Of a stretch of 64,000 bases of DNA, positions 1 through 64,000 are shown one piece after another; within the stretch, counting starts at the first letter, position 1; each line of letters begins with the position of its first letter. The position numbers and the translations under genes were made by a program. This stretch comes from Owenia fusiformis. Taxonomy: Eukaryota > Annelida > Polychaeta > Sabellida > Oweniidae. The notes under the pieces were generated by a model. It did not search any database. It saw nothing but the letters and a program-made list of their open reading frames with translations, and had not been told where the DNA came from. The stretch lies in NCBI GenBank assembly GCA_903813345.2, contig CAIIXF020000011.1, positions 15,795,754 through 15,859,753 of the forward strand. Direction: 5' to 3'.

Positions 1-117
1 TCAATGGGGATTGGGGCTTGGTTTGTCAGTTGCAGAACACTTCTAGGATAGGATAGGAAGTAATTTCATCACCATTTCAGTACAGGAAATCCTTTTTTTA
101 TTTGTATTTTTTGTTTA

Positions 118-312
118 AACATAGCCCTTTAAATCTTCAAACATTGCCCTTTAAATCTTCAGACATAGCCCTTTAAATCTTCAAACATAGCCCTTTAAAT
201 CTTCAAACATTGCCCTTTAAATCTTCAAACATTGCCCTTTAAATCTTCAGACATTGCCCTTTAGATCTTCAGACATTGCCCTTTTAATCTTCAAACATAG
301 CCCTTTAAATCA
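118..312. repeat. 22-bp tandem minisatellite
   Basis: About nine head-to-tail copies of a 22-bp unit (core ATAGCCCTTTAAATCTTC). Copies differ mainly by ATAG/ATTG and CAAAC/CAGAC. It lies just beyond the donor side of the minus-strand exon at 427-634, so it is probably intronic. No coding potential is seen. Confidence 0.9.
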
Positions 313-426
313 GTCGTGCATCAGGATAAACTACACAGAATGAAATGGGAATAATTGGGACTTCATGCAAGACTTCACTCATTATCACAATGTCATTTTA
401 CTTCCAGAAGGTTTTTTGCTACTCAC

Positions 427-634
427 CTGTATGACGTCTGCTTTCTTATTGTAAAATGTGAAAATCTCTCTGGAAGATTAGGATCCAAGAGATCAAGGTT
501 AGATGGCGCTCCTGCAGACACATCATCTTCGCCATCTTTTATATCCTCACCGCTGTCACAAATTGCCGTTGTAACAGTAATATCCATAACTGCCTCTCTG
601 TACGTATGTGTCAACGCTTCTACATCATCAGATT
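427..634 (-). CDS. Internal protein-coding exon, product unknown
   Basis: Read on the minus strand, a pyrimidine-rich TTTCAG acceptor precedes position 634 and a near-perfect CAG/GTGAGT donor follows position 427. The 208-nt exon has 2 nt completing a codon, 68 open codons, then 2 nt, so it needs flanking exons of matching phase. The translation starts SDDVEALTHTYREAVMDI, has an acidic stretch (GEDIKDGEDD), then DLLDPNLPERFSHF and a basic serine/threonine end (RKQTSY). No membrane segment or known motif is visible. The plus-strand reading of the same bases (355-651) is a shadow: it has no splice support and includes intron. I do not recognise the family. Being a real exon rests on the combined splice sites, open frame and protein-like composition. 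A partner exon in the same gene was not proven in this window. Confidence 0.62.
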
Positions 635-756
635 CTGAAACACATGAATGAAGATTTTTTAAATCTCACTCAGAAATTGGCAGTATCTTTATAGATGGAA
701 CATAACTAAAGATTACAATACTCCTATACCTTCCATTAGTGTCATATTCTCGTATA

Positions 757-905
757 TCCTAGAAGAACACCTCTGTTAGTCAAACACTTTTCAGAGTCCA
801 AACACCAATTGGCTGAATGTTAAATGAACCTCTATAAGAGAAACACCTTCCAAGTGGAAGAGGTACCCAAGGTTTTCCACTAAGACATGTTTTACTACAC
901 ATGTA
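757..905. repeat. Dispersed GTGGAACACC-type repeat, copy A
   Basis: It contains AGAACACCTCT..., TTTTCAGAGTCCA and a terminal TTTTCCACTAAGACATGTTTTAC block that recur at 3595-3855 and, in shorter form, at 15409-15584. This copy is degraded. It is a non-coding interspersed repeat, probably a MITE. Confidence 0.6.
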
Positions 906-1311
906 TATATATTTGCTGCTTACTAATCTTTAATTGAAATCTTTCATACTTTGCAAAATAACACTATTTTGTCTATGTACATTAATCAAAACAGTGAATT
1001 CTTACAAAAAAGTTTTTTCTTTTCACATTTGAATGTTCTAGTAGTTTTAATGCTCTGATGTTTTGAAAATGAAGGACTAAAAATTCTAAAAACATTTACT
1101 CAGAGCATATCTTTAAAGGGTATCTCTCTATAATCAATATAATCAGGTGAAATACTGGTACTTATGCATTTTAAGGCTTATTACAATACGGCTGACATTC
1201 TAAAACAGGTCAGCCAACAAGGTAAACTTTAAGGTAAACCAAATCAAGGGAATTTTCTGACAAATTTATCTAACCTTAATTGTCAAAAATTATAACAAAG
1301 CAGGTGCAAAA
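906..1311. other. No feature seen
   Basis: AT-rich sequence without an open frame, splice pair or repeat that I could support. Confidence 0.5.
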
Positions 1312-1440
1312 TGTCACATCCTGCCATTTGTTACAGATGCCAAATGCTGACCTCTGGACACCAAATTGGAGACTACTCATGTGTGTCATAACATGTGGTG
1401 GTGACATAATATCAATATGTCACCACTTGTGGTAGTGACA
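1312..1440 (+). repeat. TGTCACCAC-family repeat, copy 1
   Basis: It begins TGTCAC-TCCTGCCATTTGTTACAGA and ends CACCACTTGTGGTAGTGACA. The termini are inverted (TGTCACCAC/GTGGTGACA), so the family can be read as a small MITE or as a hairpin-ended SINE-like unit. Nine copies occur in the window, all in this orientation. Confidence 0.75.
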
Positions 1441-1594
1441 TAATAAGATAGGTCATAGTGACTTGGAGTAAAATGATTGCATGTCACCTTAAATCAAAAG
1501 AGATTAGTCACCCTTGAATTTTTTTCATGAATGAAATGCTTATGTAATAATAGAATTAGTCCAGTCTAATTCAAAATATATTTTGAAACCCTAT

Positions 1595-1740
1595 ATAGAC
1601 TTTTCACATTAGATCATGGTTTTGGGATATATGGGGTTTGTTTTTCTTGACTGGTATGCACTTAGAGTTTGCGTTTTCTTGCTAAGTTCCATTACAACTT
1701 TTGGTTCTTTCACCTTGGCACTTGTGCTTAGATATATTTG
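1595..1740 (+). repeat. Dispersed repeat shared with 32515-32680
   Basis: The blocks TTTTCACATTRGAT, TTGGGATAT.TGGGGTTG, CTGGTATGCACTTAGA and GGCACTTG recur in the same order and orientation at 32515-32680. The copies are diverged and non-coding. The class is not identified. Confidence 0.5.
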
Positions 1741-2770
1741 AACCAATCTACAATATCTAATACATTCAGTTCATTGAAAAGTATAGTCTAGCTACAACCC
1801 TCTGTGACCCCCCCCCCCCTCTACTTGACTAAACACCTTCTCAAACTTGTGTGCGAAGGCTTGTAGCTAGACGATGGAAAGTACACTAATACGCCTCAGA
1901 TCCGCTGATTATTGTATAACAAGCCTCATATTAGTAATTGAATGACATAATGGTATTGCACAAGATGAGACAATGTCTTATGATGTACAAATGACTCTCA
2001 ATAATTGGCCAGAAATAGATATAATGAACTTCTGATTATTGTCTGGAGGTGCCCATGCTTAAAATGTTCCTCCGTGACACTTTAATTATTCCCCGTGCAC
2101 TCCGGATGATGCACGCAAGATTTCCGGCAATTCCTATAGAATTCTGAATGACAAGATGCCTCATTAGCAGATTGCTTGCTCAGGTGAAGACCGTTATAGC
2201 AAACCAAAGAGGATCAAGCACTCAATAAGAATACCCATACTGTTAAACCAGTATATTCCTTCAGTCATATGAAATATCTTGATGGATTAAGATGAAGAAT
2301 ATCTGTCTCCTTCATAAAACATTCTGAATTTGAAAGCAAGTAAAGAAATTTTAAACCATCTTCTATGACAACTTAACCATCTGAGGCTCAGATGGCTTCA
2401 TAGTGTAACCTGATTACAGAGTTTAATTTCAAACGAACCTGGGGGTGGTCCTGGAAATAAAGCGAGGATGACCCTCAAAATATTTAAGGCCCAAATTTTT
2501 CTGATTTTGGGCGGGGGGGGGGGTGGCCCCTGGGTCAGTAAACTCTACCGTTCAGCAGCTAAGTTGTCTGTAGCTCTCAAAGCCCATCAATTCAAACCAA
2601 CTGTACTGAAATTTTCTCTACCACTCAGCAAGTAGAAAGAAACAAGTTTTAATAGTGTTATTGATCACCTTGGTTATGAAACCTAGTATTATCCCATAAT
2701 AACTATACTGATAATTTTAAAGGAAACTGTCAAGACCTACACTCCCTGAAAAAAAAACTTAATTTATCAC
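1741..2770. other. No gene seen; C and G homopolymer runs
   Basis: This stretch holds a C run near 1809-1820 and a G run near 2511-2523. No supported gene or complete repeat was found. Confidence 0.5.
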
Positions 2771-2985
2771 TGGCGTAGTGTCATATACCCATAGAACGCC
2801 ATGGTGTACTCTCAAAATTTAGACAAAAGTTGATCTTAATATTGAAATGCCCTACACTTTAAAAATGTTTAAAAATAATTTACATTTCATTAGTCCATAT
2901 TAGTCGGCATTTCAAAACGCCCCAGAAAGCTTCAAATTTAGTCCCAATTTCAAATAAATACCAATTCTGATTTCTGAACATTGCC
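2771..2985 (+). mobile_element. Partial copy of GGCGTAG MITE
   Basis: TGGCGTAGTGTCATATAC, GTACTCTCAAAATTT, TAATTTACATTT and AGTCGGCATTTC parallel the intact element at 52294-52614 in the same order. The right terminus is not found here, so this copy is truncated or eroded. Confidence 0.6.
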
Positions 2986-3307
2986 AAAATGATAGCGTCC
3001 CCATATATGCTGAGGATGTTAATTCATTGAACTATGAAGTGAGCAAGGGAAAAATCTATTATTAACAAAATGGTTTATCCCTTGACAAAATATTGATATC
3101 TTTCCTTATTCAGTACAATCTGACAGTTAATATAAATATTTTCATAAGTAATCATGCTAAATGTAAGTCATATATACGAAGTAAAGTTATAAAATCAGCA
3201 ACACATAAAAAGCATGCATGAAATTAAAAGTTGTTCTCCTAAATGAATCCCGATAACATGCCACGCCCTGAGAACACAAGGCTAAGTGGTAGTAATTTAA
3301 TAAGTAG

Positions 3308-3534
3308 CAGGGCTCTCGCCAGGCTTTTAGACTGTGGCGCAGCACCACAGTCTATTTAGCTCCCACCAGAGCCTATTGGCAAATACTGACTGTTCCCACA
3401 GTCTAAACTTGACTGAATACACAATATAACCATGTAAACGGATAAAATATAACATAAATATGAGTTATCACGATTGAACGGTTATTATGAAGATGTTAGC
3501 ACAACACCCTAAATATTTCCTGATGAGAACCCTG
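3308..3534. mobile_element. hAT-like MITE, TIR CAGGGYTCTC
   Basis: A 227-bp non-autonomous element. The left end CAGGGCTCTCGCCAGG matches the reverse complement of the right end CCTGATGAGAACCCTG. It is flanked by the 5-bp direct repeat AGTAG on both sides. A related copy is at 27306-27621. There is no coding sequence. The 5-bp duplication and CAGGG terminus suggest a hAT-type transposase acting in trans (inference). Confidence 0.8.
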
Positions 3535-3594
3535 AGTAGATGAAGTTTACTTTTAAAGGTGCAATATCATACTATTGAAACAGGTACCTTAACT

Positions 3595-3855
3595 ATTTAG
3601 TAAACTGAAAAATGTAAGGTGGAACACCTCTAAAAGTGTCTATTGGTAGAATACTTTTCAGAGTCCATGGACCAACTGACTTAATTTTAAATGAACCTAT
3701 ACAAGTAGATAACCTCTATTAGTAGAACACTTTTCAGAGTCACAAGACCAACTGACTTTTAATTTTAAAAATGTTCACCTCTATAAGTGGAACACCCCCT
3801 AAGCGGAACACTTTTAGAGGTACTAAATGTGTTCCACTTAGACAGGTTTTACTGT
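3595..3855. repeat. GTGGAACACC-type repeat, copy B
   Basis: It contains two internal copies of an about 90-bp block (AGAACACTTTTCAGAGTC...ACCAACTGACTT), then GTTCCACTTAGACAGGTTTTAC. It is related to copies at 757-905 and 15409-15584. Confidence 0.65.
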
Positions 3856-6454
3856 TTTAAAAAATATGAAATAATTCTTACATTATTAGGCAATAACTGA
3901 ATACAAACCTCAACAGATACCATTCCAATATCAATGATGAATATACATGTACAATAAGTCCTTCCAAAGATTTAAATTCCAAGTACTAAATTCCTTTTCC
4001 TTGTCTCGATTCCAATTCCAAATTAATTATTTACTCTGTATCATGTCATAATAATCCATGTTTTTAGTATTAAGTTCCTGATCCAAGTTCCCCTGATAAT
4101 TAGACACTGATATTTAAAGCGTGCAAGATTTTTGATCGCTGTACACTTCGGAGTAATCACAAGGGTAAATGATGATAGAGCGTAGTTCATTTCTCTAATA
4201 CAATTATTAATATGAGGCCAATAAGTAATATCCCTATGTATATAGTACATGTATGTTCCTCCCTTATGGATCAATAAACCTGATGATGAATGAAAACATA
4301 AGCTAAACAAGACTCATTGTGATAAATATCGCACTTTGAAAAGCAAAATAGTTGTCATGTAATACACAGCATTTCCATCCTCCAATCACAGGGCTTCAAA
4401 ATCCAGAATATGTTCTTTCTTTTTTTTCCCTGCGATAAGCAGTTAGCATTTCCCGATTAAGAACTCGCAATCTGATTGGCTGTCGCAACACTGCGACAGA
4501 AATCATGTATAAGTCATTGCGCATAATTAGATCACGCGATTCAGTCTAATCGGGCGCTTCCAAATTGGTAATAGCAGGGGGAAGAAGGAGGTACAGATTC
4601 TGGATACCTGCTTAGGAGGATGAGCATTTCAAGTTTCAAAATTTCAAGTTGAATGGATAAGTGTTGATGACAAGATCTATATGTGACGCCTGCCCAGAAG
4701 CAAACTACCCTGCGCCGTCTAGTTATGAGACAAAGCTCTCTTGAAGAAGCAAAGTCGAGTGAATGCAAAGGGTAGAAGCAAACATGTCAGTGACAGAAGG
4801 CGGATTGATCTAGCTAGCTAAATAATGGTAGATTGAAGTCATTGTTTACCTAACATGATTGGTTGAGAAAAATGTCAGTGCGACTGGTATGAATTGATTT
4901 TTGACCTGACTGTGAAGGCCACTGTCAGCTGGGCTGCTGAATTGTCTTAACTATTAAGAGGTTACTTGAGAACAAAACTCTGTGCTCAGGGTATTTGGCA
5001 TTCTAACATTCCAAACCATTCCAGCAAGTTAACAAATTAAGGCAAAGATTAAAGAGAAAATTAGATTATTTCAATGCATTGGAAAACTTGGGAGGTGTAG
5101 AGAAAATTACACTTTTGTTCATTTAATAAGAAAGATGACTTTAAATCTTTCCATCTAGACACCCAATTAGAGATAATTCTTGCCTGTGTCTCCTAAAGGT
5201 CAATAAGCCATTTACAGATATTGTAATGAAAGAATAATTTTCACAATTACTGTATAAAATGCTATTTTAGCTAACATTTAATTTTGCTAATGGGCATTTT
5301 CGTTAATTTTCATATTTGTTGATTTTTACCATTCAAATCGTTGTGCTTTATATTTGATAAGTGAGGTTATTCAAATGTTAATAAATCTAATGATTTTAAT
5401 AAAAACTGAAAAGTTTATCTTGTAAAGAATACTGGTACATGTTATAAAGTATATATCAGAGAATTGCTTTCTCAATTATGGAATTTCTCAATTAAGGAAA
5501 ATGTTACCGTAGTAAAAACTGATGTTGTTTTAAAGACCTACCTTTAATGAACGCAATGAACAAAACGTTTATCAATCAGAAAAAATCATTTCTTGAAAAT
5601 GAAGAACAAAAACAACTCAAAAATTATTTGTGTATTGAGTGTTACGACCTATAAATGATCTGAGATTGAATTGCCATTAATAAATTACAATTAGATTTGG
5701 TCTCTTAGTGTATATACAGAATTCCCTGTCAATGGTAATATAAACTAATGATTTGCCAATTACTTCTCATTGCCTACAATCTTATCCCTAAAGCTGATAC
5801 TTGTTTATTTCAATTATTTTAATAATGCATACTATAGACTTTCCCTGACTAAAAATCCAAAGCTCTATTATTCTTCAAATGCATTATAACGTGACGATTT
5901 ATCGAGGTATCATCGCTCAATCATGGCTTGAAAGTGACCAAACTTAGAATAATTGCTTTAAGCTTGCTTCGATGAATGTATCGTTTCGTTGCTTTGTAAC
6001 CACGGTGACCGATGCTCCCAGTGGAGCATTTACTCCATTGCTTCTACAGACTGTAAGAATGGTTTTAATAAGGAACAATTATCTGACCATGCAGATGGAC
6101 AAACAAGCATGACAAACAAGGATAATTGAGTCAAGACATCATTAGAGTGAGGATAAGGAATGTCCCGATGTGAACTTTTGGTGCCCCGATGTGTGATGTT
6201 TATCATGTTTATTTTCCATTTCTTCTTTAATTCCGTTTTAACAATAAGAATGCCATGGGATACGGCCTTGGTATGAACCCTTGGAACATCAGGCATCAAA
6301 GTTATCACAATATACATAATAATAATTATATAACTTCAATTGGTGGAATGATAATGTTCATAACAAAGTCTTGTTTCAAGTCCTTGCCAGTTATCACCCT
6401 CTATGTCTTTGTCAATTATCTGCAAAAGCCTAATAAGCCCATTTAAAGCAGATA
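3856..6454. other. AT-rich, no gene supported
   Basis: The short ORFs at 4041-4310, 4541-4768 and 6030-6317 lack splice support. Around 4685-4790 is a fragment with GCATTCACTCGACTTTGC and CTCTTGAAGAAGC that resembles blocks near 17970-18050 and 32715-32770, so it is probably an old dispersed repeat. Confidence 0.5.
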
Positions 6455-6909
6455 TACAGGGTGGGCCAAAAAACGCCACTTTTTTTCAAGACACTATAAC
6501 TTTTTTATTTTCCAACCTACATACCCCAAATTTTACAGTTATATAGTGCCAAGGGTTCTTAGTAATAATATAATGTAACAAGTCCTTCAACTGGGATTAT
6601 ATTTGATCTAAAAGAGGAGTTCAATTGGTCCACCACCCTATTTGATGATAGATTTTAGTTTTGTTGACTTGCTGATATAGCAGTATCAATTAAATGTTAG
6701 CTATATTTTTTCAATGTGTCTTAATTGCCAGCTTTAGTTGAGCAATTTTTTAGATTGGGTGCCTTCATACCATCTACTGGAGACCTGAGCCCATACCCTA
6801 TACTCACTTGGGTTTGAATAAGGGCTATTAGCTTGCGGTCATCAAGGCGTATCAGTTTAGGAACATTTTGCAAATTATGCTTATTTCTCATGGCACACCA
6901 CATGTTTAA

Positions 6910-7604
6910 CCTTTAGCGTGCTGCCGGCGGACGCGTCCGCCGAGACTAAAATGTCTCTCACAACTGCCGGCGGACCCGTACGCCCGATTTCAAACTTTTA
7001 ATAACTTTACTTTTTCGCGCCATTCGTATTGTCCAATTAGATTGCCCGATTTATTCAGTGCCTAACATGACTTCCTGTTGACCTAGAAATGGCGATATTT
7101 CGAAAAATAATTCTCAATTCAACAATTTAAACAGTGTTTTAGTCGTTTTTAGTGAACGAATCGTACAAAATGGTGGACAAATACGATCACAACGAAAATG
7201 TGGAGGAAATGGATTACGATTTCGAGCTCATTAGGCTCTTGGAAGCCGATAATGGTCATCGAAAATAGAAACTAGAATATTTTCTGAATTGAAAAATTGA
7301 ACATCCGATCGCTGCAAATTCAGATTTGGATTTTGACCAGACGAAGGGGCGGAGCGGCGGATTCCGGAGGAGTATTCATGATATATTTATGCCCAGTCGT
7401 GTTAATGTACGAAAAAATTCATGAGAACATTTTTTTTCATGAGCCAGGCCACTGTATCTTCTCTTTGTGAAAATTTTATCCAGATTCATTCAGTAGTTAT
7501 TGAGATATTAATTATTTAGTCCAGGCATATCATTTTTTGCACTCTTTGAAAAATAAGCCAGTTGCGTGGGATATATTTGCTGAAATAAGGCAGCATGGTA
7601 AAGG
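6910..7604 (+). mobile_element. Non-autonomous piggyBac element nested in mariner MITE
   Basis: TTAA occurs at both borders (6906-6909 and 7605-7608). The termini CCTTTAGCGTGCTGCC and, reversed, CCTTTACCATGCTGCC match at 14 of 16 bases. The interior is more GC-rich near the left end (CCGGCGGACGCGTCCGCCG palindrome). The homologous position in the uninterrupted MITE copy (near 62460) reads CACATGTATAAGTGAG, a natural empty site. Only an N-terminal fragment of a possible transposase remains. Confidence 0.85.
7170..7268 (+). pseudogene. N-terminal remnant of possible piggyBac transposase
   Basis: An ATG opens 32 codons beginning MVDKYDHNENVEEMDYDFEL and ending in TAG. The acidic N-terminus and its place after the left terminus of a TTAA-flanked element fit the start of a piggyBac transposase. 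The catalytic domain is absent, as expected after internal deletion. The family assignment comes from the element, not from conserved residues in this peptide. Confidence 0.45.
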
Positions 7605-7778
7605 TTAAGTGAGACGCTGGTGACTTATTTTATTCAAGTAAAAGTGTTCAATTCATGATCCATGGCTAGATAACAATTTCAAGTTTCATTTGGTACACAA
7701 ATTATGATTTTGTATCAAAAATTTAAAAAGTTATAGCATTTTGATAAAAAAGTGGCGTTTTTTTTGGCCCACCCTGTA

Positions 7779-10295
7779 TAACTTAACAGTGATAAAATTT
7801 TAATAGAATATAATTTAAACCTTAACATTTAAAAATAGATCTATGGTTTGGTTTCAACTCAATTTAAAATTGGAAAGAAACTTCCAGTTAGCCTGTTTAC
7901 ATTTTTATGTTAAAATACACAAGAGACGACTGTCAGGCTTCTCACGTTGACATCGCCCCTTTTCCCCAGTAGTGCAGGCATGTTGCTGTGTACTGGGGAC
8001 ATTCTACATTAAATTAATAAGTTGAGTGATGTGTGTAGAAATAAATCTATATTAAAAATAAAATGCTTTAGTTGCAATTTTTATGTTATACAGTAATACA
8101 GTAATGGTTTTCGGTATAACGTGCATCGGTATAACAGGTTTCGGTACAATGCGCATCGGTATATTGGTTTTCAGCATAAGGCCATCAGTATAATGAGGTG
8201 ATCCCGATGTTTTAACACCTTCAACTTTTTAACAACTTATTTTTATATAAATATGAATGCAGCATACCCTTCTCAAGACAATAATCGATGCATTTTTGAA
8301 TGGTCATAGCTCCTGGACGATAACCATACAGTTCACCAAGCCCATTCAAATCACGTGGTATTTCATCTTTGAAGCAACCCAAATAAACAGCTGAAGATTG
8401 AAATATACACTAATGGTATCAATCTTAAACTCATATTATCAAACTATATTATCATTAAATTAATTTTTCATTTTGTATAAAAAGTAAAAACAAAAATACT
8501 GTAACAAAATTGCTAAAAAAAGTTAATTAGGTCAAATGATGAATTGATCAAAACAGTTTGGCAGAATTTAATATCGAATTATGGAAATAATTTAGAAATA
8601 AACTTTTTTTGTTGATTGCAAATAAGGTTTTAATCTACTTGCTGTCAGAAAAGCTAATAGTAGCCATTAATAATACTGTACATGTATTATGTAAAAAAAA
8701 CATCAAAATTTGAATTAAAAAGATCGATTAATTCTGCATTTTAGCAACCAAAATATATACCTCCGCAATCTGCTTTGATGAGTGGTATCATCACCAAGAC
8801 GATGACCAAACATGTCAATGTAGTTGTCATCATATCTAGTTTTCTTACGTTATTCTTCTGTATGGTTCTCTAACCCCAGGTTGCACGGATAAATAACTCC
8901 TCATTTATATATTTGTTTTTGTTTCAGATTAAATTCATGACTAGAATGATTATTAGAATGAATTTCATTCATAAAATTTCATTAATAGCTATTACCCCAG
9001 TTTTTAGAATTCTTTTTAATAGGATGAACTAATAAAGGCAATAAAAATAGGACATAAAATGATGGTGAATAGATGTTTTGAAACATTTGCAGAGAAAAAT
9101 TGTTCTATGGAAGTTTTAAATGGTATCATAAAAATATGAAATTGTTGAATTATTATATTTTGCACTCAATAATTGCATCGGGTCTTTGTTGGTAATATTG
9201 TTTTGTCATTATGTAGAACAACATATAAATGTTTTTTTTATGTTTTGTAGCATTCATAGAAAAAAAGCAATTGGTTCTCATAAAGTTTTTAATGATATCA
9301 TCAAAATATGATACTTTGTACTCAATTATTACATTTGCAGTTGTATTACTATTTTTTCACAGTATTTAATTATGCTGGCAATTTTGATTTTGATCCAAAT
9401 ATAGTATACTGCATTCTGAAGAAAATGATGTATGTCATGTATGTTTTAGCTCCAAATATCTTACTATTTTACTAAGTAACAGACTAAGTAAACACTGTTA
9501 CCTACGGATTGTTTTATTAGAAAAGTGTACCTTCCTAAATGTTTTTCCACAAGTCCAAACACACAGAAGTTCGAGAAATTAATGAATTCTCAAAATAAAA
9601 TATAACCAGAAAGTAACAATGAACAGAGCAGTTTTATAATTAGCCGAAATGTGATTTCCTGAATGATGATAAGCAGGAGTACAGTATATACTGTATAGTT
9701 TCTCATAAAAGATTAGCCTTGTTGAATTATTTCCTGTTGTTCCCCGAGAGAATAAAAATGTAACGTCTCTTGAATTCATTAACAAATATGACCCTGTGAC
9801 GCAATATTTGGAAGTTAAGGTTGCTAGTAATGAAATCTTTATACATACCAAAATAATTGAAAGAAAACAGTTTTCCTCTGCGGAATCCTGAGATCTGATA
9901 TGAAATTGATCTAAACAAAATTTACCAATGTTGACAAAACATTAGCAGTCGAATTCCAGATTGTTTGTTAACTATTTAGAGTAAGCTTGTGCATGCATTG
10001 GCGAATGCAACTTTCAGCTGTCAGCTACTGGATTGACATACTACTATTTTATGGGCAACTCATTTAAATATGAATAGAACCTGGCACTATTTCATTCATT
10101 GCAATGCAGATTATTGCATCTGTAGTGTTGACTGCAATTGGCTAATTTCACTCGTCCCAACCTGGTTTCCAGGATGGTCTGTCTCCATCTGACCAACTTG
10201 GGACAAAATGAATGAACACCCAGAAAAAAATTAAAAGATTTTTTATTTTCTTTCTGGACATTTATTTATAGACTAGATATGCTACATGAAAGTCT
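7779..10295. other. AT-rich, no gene supported
   Basis: A small degenerate minisatellite with GGTATAA and GCATCGGTAT words lies at 8105-8190. ORFs at 9579-9851 and 9727-9918 overlap in different frames and have no splice support. Nothing else was supported. Confidence 0.5.
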
Positions 10296-10300
10296 ATATA

Positions 10301-11131
10301 CACAGGCTAGTATCGAAAGATTTGTCCGCTGTGACGGAGCATGCTATTTTTCATAAAACATTAAGAATGCTTCACGATTTATTTTTTAACTCATATGTTT
10401 CGTTATATCAAAGATAATTACTTACTCCATGCAATGGATATATCATTTGCGTGTAACCTTCACTTCTGTTTGAAGTCCAATAACGCTAGGAGTAAAATCT
10501 GTTGAAAACGGCGCCAGAGTATCAAACTCTAAAATGTACCATTTCTTTTTTAACTTTTTAATGGCATGATATAGTGACACAATAATATTAATATATGTTT
10601 TCAGCATAACTCTGAATGTATTAATGAGATATTAATGCATTGGGTCTTTTTAATCTTTTTTATAAAAAATAATATAAATATTTGTTGTCCGCTGTGACGT
10701 AGCATTTTCACAGTTCACATTTGCAACTGCTCCGTCACAGTGGACAAAAAAATTAAACATTATTTTTTATAAAAGAATTAAAAAGACCAAATACATCAAC
10801 ATCTCATTTATACCTTCATAGTTATGCTGAAACCATGTGTAAATATTATCGTGTCACTATATCGTGCCATTAGAAAGTTAAACAAGAAATGGTACATTTT
10901 GAAGTATGATACTCCGGCACCATTTTCAATAGCTTTTCTTCCCAGCGTAAGTGGACTTCAAACAGAAGTGAAAGTTACCCGCAAATGATATATCCATTGC
11001 ATGGAGTAAGTAATTTTGTATGTTATAACGAAACATATGAGTTAAAAAATAAATCGTGAAGTATTCTTAGTGTTTTTATGAAAAATAGCATGCTCCGTCA
11101 CAGCGGACAAATATTTCGATACCAGCCTGTG
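10301..11131. mobile_element. 831-bp inverted-dimer foldback element
   Basis: The whole element is a long imperfect palindrome. The ends are CACAGGCTAGTATCGAAA and, reversed, CACAGGCTGGTATCGAAA. ATATA flanks both sides (10296-10300 and 11132-11136). The motif TTGTCCGCTGTGACG occurs near each end and again, in opposite senses, at the centre (10685 and, reversed, to 10747). Segment lengths are about 21-363-63-363-21. No ORF is conserved. Transcripts would fold into a hairpin with arms of about 380 bp. Compare 56845-57679. Confidence 0.88.
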
Positions 11132-11184
11132 ATATAACAGAATCAAAATAAACATTCACTTGAAGTGCCATCTCAATAAAACAT

Positions 11185-11295
11185 AGTCACTACCTGCCAT
11201 TTATTACAGAAGCCAAACACCAACTACCAAACAACACCCACAAAAATGGTTGAAGTACATATAACAATATGCCACCACTTGTGGTTGGGAAATAA
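11185..11295 (+). repeat. TGTCACCAC-family repeat, copy 2
   Basis: A diverged copy starting TAGTCACTACCTGCCATTTATTACAGA and ending GCCACCACTTGTGGTTGGGA. It has the same orientation as the other copies. Confidence 0.65.
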
Positions 11296-11744
11296 TCAAA
11301 TATGTTTTTATATAATAAAACGTGAATAGAAAATATTTAAGTCGATGCACTTGTATGGGCAATTGGTTATATGTATAGGTTGGTGTTTAGATTTTATATG
11401 CAAGCTTTAACTCCCTATTATCTTGGCCATGAGGTTTCCATGAGGTTATGTACCGGCCTGTACCTTACCTGCCTCACCTTAAATTGTTCCATTCATTGCC
11501 CAAACCTCCACTGTAATTTGTTTACTTCCTGATCAGCATTATTTGTTAACTGCCTTAATCCACTGTTTTATGTTTATTTCACTGCCTCAGTCACTGTAAT
11601 TCTTTACAGCTTCTAATGTATCGTGTTTTTGTTTTCTTTATTTGTTTAATTACTGTTACTTGTTTACAAGTTCAATAATTGTATTTGTTTACTTCTCCAG
11701 GTACTGTAACTTTTTTACTGGTTCAATCACGGTCTTTGTACTAT

Positions 11745-11930
11745 AAGTTACTGAATGATTTGCACTTCAAATCATTCAATAACGTTTTTAACGTGTGATC
11801 CTCTGTATTGCTACTGAGATTGTCCCCTCCGTACGGAGCTGATCAACGGGGACAATCTCGGTAGCAATACAGATTGGTACAGCACAAGAACTGACCAATC
11901 AGAGGGCTTAATTTTACAGATCATACAATA
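11745..11930. repeat. Double-hairpin repeat
   Basis: Two adjacent palindromes: ATTGAATGATTTG.. around 11750-11785, and a longer stem at 11806-11873 in which TGTATTGCTACTGAGATTG pairs with CAATCTCGGTAGCAATACA. A shortened relative lies at 33945-34062. It is non-coding, probably a MITE. Confidence 0.75.
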
Positions 11931-11934
11931 ATAT

Positions 11935-12045
11935 ACTGTACTGTATTGTACTGTACTGTACTACACTGTACTGTGCTGTACTGTACTGTACTGTACTGTA
12001 CTGTACTGTAAGTACTGTATTGTACTGTACTGAATTGTAAGTACT
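11935..12045. repeat. CTGTA pentanucleotide microsatellite
   Basis: An array of ACTGT/CTGTA pentamers with minor variants (TATTGTACTG, AAGTACTG). It directly follows the double-hairpin repeat. Confidence 0.95.
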
Positions 12046-12969
12046 GTAAGTTGTTTCCTGCAACTATCATATATCTGAAAATTCTAATGCTATTTCAAAA
12101 TAATAATTCTTATGATATTTTCACTAATTCCAAATAAATTCTTATGATATTTAATATGCTTTCCACATGAGTTTTTAGGATATTTCCATTAATTTTACTT
12201 GATATTTCTCCAAATGGCAGTTATAAGGTATTTCCATATAATTTAGAATGTTGGCACTAATTCTCTGTTTACAGATACCACAACCCTTTGAAACACTAAT
12301 ATTTAACTCCCAAACCCATTCTCTTTACATTACTGATGACCTAAGAGTATATCCCCTTTTCTAACATACTATCCGGCCGGATGCAAGCTATGCATTTAGT
12401 CTCAGACATACCACAGCAAAAATATTAATACAGAATAATTCAAAACTTACTTTCATGCTTAGTTCACCAAAAATCCACTCATGTCAACAACGAGGAGCAA
12501 GTGTAGATCAAAGTGCAATTCCACTGTTATATAATCATAATATCCTGCACACCATACCATATCCTTATGCTTCAATTGTGGTTTTAATAAATCAATCAAA
12601 CTATATTCTTCGACCGTATTACACCCACCTACACTTAGTGTACCAGCTGATATAAATCAATACACGGAAAAATAAAAATTGTTAGTCGATAGCTGCTGTC
12701 TAGCAATTCATTGTAAAGGTAACATAAAAAATTCCATTTCACTTATAACAAGGCCAATCCAAATGCTATATCCTCGTCCTTGGTTTTGATCAGGGGAGGG
12801 GGGATTTAAGCAAGTATTAGGATCCTAAGATGAGATTTTTTGTAAGATGAGTTTTTGTTCACAATTAACCAAGGCCAAGGCATAATTCAATTAGCCATTA
12901 TTTTCTATAAATATTAAAATATACATTCCCCAACCTCATGAGCTTTGACAAAGCCATTAGCATGCGAAA
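12046..12969. other. No gene supported
   Basis: A donor-like ACTTAC lies at 12447-12452 on the minus strand, but the adjoining frame has stops. No other feature was supported. Confidence 0.45.
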
Positions 12970-13083
12970 TATCACCACCTACCATTTGTTAAATACAATG
13001 AACACAAAACTCAAACCACCAACCACTGCCACAAAAAAACGTGGATACTTTAACAATCGTCACCACTTGTGGTGATTTTGCCA
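12970..13083 (+). repeat. TGTCACCAC-family repeat, copy 3
   Basis: It runs from TATCACCACCTACCATTTGTT to GTCACCACTTGTGGTGAT, in the same orientation as the rest of the family. Confidence 0.7.
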
Positions 13084-13169
13084 ATCCACAACCTATAACT
13101 TTAATTTTGCCAGAGCTCTACTTTTCACATAATGATAACAGGAGCTCTATAATAAACTGTGCATTTGGC

Positions 13170-13902
13170 AAAGGATAGGTATCGATATGGTGAACTGAAT
13201 TCAACAATGTTTTTCTCTTAAACCAATTATTGAAAGCATTCTATAAAGAAACATGATCCTTTATGTAATGTTGACTGATTGACAACAATTGAATACGAAA
13301 ATGATTTACATATATATGACTGTTTTTGTTAAGGTTTTTGTTTTTTAGTGTAATTGTTTTTTGTTCCTTTCTACCAATTCTTCAGAATGAAATAAAATGT
13401 CTCTCCGAACCTTGTTGGAACAAAATAGCATATACAATATTTTCTTAGACCTCTCAATATTACAGTTATCGTACAAAGGAAATTTTGGTTGATTTTACAA
13501 AATGTATGCAAAAACTTAAAACAAGACCCCCCAAAATAGATCAAAATTAATATTAACATTTTATTTAATTAAAAAGATACTTTTCTAAAATTAACCAAAC
13601 TTTCCTTGTTACAATTACAATATTGAGAGACCTAAACACATTGTGTTTATGTCATTTTGTTACAATGAGGTTCGGATAGATGTTTCATTTAATTCCGAAC
13701 AAATAAAATGATAAAAAGAAGTGTCTTATGTGTTTTCTAAAACAATATAGAGAAAAGGATATATATATGTTTCAAATTATAATGTTACCATCCAAAAAAT
13801 GACCATTAAATTGACGATGTGTAAAATTTTCAGAATCTTTTGATGACTGGTTTAAGAGAAATGCATGTTCAAAAAGTTTACCATATCGATACCACTCCTT
13901 TT
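13170..13902. mobile_element. Long-arm foldback element, ends unresolved
   Basis: The arms pair over about 360 bp. GGTATCGATATGGTGAACT near 13178 pairs with the GGTATCGATATGGTAAACT complement near 13890. CTCTTAAACCA, TCTCTCCGAACC and CCTCTCAATATT blocks recur inverted. It carries no TTAA or TA boundary that I could fix, and no clear target duplication. The short minus ORF at 13371-13559 lies in the arm and is not a gene. The GGTATCGA near the ends recalls the element at 10301. Confidence 0.7.
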
Positions 13903-15408
13903 ACACTTTTACATTTATTCAATTTGGCTGATTTTCAAGATACCATTGGATAACTAATTGTAAACTAATTTAATTGATGAAGGAACTTAAAATTGGCAAT
14001 TTTGTTTAGGATTGGTAAATCGCCAAATTAAATTCACAAATAAAATTAACACAATATACTGCACAGCAAATGGCTGATGGACTGATACATTATGTCAATA
14101 TGTTATGTCTGATTGCCATAAAGTACTTTTCTCATACAGTTAAACACCTTTTCTACCCTGAATCTCTACTGGCTAACCATACATGTCTTATCCTCTGACT
14201 GTGATGGAGAATTTTACAGTTTTGATGCTGCTAAGATCTTTACAATCTCAAATGGACCTTTCAATGACATGTCATTTATATGGCATGATTATTAAGTCAA
14301 TAAAAAGATATATACCAGGTATATAGAAAAAAATGTAGTGTCATAATTTTCTGACTGCACCATCTGATTGCGATTGGACATTACAATAGGCCAGATTGGA
14401 GAATCATCTCTCATTTTAAGAGTATCTACAAAAAGTCAAATACCATTGAAGGGTACTCTTTTATTATTAAATTCTCAGGTTGTCTACTACACTGTCAATT
14501 ACTGGCCACAGTATTGTGTTCCAAACAAAGAAGATCCCTTTAATTTTTCAATCATTCCTTCTGAGAAAATATGATTAAATGTACATGATGGTCACCCCCC
14601 CCCCACCAAATAAAAAATCAGATCTTCAGTTTGTTTTGAAATGGAAAGAAGAATTTGGAGTAAGGTGACCTTATTAGAGGAGAGAGAAAGTGGGTGTGGC
14701 TCACCACAGCCAGTCAGATCGATTCTCAAGTGCACATATTCATTATTTAAACGCTATCATATTCTATGCCATAACGATAATTAATCATGGGTTGAAACAA
14801 ATCATCATGCTTCTATATTTTAGACACATTCCTATATTGACAAATCACTTGAGAAATATATGTTTCATAGTTTAAATCATGTTCTAGCATTGAAAGACAA
14901 TGTACATATTTATAAAAGACCAAATCGCGGAAAAAATCCATGCCATTCACTCCAAGAAAATTGATATTTTCTGGTTGTGTTAACTGCGCCCTGGGAGAAA
15001 AGAAAGGGATTACCAATAACTATTAACTTATATAAACAAAGCATGCTGACAATTTAAGCAACAGTACTTCAATTTGACCAAATGGGAGACCTAGTGTCAT
15101 TACTTATTGAACAGCCTGTATACGTATATCAGGCAGGTGTATTAGTTTTCATTGAACAACCCTCATACTACCCTTTTCAAGAATTTTATTTTCTAAATTA
15201 AAAGAGAGTTTCATGAATACTCTGAGTACGAGTTAATCTTTTAATGCAGAACCTTACAGACTGATATCCAATAAGATTAGGTTTAACATATTTTTAGTAA
15301 CCCAATCAAAATTGCTGTCGTATAATTTTACCAAGTCTCATTCAAGAGTTTAAAGTAATATCTTTAACAAAATGTTTTTTAATCACATTTTAGAAAATTT
15401 AATCTATA
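13903..15408. other. No gene supported
   Basis: AT-rich. It includes a C run at about 14597-14606 and ORFs at 14368-14574, 14690-14875 and 14813-15016. None has a splice pair or protein-like composition. Confidence 0.5.
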
Positions 15409-15584
15409 GTAAAACCTGTCTTAGTGAACACCTCTCTCTAGTGAACACCTGTGTCTAGTGAACACCTCTTCTCAGCACATACCCCACTGACTTTTGTATA
15501 AAATCGCCTTTCAATAGTGAACACCTACCTCTAAGTGAACACATTTTTGTGGCTCCATAGGTGTTCACTATACACAGGTTTTAC
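15409..15584. mobile_element. Small MITE with GTAAAACCTGT ends (copy C)
   Basis: The left end GTAAAACCTGTCTTAGTGAACACC is inverted at the right as GGTGTTCACTATACACAGGTTTTAC. Between them are three or four AGTGAACACCT units. It is related to repeats at 757-905 and 3595-3855. No clear target duplication was found. Confidence 0.7.
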
Positions 15585-16409
15585 CTTATTTTTAATTTAA
15601 GTTGAAAAAATATGAAGAGTTCAAAGCAATTATCAAGAGCACATCAACTGGGAGGTTTATGATCTACCTATGAAACATATATGAATTATTTTTATGAGTG
15701 ATATAAAAAAATGATAAATGATACAATTCATGGCTTAACTTACAGTTTAATGCCTTGATTGATGACATTTTCAAGATATATTGCTTATTACATGGAAATC
15801 ATATGTTATACTGATGAACCGTAATTACCCAATGGCGAGCATTAAGCAATAGAAAAATCAAAAAACAGATGTTTTTTATCATTGGGAAGTATATTTATTG
15901 TTTTAACCGCAGGTCAGAAAAGTGTCTCAAATGCATGACCAAATTAAAAAAATATTGAATATACCTCGGGTGAAATGTTGACTTTGTTTACAGTTTATAG
16001 AAGGCGTAAATACGGTCATGTTCGAATGTCAAATGACATATTATATAACAATAAGGGAATATATATCTCACATAAAATTTGCTTTATTCATGAATAAAGC
16101 AAATAAATAAGAATCTACATATACAACTTTATTGATATTTGCATTAAATGTGCCCATCATGTAATTATCCATTTTGGTATTCATAGCTCTTTAAAATATA
16201 AGACTTATCTTAACAAATGATGTCAAAGGGATTAGTGGGAGATTCATAAAAGAAGGAGACAATTTTCTCCAATTATTTTCACCAAAATCGCCTATTATTT
16301 GAGGAATTTTGAAAATGTTTCCTTTTTTCTGACATTATCCTTAATGCCGTAAATTTTAATGAAATGCTTACATTGTAATGCTATAGTTAAGATTTAATTT
16401 AAAAACAAA
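15585..16409. other. No feature seen
   Basis: AT-rich sequence with no supported gene or repeat. Confidence 0.5.
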
Positions 16410-16575
16410 CCACCTGAGATTTTAAAAACAGGCTTGCACCCACCTGAAAATCCATTTGCACCCACTTGAAAATGAGAAAAATCATGAAAACTGGGCATAT
16501 TTTTACAATTTTCGGTCTGGATTGTGAAAATGAGAATTTGCACCCACTTGAGAAAATATCTCGGGGAGAACACTG
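16410..16575 (-). mobile_element. Truncated CAGTG-TCTCC MITE
   Basis: A reverse-orientation copy of the 206-bp family typified by 24371-24576. The end with GGGGAGAACACTG is present, followed by blocks reading GTGGGTGCAA on the other strand. The distal end is lost near 16410. Confidence 0.75.
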
Positions 16576-17610
16576 TAGTGTGAACAAAATATTGAAAGGG
16601 TGAATAGTTCCTTGTACCCTAGGCTTGGAAATTTGGACTCAGCTAGCCAGGTAAAAAAACAATAGGATATGACATTAAAATAAATTTCCCTTTCCTCTAT
16701 ACATTTCCAGACCTGCCACCTGAGTGAATGTAATAATGTAACATTATCGCTTTCACCTTCTACCTATATATTTATCAAATTAGCCATGTTCACTTAAATT
16801 AGGATTACCCGAGTGTTACGAAGATCATTGACGGCAGACTTATTACCCAGAATACCTAGCTTGTGACATTTGCTCGAGGAGTCATTTTCTTTTAACATAT
16901 TACGTAAGCCTATGAATAAAGCATTGCAGACATTCTTTTAAATCAGAGATAAAAGCAAAAATGAACGAGTCAGAGTGAAACAATGTTAACATACTTGAAG
17001 ACAACACTGCATTTTAGAATAATACGAAATATTTTACAATTTCATTCAAATTTTTAAAGAAACTTGAAAGAATTAAAATTGCCAATAAAGTTTCCACCGA
17101 TGGGAGATCGACTGATCGATAGCTTTCAGGGGCCACTCAAAGCCTTTTAGCAGCCCATGTGCTTGTCAGTTAATCATGATAAATTATGGTCTGTAGTCAG
17201 ATCTAATGTCTTATTATAACTTTTCCTTAAGTGGAGGGATACAACCGTATTGACAACCATTGAAAATCCTTGACAACAATTGGAAATGCTTGAAAATCCT
17301 TGAAAATCCATTAACAACCACTTTAGAACCATTGAAAATGACTGAAAATCTATAACAAACATTGCAACCGCAACTACACACCTTCCCCATCTGGCAGGCC
17401 CGATTGACAAATAAAAATTGTAGACAACTACCGATACCAGTTAAAAAGGAAAAAATAGCCTACTGTACTTACACATTGTCAGTTCTAAATATGTGTAGCC
17501 TACTCTCTGATATATGTATTAAGAATGGGATATACGAAAGCTTTGTTATAAAAAATGTAAAATATAATATACATGTATTCTATAATAAATCAAGGCGTTA
17601 ATATGCAAAA
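16576..17610. other. No gene; short CATTGAAAATC tandem motif
   Basis: At 17245-17350 the word TTGAAAATC/TTGACAAC is repeated several times (degenerate short tandem repeat). Related words occur at 18075-18130. A splice-like 28-nt segment at 16622-16649 was judged chance. Confidence 0.5.
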
Positions 17611-17695
17611 TGTCACCACAATTTGTTGTAGATTCATACTGCTGATTGCCAACCGCCGTCACAAAAACGGAGACCATAACTTTTTGGTGGTGACC
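17611..17695 (+). repeat. TGTCACCAC-family repeat, copy 4
   Basis: A shortened copy starting TGTCACCACAATTTGTTG and ending TTTGGTGGTGACC. It is preceded by CAAGGCGTTAATATGCAAAA, a leader seen before other copies. Confidence 0.7.
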
Positions 17696-17762
17696 TAAAA
17701 ACTCTGATGGATGAAAATAAAATCAATGGCAATGGCAAGAAAATGAATAAACACAAGGAGCA

Positions 17763-17848
17763 CGTGCGTCTCAAACTAGCAACCTCGTGTTTACGGCGAC
17801 CAATCGCCTAGCCCGAACGTGCTGGCGCTCAAGCCCTCTCGGCCAACT
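17763..17848 (-). repeat. tRNA-like SINE head or tRNA pseudogene
   Basis: On the minus strand, GGCCGAGAGGGCTTGAGCGC resembles a tRNA A-box region of the Ser/Leu type. About 45 nt later GAGGTTGCTAGTTTGAGACGC resembles a degenerate B-box. The structure is not a functional cloverleaf (B-box mismatches, unusual middle), so a SINE head or tRNA-derived pseudogene is likelier. Confidence 0.5.
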
Positions 17849-17959
17849 CGACAAAACAGACGAACAGCACAGACATAAAATGAAAAGCAATGTTGATTTG
17901 GACCACAAATCTAGACAGATGGACGGAAGGACTAAAGAACAGAAGAACCAAAGGAACTG

Positions 17960-18060
17960 GATAGATGCATGTATTACACTTTGCATTCACTCTAAATTGC
18001 TTCTTAAAAGAGAGTTTCGTCTTGACTTTGCACGCAGGGTAGATGCATATCTGACCCCAC
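17960..18060. repeat. Fragment of dispersed TTTGCATTC/AAGAGAG repeat
   Basis: CTTTGCATTCACTC, CTTCTTAAAAGAGAG, TTCGTCTT and GCACGCAGGGTA occur together. Similar blocks are at 4685-4790 and 32715-33005. The ORFs crossing here are not supported as genes. Confidence 0.45.
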
Positions 18061-18314
18061 AGAATATCTGTTTGAGCCAAAATCCATTGAGAACCACTGA
18101 CAACGACTGAGACCCATTGAGAACTGAACTAAAAAACCTTAAGAAAGCAAAATCAATATATGATGTATGCACTATCAAAACTGCTTGAAAAATAGAGAAA
18201 TCACATCACACTGTGTGTAAAACTAAGTATTCATAAAAGACGGGTATTACATAAGGTAATTCTTTATTGTGGCGCTAAAATCATTATAATGTACAAATCT
18301 ACTGATTTATAATA

Positions 18315-19404
18315 GTACCCTGGACAGGTTGTATGATGCAGTCGTTTTTTACTCTATATTTGCAATAGAACAACCATTCTTATTAAAATTTTCATATTTT
18401 ATTCTAGAGACAATTTCCAACATGAAAAAAAAATATCTTAACCAAATTCCTAATTTTATGATTTTGATAGGCTTTTTTCAAAAACACTCCACTGTCAATA
18501 AAATACAGGTTTCGTTTGAACAATTAAACTTTTAACGTCATTTCAAAGATTGTCTTAGTTATTGAATTTTTGGCAGCCTAAAGTCTTTCCAGATGTATTT
18601 GATGCCATATTAATTATGGCTGATTATTGTAATTCATTTTTGTCATATTCAATAGGCCTAATATTATTACAGTGCATTAGGCCAATGAAAAACTTGTCAC
18701 TCTGGGTCACGTTTCCTCTGAAAACGCACCTTTTTCTCCACTGGGTTTTTCCGCCACCGTCACCCAGCATGCAAGCCCGTGGCACGTAAATTGTACCATG
18801 CTTTTAAAATGTCAGGTCTCCCTGACAATTTCATTACAAAATTTGACACAGCTATATTAACATCTCGGAAGTATCTAATGCCAAGAATACTTGAAATTGG
18901 AGATTCGTAATGTTTCACTTCATTTTGGACAGTATTGAACAGTTTGATCGGGTTGAACTCATGTCCATGGACAAGAAGATTGACCTCCTCTATCTGGGCT
19001 CAATCTAGGGAATGCTTCACAAAACGAGACCAACAAGTTTTTATTGGCCTAATGCACTGTAATAATATTGAATATGACTCAAGTGATAACAATAATCAGC
19101 CATAATTATTAATATGGCAACATATATATCTGGAAAGACTTTAGGTGGCCGAAAATTCAATAGTCAGACAATATTTGAAATGACGTTAAAAGTTCAATTG
19201 TTCAAGCAAAAACCTGTATTTTATTGACAGTGTAGTGTTTTTGAAAAAAGCCCGTCAAAATCATTGGGAATTTCGTTAAAATATTTTTTTTCCATGTTGG
19301 AAATTGTCTCCAGAATAAAATATGAAAATTTTAATAAGAATGGTTGTTCTATTGCAAATATAGAGTAAAAAAATGACTGCATCATACAACCTGTCCGGGG
19401 TACT
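18315..19404. mobile_element. 1.09-kb foldback element of GTACCCCGGACAGG family
   Basis: TA flanks both ends. The termini GTACCCTGGACAGGTTGTATG and, reversed, GTACCCCGGACAGGTTGTATG begin inverted arms of about 390 bp (about 18315-18705 and 19015-19404). About 300 bp of unrelated sequence lies at the centre and has no recognisable protein. A 382-bp relative with the same ends is at 45157-45538. The TA duplication is consistent with Tc1/mariner mobilisation. Confidence 0.85.
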
Positions 19405-19406
19405 AT

Positions 19407-20046
19407 ATAATATAAATTTTTAGATGATAAAATTAATTTTTCATGATTTGAAAATTACACACACACCCCACTGGCAGATTGGCAGATTAGGGGGGGGGGG
19501 GGGGCTGGGCCCACATTTGGGTTTTAGGGGCCCAAATGTTTTTCCCCGCAAGCGCGGACGTTTTTTCTCTGACCTGAAATTTGGGCCCCCCCCTTGTTGG
19601 TTCCCAGATCCGCCCCTGCACCCGAAAGATTATAAATGAATGATAAATCAACTCTTATTAAAATTCATTGAACCGCCTCTCTCACAATATGTTAACTCAA
19701 AGAATATTCATTGAAAACCTAACCTAACCATATTTGTTTTCTCTACATTTACTATTATTTAACTGATATTAATTACACCACTTGAGAGTATTGGCATTCT
19801 ACTGGGAAATCTAGGGGTTCTTCTATAAAGGAAATACATAGCAATATGATCACTACTTGCCTATTCAGTAAATAATGTGTTTTATGAGTTCAATTGTAGG
19901 ACTACCTCAATGATGTCATGACATGGTTTACTGCTTCCAGTATTAGGAAAATTGACAATTCAGTCTAGGGGTTCTTCTATGAAAGAAAAACAAAATATGA
20001 AATGTTTAAGTTTTGATATTTAGACCATGGGCGAGGGGGTAAATAT
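19407..20046. other. No gene; G-run near 19491
   Basis: A run of about 15 G lies at 19489-19505 beside GC-rich GGGCCC words. Two copies of TCTAGGGGTTCTTCTATRAA occur at 19810 and 19965. No gene was supported. Confidence 0.5.
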
Positions 20047-20330
20047 TAGAGGTGTCACAGATATCGGGTTTTGTTCCGACCCATGGAATTCAAGGCTCTC
20101 GGGTTGGAACAATAGAACAAAAAATCAACATTTCAATTTGGTTCCGGAACAAGAAAATCTTACCCTTTCATAGCTTTTGGCCCTCAAATCAACACAAAAC
20201 AGCATTTTTCTTTCATTTTTTGCACTGAAAGAAATTCATTCTTCAACTTCCAAAATGTTATGAGAGATTTTCATTCCAGAGCCGAAAGTTCCGCACCATT
20301 CCAATTTTTTGGGGCTCCGTGACACCTTTA
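20047..20330. mobile_element. hAT-like MITE with TARAGGTGTCAC ends
   Basis: The left end TAGAGGTGTCACAGA matches the reversed right end TAAAGGTGTCACGGA. The flanks GTAAATAT and GTAAATAC form an 8-bp duplication with one mismatch, the length expected for most hAT elements. It is 284 bp with no coding sequence. Confidence 0.8.
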
Positions 20331-20387
20331 GTAAATACTGCTAGAGATGGCACTCCCCAGAATCTTATTTAAGGAATAGTGATATAT

Positions 20388-20440
20388 AATAGATATTGAT
20401 TGATTGATTGACTGATTGATTGGTTGATTGATTGATTGAT
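20388..20440. repeat. GATT tetranucleotide microsatellite
   Basis: A GATT/ATTG array with occasional substitutions (GACTGATTG, TGGTTGATT). Confidence 0.95.
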
Positions 20441-20497
20441 AATTTTTGTTTAATTCTTTTTGCATATTATAGCTTACTATCAAACTCTTTCATTTTT

Positions 20498-20734
20498 TCA
20501 ATTATCCTGTATGTCAATATTAAGCATACGTATAACATTCAACTCTTCAATCAGTATGTCCCTTATTGCCACAATGCTAGATTCTTCAAAAGAAGATGAA
20601 TTCATTGCCAATGGTTTATTATGATAAATCGATCCCTTTGACCTATCCCAAACTGAATTGTATCCATAATTCAATACATAAACCATATCCAGGAAATCAC
20701 ATTTTATAAAACCTGCCACCAATGTTTTTCAACT
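20498..20734 (-). CDS. Unassigned minus-strand ORF, doubtful
   Basis: An open stretch of about 79 codons ends in TGA at 20498-20500. It reads with protein-like composition (for example GFIKCDFLDMVYVLNYGYNS and IRDILIEELNVIRMLNIDI). The only nearby acceptor, GGTGGCAG, has a poor pyrimidine tract. The upstream in-frame stop lies immediately before the ORF. It could be a terminal exon, a decayed retroelement piece or chance in AT-rich DNA. I do not recognise the peptide. Confidence 0.2.
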
Positions 20735-20737
20735 TTG

Positions 20738-22250
20738 GCAGTCACCACATGTATATTTTGTATGTATTAAAATTGAATAAAGAAGAATAAAAAAACAAAA
20801 ACATTTTATATTATATTGTCTAGATTCCATGGGAACATACCAACTGAACAAAAATTCTTGAAAACAACATAAATATGAACTGATTTTATCCTATACTAGG
20901 TTCAGGATATTGGGAATATCCAAAGGTAAGGGAAGATATGTTATCTTCCTCCTGTGACAGGATCTAATGCCATATAAATGAACCACCCACTGAAAAATAC
21001 ATTGACAATCACAGCACGTCCCGAAATAGGATAAAATGTTTTTATAATACCAGAGAGGAAATGAAAATTTTTGTACAGGCTTAATGGCAATAAAAAGTAT
21101 GTTAGACGAGATATAAGAGCTTCCTGTATTGGTGAGATAAAAATGTCGATAACCCATCAAACATAACTCATCAGATGAAGCAATGTAGATTGAATAACAT
21201 GTAACAATACACGATGGTTCCATTCACAACAGACTCTACTTTTTCTTCATAATATCAGGTATGAATACAAAACCTCCCAATGACTGAGCACATGAGAAAG
21301 CTCCTTGAAAACAACTTCTTTAATTTTGTAAAGAGGTAACGCTCAAAACGGTAATTCTAGAGCATTGAAATAATCAGAGGACATACCTATGGCAACTCAT
21401 ATCCCTTATTTGATAGTTTATATACTAGCCAAACGAAATTATTGACATCAAAATTGCCAATTTCTCTAAATTAAGCAGGAGAATGTAGATAATAATGATC
21501 TTAAATATAAACAGCAGTTCTGATATGTTCTGTTGAAGAACAGAAAGTCATTTGGATGACCAGACAAATGGCCGGGTGCCCAGTTGCCCTATGTGAGCCA
21601 AAAAGTAAAATGACTCAAATTAAAGATTATTTATTCTAGACACCTTAAGAATATTTACACTTAATTACAGTATGACATTTATAAGCCTATCATGTTATAA
21701 AAAATCCATAACGGAAGAATGATATCATTTAAGTCTATTTTTAGAAAGGCAATATAAAAATAAGTATAAGACAGGGAAAACTCGATTAGACACAAGATGA
21801 AATGGTATTTTCTTACCTTGTATTAGTTACAGCATGAAGATTAAAGAGATGCCTTCCTTATTTGCATTAGAAAACCAACTGTCATACGCTGCCTTTAAAT
21901 CCCTTTGCTTCCCTCCCATAAAACATCCTCCCACTCATGTTTATATAAGCAATTTCTTCAAAGCGACTGGATATCAGTAAAACTTTTGATATCTCAAATG
22001 TAGTTTAGAATATGAAGTTCATGTATTTTGGTTGAATGCATCGTAATTCTTCTCATTTTCGATTGATATTTCAGCAAAGGTAGTAGTGTTCGGAAGATTT
22101 CATTTACAAGTAGTGACACCTATTCATCATATCCTTCCACGTAAATTATAAAGAGGAGCTTCTATGTGACATTTAGAATAATAAAAATGATATACAATGA
22201 ACCAAAAGAAAATAAATGTGTTTGAGACACAAAAAATTAATTAAACAGAA
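20738..22250. other. No supported gene
   Basis: The minus ORF at 20891-21223 has cysteine- and tyrosine-rich random composition and no splice pair. At 21837 the minus strand has a good donor (ACAAG/GTAAGA) about 110 bp downstream of TATATAAA, but the intervening frame stops just before it. A non-coding first exon is possible but unproven. Confidence 0.4.
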
Positions 22251-22251
22251 G

Positions 22252-23030
22252 TAATTAAGTTACCTTCAATATTAAGTAAGTTACCTTTGATACAAATTAA
22301 GTTACCTTCAATACAAGTCAATAAAGATAAAGTTACTTTCAATATAAATTCAGTTACCTTCAATATAAACCAAGTTACCTTCAATATAAATCAAGTTACC
22401 TTCAATACATATTAAGTTACCTTCAATACAAATTAAATAACCTTTAATATAAATTAAGTTACCTTCAATGTAAATCAAGTTACATTCAATACAAATCAAG
22501 TAACCTTCAATATAAATCAATTTACCTTCAATACAAATCAAGTTACCTTCAATACAAATAAATTTACTTTCAATATAAATTAAGTTACCTTCAATATAAA
22601 TCAAGTTACCTTCAATACAAATCAAGTTACCTTCAATACATATTATGTTACCTTCAATACAAATAAATTTACCTTCAATATAAATCAAGTTACCTTCAAT
22701 ACAAATCAAGTAACCTTCAATACATATTATGTTACCTTCAATACAAATAAATTTACTTTCAATATAAATCAAGTTACCTTCAATATAAATCAAGTAACCT
22801 TCAATACAAATTAAGTTACCTTCAATACAAATTAAGTTACCTTCAATACAAATTAAATTACCATCAATATAAATAAAGCTACCTTCAATATAAATAAAGC
22901 TACCTTCAATATAAATTAAGTTACTTTCAATATAAATTAAGTTACCTTCAATACAAATTACACTTCCTTCAATATATATATATAGAGTTAACCTTCAATA
23001 CATATTAAGTTACCTTCAATACAAATTCAC
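22252..23030. repeat. 21-bp satellite, about 37 units
   Basis: Head-to-tail units of AAGTTACCTTCAATATAAATC and variants (TATAAATC, ACAAATCA, ACATATTA). Because 21 is a multiple of three, the minus strand stays open for 147 codons (22350-22793), giving a heptapeptide repeat of the type IYIEGNL. No start context, splice site or flanking exon supports translation, so I treat the ORF as a by-product. Confidence 0.95.
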
Positions 23031-23731
23031 ATGTTAATATTTTCCTTGACTTATCTCACATGAAAGAGTTTGTTATCAATTTCTGAATAATAACATTAAT
23101 ACCTAACATCTTAGGACAATACGCATAGAGTTAATCCTTTCATATTTTGTATTCCTTTTTTAAATAATTGATTTTTGTAATCACAATGTTTATTTTATAA
23201 GATCATAGGCCTTTCATCCTTATAGTTTCAGAAACAAGCTGCTCATTATAAATAATGGATCTGATTTATTATAGTAAGATAAGCTTATATCATATTACTG
23301 TAAACCCATGAGTATTAAATAATATCTTTAAATTTACCTTTTATCTACTTCTTATATGATCGATTATATTCTATACTTTCTATTAACAGTGTCAGTTTCT
23401 CCGATGACTTCCAAGTTACATTTCAAATGCAAACACCTGCTAATTTGAACTTTTTTGACCCACTCTAATGACAGGATATTATTTTATCCTTGCAATGCAT
23501 CAATATCTGCTTTCACTTGCTGCGCTCATTCATGCAGTTTTAGATTTCAACTCATGGATAAAAATAATATCACATGACATCAGATGGTTTCTTATGTAAC
23601 ATGTAAATTGATTTTAAAAATCTGAGACCTCATTAAACCATTTTTCTGTACTGTATATTGAATATTGACCATTTAGTATTATATCGATGTCATATATATA
23701 CCAGAATGTGAAACTAAGGATATGTTTATAA
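23031..23731. other. No feature seen
   Basis: AT-rich sequence without a supported gene or repeat. Confidence 0.5.
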
Positions 23732-23735
23732 TTAA

Positions 23736-24025
23736 TCTCTTGAATCCCAGGCTCTAAAATCGGTTGAAACCAAAGAATTTTTCATTTTTGCCACCTTTTG
23801 ACATTTTACTACATACCTATACAACTTTAGATGCTCAACTTAGTAAAAATTGGACGACAGAGATCATTTCTACTAATTTTAGAACAATTTTTATATAAAT
23901 TGGTCGAAATTTTTTAAATAAGAGCAATTTTAGTGAAAAATTTGTGATGGATTTTCTCATCTCTCTGGGTTTCAAGGTCATTTCTGAAGTGACAAGAAAT
24001 CTCGTCACTCCAGGTAGTCAAGAGG
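23736..24025. mobile_element. piggyBac-type MITE, TTAA-flanked (copy 1)
   Basis: TTAA lies at 23732-23735 and 24026-24029. The ends TCTCTTGAATCCCAGG and, reversed, CCTCTTGACTACCTGG are inverted. It is 290 bp with no ORF. A second copy at 50351-50585 shares the ends and much of the interior (GGTTGAAACCA, TTTTGACATTTTACTACATAC, GGGTTTC.AGGTCATTTCTGA). Confidence 0.85.
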
Positions 24026-24370
24026 TTAAAACAATTGGAGACTGCAAGCATAAATTCTTGGGGCAGTAATGGCAATTATGTCATCATCTCATAATACATT
24101 GATTCTTTAGGAGAGTTGTTAATTTTTAACATCGATTAGTTTAGTCGTTGCGGTTTCCGCAAGGAAATGAGTTGATTTGATAATGGCTAGTTCTGCGTGG
24201 GTCCAATTATCCCAAAGCTATTCATTGTTTAACGTCTTTCCCTATAATAACAAGACATTTTGTGAATAATGCAACTATAACACAGACGCCTTCTAGAAAT
24301 AATCCTGAACCATCACACGAAATATGACAAAAAATCTGATTGTGATTCAAAATCTTTTTAAAAAAATACC

Positions 24371-24576
24371 TCATGATCTCCCCAATATTTTTTCTCAGGT
24401 TGTTGCAAAATTCTCATTTTCACAATTTAGACCAAATTTCATCAAAATATGCCATTGTTTCAAGATTTTTCTCATTTTCAAGTGGGTGCAAATGGATTTT
24501 CAGGTGGGTGCAAGCCTATTTTCAAAATCTCAAGTGGGTGCTGCGCCCACTTGCTTTAATGCTGGGGAGATCACTG
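24371..24576 (+). mobile_element. 206-bp CAGTG-TCTCC MITE
   Basis: The left end TCATGATCTCCCCA and the right end, reversed, CAGTGATCTCCCCAGC are inverted. ATACC flanks both sides. Internal GTGGGTGCAA words recur. It is the same length (206 bp) as the copy at 47433-47638. Partial copies are at 16410, 29892 and 33420. The overlapping ORFs at 24324-24609 are read through the element and are not genes. Confidence 0.85.
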
Positions 24577-24581
24577 ATACC

Positions 24582-25409
24582 ATTTCAAAATCTATTAATT
24601 TCTAATTAACTTATCAACTGTATGTTTTCTTCACATCAGATCATTCTTTCATTGACAATGTTCATACTATCTGCAAAATGAAGTTAAAACAGTAAATACA
24701 ATTAATAAAGAAGAGGAATTATTCCAAAATAAATAAATGAAAATTAACTTAACAGTAAATAAATAAAGTATGCTTTCTTACCAGTTTGAGACCCGGAGTT
24801 ATGCTGAATATATTGTTACTTCATCTCTCGAAAATCCAAGATGATAATTGCATTATTGAGTTGTCTCACTCAAACGTTTCTCCAATTTCTTCTGACTCAG
24901 ACTCCTCTACTTAAATCGACGTTGTTTCACATTTCCATTTATATTTGGTTCGATACTTGCTTTAATGTGCTGTCTTTATATTCATGCTCCAATAATATGG
25001 CATTAATATGGTAAGATGAAATCCCAGCGCTTTTACTAATAACAAATAATGTCAATAATGTTTGAATGGTATTGTTTTTATATTTTTGTTTTGGATTCAA
25101 GACGTGTTTTACAGTTGAAGTAACTTATCCGTTTATATCCATATATCCCCAAGCTGTTTTATTAAATCAAACCACTTCTGTAAATATTTGAGAAAAAAAT
25201 CAATGTATTAGATATTCATACTTAAATGTAGGCGTCATATATGACATGTTGCAAATGTGATCAGTTTAAATACACCTTCGCGTTCATTTGCATTTTAAAA
25301 TTAGAGCTTAGGAGACCTTACTTAAGAAGCAACTGTAGTGTTATATATAGAAACATTTTATGGTGAATTCATTCAAAATGGCAGACTGACAGATGAACAT
25401 AAACAAGGT
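24582..25409. other. No gene supported
   Basis: A minus-strand donor-like CTTAC/CAG occurs at 24778-24782 with an upstream acidic run (EESESEEIGETFE) that is broken by a stop before the donor. Nothing else was supported. Confidence 0.4.
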
Positions 25410-25545
25410 ATTACCACCTGCAAATGGTTACTAGAGGTTGTAAAAATTTGTTACAGACACCGATTGCCAAATCCTAACTGCTATACACTGTCCACAAAAA
25501 GTTGGAGACTATAACAAAATGTCATGATTCTTGATGGTGATATAA
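25410..25545 (+). repeat. TGTCACCAC-family repeat, copy 5
   Basis: TATTACCACCTGC...TTTGTTACAGACACC...CCACAAAAAGTTGGAGACTATAAC...GATGGTGATA, with an inserted segment after the left end. Same orientation. Confidence 0.65.
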
Positions 25546-25619
25546 AAAAAGGGTGATAACAAAAGTTCACCCAAAGGTAATTTGTCGAACTGATGTTATT
25601 TTAATGAAGGAGAATATTA

Positions 25620-26185
25620 TGACAATAAGAGAAGACTAGGGGGAAAGAAAAGACCAGGGGTGATAAGAGACGGGGAGAAAGAGAAGACCAGAAGAAAAGA
25701 CCAGGGAAAATACGAGAAGACCACTTAGAAGATAAGAGAAGAGCAGGGCTAAGGGGAAGACATAGGGGAGATAAGAGAAGACCATTGAATAGAAGAAGAC
25801 TAGGAGAAAAAGAGAAGACCAGAGGAAAAGAAAGGACAAGGTGAAATAAGAGAAGACCACTTATTAGGAGATGAGAGAAGAGCAGGGAAAAGGAGAAGAA
25901 GACAATAGGGGAGATAAGAGAAGACCAGAGAATAGAAGAAGACTAGAGGAAAAAGAGTAGACCAGAAGAAAAGAAAGGACAAAGTGAATTAAGAGAAGAC
26001 CACTGGGGAGATAAGAGCAGGAAAAAGGACAAGACTATAGGGGGATAAAAGAAGACCAGGCGATAAAGAGAAACAGAGAAGCAGATGATACATAAGGGGT
26101 GAAGAGAGAAATTGTTATATGGATGGAGAGGACCTGAGAAAAGATGAGAATCAGATAGAGTAGAAGCAAGAACAATAGAAAGTAA
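25620..26185. repeat. Purine-rich GAGAAGACC minisatellite
   Basis: Irregular tandem words GAGAAGACCA, GGGGAGATAA and GAAGAAGACTA give over 500 bp of A/G-rich plus strand. The minus-strand ORFs (pyrimidine-encoded F/L/S-rich) are artefacts. The strand asymmetry could favour triplex or R-loop formation (inference). Confidence 0.9.
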
Positions 26186-27300
26186 TATTAATATACTAAT
26201 TCTGAACATTTGAAAACAATGTGTATATATCTATATTTAAACCTTAATAAAAAATAAACCCATCTAGATCTGGAAAATAAGAAACATATAATGTCAGGTT
26301 TACGGCAAATTTATTTGTTGCTATAGCAACAATGATTGGTAACATTTACAGATTGCAGAAATAAACATTTGAAAAACATAAAAAACATTTAACTACTTAG
26401 AAGATACAAAGCATGAAGAACTAATTTAGAAAGCCCTAGACAGAGAGATTTACGTTTTCTTGCATCCTGTGTGGTATTATAAATTTGATACTAAAATATG
26501 TGGGAGGTAGGGGCAGAGAAATTTACCTTAAAAATTACTTTTTGAAAGGCCTTTTTGAAAATAAAGCCTAGATTTAGGCAGATTTATCCTTAAGACCCAG
26601 CAGATCTACAAATCATGTTAAATATACATTGTGGAGGAACTTGACAAGCCAATAGCAAAAATAGATCTTTTTCTTAACAAAATGGTGAAGCCTAGAGAAA
26701 GTTTAATTCATGATCCGGCCTTAGTCAGAAAATCATGGCACTACATTTTAATATTGGATCATTATTACATCAATAATATAACTTAACCTCTTTACAGAAA
26801 CAACAACGATATTTTCAAAAGCCTGATTTTTTCTATTCAATCACGTTTCAGAATAAAACATCCCCCAGATATTAATGCTTCTAATTTGTTTTCTTTGATC
26901 AAAAAGTGCTTGTTGGAAATTTATGGAAACTGTTTGTAAATAACTTGTTCTGGTACTGATAGCAACATGCTTTAATGCCCATAAGGCTGTGCTACTGGAA
27001 TATATTGCTTGATCCTATTGCAAGATTGATCTGCTTCCTTGGTAGATAATCATCAAATTATACTATCTCACTCCTGGGGTCATAAATCACTCAGCAATTT
27101 TTTGAGAATGTGATGTGTACTAATTTATAAGCAATGCCTGTTGAGCTTTGTAATTTTTGAATCAATCTGAATAAAAGGGACCGTGTCAAATCGTTAGCAT
27201 TCAAAAAACACGAATCATTAAATGTAATTATCAACTGTGCAAAATTATATGGATGTCATTGTTAGATTAAGTAATTTAGTGATATGATGGTTAAAACTTG
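26186..27300. other. No feature seen
   Basis: AT-rich sequence without a supported gene or repeat. Confidence 0.5.
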
Positions 27301-27305
27301 GACAT

Positions 27306-27621
27306 CAAGGTTCTCACTAGGCTTTTAGAATCAAATGTCTTTTACCCTCTTGCTCCAGAGTCTTATAGCATTTCCCGAGTCTAAAAGGTTTAATTTTTCA
27401 TTTTTGTCACATTATTTGTGGTAAAACACTTGAGAAAATACATAAATTGGATGCAAACAAGGAATAGGAAGTATATTGTGACTAAAATAGGAAGATAATC
27501 TTAAGTACATGTTGTATGAAAAGTGTACTAATAGGATATCTCTGATCTCACATAGGGGAGGAGTAGTCTCGTGATACCACAAAAAAATCTGGGGTCTAAA
27601 AATTTCCTGGTGAGAACCCTG
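27306..27621. mobile_element. hAT-like MITE, TIR CARGGTTCTCAC
   Basis: The left end CAAGGTTCTCACTAGGC and reversed right end CAGGGTTCTCACCAGG are inverted. GACAT flanks both sides (27301-27305 and 27622-27626). It is 316 bp, related to 3308-3534 by its termini and the adjacent CTTTTAGA word. The ORF at 27412-27672 crosses its right boundary and is not a gene. Confidence 0.82.
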
Positions 27622-27656
27622 GACATCATGTCCAAACAAGGCATGAACATACAAAA

Positions 27657-27788
27657 TGTCACCACCTACCATTTGTTACAGACATCAACTGCCAAACACT
27701 GAATACCAACTTCCGAACACTGACCAATGAACACTGTCAACAAAAAAAGTTGGAGACAATATGTGACAATATTTGACATGTGGTGACA
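27657..27788 (+). repeat. TGTCACCAC-family repeat, copy 6
   Basis: TGTCACCACCTACCATTTG... to ATGTGGTGACATAATAA, preceded by the AACAAGGCATGAACATACAAAA leader. It begins 36 bp after the preceding MITE. Confidence 0.8.
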
Positions 27789-28122
27789 TAATAATTTATA
27801 ATATAGTCTTGTGTCAAATCCTTGGAATCTCCATCCTACCCCTATCTACTTTCCCTCCTTGTGGAGGTGATATTTATATGCCAGGAAATGTGTCACAAGG
27901 GACTGATGTAAGACTCTGTGTTATTTTATCTGATTAAGAATATAATTGTCAATTCTGCAACCTCAAAAATCCAATCAACTTTGTGACACCACTATTATGA
28001 GATCAAATTTATAAGATTCCACAAATTGATTTGGATATCAATTTGCTTTTGGCAGCAGGGAGTTATGCAAAAGTTATTTGGCATTCACTCTGGAAATATA
28101 AACAAGGCATTGACATGCAAAA

Positions 28123-28223
28123 TGTCACCACCTGCCATTTTAGACGTCAAATGCCAAACACATACTGCCATCCACAAAAACATTGGAGACTATAACAATA
28201 TGTCACCATTTCTGGTGGTGACA
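28123..28223 (+). repeat. TGTCACCAC-family repeat, copy 7
   Basis: TGTCACCACCTGCCATTTTAG to TTTCTGGTGGTGACA, with the AACAAGGCATTGACATGCAAAA leader. It is close to the family consensus. Confidence 0.82.
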
Positions 28224-28267
28224 TAAAATCAATATTTTGAAGAAGATAATTAGGGGTTATGTACTGG

Positions 28268-28400
28268 GAGGTTTTGGATATAGGGAATATCCCATTGGAT
28301 ATACAATATATCTTCCCGAGGGCCCGAAGGGACCAAGGGAAGATATATTGTATATCCCAAGGGAAATATATTTGCCCAGATATAGAATATATTCCCGGTT
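28268..28400. repeat. Hairpin with 21-bp perfect stem
   Basis: GGATATACAATATATCTTCC at about 28298 is perfectly inverted as GGAAGATATATTGTATATCC ending near 28358, around a GC-rich loop containing GAGGGCCCGAAGGG. A second GGAATAT/ATATTCC pairing lies outside it. The plus ORF 28237-28605 reads through this palindrome and is not supported as a gene. Confidence 0.8.
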
Positions 28401-28701
28401 AATATGTCATCAGGTATGGAATACTACAGTTGATTCATTTTTCTCACAAACACTTTTAATATGGTCCCTCAGACTATATAGGCCGCCCTGGTTTGGTTTG
28501 TTTCTTTCTAGAACAGGACATAATATTTCAGTGCCAACACATTTCACATTTTTCAAGTGCAGAAATGATACAATAATGAATGCTATAAAGTCCAATATAG
28601 AATAGAATAAACAAGAGCAAAATTAATAGACCTCCAGCTCTATCAATTTAAGTCAACAGAGTGACATCACCAATACAAGCACAAGGCATTAACATGCTAA
28701 A

Positions 28702-28803
28702 TGTCACCACCTGCCACATGCTAGAGATGCCGACTGCCAAATGCCGAACACCATCCAGAAAAAAAAAGTTAGAGACATTATATAACCACTTCTGGTTGTG
28801 ATG
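28702..28803 (+). repeat. TGTCACCAC-family repeat, copy 8
   Basis: TGTCACCACCTGCCACATG to CCACTTCTGGTTGTGATG, with the ACAAGGCATTAACATGCTAA leader. Same orientation as the other eight copies. Confidence 0.8.
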
Positions 28804-28876
28804 AAAACAGGTGCAGCCACCTGTCGGTCATTTTAAATTCAAAGACACACATGACTGAAATATGAGGATCAGAGAA

Positions 28877-29262
28877 ATGATGAGCAGTGTTAGAAAATAG
28901 AAATGATGAACAGTGTAAGAATATAGAAATGATGAACAGTGTAAGAACATAGAAATGATGAACAGTGTAGGAACATAGAAATGATGAACAGTGTAAGAAT
29001 ATAGAAATGATGAACAGTGTAAGAACATAGAAATGATGAACAGTGTAAGAACATGTAATAATATGAAATGATGAACGGTGTAAGAACATAGAAATGATGA
29101 ACAGTGCAAGAACATGTAAGAATATGAAATGATGAACAGTGTAAGAACATAGAAATGATGAACAGTGTAAGAACATGTAAGAATATGAAATGATGAGCAG
29201 TGTAAGAACATAGAAATGATGAACAGTGCAAGAACATGTAAGAATATGAAATGATGAGCAGT
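28877..29262. repeat. 26-bp minisatellite (GATGAACAGTGTAAGAACATA)
   Basis: About 14 units of 24-26 bp (AACAGTGTAAGAACATAGAAATGATG). A longer composite with GTAAGAATATGAAATGATG also recurs. Three overlapping minus-strand ORFs (132-184 codons, HCSSFLCSYTVHHF-like repeats) are open in all frames because stop codons are absent from the unit. They are not supported as genes. Confidence 0.93.
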
Positions 29263-29890
29263 AAAATAAGAGTAGGGAATTGACAAAGAGCGAAATAAAG
29301 AAAGGAGAACAAGAAAATGGACAGACAATTGTTTAACAGAAAAAATGAACCATGTAACAATGCAGAAGGGAATGACAAACATTAAAATGATGATGTGAAA
29401 AATGATGATGAGAAAATGATGATAAAATCATAAAAAGTGAATTGATGCAAAAGAAAGAGAATTGATAGATTGATATACGATGAATGAACAGTTGCTCAAC
29501 AAATCAGACAGATATGCTAATCATTTTCCTGACATTGATTCATCAGGCCCTAAAATCAATCTACCAGTTTGACATTGCTATTTCTCAAAACAAGCCAATA
29601 AAATAGAACATTAAACCCTCATATGAACCTAGAAATAATTCTGGGAAGCAAAAGAAAACAGAAAATGTTATTTCCTCATTCCATTTTAACAAAGCTAATC
29701 AGGAAGACTGAAGATGTCATAAATATGTTCTACAAATCGAGTAAAGGGCATGTGTGGAATTAAAAAAGTTATGTGACATGAAATATAAAATCAAATCAAA
29801 TATTCATATACTCAACTCTGTTTGATTATACATGAAAATTTACACAATCCTTTTCAATTCAAGCAAGCTTTGGAAGCTATAGAATAGTGA
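29263..29890. other. No gene; A- and GATG-rich
   Basis: Contains short GATGATGA runs near 29385-29425. No supported gene. Confidence 0.5.
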
Positions 29891-29891
29891 G

Positions 29892-30096
29892 ACATGATTT
29901 CCACAGTTTTTTTCTCAAATAGGTGAAAATTTCTCATTTTCACAATTCCAATCAAAACTGGTCAAAATATGCCAATTTTTCATGATTTTTCTCATTTCCA
30001 ACTGGGTGCAAATGGATTCTCTGATGGGTGCAAGCCTATTATCAAAATCGCAGGTGGGTGCTGCACCCACTTGCTTTAATGCTGGGGCGATCACTG
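29892..30096 (+). mobile_element. CAGTG-TCTCC MITE, diverged full-length copy
   Basis: Starts CATGATTTCCACAG and ends GCTGGGGCGATCACTG, about 205 bp. It has the TTCTCATTTTCACAATTC, GGGTGCAAATGGATT and GTGGGTGCTGCACCCACTTGC blocks of the family. No clear target duplication remains. Confidence 0.75.
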
Positions 30097-30454
30097 AAGA
30101 TATTAAGCTTTGAGACTTCTGGGACAGTTGTTACAACTGAAACTAAATGATCAGGGAAAATGGGAAAAACCATTGCAAGTCAATTCCAGGCTGAATTTAC
30201 TCATTGGATCACATGATTTATGTAGTATGCAAAACATCAAATTGAAACCAATTTTGACTCCTGATTAGACAAGTTGCGGACACATCAATTATTGGCCAAA
30301 TTGATTTGCTGTCGTCACTTTCTGACTGTTGATTAGTGATTGTTACCAAATTGATGTTTCTATTAAAATGTTCTTAAATATGGACTGACCGACCCATCTA
30401 TGTAATGCAATGCATGCAAGGGAAAATCACCATATGCGAAGATGCAAATGATAT
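30097..30454. other. No feature seen
   Basis: Unremarkable sequence between two mobile elements. Confidence 0.5.
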
Positions 30455-31364
30455 GACGGGTCGCAAAAAGCTCGCGCACGCATTGTTACACATTTTGTGG
30501 CGTAATCCAGAGGATCCTCGCTTTTAACATGATAGAATGTGACGTTTTTGAGAAAAATGTACACACATGAAAATCCTTTCGTCCTCCACATTTACCTCTA
30601 TATCTCAAAACATTTTAGACGAATAACTTTGATATCATATATATATTGTTAATGGGCTAGGAGCATCATAAAACACGAATCAATTGATGTTTTAGGTGAA
30701 ATAAATATACGTGTTGCTGTGCTTGAAAATAAGCGAATGGCGTAAATTAGCCCTATTTTAATGAATTTTGAAAACCTTTCGTCCTCCACTTTTCCACATA
30801 CAACAGAAAACACATACTTTTGTGAACAAAATCAACTATTTATTAATAAACTAGAGTTTAGGAGCAAAATAATCATGTATGATTTATTAAAAATTGATCT
30901 CGTATTTTTTGTTTAATGTACACCTGAAAAGTTGAAGGTACCAAAAAATGAGCAAAAAAGGTCGCTGTCAACAGATTCTATTTTTCAGACTCTATGACGT
31001 CACAATATGGGACGCTTACTAAAATTCATCCTTTGAAATAAAACTTCCATCTACCTTTATCAAGACGAAAAATAAGTATAATGGTCATATATTGTTTGAG
31101 TTATGAGCGTTTAAAGACGAAAAATAATTCAAAATGTAACGTGTCAACATGGGATATTTGCCAGATGTTTTGGTAAAAAACTCTTTTTTAAAAACGAACG
31201 CGCAAAAAATGTGAACGGAGTGTAGTTGATCTAAAATCTTCATAGAAACAGCTTTAAAATGATATATAACTTTAATTAGAATATTATCTTATAATCCAGG
31301 GAATCAAAGTAACATTCACGCGATACCCTTAAAAAACAAATGCGCCACCTTTTTGCGACACGTC
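30455..31364. mobile_element. 910-bp DNA element with GACGKGTCGCAAAAAG ends
   Basis: The left end GACGGGTCGCAAAAAGCTCG matches the reversed right end GACGTGTCGCAAAAAGGTGG, followed by GCGCA on both. TAT flanks each end, a possible 3-bp duplication. Inside, a block beginning TGAAAA.CCTTTCGTCCTCCAC is directly repeated about 200 bp apart (30565 and 30767). No transposase-like ORF is present. The superfamily is not determined. Confidence 0.7.
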
Positions 31365-32514
31365 TATAAATTCAATTTATCGGGAAATTACACTGATAAA
31401 AGAGCATGGTTAAAAAATAACATAATAAAAACTCCATTGTCGTAGTTTCTTCTCAAATGTCGCTCTTTTCTATTGCTCTTCATCACTAAGATGTATCATG
31501 ATTGATGAATTAAAAAAATCTAGTGTCATCAAAGGAAGGCCCTGGGACTTGAGGCTAATTGATGAGTCAAACGGATCAGTGAAAACCCATTAAGTACAAC
31601 TTAATATCAACATACTGTTTTATGCCAGAATAATCCTTAATAATATCATCAATGTATGCCCTTTATGGCCATCATCGCAACAAAACCTTGTGCTGAAATA
31701 TCACAGAGATCACGTTTTAAAACCGGAAATAAAACCCAAAAGGATGGATTTAAGGAATAATGAATGCAGATATGAATGAAACGCTTTAAATTGTAAAGAA
31801 ATGTCAGAAAATAAAACACTTCATTCAAATTTTAGGGAGAAAAAATGTAATAAATGTGAACAGAAGATATTTCATGTCAGGAAATGTTCATCTTCCCTAG
31901 TAGCTTGTAAATCTGTCGATTCTTATCTAAATTACAGTAAGTAAAGTAAGTACCATAATGGAAAATTAAGCTAGAAATATTAGATGAGTTAACGGTGCAA
32001 TCTGACACAATATTCTGATAAAAGACAAAAAGCAATCTTAATTAAGCTCAGATCCTATTTTTATAACCTACTGAGTCTAGCCGTTAAAAGGGTTATAACT
32101 TCCGTGATATTAAAAAGAGTTTCCGAAACAAGTTCTGAGCTGAACAAAAATTACATCCAAGGGTTCTACAGTGCTGAAATATATTTCTGAAATAGCTCCT
32201 TCAGGAAGAAAATGTAGCATTCTGATTTTAGGCTAGACAGAAATTCCAGTGATTTCCCCGGATTTCTCATAAGGATGCTTAATCCTAATATTTAATGTTT
32301 GGATTAAATATCTCAATTTTTCATATCCTTTTGACATTGTGCAAACATATTCTCAAATGTATGACATTTTATTTTTTATTTTTTAACAGGCTATAACAGT
32401 TTCTCTAGTAGGACATGACAGTATAGCTTTAGATGAATTAAATGTCCCTTTAAATGTTAGTCTCGGATTTTGATATTGGTACTTGAGTGGTAGGGGGTCT
32501 GGGGGAGGGCAGTA
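31365..32514. other. No gene supported
   Basis: AT-rich, no convincing ORF, splice pair or repeat. Confidence 0.5.
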
Positions 32515-32680
32515 TTAAAACATTTTTCACATTGGATTAAATTATGATTTGGGATAGTTGGGGTTGTTTTCTTTATGGCTGGAATACTTTTAGATGTTTT
32601 CCTTTTCGTGCTATGTTCTCAGTAGCCATTTTTGGTAATTTTCTATCGGCACTTGCACATTTATTGTAGAGACATATATA
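32515..32680 (+). repeat. Dispersed repeat shared with 1595-1740
   Basis: Shares TTTTTCACATTGGATTA, TTTGGGATA.TTGGGGTTG, CTGGAATACTTTTAGATG and CGGCACTTGCAC with the first copy, in the same orientation. Confidence 0.5.
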
Positions 32681-32699
32681 GGAGAAGCTGAATTTCAAA

Positions 32700-33010
32700 G
32701 GGTATGACACTCTCACTTACCCTTTGCATTCGTTTGACTTCACCTCTTAAAAGAGAGCTTCGTCTTCACTCTTTCAAACTAAAATAAACCCGTGAACTCA
32801 CCGCGCCAATCATGCGCAAATTTAATTAGAACGCATTTGGCGTATGTTTCTTCAAGCTCGCTGAATGGTGGAAGAAAGGCCAGTGCATAGGTCAGAAGTG
32901 ATTTATTACCCAAACTGTCACTGGTACCCGTCGTGTGGACGGGGCTACTAAACTGTAATATGGTCTCTACTAGGCAGAGTGTAGTTTAACTAGACTGCAC
33001 GCAGGGTAAC
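32700..33010. repeat. Dispersed TTTGCATTC/GCACGCAGGGTAA repeat
   Basis: It contains ACCCTTTGCATTCGTTTGAC, CTCTTAAAAGAGAGCTTCGTC and, 230 bp later, AGACTGCACGCAGGGTAACTCTC. Related fragments are at 4685-4790 and 17960-18060. The consensus and class are unresolved. Confidence 0.45.
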
Positions 33011-33419
33011 TCTCACTTGAAACAGATTTAATACCTTCTAACCAACTGCATTAATTCATGTTATTGAAAAAAACTTTTATAAGCACTCATATTCACAATA
33101 AAATACAAAGAAATAATCATGATTTTTTAAGAGCTTTTTCATAAATACTGATATGCATAATAAAATACTAAGAAATCATATTATTGTGATTTATTATAGC
33201 AATAATCTCGGTAGCTGTTAATATCGTTGTTATAAATGCACCATCTCTAATCAGAATATCGCATGCTGCTGGCTCACTTCCTGTTCGTTATATTTTGCGG
33301 CTCGTTAAAACAATTTGGCTCCAAGGTGTTTTCTTTATTCTTAGTTTGTTTCATCTCATATTAATGAAGTATCTCTCTTGATCTTGTAAACACATCTAAA
33401 AGGCAGAATCAGATCTACG

Positions 33420-33550
33420 CAGTGTTCTCTCCAAGGTTTTTCTCGAGTAGGTGCAAATTTTTCATTTTCACAATGCAGACCGAAATTGGTCAAAATGTGC
33501 CTATTTTTCATTTTCAAATGGATTTTCAGGTGGACGCAAGCCCGTTTTTC
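33420..33550 (+). mobile_element. Left fragment of CAGTG-TCTCC MITE
   Basis: Starts CAGTGTTCTCTCCAAGG, continues GTAGGTGCAAATT and CAATGCAGACCGAAATTGGTC, and stops after GGACGCAAGCCCG. The right half is missing. Confidence 0.75.
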
Positions 33551-33944
33551 ATGTATAATTATCCTCTCAAAATAATCCTCAGATGTAATATCTCTAAATA
33601 AATATATTATCACTTTGTGTTATTTCAGGTTCAATATACAAAAATTGGGAAAATATGTGAACATCTCTCTTTGTAAACACCTCACTACTAAAGATCACAA
33701 GAACATTTCTTCGATCTTTTGATTTTTTGAAAATTAAGTGCCACTTTTTGAAAATTTGGCTCATTTAATACACCTTTTTTCAAAAATGAAATACAAAATA
33801 ATGACCTCCCTTGTTTTCAAATCTATTATTCGTAGAATTTACATAGTGAGAAACATTTTTTTTGTGTGAAACATAAGGTAAAAGCCAAAATGGTAGGTGC
33901 CCTTTGATCATCCCCATCATTTGACACCTGAGCATCATAATGCA
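33551..33944. other. No feature seen
   Basis: AT-rich. The minus ORFs at 33780-34142 overlap a repeat and have no exon support. Confidence 0.45.
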
Positions 33945-34062
33945 ATAAGTTATTGAATGATTTGAAGTGCAATACAGGGACAATCTCAGTAGCAATACAT
34001 ATTGGTACAGCACAAGAGCTGACCAATCAGAGGGTTTCATTTTACAGATCATACAATAAATA
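33945..34062. repeat. Short relative of the double-hairpin repeat
   Basis: GTTATTGAATGATTTGAAGTGCAATACAGGGACAATCTC...ATTGGTACAGCACAAGAGCTGACCAATCAGAGGG parallels 11755-11920 but lacks the inner half of the second stem. Confidence 0.7.
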
Positions 34063-34309
34063 TGCATATTGAATGTTGTATAAAGAGGGCTTTGGGTATG
34101 TAATACATCAAACAAAATAAATGTGAATTGTGTTGGATGCAAACATTTTTTGAAATCTCTGATTTTTGAAAAACTGATTTTGAAGAAATTCCTGAGTAAA
34201 CTTAATGCAAAATGCTGTTTTCATATGTGACTGAAACATTATTTTTTGTGGTTAAAATAAAAGGATGAATATTTTCTATTTTTCTTTAATCATCAAACTT
34301 TACCTAATT

Positions 34310-34486
34310 AGACTCCAGATTGAAAATCTGGAGTCTATTGTTTTTGCCTGTTTTCTTATTAGACTCCAGATGAAAATCTGGAGTCTATTGCTTTCGTCAG
34401 TTTTCTTTATTATTAGACTCCAGATTTCATCTGGAGTCTATTGCTTTTGCCAGTTTTCTTATTATTATTATTATTATTATTATTAT
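34310..34486 (+). repeat. Three stacked 5' heads plus TTA microsatellite
   Basis: Three successive modules each begin AGACTCCAGAT, fold into a short hairpin with ATCTGGAGTCT (34310-34336, 34361-34386, 34415-34439), and continue ATTG.TTTYGYCWGTTTTCTT(T)ATTATT. The last leads into (ATT)n at 34460-34486. The hairpin arm AGACTCCAGATTT is the exact inverse of AAATCTGGAGTCT found near the 3' end of every body unit downstream. I read these as 5' termini of Helitron-like elements whose bodies were displaced rightward by later insertions. Confidence 0.7.
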
Positions 34487-36524
34487 TTTTCTTTCTTTCC
34501 GCGTTTTCTCAGCAACTAGAGGGACTTCCTAAAATCTGCTAACATAGTCAACTAGGTAATGAGTTCTAGTTTCTGGGAAATTAGGTCAAATGTTTATCTA
34601 GGTCAAAGGTCAAGAACTAGGTCAAATCGTCTCTTTTTGCTATTTCACAAGTTTTCTCAGTCGTCCTTTGGTATTTTCGCTTCGGGTTTTTTTCATCATG
34701 TTCCTTAGAAAAAAAGCTAATTCCGTTAGGCAAACCGTTTTTTGATTACTCTTACCGATTTTGAGATATGGCGTCCGAAAAGTAGGTCAGAACATAAAAA
34801 ATTCTCCAAATTCAACGTGTGAATTATCAAATAAGTGTAGAATTATCTCAGGAATCCGAATCTGCAAACAAAATTTTGATCCGACTTCCGGTTCGGAAGT
34901 TATAGCGTTTTGAAATCTCAAAAATCGCTAAATTTGGTGCCCATGTTAAGTCAATGGGAAAAAAGGCTTTTTCGAAGTGTAAAATACAAGATATAGACTG
35001 AGTTCAGCTTAACATATTGAATGCCTATAAAAGAAGGGGACCTCAAAAGCTACATAGCTTCGAAATTTGGACACCAAAATGCCTAGGTCAAAATCTAGGT
35101 CAAATTCATAGTTTTTCCTTATTTTTGCGATTCTGGCACTACACTTTTAGGATTTGCTTCAAAATTTTGTATACAGGTAGCAAAGAGTGTGCTAATAGTG
35201 AGAGCCTTTTGCCGTCAGAAAGTATTTTGACCCACTTTTGAGATATGGTGTCCGTAAAGTAGGTCAAAATAAAAATTTCTCATAATTTAACTTATGAGTT
35301 ATGAATTAAGGGTAGAATTTTCTCAGGAATCTGAATCTGCAAACCAAATTTCAATCCGACTTTTCGTTGGGAAGTTATGGCGTTTTGAAAGCTCAAAAAT
35401 CGCTAATTTTGGTGCCCCATGTTATGTCAATGAGAAAAAAGATTTTTTTGAAGTGTAAAATACCAGATAAAGACTGAGTACAGCTTAAGATTCTGAAAGT
35501 CTATAAAAGAAGGGGACCTCGAAGGCTATCTAGCTTTAAAATTTGGACACCAAAATCCCTAGGTCAAAATCTAGGTCAAATACATAGTTTTTCCTTATTT
35601 TTGCGATTCTGGCACTACACTTTTAGGATTTGCTTCAAAATTTTGTATACAGGTAGCAAAGAGTGTGCTAATAGTGAGAGCCTTTTGCCGTCAGAAAGTA
35701 TTTTGACCCACTTTTGAGATATGGTGTCCGTAAAGTAGGTCAAAATAAAAATTTCTCATAATTTAACTTATGAGTTATGAATTAAGGGTAGAATTTTCTA
35801 AGGAATCCGAATCTGCAAACCAAATTTCAATCCGACTTTTCGTTGGGAAGTTATGCTAATTTTGGTGCCCCATGTTATGTCAATGAGAAAAAAGATTTTT
35901 TTGAAGTCTAAAATACCAGATATAGACTGAGTACAGCTTAACATTCTGAAAGCCTTTTAAGGAAGGGGACCTCGAAGGCTATCTAGCTTTAAAATTTGGA
36001 CACCAAAATGCCAAGGTCAAAATCTAGGGCAAATTCATAATTTTCCTTATTTTTGCGATTCTGACATTACACTTTAATGATTTGCTTCGAAATTTTGTAT
36101 ACAGGTAGCAAAGAGTGTGCTTATAGTGATAGCCTTTTGCCGTCAGAAAGTATTTTGACCCACTTTTGAGATATGGTGTCCAAAAAGTAGGTCAAAATAA
36201 AAAAATCTCCAAATTTAATGTATGAGTTATGAATTAAGGGTAGAATTTTCTCAGGAGTCCGAATCTTTAAACCAAAATACAATCTTACTTCTGGTTAGAT
36301 AGTTATAGCGGTTTGAAGTCTCGAAAAGTCGATATGATGATATCCCCATGTTAAGCCAATGGAGTCGAAGATAAAAAATGGAGAGTTGTCTAAATGTCTA
36401 AATTCTAGCTGACTCGATCAGCTTATTCTGGATGACTCAGCTTACAAGTATTCTGGATGACTCAGCTTAAAAAAAGAATTAAATCTGGAGTCTTAAATTG
36501 AACTTGTTCAATTTACATGTCTAG
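34487..36524 (+). mobile_element. Helitron-like body unit 1 (three ~475-bp monomers)
   Basis: Starts TTTTCTTTCTTTCCGCG, then a unique leader (TTTTCTCAGCAACTAGAGGG) and three tandem monomers of about 450-480 bp. Each monomer is marked by GAAGGGGACCTC, GGTCAAAATCTAGG and TTTTGCCGTCAG. It ends AAATCTGGAGTCT, a hairpin AAATTGAAC/GTTCAATTT at 36495-36514, 6 nt, then CTAG at 36521-36524, followed by TTATTATT. A 3' hairpin just before CTRR is the Helitron hallmark. No Rep/helicase ORF is present, so it is non-autonomous. Confidence 0.75.
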
Positions 36525-38738
36525 TTATTATTATTATTATTATTTTTCTTTCTTTCCGCGTTTTCTCAGCAACTAGAGGGACTTCCTAAAATCTGCTAAC
36601 ATAGTCAACTAGGTAATGAGTTCTAGTTTCTGGGAAATTAGGTCAAATGTTTATCTAGGTCAAAGGTCAAGAACTAGGTCAAATCGTCTCTTTTTGCTAT
36701 TTCACAAGTTTTCTCAGTCGTCCTTTGGTATTTTCGCTCTGGGTTTTTTTCATCATGTTCCTTAGAAAAAAAGCTAATTCCGTAAGGCAAACCGTTTTTT
36801 GATTACTCTTACCGATTTTGAGATATGGCGTCCGAAAAGTAGGTCAGAACATAAAAAATTCTCCAAATTCAACGTGTGAATTATCAAATAAGTGTAGAAT
36901 TATCTCAGGAATCCGAATCTGCAAACAAAATTTTGATCCGACTTCCGGTTCGGAAGTTATAGCGTTTTGAAATCTCAAAAATCGCTAAATTTGGTGCCCA
37001 TGTTAAGTCAATGGGAAAAAAGGCTTTTTCGAAGTGTAAAATACAAGATATAGACTGAGTTCAGCTTAACATATTCAATGCCTATAAAAGAAGGGGACCT
37101 CAAAAGCTACATAGCTTCGAAATTTGGACACCAGAATGCCTAGGTCAAAATCTAGGTCAAATTCATAGTTTTTCCTTATTTTTGCGATTCTGGCACTACA
37201 CTTTTAGGATTTGCTTCAAAATTTTGTATACAGGTAGCAAAGAGTGTGCTAATAGTGAGAGCCTTTTGCCGTCAGAAAGTATTTTGACCCACTTTTGAGA
37301 TATGGTGTCCGTAAAGTAGGTCAAAATAAAAATTTCTCATAATTTAACTTATGAGTTATGAATTAAGGGTAGAATTTTCTCAGGAATCCGAATCTGCAAA
37401 CCAAATTTCAATCCGACTTTTCGTTGGGAAGTTATGGCGTTTTGAAAGCTCAAAAATCGCTAATTTTGGTGCCCCATGTTATGTCAATGAGAAAAAAGAT
37501 TTTTTTGAAGAGTAAAATACCAGATAAAGACTGAGTACAGCTTAAGATTCTGAAAGTCTATAAAAGAAGGGGACCTCGAAGGCTAACTAGCTTTAAAATT
37601 TGGACACCAAAATCCCTAGGTCAAAATCTAGGTCAAATACATAGTTTTTCCTTATTTTTGCGATTCTGGCACTACACTTTTAGGATTTGCTTCGAAATTT
37701 TGTATACAGGTAGCAAAGAGTGAGCTTATAGTGTTAGCCTTTTGCCGTCAGAGAGTATTTTGACCCACTTTTGAGATATGGTGTCCGAAAAGTAGGTCAA
37801 AATAAAAAATTCTCCAAATTTTACGTATGAGTTATGAATTAAGAATAGAATTTTCTCAGGAATCCGAATCTGCAAACCAAATGTCGATCCGACTTCCAGT
37901 TCCAAAGTTATGGCGTGTCCTAAAAGTAGGTCAAAATAAAAATTCGCCAAATTTAACGTATGAGTTATGAATAAGGGGTAGAATTTTGTCAGGAATCCGA
38001 ATCTTTAAATCAAATTTCGATCCGACTTCCGGTTTGAAAGTTATGGCGTTTTGAAATTTCGAGAAAAATCGATCTGATGTTATCCTGATAGAAAGTCAAG
38101 GAAAAAAGATTTTTTTGAAGTGTAAAATACGAGATATAGATTGAGTACAGCTTAAGATAATGAATTCCTATAAAAGAAGGGGACCTCAAAAGCTACCTAG
38201 TTTCAATATTTGGACACCAAAATGCCAAGGTCAAAATCTAGGGCAAATTCATAATTTTCCTTATTTTTGCGATTCTGACATTACACTTTAATGATTTGCT
38301 TCGAAATTTTGTATACAGGTAGCAAAGAGTGTGCTTATAGTGATAGCCTTTTGCCGTCAGAAAGTATTTTGACCCACTTTTGAGATATGGTGTCCAAAAA
38401 GTAGGTCAAAATAAAAAAATCTCCAAATTTAATGTATGAGTTATGAATTAAGGGTAGAATTTTCTCAGGAGTCCGTATCTTTAATCCAAAATACAATCTA
38501 ACTTCTGGTTAGATAGTTATAGCGGTTTGAAGTCTCGAAAAGTCGATATGATGATATCCCCATGTTAAGCCAATGGAGTCGAAGATAAAAAATGGAGAGT
38601 TGTCTAAATGTCTAAATTCTAGCTGACTCGATCAGCTTATTCTGGATGACTCAGCTTACAAGTATTCTGGATGACTCAGCTTAAAAAAAGAATTAAATCT
38701 GGAGTCTTAAATTGAACTTGTTCAATTTACATGTCTAG
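36525..38738 (+). mobile_element. Helitron-like body unit 2 (three monomers)
   Basis: Nearly identical to unit 1 over the first kilobase (34487-35500 against 36535-37560) and over the last 500 bp, but with an extra partial monomer of about 130 bp near 37900. It ends with the same AAATCTGGAGTCT, a hairpin at 38709-38728 and CTAG at 38735-38738. The close match to unit 1 implies a recent event, either a second insertion of the same source or a tandem duplication. Confidence 0.75.
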
Positions 38739-41581
38739 TTATTATTATTCTTTCAGAATCTTCCTCCTTCCCAGATTTCTCACCAACTAAAAGAATTTAC
38801 TTTAAGCTGCTTACATGATCAACTAGGGGCAGTACCTGGGATGATGGGAAATTAGGTCAAATTTTTATCTAGGTCAAGGGTCAAGAACTAGGTCAAATCA
38901 AGGTCAAATTAACATTCTGTCAATTATCTTCGTTGTTGTTTGTCGTAACTACTTCATCTTAGTTTCTACATGTAGCTTAGAAAAAAACAAATCGAGAGTG
39001 TGCCATCCGTTTTTTGATTACTCTTAGCGATTTTGAGATATGGCGTCCTGAAAGTAGGTCAAAACCAAAAAGTTCTCCAAATTTAACATATGAGCTATGA
39101 AATAAGGGTAGAATTTTCTCAGGAATCCGAATCTGCAAACCAAATTTTGATCCGACTTCCCGTTCGGAAGTTATGGCGTTTTGAAAGCTCAAAAATCGCT
39201 AAATTTGGTGCCCATGTTAAGTCAATGGGAAAAAAGATTTTTTGAAGTGAAAAATACGAAATATAGACTGAGTTCAGCTAAATATAATGAAAGCTTTTAA
39301 AAGAAGGGGACCTCATAAGCCATCTAGCTTCAAAATTTGGACACCAAAATGCCTAGGTCAAAATCTAGGTCAAATTGAAAGTTTTTCCTTATTTTTGCGA
39401 TTCTGACACAACAGATTAATTATATTCTTCGAAATTTTGTATACATGTAGCTAAGAGTCTGCTAATAGTGTTAGCCTTTTGCCGTCAGAAAGTATTTTGC
39501 CCCATTTTTGAGATATGGTGTCCGAAAAGTAGGTCAAAATAAAAAATTCTCAAAATTTGACGTTTGAGTTATGAATTAAGTATAGAATTTTCTCAGGAAT
39601 CCGAATCTGCAAACCAAATTTCGATCCGACTTCCGGTTTGGAAGTTATGGCGTGTCCGAAAAGTAGGTCAAAATAAAAAGTTTCCAAATTTAATGTATGA
39701 GCTATGAATTAAGGATAGGATTTTCTCTGGAATCCAAATCTGCAAACCAAATTTCGATCCGACTTCCGGTTCGGAAGTTATGGCGTTTTGAAAGCTCAAA
39801 AATCGCTAAATTTGGTGCCCCATGTTATGTCAATGGGAAAAAATATTTTTTGAAGTGTAAAATACGAGATATAGACTAAGTATGGCTAAACATAATGGAA
39901 GCCCATAAAAGAAGGGGACCTCAAAACCTTCTAATTTTGAAAATTTGGACAACAAAATGCCTAGGTCAAAATCTAGGTCAAATTCAAAGCTTTTCCTTAT
40001 TTTTGCGATTCTGACACTACACTTTAATTATATTCTTCGAAATTGTGTATACATGTAGCCAAGAGTGTGCTTATAGTGTTAGCCTTTTGCCGTCAAAAAG
40101 TATTTTGACCCACTTTTGAGATATGGTGTCCCAAAAGTAGGTCAAAATAAAAAAATCTACAAATGTAACGTATGAGTTATGAATAAGGGGTAGAATTTTA
40201 TCAGGAATCCGAATCTGCAAATCAAATTTTGATTCGACCTCCTGTTCGGAACTTATGGTGTTTTGAAAGCTCAAAAATCGCTAAATTTGCTGCCCCATGT
40301 TATGTCAATGGGAAAAAAGATTTTTTTGAAGTGTAAAATACGAGATATAGACTGAGTACAGCTTAATATAATGAAAGCCTATTAAAGAAGGGGACCTCGA
40401 AGGCTACTTAGCTCCAAAATTTGGACACCAAAATGCCTAGGTCAAAATCTAGGTCAAATTTATAGTTTTCCCTTATTTTTGCGATTCTGACACTATATTT
40501 AAATGATTTGCTTTAAAATTTTGTATACAGGTAGCAAAGAGTATGCTAATAGTGTTAGCGTTTTGCCGTCAGAAAGTATTTTGACCCACTTTTGAGATAT
40601 GGTGTCCGAAAAGTAGGCCAAAGTTAAAAAATTTCCAAATTTAACGTATGAGTTATGAATTAAGGGTAGAATTTTCTCAGAAATCTAGATCTGCAAACCA
40701 AATTTCAATCCGACTACTTGTTCTGAAGTTATGGCGTTTTGAAATCTCAAAAATCGCTAAATTTGGTGCCCCATGTTAAATCAATGGGACCGAATAATTT
40801 TTTGAAGTATAAAAATACAAGATATAGAATGAGTACAGCTAAACATAATGAAAGCCCATAGAAGAAGGGGACCTCAAAAGCTACTTTCCTTCAAAGTTTG
40901 GACACCAAAATACCTAGTTCAAAATCTAGGACAAATTCATAGTTTTTTTTATTTTGCGATTCTGACACTACACTTCAATGATATTCTCCGAAATTTTGTA
41001 AACTTGTAGCAAAGAGTGTGCTCATAATGTTAACATTTTGCCGTCAATAAGTTTTTTGACCCACTTTTGAGATATGGTGTCCGAAATGTAGGTCAAAATA
41101 AAAAAGTTCTCCAATTTTAAATTATGAGTTATGAATTAGGTGTAGAATTTCCTCAGGAATCTGGATCTGAAATTAAATTGCAATCAGACCCCCGGTTTAG
41201 ATTCTACGCCATTTTGAAGTTTGAAATTCGCACTTGCCAGTATTCACGATGCAGATTGATCAAATATACTTTCAAAAATTCCTGCATACCCTACTTTACC
41301 TCTCTACCTACTCAGCTACTTATTTGACTACTTACTCAATTACTTAATTAGTTATTACTTCCTTAGCAACTTACTCAGCTACTAACTCGGGTACTTACTC
41401 AGCTACTTACTCAGCTACCTACTCAGCTTTTTACTCAGTTACTTACTCAGCTACTTCCTCAACTACTACTAAGGTACTTACTCAGCTAATTACTCAGTTA
41501 CTTACTCAGCTCTTTACTGATCTATCTAGGTCAAATAAATCTGGAGTCTTAAATTGAACTTGTTCAATTTCACAAATCTAG
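38739..41581 (+). mobile_element. Helitron-like body unit 3 (four monomers, diverged)
   Basis: Begins TTATTATTATTCTTTCAGAATC. The leader differs from units 1-2 (CACCAACTAAAAGAATTTAC) and there are four monomers. Before the 3' end lies a degenerate TACTTACTCAGCTAC tandem stretch (about 41285-41520). It ends AAATCTGGAGTCT (41537-41549), the hairpin at 41551-41570 and CTAG at 41578-41581. The spacer is CACAAAT rather than ACATGT, yet hairpin and CTAG are intact. Confidence 0.72.
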
Positions 41582-43172
41582 TTATTCTTTCTTTCTTCCT
41601 CCTAACAGATTTTCTCTCCAACTATAACATCTTACTTAATCCAACCTACATGGTTGACTAGGGAATGTATCTGGCTTTCTGGGAAATTAGGTCAAATTTT
41701 TATCTAGGTCAAAGGTCAAGAACTAGGTCAAATCTTACATTTTCAACATTCTTCATCATATCTTCGTCAATATTCTTCGTAACTCCTTCATCTTTTTTCC
41801 ATCGTGTAGCTTAGAAAAAGGCGAATCAAAGATATGACATCAGAATTTTGATTACTCTTACCGATTTTGAGATATGGCGTCCGGAAAGTAGGTCAGAACA
41901 GAAAGTTCTCCAAATTCAACATGTGAGTTATGAAATAAGTGTAGAATGATCTCAGGAATCTGAATCTGCAAACCAAATTTGGATCGGACTTCCGGTTCGG
42001 AAGTTATAGCGTTTTGAAAGCTCAAAATTCGCTAAATTTGGTGCCTATGTTAAGTCAATGGGAAAAAAGACTTTTTCGAAGTGTAAAATACAAGATATAG
42101 ACTGAGTACAGCTTAACATAATGAATGCTTATAAAAGAAGGGGACCTCAAAAGCTACATAGCTTCAAAATTTGGACACCAAAATGCCTAGGTCAAAATCT
42201 ACGTCAAATTCATAGTTTTTCCTTATTTTTACGATTCTGACAATACACTTTAATAATTTACTTCAAAATTTTGTATACAGGTAGCGAAGAGTGTGCTAAT
42301 AGTGTTAGCCTTTTGCCGTCAGAAAGTATTTTGACCCACTTTTGAGATATGGTGTCCGAAAACTAGGTCAAAATAAAAAATTCTCCAAATTTAACATATG
42401 AGCTATGAATTAAGAGTAGAATTTTCCCAGGAATCCGAATCTGTAAACCAAATTTCAATCCGACTTTCGGTTCGGAAGTTATGGCGTTTTGAAAGCTCAA
42501 AAATCGCTAAATTTGGTGCCCCATGTTATGTCAATGAGAAAAAAGATTTTTTTGAAGTGTAAAATACCAGATATAAACTGAGTACAGCTTAACATTCTGA
42601 AAGCCTATAAAAGAATGGGACCTCGAAGGCTATCTAGCTTTAAAATTTGGACACCAAAATGCCTAGGTCAAAATCTAGGTCAAATTCATAGTTTTTCCTT
42701 ATTTTTGCGATTCTGACATTACACTTTAATGATTTGCTTCGAAATTTTGTATACAGGTAGCAAAGAGTGTGCTTATAGTGTTAGCCTTCTGCTGTCAGAA
42801 AGTATTTTGACCCACTTTTGAGATATGGTGTCTGAAAAGTAGGTCAAAATAAAAAGTTCTCCAAATTTAACGTATGAGTTATGAATTAAGGGAAGAATTT
42901 CCTCAGGAATCAGAATCTTTAAACTAAATTTCGATCCAACTTCTGATTAGATAGTTATAGCGGTTTGAAGTCTCGAAAAGTCGATATGATGATATCCCCA
43001 TGTTAAGCCAATGGAGTCGAAGATAACATTCTTAAGAGTTGTCTAAATGTCTATATTCTAGCTGACTCAGCTTATTCTGAATGACTCAGCTTACAAGTAT
43101 TTGGATGACTCAGCTTAAAAAAAGTCTGAAATCTGGAGTCTTAAATTGAACTTGTTCAATTTACATGTCTAG
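41582..43172 (+). mobile_element. Helitron-like body unit 4 (two monomers)
   Basis: Begins TTATTCTTTCTTTCTTCC, has two monomers, the ACTCAGCTTA motif and a 3' end with AAATCTGGAGTCT (43129-43141), hairpin 43143-43162, ACATGT and CTAG (43169-43172). The sequence following (TTATATATCC) is the right flank of the whole array. Monomer-borne ORFs across the array (for example 35017-35241, 40071-40274) are short, conserved only as part of the repeat, and not genes. Confidence 0.72.
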
Positions 43173-43240
43173 TTATATATCCATTTGTAACCTCATGTTA
43201 AAGGGCCCTTGTAATCCGAGAACATTCTTGAAAAATGAAA

Positions 43241-43471
43241 CACCCTAATAAAAAAATTGGAACATTTGATAATTGAAGTCAAAATCGTTATTTTTCTCTA
43301 AAATGCATCAAACATTGACTAGTTTAATGCATTTACTCTGTGGCTTGCACCTATAAACTTAACATCAGAGAGATAAGTGACTGAACTATCCTCAGTAAAA
43401 TTTTGGTGCATTTTGGTGGAAAAATAAAGGTTTTGTGTTTAACAAATGTTCCACTTTTTTGGGCCACCCTG
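43241..43471. mobile_element. Mariner-type MITE, GGGTGGCCC end
   Basis: The right end, reversed, is CAGGGTGGCCCAAAAAAGTG followed by GAACATTTG, with TA outside. The left end is decayed (CACCCTAATAAAAAAATTGG then AACATTTG) but still inverted. It is about 231 bp and lies 70 bp from the Helitron-like array. Confidence 0.65.
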
Positions 43472-43473
43472 TA

Positions 43474-44315
43474 TATTAGAACATAATCCTATCAAAATAG
43501 GTACTTAAGCTATATAATCATTTTCTATTTTCGAAAAATGCTCATACCGTAATTGATCAAAATTGGTACTATTGCTATATTCATTGTTTATTTCCCAAAA
43601 ATGCTCACGTGGAACCTCGTCAATTTGTGGAAGAGGCATTAATAATGACCGGGGGTTTCATTAGCAGCAGGCAACAGGCAATTTTCACCGGTTGTTTTCA
43701 CAAAATCGCACTGTTGTTTTTAGGCACTTTCCATGTCAAATTTATGCTTTCCATTAATTTTGCCTTTTGTTTCCATTTATTTATCCTGTAATGAGAAATT
43801 CTAGTGAAACCCCTGAATGCTAAGCATTTTATGTATCTAAACCCCAGACATAGATAATCAATTCACTAATGGTAATGTTTACATTCCTATTGTCCTATTA
43901 ATAGTCAAGAGTCTTCTTATTTGCAACATATCGTGACAACCCCAAAAAAAGTATCAAGTTTTGGTAAATTAAATTGACAGAAAAAATTGAAAGATGCTAA
44001 AGTAATGGATGTAGAAGAATGGGCTTGAAATACATACTTTAAAATTATGAAGAAATCATTGGGAAATGGGTACTTCATTTGCATCAAAGGAAACAAGAAA
44101 ATCTGACATGGGACATGGTGTTTTTTTAGGTTTTGGTCTTCGATGATCAATGAGAATGGTTAAACCAAACATTGTTATTGAGTTAGTTCCTTGCCAATTT
44201 TCTCATTTGGTGATCAGCCAGGCAGAATTGAACATCGAAAGTAAACGCTGAATCCCTTAGTAGCATATAACTATGAGCTATTCCATCATTTTACAGCATT
44301 TAATCTTAAATTTAC
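43474..44315. other. No gene supported
   Basis: ORFs at 43609-43791 and 43917-44150 lack splice sites and recognisable motifs. Confidence 0.45.
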
Positions 44316-44564
44316 TAGCATTCTTATATTTTCAATTTTCAATTTACTACCATTCTTATATTTTCAATCTTCAATTTACTACCATTCTTATATTTTCAAT
44401 CTTCAATTTACTACCATTCTTATATTTTTAATCTTCACTTTACTACCATTCTTATATTTTCAATCTTTAATTTACTACCATTCTCATATTTTCAATCTTC
44501 AATTTACTACCATTTTCATATTTTCAATCTTCAATTTACTACCAGTCTCATATTTTCAATCTTG

Positions 44565-44884
44565 AAACTGAAACTTTTAAACATCTGAATTCTAGAAATA
44601 AATTTAAGTCAGATTTGAAAAAGTATTATCTGGACAAGTATTAAATTAATCTGTATAACATTTAGCTATATGTGCTTTTATATATGTATATTTCTTTCTC
44701 TTCTATCACTTTTCTTCTAACTTTCTATCTTAAAAAACAGTTTTATATCTTGTCATCTTGATTAATACAATTATGTAATATAATCATATGTAACTATATA
44801 CACCCGCATGGGTGTCAGTTGCCTGTACATTGAAAATCGATATAATTGACAAATAAACAACTATGCAAACTGTAAAAAAAAAAA
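44565..44884 (+). mobile_element. 5'-truncated non-LTR retrotransposon tail
   Basis: It starts with a C-terminal-like coding end (FKHLNSRNKFKSDLKKYYLD then KY and stop at about 44642), a pattern common at the end of jockey/CR1-type ORF2 proteins. It then has about 230 bp of 3' UTR and an A-tract near 44872-44882. It interrupts the 32-bp repeat. Class-level assignment only; the fragment is too short to place in a family. Confidence 0.65.
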
Positions 44885-45156
44885 TTAACTACCATTCTTA
44901 TATTTTCAATCTTCAATTTACTATCATTCTTATATTTTCAATCTTCAATTTACTACCATTTTCATATTTTCAATCTTCAATTTACTACCAGTCTCATATT
45001 TTCAATCTTCAATTTACTACCATTTTTATATTTTCAATCTTCAATTTATTATCATTCTTATATTTTCAATCTTCAATTTACTACCATTCTCATATTTTCA
45101 ATCTTCAATTTACTACCATTCTCATATTTTCAATCTTCAATTCACTACCATTCTTA

Positions 45157-45538
45157 GTACCCCGGACAGGTTGGATGATGCAGTCATGTTTTTACTCTAT
45201 ATTTCAAAAAGAACAACCATTATTATTGAACTTTACATATTTTATTCTGGAGACAATTTCCAACATGGAAAAAATTATTTTAACGAAATTCCTAATTTTA
45301 TGATTTTAATAGGCTCTTTTTCAAGAGTTTATCAATTGTTCAGCAAAAACCAGTATTTTATTGACAGTGAAGCATTTTTAAAAAAGCCTGTCAAAATCAT
45401 GGATATATTGAAAAAATATTTATTTACCATGTTGGAAATTGTCTCTAGAATAAATCTTGAAAATTTTAATAAGAATGGTTGTTCCATTGCAAATATAGAG
45501 TAAAAACACGACTGCATCATTCAACCTGTCCGGGGTAC
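45157..45538. mobile_element. 382-bp MITE of GTACCCCGGACAGG family
   Basis: The left end GTACCCCGGACAGGTTGGAT and reversed right end GTACCCCGGACAGGTTGAAT are inverted, and the arms continue for about 150 bp. It sits inside the 32-bp tandem repeat, whose uninterrupted units read CCATTCTTATATTTTC. At the element the text is CCATTCT-TA-[element]-TA-TATTTTC, which proves a TA target duplication. The overlapping ORFs are not genes. It shares ends with 18315-19404. Confidence 0.9.
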
Positions 45539-45575
45539 TATATTTTCAATCTTCAATTTACTACCTTTACAATAT

Positions 45576-46079
45576 TCAATATTCAATTAATGAGAGTCCT
45601 TTGCATCATAAACCTACCATAAATTAACCAACAACCCAAGCAATGTAAGAATTGGTAACTAATAATTGCTTTTAATTCTCCAGGTCATACTAACAATTTT
45701 ATATATTCTGTGCCTGACACATTGTCTTTTGAAGATATTACGAAACCGAAGCGACTTCATGGCATTCATAAAGAACCAGATTAAATATAAGTGAGGCCTT
45801 CTGTAATATGTCACGATGCCAACAGTTCTTACAGATAATAAATATAACCATGGAAACCAAATTGTCTTGAAAATGGCATACCTTTGCCAGCACTCTTTAT
45901 TTCATTTCCACTCATTTTCACACTCACACACATTTAATTGGAATCATTTTTTTCTGCTTAAAAATCATACCATGGTGAAAATTATTTATTTAAAACTAGG
46001 CACGGGTAGGAACCAGGACCAATGGTGTGATGTAACAGCACTGACCCTCATGAAAGGGTATGAGGATTGTTGACAAAAA
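45576..46079. other. No gene supported
   Basis: The plus ORF at 45816-46073 has no splice context and an unremarkable peptide. Confidence 0.4.
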
Positions 46080-46185
46080 GGGGATGGATGGATGGATGGA
46101 TGGATGGATGGGTGGATGGATGGATGGACGAGCAGGTGGGCCAGTGGTTGGGTGGACAGAAGGATGGATGGCAGACTGATGGACT
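46080..46185. repeat. GGAT tetranucleotide microsatellite
   Basis: GATG/GGAT repeats, degenerate after 46130. The plus ORF 46067-46282 (MDGW repeats) is an artefact of it. Confidence 0.95.
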
Positions 46186-46461
46186 AATGGATAAATTGAT
46201 TTGTGGGCGATTCTACACCAATATTAGTATGATCAACTTCGACATTACTGCCTATCTGAGAATTACACCCACTCCTCGGTAAACCACTAACATAATAACA
46301 ATACTAATGGAATCCACTAGACCATATAAATGTACAAGGAAATATCCCATGTGCAAGTATTGCAACCTTGGAGTGGAGGAATTGTAATCAGATAAGAACA
46401 CACCTGAGACACAGCAAAAACTAAAGAGATAGCAAGTTGCTACTAGAGCACAGTGAGTCTG

Positions 46462-46521
46462 CCACTGAGACTCAGTAGGTAGAGTATCAGTTTACAGACT
46501 GTAAGGTACACGTTCATTTCC
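46462..46521 (+). repeat. tRNA-like (SINE head) fragment
   Basis: GACTCAGTAGGTAGAGTATCAG resembles a tRNA A-box/D-arm, then ACTGTAAGG an anticodon-loop-like segment and CGTTCATTTCCC a degenerate B-box. Arms do not pair well enough for a functional tRNA, so a SINE or tRNA pseudogene is more likely. Confidence 0.4.
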
Positions 46522-46619
46522 CAAATAGATATCATATATCTTTTAGTCTTATTTTCAAAATTCCTCAAATTTAATTTATACCCAAAGTACACTCAAGAGT
46601 AGAAGGGATTTAAATATGA

Positions 46620-47090
46620 TTTTTTATCCATCCCCTCCCCCAGTGCTTCTGTCATTCTTAAATTCCTGGCTGTATCCCATTTATTTGAGCAGCATGATTG
46701 GGATGTAGAAACTACCTTTGCATTAGTAAGTTTGTTCATGTGTTCGTTTTCTCCCTAGAGGACACCTTATTAAATCCCCTCCCCAAATGCCTCTGTCATT
46801 CTTAAATTCCTGGCTGTATCCCATTTACTTGAGCAGCATAATTTGGGATGTAGAAACCACCTCTGCATTAGTAAGTTTGTTCATGTGTTCGTTCTCTCCC
46901 TAGAGGACACCTTATTAAATCCCCTCCCCAAAATGCTTCCCCAAAATGCCTCCCCCAAATGCCTGTTTCATTCTTAAATTCCTGGCTGTATCCCATTTAC
47001 TTGAGCAGCATGATTGGGATGTAGAAACCACCTTTGCATTAGTAAGTTTGTTCATGTGTTCGTTCTCTCCCTAGAGGACGCCTTATTATA
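46620..47090. repeat. Three tandem copies of a ~145-bp unit
   Basis: TCATTCTTAAATTCCTGGCTGTATCCC... to TTCTCCCTAGAGGACACCTTATTA occurs three times (from about 46651, 46796 and 46970). They are nearly identical, which implies recent duplication. The third copy has an extra CCCCAAAATGC stretch before it. Each unit ends with a splice-acceptor-like TCTCCCTAG, but the unit has no open frame across copies. Confidence 0.92.
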
Positions 47091-47432
47091 TTCTAAATTG
47101 CATTATTTGAGGAGTGAATCCTCCAATTAGATCCTGTTGGTTTCGCTCAGACTTTCCCGTTCACGACAGCGCTGTTCCTGAGTGTATGTATCTTAATTCG
47201 GGATTATTGTCTCTTGGTGTTTCTGCGGAAATGAAGAAACCTAAACGTTAACAATACTTGTAATTAAGTATTTTTTGTCTTGGAAGTGTATGTCATGCCC
47301 TCAATTAACAAGTATTATGCACAAGAAACAATCAGGCGAATGTTAAGTTTCATATTGAAAAATTAACTGATATTATATGGTTTTGAACATAAAACCAGCT
47401 TCTGAAATTAATGAAAAATCTAATGATACATG

Positions 47433-47638
47433 CAATGATCTCCCCAGCATTAAGCAAGTGGGCGCAGCACCAACCTGAGATTCTGAAAATAGGCCTGCAC
47501 CCACCTGAAAATCCATTTGCCCCCACTTGAAAATAAAAAAAGATCATGAAAAATGGGCATATTTTGACCAATTTTGGTCTGAATTGTGAAATGAGGATTT
47601 TGCAACCGCCTGAGAAAACAATCCTGGGGAGATCACTG
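47433..47638 (-). mobile_element. 206-bp CAGTG-TCTCC MITE, intact
   Basis: Ends CAATGATCTCCCCAGC and, reversed, CAGTGATCTCCCCAGG. ACATG flanks both sides (47428-47432 and 47639-47643). It is exactly the length of the copy at 24371, in the opposite orientation. The ORF 47350-47571 is read through it. Confidence 0.88.
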
Positions 47639-47643
47639 ACATG

Positions 47644-48200
47644 GCTTCAGGCAATGCTATACCTGCTAAAAGATCCCAAACAAAACATAAATATTATGAT
47701 TTTTAAAGGAGTGATAGATTAGATATTGTAGTCTATCAAAACAACCAGTCATTTAGACTTATTCATTTTTATTGAACGCTTGAGAGGGAAAGTGAAGGCT
47801 GATCATCCCATATAGACGAGTAGGGATTTGCCAAAAGTGCTTATTTAAAGAAAAAAAGGATCGACTGACCCTGTTGGGTATTTTTTTAATGGCAACCATC
47901 ATTTATCATTAAATTGACACAGATTTTGTCAAGTCATATGAAGATCTTTAATTTGTACCTTATGAACAATTCAGAACTTTCACCAATCAGTGAATTTAAT
48001 TAAAAATAGTATATTTAATGCAACTTGGATTTCCTAAAATCATGAAAAAGTACATTGTACTACCCATTCATGTAGCAGCATATGTACCATTATACCCGTC
48101 TCATCAGAACACTATTGGCCAGTGCCACATTTCCACTCCAGGTGTTAACATTTCAAGATTTTTTGATATTGGTAATACAAAGATTAAAAAACATGCAAAA
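47644..48200. other. No feature seen
   Basis: AT-rich sequence without a supported gene or repeat. Confidence 0.5.
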
Positions 48201-48260
48201 TCTCACCACCTGCCATTTGTTAAAGGCCCCAACTGCCAGTGGCGATCGCTGGTCATGACA
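48201..48260 (+). repeat. TGTCACCAC-family repeat, copy 9 (short)
   Basis: TCTCACCACCTGCCATTTGTT to GCTGGTCATGACA, with the ACATGCAAAA leader. The interior is deleted. Same orientation. Confidence 0.65.
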
Positions 48261-50346
48261 TAAAAATGGCATATAAAGCATTCACAATGAGTGGAATTCA
48301 GATTAGAGAGATACAAGGTTTTCCTATGCAGCAAATGAACATGTTTTACAGTATGCTTAATTCTTTAATGGTACTAGCAGGAAGGAAGCTTGGAAACGTG
48401 ATAGCTCAATTAGAACTAAGAGTCAAATTGTGCCTCTATACTTCAAAGGGGGATACCCATATTGGCAAAGCCTAGTAATTAGCCATCTATACGATGCAAA
48501 CGTAGCTGTCATGGCTTTGAATGGGAATCATGAAGTAAATGCCAGGTATTTTTGAAAGCATACGAGAAAAGACCTTGAAAAGAACGTGAATTAAGAATGT
48601 TGCTGGGTTACATCCGGTCAACTTACGAGACTTTGCCTCCAAACCCAATCAGAAGTTCCAATTTTGAGTGACATTTAAAAATCCTCAAGTCTCAGAAGTT
48701 ATTTTTATGTATACGTAAAAAAAATTCTGTTTGACTGCTAAATCTTGATTGGATAGCTCGATTTTGGTCATCTAAACTCTGATTGGTTAACCCTACACCC
48801 ATGGACCCACTCTAAATGCAAAGTAGATGAAAAGAAAAATTAAGGGATAACTCCACAGATGGCGCTTGTGAAAAGGTAGAAGACAAAAAATCTAAATTTA
48901 AAATCGGGATGATGGTTGATTGAAATCAATATTTATCAGTGCAATCACCAGTGAAAATGTACAGATTTTATTTTGTTTATCTCCTGTGTATATAATTTTA
49001 CAAAAAGTATGGCGAAATGATTCGGTTCACTTCAAATATTTGACTTTTTGTGACGGTGGTCTTGAGTTTGAAATCTATTGAAAATTGTTTAAAATTCGGA
49101 TAGATAGCGGAAAAAGCAGTCATATCTTTTTTTCTCAATGGGTGTTCTATGCAATTTTTGTTTTGATTTGAAAGGGGACATATGGAGCTATCCCGTGGTA
49201 TATGGGGTTATGTACCGAAAATCCTCGTTTTTCATAATCAATTCAAAGATTTCAATATTTTCACATTGGATTACATTACAGCATTTATCTGTGGAATTGT
49301 CCCTAAACTGCAAGAAAGATATCATGGAAACTCATTTTTGTTGACATAAATGTATCTCATACAGGCTGATGAGTGATATTTCAAACTTTTTGTGACTGTA
49401 GCTCCCCAAAATCATGGAATACCTATAGCAGTTGTAGAGATCATGCAGTTGCCTCAGGATTGCCCTTGGTAATATTCCTATCTCTAACAGAGATAGAAAA
49501 CTTGTCATGGAATTTTAACCAGTGAAATCAAACCTTTTTCATTTCTAGGCACAACATTGCAATAAGATAAACAATATTAGTCATTCCATACAGCAGGCTC
49601 CTAAGTGACCATACATAAGGTGCATGATGGCTTTACATTTGCCGCAACGGCTTCCGTAACGAATATAACTGCCACAGTTATAATCACGGGAATGCTGTGA
49701 CGATACAGTTCAAGCTATTGGCATCTGCCACAATTTTTAAGATGTTCTCGAGTAACAATTACTGAGATTAATAAAAACGTAGATACAAAATAAATAGAGA
49801 AAATCACAAAGCAAACTCTGAAAACAATCAATATAAAATCTACTACTTAAAACATGTAACATTATTGAAACATTATTTAAGCCAACAAAACTTACGTTTA
49901 TTTGACGCTGATCAAACAAGCAATCCACTTTTCTAATGAAGCAATGCTCTGTTGTGAATGGCAAATTCTATGATTTAATCCAACTGTTTGGTTAAGCTTA
50001 AATAAAGCTATGCTTCCCCGTGAGTAGCGAATACTGCGTTTTAATCCAACTGTTGTGTTTTTCTCGTTTCTCAAAGCTTCTTGTGATCAGATTCATTCAT
50101 CCCTACAAATAAAAATCACCGTTACAGTGATGGATGACATCTAGGGATATTAGACTCGGGCTATTACAGCCCTGTGGTAATCCAATTATAATGCAATTCA
50201 ATTAGTCCATTACAAGATGAAATACAAGGTGACGCAAAAGATTTCATCCTCTAATTCTGGAATTATGTTTTCAATTATGATGGAATCTTCATGAATTTTC
50301 TCATGGATGATGTTTGTGAATAAAACAATGGTGTACTGACACAGCA
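48261..50346. other. No gene supported
   Basis: ORFs at 48239-48475, 49138-49344 and 49737-49964 have no exon signals. Near 48735-48790 two CTGATTGG/TTGATTGG words (CCAAT-like) occur without other promoter context. Confidence 0.45.
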
Positions 50347-50350
50347 TTAA

Positions 50351-50585
50351 CCTCTTGAATCCCAGGTTCTAAAATAGGTTGAAACCAGATAATTTTTCAT
50401 TTTTGACAGCTTTTGACATTTTACTACATACATACACAACAGATGATGTTCAATTTAGTAAAATTAGATGGAGAAAATTAGAGCAATTTTAGTGAACAAT
50501 TTTGTGACAGATTATCTCGTCACTCTGGGTTTCGAGGTCATTTCTGAGGTGAGGAGAAATCTCGTCACTCTGGGTAGTCAAGAGG
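50351..50585. mobile_element. piggyBac-type MITE, TTAA-flanked (copy 2)
   Basis: TTAA lies on both sides (50347-50350, 50586-50589). The ends CCTCTTGAATCCCAGG and, reversed, CCTCTTGACTACCCAG are inverted. It is 235 bp, about 55 bp shorter than the copy at 23736 because of an internal deletion. Confidence 0.88.
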
Positions 50586-50589
50586 TTAA

Positions 50590-51487
50590 TGAGTTTTGGA
50601 AATTGCAGGAGCAATGACTCCAAAATGAAGAATTCTTTAACTTAAAGTAGCATGCAATAAAGAAAAGACAGCAGAAAATGTTGGTAGCATTTATCATTTC
50701 AAAAAGCATTCCAATTTTTATTTATTCTATTTAATCAATAATTATATATTTTATTTTATTTTAAATAGTTATTTTTATTCTAATTGAGATACATAACGAT
50801 ACATGGAAGTTATTAAGGTTTAAGAGAAATATCTCAATTCTGTCAGAATTGAATTAAAAAGGGATACAATTTTAGAATATATTTAAATGCTTTGAAAATA
50901 ACAATTGAGAAAATCAAACTAAAAATCAAACTGAATTGATTCTACATTTTTAATTAATATATCATTTTGGGATAATTTAGACCAAAACTTGATAGAGTGA
51001 CACTTTAAGGATATATCTCCAAATGTTGCTATCATGTGCAACGATGCATAAAAAGCAATTCTCTTTCCATTAATTCCAATCAGGAACAAATGAGAGATAA
51101 AATATTTCAATTATGATCTGTGGAAAGATAAAAATGGGATTTTCTAATTGAAGTTAACAGCGTTTCAGGGGTTATGACAACCTTTAGAAATAATCGATTA
51201 TGATGAATCTGAGTATCCAACTGACCATCCTTGAAGTTATAATTTCATTTTTATTGATTCAATGTCTCCGTCAATTAATGTATTAATACATCTCAAAGCT
51301 TTTGTTTGATATGCTTTGCTTTTAACTGAAAAAGCTTATTCTTCAGAGAATTCTAATACCTCATATACTTTAGAAAAAACTTTCCGTCTCAAAGGAAACG
51401 TTACATGACTGAAAAGAATACATATCTACCAGTCCAGTAAAAAACTTAATACTTCATAGAATGTTTACCATTCACAAGATACTTATA
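50590..51487. other. No feature seen
   Basis: Very AT-rich. The ORF 50919-51110 has no exon signals. Confidence 0.5.
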
Positions 51488-51844
51488 TAGGGTGTCCAAG
51501 AAGTAACGTCAATGACCCTGGCATTTTGTCATTTATGCTTCAAATGTCATGAAACTTGGTCAGAATGTTCCTTGTACATTTATAAATATAAGTATGAAGT
51601 ATGGAGTTACTAGCATTTGATTGGCCGGTTTTATGGTTACCATAGTAATACAAGTGCATGGACCCCGGGGCAGCTCTGCAATCCGTAAGATCTTTTGAAA
51701 ATAAAATAACCATAAACACTAGTTTTGAAGTGTACATCTTTTATTTATAATATGACCACAAATATGTTTTCAAGTACACATCATTTATTCATAATATAGC
51801 TGTTGCTGGCGTTATATTAGTGTTATATTAAAGTTTATTGAATG

Positions 51845-52168
51845 TTACTCTACATAATCACCACCAAGTTCCACACATCTCTGGTGTCTTCTTACCCACT
51901 CCAAGAAAACTCTATTGAAACCGCCAGAGCTCATTTCTGCAAGGGATGACAGAACAGAGCTCTTAAGTTCCTCATTTGAAGAGAAAGACTGTCCAGCAAG
52001 TTTAGCCTTCAGTGCACCATAAAGATAGACGTCACTGGGGGCCAAATCAGGCGAATATGGAGCTTGTTCAAGTAGGGCTATTCCTAGTTCTCAATTACTT
52101 CCATGGTGTTCCTGGCCTTGTGAACGGGGGCATTGTCCCAGTGCAGTGAAAGGCGCAATCCAGGTCTC
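51845..52168 (-). pseudogene. C-terminal mariner transposase pseudogene (D34D)
   Basis: Minus-strand reading gives LRLSLHWDNAPVHKARNTM, then a frameshift near 52091, then ELGIALLEQAPYSPDLAPSD and onward to CVELGGDYVE before the TAA at 51845-51847. The aspartates of WDNAPVH and PSD are the second and third catalytic residues of a mariner DDD transposase. If one base was lost at the frameshift, exactly 34 residues separate them, matching the mariner D34D signature. The DNA-binding domain and first aspartate are absent. It is clearly inactive. The relation to the TIRs of the same element fits the family. Confidence 0.88.
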
Positions 52169-52293
52169 ATATTATGATGTCATAAAGTACTCCAAAGAAG
52201 TGTTACCATGGTAACTCCCAATAAACAACAAAACCGTTAAGATTTGAAAAAGTCCCAAGACATTGTATTTCATTTTTGCCAAAGGTTTTACCT

Positions 52294-52614
52294 CAATGGC
52301 GTAGCGTCATATACGCAAAAAACGCCATTGCGTACTCTCAAATTTGAGAGAAAAATGATCTTGCCATTATTTTAAAACGGGTTCATGTAATCATAAAATA
52401 TTGGATAAAAATGACTAATAATTTACATTTTGAATTGGTCCAGATTAAGTCGGAATTTCGTATTTCAAACCGACCCAGGACGCTTCAAATGCAATCTCAT
52501 TTTAAAATTTTCTTGGGGGAGAACCCCCCCCCAAACCCCCCTCGAACTCGTTCACTTCGCTCACTCGTGGCGTACTCTCACAAAATACCCACGCTACGCC
52601 TCTGTACCTTATAA
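52294..52614 (+). mobile_element. 321-bp GGCGTAG MITE nested in mariner
   Basis: Left end CAATGGCGTAGCGTCATAT, reversed right end CAGAGGCGTAGCGTGGG. TACCT flanks both sides (52289-52293 and 52615-52619). Repeated GCGTACTCTCA words lie near both ends. A C-rich tract (GAACCCCCCCCCAAACC) is internal. The plus ORFs at 52411-52696 are read through it. It inserted after the mariner copy. Confidence 0.85.
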
Positions 52615-52841
52615 TAACCTGAGTTACATAATATTTACCAGGTACATTCTGAACTGCCCCGGGGTCCATGCACTTGTGTTACTATGGCAACCATAAAATC
52701 GGCCAATCAAATGCCAGTCACTCCATACTTCGTATCTATATGTATAAATGTACAAGGAACATTCTGACTAAGTTTCATGACATTTGAAGCATAAATGACA
52801 AAATGCCAGGGTCATTGACATTACTTCTTGGACACCCTGTA

Positions 52842-54369
52842 GATACTTATGAATTTAGTGAAAGTGTTATACTTCAAAGAATATTTAACTCATTTAATAA
52901 TTTTACTTCTAAGAATGCTTACTACTTCAGAGAATGCTTACTATGTTAGATGATACTTCAACAAGAGAAAAAAGTTATTACATTATAGAATTTTTTTTTT
53001 ACTGTGCATACTGGAACTGGTATTCAGAGAATCCATGTAATGAAAATGTTTATAATATTTATGTGGGTGTTTTCTACTTCAGAGAATAAATACTTGCTTC
53101 TTGTCTGTAGACTACTCAGTGATAAAAATTCAATAATACAGACAAAAGAACTTGATCAAACTTTCTAACTTGATAAATTGACTAACTAACAGAATAAACA
53201 ATTAAATCTATAAATCAATCAATTCTATAAAGGTACATTTTTTTCATTACGGAAGTTAATGGAAGTTTATCACACAATATCGTGTGGCATTGATTGTATT
53301 AGCATTGAAATACGCCACTTTTTGAGTGTAGACACCAAAGAAATGCTACACTTTTGTTTGATTTTACTTTTTTAAAAGAGAACTTCATATAGAGTTTTTA
53401 CATAAGAGATAATAACTTGACCTAGCATTAACCTTAATCAAAATACAGAAAATCAAAATTCCAACTATTATCAGAACAAAGTTAAAGATACAGAATTTTT
53501 AATTACATATTTTCATTTCAAACGCCCATAAAAGGCCATGACAGCTACTTTTTGGGTGATTAAGAACATATTAGCTCCAAAACTGGATATCTTTTTGTGT
53601 TACTCAGAGAGTGGTAATTCCTCAGGGTATACAACTGCAACGCTTCAGAAATAACATATCCAAATTCATATGCTTCAAAAAATAGCCTTTAAAAGTCCAT
53701 TCCTCTTAGAAAGACCATAAGACAAAAGAGGAAATATGAAATTAAAGCTTACAGGGCATAAAACACAATTTACTGAATGCCCCATTATGGTTTGATTACA
53801 AAACCCCTACTTTAATGACTAAATCATCTAGACAGCCTAAGGCGTCACATTTGTCATCTAAAGTAGGGAGGGTTGATTTTCACTCAGTACATTCAGGAAA
53901 ATCATAAGTTTCACAATTGATGGCTCACCTACATTTTCTGCATCATTAAGCTGGAGTTAAGGTAGCCTTAAGAAGAATTAAAGTTGTCTGAATCAGAGAG
54001 GTCTCGAAAAGTGATGTATCATAAGGAGAGAACACAGGAATTTAGGATTCTGAAATTCACGAAATACTTAGGATGGGATAGTTGGCTGAAACTGGTCCCA
54101 TTCTACTTGGCTTCAGTCATCATGCTCCAAAAATGGGAAGACCCCAATTTTTGGCTTGCACGACTATGAATTCGATGAAGGCGTTCGTTCCATTCTGTTT
54201 TAAATTCCAGAATATTTCAAAAGGTTTCTCTATATAATATTAACTGAGTTCATCCTACCTTAATGTCTAAATTGCATTTTCATCAGGAGGGGGAAGTGTT
54301 ATCACTTCTCAATTGCCGTGTTAACGAACTCTATTCTATTCCACATCAGATCATTTTATACTCTACTAG
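52842..54369. other. No gene; ACTTCAGAGAA words
   Basis: At 52870-53090 the words TACTTC(A)GAGAATR recur irregularly. ORF 53984-54169 has a plausible peptide (SESERSRKVMYHKERT) but no splice sites. Confidence 0.4.
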
Positions 54370-54423
54370 GCATTAATTATGGCACATAACAAGGTTGTAC
54401 ATCACATAATCAGTAAACGCCAG
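54370..54423 (+). CDS. Candidate 54-nt internal exon, product unknown
   Basis: A pyrimidine-rich TTTTATACTCTACTAG acceptor precedes 54370 and a consensus CAG/GTAAGT donor follows 54423. Frame 0 is open for all 18 codons (ALIMAHNKVVHHIISKRQ), while the other two frames contain stops. If real it is a phase 0-0 exon, or a first coding exon from the internal ATG at 54379, since a TAG lies in frame just upstream. The peptide is not recognised. Such pairs can arise by chance in 64 kb, and this plus-strand call is opposite to the two better minus-strand exons. Confidence 0.3.
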
Positions 54424-55018
54424 GTAAGTTATTACAAAATACAATTCTTAAAGCTTCCTGTTTCCTGTGGATGAAGAGAATAAATTGCCATTAACAAACT
54501 TTATAGATAAAATACAAGATCAGTTTTGCATACTTTATTATGGTCAGTGATACCATTTTTCTTTTACCTTTCGAATGATAAATATTCCAACTTGGGGTTT
54601 GTTTCAATAGCTTCAAATCACAATGCAGTAGGTCTCTAATGGAGGGGAGGGGGGGGGGTGTCTTGACCGTCTGACCCTCTTATGCAAAATATCAATAGAT
54701 GAAGATAGGAGTATATATAGCAGGTGCATCATACTGACTTTCTCAAATAAACAGCCCCAACTTGATCAAATTTTCTTCAGTCTAGATATTTTCCATCCAA
54801 GATGAGTCAAATTATCAAACAGAGGTTTTATACGTATGAAGAATCAACTCTATCACTTTCCCTATTTCCTTTTAACATCCTCCCCCCCCCCCTACATACC
54901 CCTCTCACTCCATCTCTCAAAATAAATATCAAAACAAGGTGTTCTACTCGCTGGAAAATAAGAAATCAAATATAGCTTGAACTATTTATAATTAATAAAA
55001 AAAATGCACGGCACTAAC
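54424..55018. other. No gene; G and C runs
   Basis: A G run near 54640-54657 and a C run near 54882-54892. No supported gene. Confidence 0.5.
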
Positions 55019-55081
55019 CTGGTTTTTCAATCCAATCCCTTTTACAATCATAGAGACCCACGGCACTACACAGACTTATAA
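55019..55081 (-). CDS. Weak 63-nt exon candidate
   Basis: On the minus strand CTCTGCATGTAG precedes and CAG/GTTAGT follows. One frame is open (ISLCSAVGLYDCKRDWIEKP) with 2 nt at the start and 1 nt at the end. That end phase would fit the exon at 427-634. However, CGGCACTA is directly repeated at both sides, the acceptor is modest and the distance to 634 is 54 kb, so chance is likely. Confidence 0.15.
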
Positions 55082-56844
55082 CTACATGCAGAGAATCTAA
55101 TCGACAGATTATTACCAATACCATAAATATGTACTATATACGAAGCAATTTCCCTTCTTGTTGAGAATCATTTGAGACAATGAACACTTTATTAAACCTA
55201 CTATTGCAATAAAGATAGCACTTAATACCAAATTGGAATTGGATTTCTAATCAAACAGAATCATTCTACCTATAATAGACCTACAGTACTAAACAATCGA
55301 TATTTAACTTATTTCACAATTAAAGATGGCAAGTCCAATTCACCCTTTTTCTGAAATCATAATTTTACCTATTCTGGTGAAATTATCTCAATATTTCCAC
55401 ATTTTGACACTGCTGTTATAATCGATTTGCAGGTCTGAATTGATATTTTCAATTTTTCAACAGAAGCAGCCGCTTCCTCTATTGTAATACTGAAGGCATT
55501 ACTGATTCAGTTATTACGTGACAGGGGGCTCCACATTAAAATCTCTGTGGTAGGGGGAGATCTCCCAATGTTCAGTGTTGGTATTGGGTCACGTGGCATC
55601 CATTTGATAGATCCAAGGACCATATAGAAATCCACCTTTAAGTTACTATTATCCGCCATTTTGAATGTCATGTGATAGATCCATACATGGGCTTTCACCT
55701 GACCATGTAGGGAAAGCTAAGGGAAATCCCCGAAAGCAAGAAATACCAAAGAATTATTGGAGTTACTCACTTCTTCTGCTCTGTGGTGAAATTACTACTC
55801 CTATATTTGCCTCTACTTTGTTCAATGCAATAATGTTTCAAAATAAGAACTTAGCCCTCAGTTTTTATTAAGCAAATACACATTCAATTCATTGATATGA
55901 GCGGCATAAACTTATTGAAAAAATATTTTTAAGAGACTTCCACACTGAATATTGGGTTTACGAAAAGACCGACCCTTCCTACAGTTATTGCGTTTCACAT
56001 TAATGAACTTAATGCAATGTTGACGTGAGTTTTCTTATCATAATCCAAAGTGACTAACCAGGATGAAATTGGTCTTCTAACAACTGAGACATCTCTTAAA
56101 AAAATGACATTACACGATGTTATGTTTTTCATCGTGATTTGAAATGATAATGATGTAATGTACACTAATACACAGCTATAGGTAAAGCAACAAGAATTAA
56201 ATGTCAGTTTCACGTTTTTATTGCTGGAAGTTGGAGAAAACCACTTCACAAGACGGTATATTTGAGCTGGTTCTGTGTTCAGTAAGAGCCAGTAAGCGTG
56301 AGAGGATGTGGCCTGAGATTAACTATTCTTAAATATATTCACTCTAGGCATGGTACATAATACAAAATATCAAAATATTATACTGGGTATAACGATCAGT
56401 AACATGTATGCAAAAGTAAAAAATCAAATATAATACCAAAATGAGTAAAATCCCATGTGGCCCTACTTTTACTCAAGTCTCTAGTCAATTCTTGGCAAGA
56501 AGTAATTGCATCTGGAACACCGTGAACCATTTGAAAAAAGCTGGCTGTCGTGTTAAAAATTTATTAAACATTTTAAAAATCGCAAGATAAATAAATCATG
56601 AATTAAAATGGAACTGGCTGGGCTCCTTGATGAAATATTGCATGATTTCGTCAGGTTTTTGTCTAAAATTAAAATAAATGGCTCCAAGAAAAATGGCGAT
56701 ATTCGAAAACTGGATGAAATGTCGTTATTGACTGACATCAGTAACTGGCATTTGATTTGAAATTTTATGATTATGACTTGACCCGTATGGACAGCAGTAA
56801 AAAACATGCAAGGATTTATCTTTGGATGAAGGCCACGATATAGT
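55082..56844. other. No gene supported
   Basis: On the minus strand near 55650 an AAAATGGCGGAT word opens a 50-codon ORF (55507-55656), with CACGTGAC downstream. GGATCTATCA occurs twice there. It might be a small promoter or a repeat; I could not decide. ORFs 55995-56249 and 56553-56807 lack exon signals. Confidence 0.35.
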
Positions 56845-57679
56845 CACACCCGGTGATCGTAGAATTGGGACGGAGGGGGGGAGCAGGCAATTTCTGCTAG
56901 AAATTTCAACAAATCTGGAAAATTTATTTTTTAAAGAAGAAGTTTACTATTGAATTGCTAAATAAATAGGCTCACGGTATTGTTAAATATGTTAGGTATT
57001 CTAGGATTTTTTTTCAACCGATACTCTTTTAGGGTATAAGATCTATTAAAAAAGGCGCAACGCACCAACGTGCAAAAGTCAATCGTGTTGCTATAAATGA
57101 AGCAATAATGGTGTACATGACCTGTAATAAATACTTGTAAGTGACATTATCGTCACAAAATTAATGTTATTGCTGACTTTGTAAAATAAGTTTCCATAGG
57201 TGAAATAAAAAATAATCGAAAATAATTTTGGGACGGAGGGGGGGAGCAATATGTATTAAGACATGATACATATTGCTCCCCCCCTCCGTCCCATAATTAT
57301 TTTCGATCATTTTTTATTTTACGTATTGAAACTTATTTTATAAATTCAGCAATGGCATTAATTTAGTTATGATATCGTCACTTACAAGTATTTAATACAG
57401 GTCGTGTAGACAATTGTTGCTTGATTTATAGCTAAAACGTTGATTTGTGTCTGTTGGTTGCCTCGCGCCTTTTTTATTAGATCTCATATCTTAGATGCCT
57501 ATCGTTTCAGAAAAAATCCCAGAAGACCTAACATATTTTACCATACCGTGCGCCTATCAATTCAGGAATTTAATAGTAAACTTTTTCTTGAAAAAATAAA
57601 TCCCTCAGATTTGTTGAATTTTCTTGCAGAAATTGCCTGCTCCCCCCCCTCCGTCCCATTTTCACGATCACCGGGTGTG
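56845..57679. mobile_element. 835-bp inverted-dimer foldback element
   Basis: A near-complete palindrome. Ends CACACCCGGTGATCGT inverted; ATAGT flanks both sides (56840-56844 and 57680-57684). GGGACGGAGGGGGG.GAGCA occurs near each end and, in opposite senses, around the centre (57230 and, reversed, to 57292). Segment lengths are about 22-363-63-365-22. The plus ORF 57440-57769 lies in the right arm and runs past the border, so it is not a gene. A single-arm relative lies at 58740-58960. Confidence 0.9.
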
Positions 57680-57684
57680 ATAGT

Positions 57685-58066
57685 GGCCTTAGAAGTTTGC
57701 CACTTCCGAAGTTTGCCACTTAGAACATGGAGAATCTCATGGTACTATGAAAACTGCCCCTTGAGGTAACATAGTGTCTTGATATTGAAGAAACTACATT
57801 TCAACTCAGGCCTGTACCCAGCCTTTAAACGAACATTCGCCCTGGCCTAACTGAGGAGGAAGTTGACCAGAAAACTTACAAAATAAATTCATTGAAATAT
57901 TTTCGTGCAGATTCCATCACAAAATAAACTTTCTACTCAGCTTAGCTACTTTAAACCGTACATATTATGATCCTAGATATTCAACGACTATTGCTATGTG
58001 CTCTATTTAACCAGAATAACAATTGAATCCCGTTTTCTATCTTATAAAAGCAAAACATAAAATACT
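57685..58066. other. Putative start of first intron
   Basis: If the exon at 58069 is real this is the 5' part of its intron. No other feature was seen. Confidence 0.35.
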
Positions 58067-58068
58067 AC

Positions 58069-58093
58069 CTGAAAGTTTTCTCGCGCCATCTTG
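58069..58093 (-). CDS. Candidate first coding exon (MARENFQ)
   Basis: On the minus strand TCAAG-ATG-GCG opens seven codons, MARENFQ, ending at a CAG/GTAGTA donor (exon end 58069, phase 0). The ATG is embedded in AAGATGGCG, a YY1-type motif often found at transcription start sites over the initiator ATG. The exon lies directly below a cluster of promoter motifs and in a local CpG-containing patch within AT-rich DNA. The peptide is too short to assign. It could be the first exon of the gene containing the 427-634 exon (about 57 kb of intron) or of a different gene. Confidence 0.5.
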
Positions 58094-58165
58094 AACTATG
58101 ATCACGTGACGTAAACAATAGCACGTGGCCGAAATGTCAACAAGTGGTTGCCACGCCCCATTTTC
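58094..58165 (-). promoter_or_regulatory. Candidate TATA-less promoter for minus-strand gene
   Basis: Within 70 bp: CACGTG at 58103-58108 and 58122-58127 (USF/MYC-type E-boxes), TGACGTAA at 58107-58114 (CREB/ATF-like), and GGGGCGTGG (minus strand, 58151-58159, Sp/KLF-like). The YY1-like AAGATGGCG is just downstream. No TATA box is seen. The cluster is unlike the surrounding sequence. Confidence 0.5.
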
Positions 58166-58739
58166 ATTTTACTTGAAACCTGACTTGCATTTGAAACTGC
58201 AGCTGGTGTCTGTGATTGAGGTAAATAATTCAATTTTCCACTCTCTACTTCGGTAGATCACAAGGAGGACGGCACATGTGCATAGGCGTAGCCAGGAGCG
58301 ATCGCACCCCCCGATAACCTCATCAAATCGCTCTTTTTAATTGACTTTCATTAGGAACTTCGAATGAGAGGCATAATTGTCTCTGAAAATTTCGTTAAAC
58401 ATCTCAGGAGACATCAATGGAAAATTCTTGAAGGGTTTCGGATCCTCCCTTTAGTATAAGCTGGTCATCAATGCCGAATAATTGTCTGCGCAGCTTCACT
58501 CATGCTCTTGTTGTCGCACTTCTTGTGTTTGATCATTTATTGGGATGTAGGGGTTTGTTTCCTTTTAATCGGTTACGTTTTTAGTGGTTTTTTTCTTGTT
58601 ACTTTTCTGGGTTTTTTTCTTAACACACCATCTATAATCACACCATGTATCAACTATAAGCGTCCATAATTTTCAACAAATAGATGGCATAGGCATAGAT
58701 ATTGAGAGGTTTTATATCCAATTTTTATGTATCAACTAT
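58166..58739. other. Upstream of promoter; GGCGTAGCC fragment
   Basis: CATAGGCGTAGCCAGGAGCG at about 58280 resembles the end of GGCGTAG MITEs but no partner end was found. A plus-strand GAG/GTAAAT at 58220 could be a donor of a divergent transcript, unproven. Confidence 0.35.
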
Positions 58740-58960
58740 CACGCCCGGTGATCGGAAGAAATGAACGTGGGGGTAGCTGATTTTCACTAGAAAATTCAAC
58801 AAATCTGGAAGATTTATTTTTTAAGAGAAAGTTTACAATCGAATCGCTAATTGAATAGGCACATGACACAGGGAAATATGTTAGGTCTTTTAGGATTTTT
58901 TGGAACTGATAATACATAAGATCTATTAAAAAGGCGCAGCGTCACCAACGCACAAATGTC
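58740..58960 (+). mobile_element. Single-arm fragment of the 56845 foldback family
   Basis: Starts CACGCCCGGTGATCGG and follows 56845-57085 in order: AAATTTC/AAATTCAACAAATCTGG, TTTATTTTTTAA, TATGTTAGGT, AAGATCTATTAAAAA(A)GGCGCA. The second arm is missing. It may be a truncated dimer or a monomer. Confidence 0.75.
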
Positions 58961-59447
58961 ACTAAGAAGTGAAGTCGAACGAATGCAAAGAAAAGATATA
59001 TTGTACATAACGTCTTTTATTAAAATGCGAGTACCAGTTAGCTAGACGATCTTCGTTAACTCTCACGTCTTATATTTGAGTCAGATTACGTCCGGGGTTA
59101 CTTCAGTGATTAAGTCATCTTGCCAATGGTTATTCTTCACCTACCTGTCCCAAACAATCACGTAACTTTATTATATAAAGCTAGGTCATAATGGTTTCTA
59201 GACAATTCATCTCAAGACAAGTCATCCCTAAGACAACTCATCCCAAGACATCTCATCCCACTTGTATAATTGATAAATTATTTTGTCCTCTATATTTTAT
59301 TTATATCTCCTTTTCATTTTTTACGATTACAAAGTGATATTATTATACAGTGTCACTGAAATGGCACTTGAAAGTTACTTTTAGGTATCAGTGTTTGATT
59401 AATTCTGGATTATTCATTTTAATCAAACCAACCATTAACTCTCTTAG
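58961..59447. other. No gene; short CATCCCAAGACA words
   Basis: At 59205-59255 a short repeat with AGACAA/TCATCCCAAGACA occurs. No supported gene. Confidence 0.45.
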
Positions 59448-60746
59448 TGCCGCAATAAATTTCAAAACAGATATCTCAGTGCCACATTAATTTTGAATCA
59501 GACAGCTTTTTGACATATTTTGCACTTCCATCATTCAAACCTGAATTTTAGACTTAGTTTAGAACCAAATGCAATGAAACTTGACATGGTGTATCATAAT
59601 AACACTGGCTTGAAAATGCATGTACAACATTACGTCAATGGCTGTGCTGGTTACCATGGTAACCATATTAATCTTGAAATTTTATAAAACATGAAAATCG
59701 TGAAACTTTCCAATTTGAAGACAATATTTCTTATTACTGGTACCAGCGCACTCCATCTTAATTTCGGTTTTGGAACACAGGAATCGTCTCTTACTCAAAA
59801 AACACATTTATCAAGTCTAGATAGTGTATCCAAACGTGATGTGCTGATATTAGGATATGATTGATTGATGCCTTAATAGGTTTCAAAACAGACGTCTCAG
59901 TGCCGCATTGTCTTTAAATCGGACAGGTTTTTGACATATTTTGCACTTCCATTATGAAAACCTGGATATAAGACTTAATCCTGAACCAAATGCAATGAAA
60001 CTTATCATGGGTCATGAAAATAACAAAGGCTTGAAGATACATGTATAACACCAAGTGATGGTGTTGTGGGTTGCCATAGTAACCATATTCACCGTGGTAT
60101 ATTTAATAACAAGAAAATATTCAAATATCTGTATTCAAAGACAATGGTTTTGTATTAGTAATATCAGCACATTACATGTCATTTTTACAGTTGGTGCATG
60201 TCAGAATTATTTCTTATTCAGAATAAAACTAAATTAAATAAAGGATAGGGTTGTATCCAGATGTTTATATATAATGACTTAATGTCATAATAAGATTTCA
60301 AATACAGAAGTCTATTTGATACATTATCATTTAAATATAACATTTTGTAAAGATTTTTTTGAAACTGTATTGTTGAAATACCGATATTTCATTCAGTTGA
60401 TAATGAGTTGTTGTGAGATTTGATATGGGTCATCATCATGATGACATTATCTTGAAAGTTCATAAGAAACTTTAGTCAACTTAACATATCTGTTACCATG
60501 GTAACCATATTAAATCTCAGGTACAAAACATCAGGTAAAAAAAACAAAAATACAGATATTCAAAAAATCTCAATTACCTATTCTGTATTATTTAGCCTAG
60601 TCTATGCTAAATCAAGAGTGACTGAATCAGCAATTAATGCTTACTCTTTTATGAGATTGTATTTGTATTATATTTTCAAAAGATATAAAACAATAATAAG
60701 GATGTGTACAGTAGTAAAATTATATAATTAATGGTCCACCCTGTAA
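59448..60746. repeat. Three ~420-bp tandem units ending in a mariner-like terminus
   Basis: Matching landmarks recur at 420-bp steps: ACAGACGTCTCAGTGCCGCA-like words, TTGACATATTTTGCACTTCC (59511, 59932), and GTTACCATGGTAACCATATTA (about 59650, 60070, 60490). The third unit is the most diverged. The right end reads GGTCCACCCTG followed by TA, a mariner-type terminus. No matching left terminus was found. Confidence 0.75.
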
Positions 60747-60748
60747 AT

Positions 60749-61115
60749 GAAACATGTTCACCTTTCTGTATCTTGATTACTGGAGTTCATCTCTGAATGA
60801 TATCTTGGGAAGCATCTTTCAATACAAAGAACAATGCACCAGTTTAATTGTTGATTTGTAAAGATGCTACGTTGAGCATCAACATATTGTGTTGCCATTT
60901 ATGTTTATGAAAATAGGTTAGCACAAATAATGTTGTCATATCCACTACACATCCAGAATACCTTCTTCGTGCCAGATATTTGTGTTTTACATTGAACAGT
61001 ACATTTACTGGCTCAGCACAATATTTTTCTCCAGACTGATTATAAGTACACTAAACTGCAGCAATAATCATTTATTTCCAGATTCACTTTTAAACTTCTG
61101 GCTCATTAGGTTATG
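60749..61115. other. No feature seen
   Basis: AT-rich sequence without a supported gene or repeat. Confidence 0.5.
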
Positions 61116-61117
61116 TA

Positions 61118-61760
61118 CAGGGTGTCCCGAAAGTATGGGGCCCCCCCTAGGCAGACATATTCCAGTGTCGTCATAGTATGTGTCATGTATCATTTTAAAG
61201 TTTATCCAAAGTTACATTGATTTGCCAAGTATCATGGTTTAGCTCCCAAATGGGAAAAAGTTACAGTCATTTTAAAAGTTAGTGTTTTGTCAAAATAAAG
61301 TTCAATTTTACACCACATTTCTAGTCAATGAGTCCCCCCTTGGCCATGTTAACAGCAGCAATTATTTTCAGATATGACCTTAATAGCCCTTCAAATAGGG
61401 GTGTGGAATTTTATAACCCTCTTAAAACCTGTTAAGGCACTTTAGAAGAGTTTCCTTAGAATTTCTACCCTCACCGTTCTCCTTTTCCAACTCAATATCC
61501 ATCCGATCCGAAAAAAATTGCTGCTGTTAAGATGGCCCATAAGGACACATTGACTAGTGATTTGGTGTAACATTGAACTTAATTTTGACCAAACACTAAA
61601 TTTTGAAATGTCTGTAATTTTTTCACATTTGAGAGTTGAACCATGATACTTGGTGAATCAATGTAACTTTGGATGAGCTTTAAAATGATGTATAACACAT
61701 ACTATGACGGCACTGGTATATGTCTGCCTAGGGGGGGCCCCATACTTTCGGGACACCCTG
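61118..61760. mobile_element. Mariner-type foldback MITE, CAGGGTGTCCCGAAAG ends
   Basis: TA flanks both sides. Both ends begin CAGGGTGTCCCGAAAGTATG, followed by a GGGGCCCCCCCTAGGCAGAC block in each arm. The arms pair for about 260 bp (TTAACAGCAGCAATT is still inverted near 61350 and 61515). The central 120 bp is unique. No ORF. 643 bp in total. Confidence 0.92.
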
Positions 61761-62036
61761 TACAGTACCAGGTACATTGTCAATTAAATGATATTCCTTC
61801 AATCTCCTTTCAAAGGCATTATGCCTTGGTGTCCAAATAAATGTCTTTGTTCTTGTGTCATCTGTAAATCAAGTTTATTTCCACAATGGTAACTGAATCC
61901 AGGAATCTGTGCCAGTCATCTGAGCTGTTGACTGAAAAACAACAAACAAATTGGAATGACATTATATGCACTTCATGCAATTACATGTATGACGGTTTGT
62001 ACTTATTTTGGGATGATTTCATCAACAACAGAACTA

Positions 62037-62590
62037 CAGGGTGAGCCAAAAATGCCATTTATAAAAAATGCTATAACTTTTTTATTACCCAACCTGCATA
62101 CACACAATTTTGCAATTATATAGGGCCAGTGGTCCTGATTAATAAAGTAGGCAAATGTAATGAGTACTTTAACTTAGGATTGTATTTGCTCTTAAAAGAG
62201 ATGTTCAATTGGTTCGCCACCCTTTTTGATGATAGTTTTAGTTTTGGTTCCCATGCTGTATAGCATTATCGATGAAATGTTGGCTAAGTTTCTTCTAACT
62301 TTTCATTGCCCATCTTCTGGAAACCTCCCCATACCCTATGATCATAGGGGATTACATCACGACAGGACATCACGACATCATTGGCAGGATGGTCATCAGG
62401 CAGCATCAGTTATAGGTACATTATGTAAATTATGTTCATTTCTCATGACATGCCACATGTATAAGTGAGATGCAGGTGACATATTTTATTCTAGTAAACG
62501 TGTACAATTCATTATGCATAGCTGGATTGCATTCTCAAGTTTCTTTGGGTATAAATATGATTTTGGATCAAACATTAAAAAAATATTATT
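62037..62590. mobile_element. Mariner-type MITE copy 2, lacks piggyBac insertion
   Basis: Starts CAGGGTGAGCCAAAAATGCC next to TA and follows 6457-6909 then 7609-7720 in order (CCACCCTTTTTGATGATAG, CATACCCTATGATCATAGG, CACATGTATAAGTGAGATGC, TATTTTATTCTAGTAAACGTG). The right terminus is lost after 62580. The minor ORF at 62226-62468 is read through it. It serves as an empty-site control for the piggyBac at 6910. Confidence 0.8.
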
Positions 62591-64000
62591 AAACCCATGT
62601 ATTATAACATACTGGAATTTAATGTGGCTTTGACGATTGGTATGTTAATGTCTAGTATACATGTTATGGTTGAAATTAGGTTGACATTTAAGGCCTTGTG
62701 TAAAGTTTAAACCACATGAACTTATATTTCTTTGTATGAGAATAATAATGTCACAAGTGCCATTTTTGAAAAAATGAGATTTTCACTATTTAAATCATCC
62801 TCTTTCTTACTGAGATATTCCTTTACCTTTATCTCCTCTATAGCCTGCTTTTCAGTGTCAAATTGTCCTTACTCCATAAAAAAATTCAAATATACAATTT
62901 AACTTTGTTCTATGTATCACTTTAACCAAACAAATGACAGATAGATAGTATTGAAGTTACAGATGCCCAAACTTTCAAAAATTGTTTTCTCCATTTCACA
63001 AAAATGTGAGTTGGGACATTTGTATTCTCATAGGGCCATTTTTGAAAGTATTATTACCCATTGTTATTATCAAATGTGATGCAATTGACACTTTTTATCT
63101 TAATTTAATGTTTTCATAAAAAGTCAACTTTTTCGAAATATGACAAATGATATTTGGATGATTAAACATGGGGCCATTCACAATAAAATACTACTAAGGA
63201 TTTTATATAAATAGCCATACCTGCAGTCATAAATTGTGGTCATATAATCTGCTAGATTCAGAATTTTTTGATTAAAAGCTGTATTTAATGTTTTCAAGAA
63301 TTTTCAGAATCCGTAACAACATCTTCCTGCAAAATTGATTGTATTATAGCTGTGCTGGTAGTAATAAATTGCGGACGGAATCTATCATTTCGTACCACCC
63401 TATAGTTAATGGTAGTGCATAAATATTGAATACATTGTATGTATGTCTTAAACATTTAAGCCACTGGACCCCCTCCCTTCATTAGATCAACTCACACATT
63501 CATATAAACAAGTGAAGGTGATATGAAAGAGAGAGGCAGAAGCCGGCTAAATAATTTAATCTTTACCCGCCTCATTGATTTTCAATCTTAATCAAACGAC
63601 ATTCAGACGTTGTCTTGTGCCAAACACACATGCGTGCAAACCAGAAATCGACAAACCAGAAATCCGGATTTAATTCTTTTAAGCAAATGAAGCAAACATG
63701 TTCATGTATGTTAATCACCGTTTTAGTTATATCAAAATTCATTTTAGAAATTCGCTGAAACCATCGAGGGGCATGAACAGTGCTAAAGCTAGTCTATAAC
63801 CTCTGATAACGTCCCTATTTAATTACACGTTTTGCTCGATTGAATATTCTTTAATTGTCAATTCAGCTTCCAAGTCTTGTATTTAGGATCCAACACACAT
63901 CAAGGCACATATTTGCCCACAACCGGCGACAACTCCAGTTCCTCCCATAGCGATCGACTGCAAGATTGAGTAAAGCGAACCACCTGCAACGATACCCAAT
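62591..64000. other. No gene supported
   Basis: AT-rich to about 63850. The last 120 bp is less AT-rich and contains several CpG. On the minus strand GGAGGAACTGGAGTTGTCGCC opens with an ATG (about 63950) for 21 codons before a stop. Without more sequence this cannot be called a gene start. Confidence 0.35.

Follow-up and report, generated by a model that had tools for sequence, protein, structure and literature searches.

Non-autonomous Helentron-type elements of the annelid Owenia fusiformis very probably nest in their own ATT microsatellite

Among the described systems most like the one presented here are the Cg_HINE elements of the Pacific oyster and, grouped with them, the pearl elements. 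In the text compared (PMC7492417), a Cg_HINE copy joins a left module, made up of a subterminal inverted repeat (subTIR), a complementary repeat and a microsatellite, to a tandem core and a right module with subTIR and palindrome, and enters a T-rich target without duplicating it. HINE/DINE-1 elements, in the sections of Thomas et al. (2014, PMC4067079) drawn on here, carry palindromic subTIRs near the 5' end and a few tens of nucleotides from the 3' end, together with a 3' palindrome and insertion at TT; some copies also have microsatellites or tandem repeats. The passages compared on the Helitrons of Fusarium (PMC5148889) and maize (PMC3288121) describe self-insertion and multiple 5' or 3' ends, those of maize also inserting near other Helitrons, and element dimers are attributed to insertion-site preference, which brings new copies into or next to existing ones (McGurk and Barbash, as cited in the part of PMC12628747 consulted). 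Here we describe arrays in Owenia fusiformis whose repeated unit is, with high probability, a non-autonomous rolling-circle element of the HINE (Helentron-associated) type that has inserted repeatedly into its own (ATT)n tract.

The window, by which we mean the whole stretch of 64,000 nucleotides that was analysed (C11:15795754-15859753), contains at 34310-43172 an array of three heads followed by four body-plus-tail units. Its parts are as follows, in window coordinates and with a slash at each insertion point:

34307-34309, + strand: outer left target ATT, with its partner TT at 43173-43174; the arrangement ATT/AGACTCC...CTAG/TT is found in 19 of 19 closed arrays
34310-34360, + strand: head 1, the outermost, a palindromic 5' subTIR hairpin and a post-head stretch with TTTTTGCCTGTTTTC
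34361-34414, + strand: head 2, whose likely partner is tail 3, of the CACAAATCTAG type
34415-34458, + strand: head 3, the innermost, adjoining body 1 and tail 1
34459-34487, + strand: uninterrupted TTA tract 3' of the innermost head, the presumed landing place
34488-36480, + strand: body 1, with four core motifs and no long open frame seen
36481-36524, + strand: tail 1, with 3' subTIR, hairpin, ACATGT and CTAG
36525-38694, + strand: TTA tract and body 2, which has no head in the window
38695-38738, + strand: tail 2
38739-41536, + strand: TTA tract and body 3, of the CACAAAT subfamily
41537-41581, + strand: tail 3
41582-43128, + strand: body 4, taken as the body of the outermost element and, of the four, the one standing farthest from its closest relative in the sample
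43129-43172, + strand: tail 4, the outermost

Every tail has the order AAATCTGGAGTCT, hairpin AAATTGAAC-TT-GTTCAATTT, 6 or 7 nt and CTAG. A search for AAATCTGGAGTCT at up to two mismatches gives 11 matches in the window where 2.43 would be expected, a number that none of 100 shuffles attains; among them are the two arms of each head and, at 27585, one unrelated match. The 20-nt 3' hairpin, at up to three mismatches, gives eight where 0.10 would be expected, four places each being read on either strand, and again none of 100 shuffles attains that number. The first-pass annotation of this DNA had placed the head starts at 34310, 34361 and 34415 and the tail ends at 36524, 38738, 41581 and 43172, all correctly, and its descriptions of a tandem core (units of ~476 bp in the window bodies) and of near-identity between bodies 1 and 2 (97.8% over 1,388 bp) are equally accurate. 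The TTA repeats that it reported after every CTAG fail at the fourth, which runs into TTATATATCC with no TTA tract. The perfect hairpin of the innermost head, which it had read as a sign of youth, does fold perfectly, but those of heads 1 and 2 are just as perfect and the feature therefore does not discriminate.

The 5' part of the element is a palindromic subTIR hairpin, AGACTCCAGAT...ATCTGGAGTCT, followed by ~20 nt and the (ATT)n tract, and the 3' part is an inverted counterpart of that subTIR, a 9-bp hairpin, 6-7 nt and CTAG; the body between them consists of ~476-bp core repeats, with 61 of 64 measured stretches spanning 1.0-2.8 kb. Four features of HINEs are present: subterminal inverted repeats of 11 bp or more (the head carries AGACTCCAGAT, and ATCTGGAGTCT precedes the 3' hairpin), a short palindrome near the 3' end (AAATTGAAC/GTTCAATTT, which stops 10-11 nt short of the last base of CTAG), insertion at TT with no duplication of the target site (the junction given above for the 19 closed arrays), and a microsatellite with central tandem repeats ((ATT)n after the head, the ~476-bp cores). 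As for canonical Helitrons, the 3' hairpin followed by CTRR has its counterpart in CTAG and there is A/T insertion, at a site A-TT in which the exact point within TT cannot be fixed, while the 5' end is (TT)AGACTCC and not TC. The Helitron-like hairpin-CTRR end and Helentron-type non-autonomous anatomy proposed at first pass are thus borne out.

Copies abound throughout the genome. The 23-mer of the tail, at up to three mismatches, has 1,646 + 1,428 = 3,074 matches in 498 Mb (reversed-pattern control, 2 + 2), and the 25-mer of the head has 1,403 + 1,288 = 2,691 (control, 0). From the first 100 perfect matches of the head and tail searches we fetched 26 clusters (L005-L030; on C1, with two on C2) and one tail-only locus (L031), and extended five of them rightward; the clusters were chosen by eye, not at random, and had to contain head and tail within ~10 kb or less, larger ones being excluded. 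With the window added, and with L014 (opposite orientation) and L031 (tail only) removed, they form a set of 26 arrays that carry 67 heads and 65 tails. Seven of the 26 consist of a single head, body and tail (HT), and the others are HHTT, HHHTTT, HHHHTTTT or mixed (such as HHHTHTT). Solitary copies therefore share both termini with the units of the arrays, and the dispersal of copies over many contigs, some with empty sites, together with these single arrays, excludes a plain satellite.

How heads might come to stack on the left and tails on the right can be set out as follows. The element would insert at ATT sites, often ATT/ATT, without target-site duplication, and its own (ATT)n tract would offer several such sites in one orientation, so that new copies could land there repeatedly. 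Each landing would part the resident head from the resident body, adding one head to the left stack and one tail to the right, and the partners would be found by matching them as brackets are matched, last in with first out. A Rep/helicase/endonuclease protein would presumably act in trans, each layer of an array would represent one insertion, and imbalances by one would reflect the gain or loss of 50-bp head units or the local duplication of a body.

In keeping with such insertion, the left flank of every closed array ends in ATT and the right flank begins with TT; the left flank of L014 is AGTT. Empty sites were sought by joining the outer flanks with a single TT, 40 of 6,254 candidates being scored and two repeat families filling them, and were judged from coordinates rather than alignments (the query and the genomic match have the same length in all rows but three of L012x, at 271 and 267). 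Full-length matches were obtained for at least three of the 19 closed arrays among the candidates scored, and the remaining 16 are not to be counted as negatives: L009 (HHHTTT) has at least one at 100%, besides a partial match that spans the joint at 82%, L006 (HT) at least 11 at 99%, and L012x (HHHTTTT) at least 28 at 94-98%. The uninterrupted paralogous sites looked for on the advice of the first pass thus exist for three arrays, two of which, L009 and L012x, have several heads, which shows that a multi-layer array can occupy one insertion site, as nesting predicts. For the window itself, as for L008 and L024, none was seen among the 40 of 3,316 candidates scored in a second search.

Nesting should also keep heads and tails in balance. 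Across the 26 arrays head number follows tail number closely (rho 0.90), and the two are equal in 16 and off by one in 10 (shuffle mean 5.7 equal; 0 of 20,000 shuffles reach 16). Among the 19 closed arrays, a status judged by eye once the counts were visible, they are equal in 15 (shuffle mean 5.5; 0 of 20,000), with surplus heads in two and surplus tails in two; L011 (four heads, three tails) shares its right flank with the closed L027, and adding it gives 15 of 20. Single copies supply part of this agreement, since the closed arrays of more than one layer, taken alone, are equal in 8 of 12, a figure that 334 of 20,000 shuffles reach.

The main evidence for nesting lies outside the tests that had been proposed at first pass, in the bracket order of head and tail subtypes. 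Where head and tail are contiguous their subtypes go together: head loops TTGAAAA or TTTCA accompany the tail spacers ACATGT or ATATGT in 12 of 13 pairs, the TGAAAA head with longer T spacing accompanies CACAAAT in six of six, and other loop types accompany CC spacers in eight of eight. When all 60 pairs are matched as brackets the mutual information is 1.660 (within-array shuffles: mean 1.088, maximum 1.509, 0 of 5,000 reaching it), whereas co-linear pairing gives 0.809, which 4,926 of 5,000 shuffles equal or exceed; the 60 pairs include the joined innermost ones, which are expected to match under any model. Bracket pairing of the un-extended arrays gave the same picture. Without the joined pairs, ungapped stack scoring does not rise above within-array shuffles (3,650 of 20,000 reach it) but beats across-array shuffles (2 of 20,000 reach it), and in 12 of 24 scorable pairs the tail is the one predicted as likeliest, where 5.0 such pairs would be expected. 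Gapped scoring of the 15 simple stacks, again without joined pairs and with subfamily classes set after the un-extended result was known, favours mirror order in four (L009, L013, L024, L012x) and co-linear order in none, with 11 tied; shuffling head order reaches the score 140 times in 5,000 and exchanging tail lists between arrays 0 times in 5,000, and the mirror score is negative in L018, L021, L022x and L025. That subtypes agree even without the joined pairs indicates that the heads and tails of one array belong together, and the few arrays that are informative about the outer pairs support mirror order. Of four forecasts made before the extensions were read, that for L019 (a D-type tail next) was exact, that for L012 had the class right and the spacer not exact, that for L016 gave one of two tails, and that for L022 failed, the tail being of another type although the array closed as HHTT. 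Nested insertion, put forward at first pass as the source of left-hand heads and right-hand tails, is accordingly supported, mainly by this bracket order.

Subtypes also bear on the head that the first-pass annotation had found wanting, and which is indeed missing, there being three heads to four bodies. The type of head 1 (TTTTTGCCTG) recurs in L025, also as head 1, and in L021 in a decayed form, and the last bodies of both arrays start like window body 4 and are its nearest relatives, so that head 1 likely pairs with tail 4. Head 2 shows the long T spacing whose usual companion is CACAAAT; tail 3, its likely partner, is of that kind. As head 3 is joined to body 1, it is body 2 that is left without a head. 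In its 5' part body 1 lies closer to body 2 (0.007) than to L009.3 (0.010), whereas in its 3' part it lies at 0.000 from L009.3 and at 0.009 from body 2; the head of body 2 may have been lost, as one 50-bp unit from among similar head units, or body 2 may be a local duplicate of body 1.

If outer layers are older, divergence should rise from left to right, as the first-pass annotation expected. Within the window it does, bodies 1 to 4 standing at 0.005, 0.006, 0.009 and 0.031 from their nearest relatives in other arrays. Over 18 multi-body arrays the raw comparison of inner and outer distances is 9 to 9; ranked within subfamily, the outer body is older in 13 against 5 (p 0.027), and this support for relative age is weak because the ranking was added after the raw result.

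Could the arrays have been built by other means? Tandem duplication, through unequal exchange or slippage of TTA tracts and 50-bp head units and without transposition, has clearly touched at least one of them: bodies 3 and 4 of L012x are near-identical (0.000, 0.003) and far from other arrays (0.072, 0.023-0.026), a clear local duplication, and the 5' parts of L024.1, L024.2 and window body 1 are likewise nearest to a body of their own array. The ten arrays whose head and tail numbers are off by one, and L029, in which one tail faces two heads of a single type, point the same way. As the origin of the arrays in general, however, tandem duplication is very unlikely. In a sample of 64 bodies of some 3,000, 56 have a same-array comparator; 48 of these find their nearest relative in a different array by the 5' part (same array in six, ties in two) and 53 do so by the 3' part (same array in two, one tie). 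This pattern argues against a satellite, and also against local hopping as the chief source of copies. Subfamilies are mixed within arrays about as chance expects, with 13 of 38 adjacent bodies of one class and no clear enrichment (shuffle mean 10.2; 3,746 of 20,000 shuffles at or above). The agreement of subtypes beyond the joined pairs, which across-array exchange so seldom reproduces (2 of 20,000 and 0 of 5,000), and the insertion demonstrated by empty sites argue against it too.

Other routes would involve transposition of more than one layer at a time. Whole nested arrays, or the stack of heads together with the first tail, might move as units, some stacks thereby being copied, a composite transposition proposed, in the part of the source compared, for the multiple 5' termini of Fusarium FoHelis (PMC5148889). 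It would account for the surplus head of L029 (HHT) and of L016x (HHHHTTT), but surplus heads occur in only two of the 19 closed arrays, just as surplus tails do, and a slipped head unit explains the surplus heads equally well; we give this account very little credence. Tandem truncated plant Helitrons that combine many 5' ends with a single 3' end (PMC12628747, in the part consulted) lend some precedent to rolling-circle read-through, or to multimers of circles, inserted in one event. Such multimers predict one subfamily per array and a head between units, whereas the sampled arrays mix subfamilies and stack their heads mostly outside, making a one-step origin extremely improbable.

Under nested insertion the element appears to favour its own tract. 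When the target tract is rejoined, it proves to contain at least three ATT units in 32 of 39 nests and in 7 of 19 outer sites. The genome holds 39,697 overlapping positions of (ATT)3 and 5,517 of (ATT)4 on both strands; by a rough estimate own tracts are hit 12-33 times as often as other (ATT)3+ tracts, an indication only, since a biased sample has been scaled up to the whole genome and tract lengths are taken not to have changed. Of 100 perfect heads, at least 29 sit within 125 bp downstream of another perfect head, and in 25 of 34 nests the insertion point lies closer to the head than to the far end of the tract (equal in six, opposite in three). The own-tract excess could come from a preference beyond sequence or from selection against insertions elsewhere. 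We would regard as tentative, and on balance doubtful, the idea that Rep or a partner binds head hairpins and steers the incoming strand to the adjacent ATT, giving the element its own landing pad and sparing host genes; homing to resident heads would explain both the own-tract excess and insertion towards the head end.

Machinery of the appropriate kind is encoded in the genome. Rep (PF14214) has 58 matches, 23 of them in open frames of 3,000 codons or more, and Pfam identified DUF6570 with Rep (C337), PIF1 helicase (C11, C1:4667175) and Exo_endo_phos endonuclease (C1:21115714, C5) in five pieces from different loci, predicted domains that over the five loci make up the Helentron layout. No head or convincing tail was found in the stretches read at seven of the 58 Rep loci, on both sides at C1:21115714, C11:29204960, C5:30807401, C1:4667175, C12:19514795 and C6:27117644 and on the 3' side only at C2:32581642; these extended ~4-6.5 kb beyond any stop codon seen and ~2.3 kb in the 5' direction, which at C5:30807401 was still open frame. 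Loose matches at Rep loci (two tail-like in L041, two 9-mers in L054 and L055) were judged by eye to be chance. Within the long bodies of L027 (5.8 kb), L029 (3.9 kb) and L020x (3.4 kb), no Rep-like frame was recognised by eye in the open-frame lists.

Bracketed arrays amount to a built-in relative clock, from which the order of subfamily activity could be read without molecular dating. Not only do they render the self-targeting of rolling-circle elements testable, but they also show a dispersed transposon imitating a satellite. Furthermore, the microsatellites of HINEs may be landing places rather than by-products.

Nested Helitrons are already known, and it is regular self-nesting in the element's own microsatellite that looks new; no report of it was found in the literature searched, subscription journals being largely outside its reach. 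By comparison with HINE/DINE-1, whose 3' end is a run of T in the sections drawn on (PMC4067079), the Owenia element has CTAG before TT, and nesting in the own microsatellite is particular to it as far as that text goes. The oyster Cg_HINE has Cg170-type cores and mostly 4-nt microsatellites, against ~476-bp cores and (ATT)n here, and the text compared (PMC7492417) contains no counterpart to the nested head stacks. For Fusarium (PMC5148889) and maize (PMC3288121), the passages compared offer single examples or proposed paths, whereas Owenia has many arrays, paired subtypes and one defined site. Finally, unlike the dimers that arise from insertion-site preference, in the part of PMC12628747 consulted, the Owenia arrays stack up to four heads and form a closed, balanced array inside the element's own microsatellite.

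In two clusters of the family sampled elsewhere in the genome, L007 and L019, a family head stands directly after an end of the CTAGTTATT type (oriented cluster coordinates):

L007, left of 801: CTAGTTATT-type end, followed directly by a family head
L019, left of 868: CTAGTTATT-type end, followed directly by a family head

The AAATCTGGAGTCT arm was not found by the tail pattern in the ends preceding these two heads; such an end may be a tail of this family that has decayed, or may belong to another family whose 3' end is of a like kind. The right flank is identical in two further sampled arrays, past the last tail of L011 and past the tail of L027; it shows TATATCTTGGTTACCGCCATATTTGGCGAGC behind a TTA tract, encloses a short inverted repeat, and is perhaps the end of another family.

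Tandem repeats of other kinds occur in the window and to the right of the array in L016x, a sampled cluster extended in that direction:

Window 22253-23027: 21-bp unit, ~33 copies
Window 44302-44563: 32-bp unit, first array
Window 44883-45156: the same 32-bp unit, second array
L016x 7967-8782 (right extension L037): tandem repeat with three frames simultaneously open

The two 32-bp-unit arrays are spaced by ~320 bp, and higher-order periods of 42, 63 and 105 bp run through the 21-bp-unit array.

Among the Rep matches of the genome, the candidate autonomous partners, 23 of 58 lie in open frames of at least 3,000 codons (on C13, C515 and other contigs), many of them carried by small contigs, and a satellite-like repeat of ~180 bp starts downstream of one Rep copy on contig C1, in the stretch C1:21118500-21126500 (L041).
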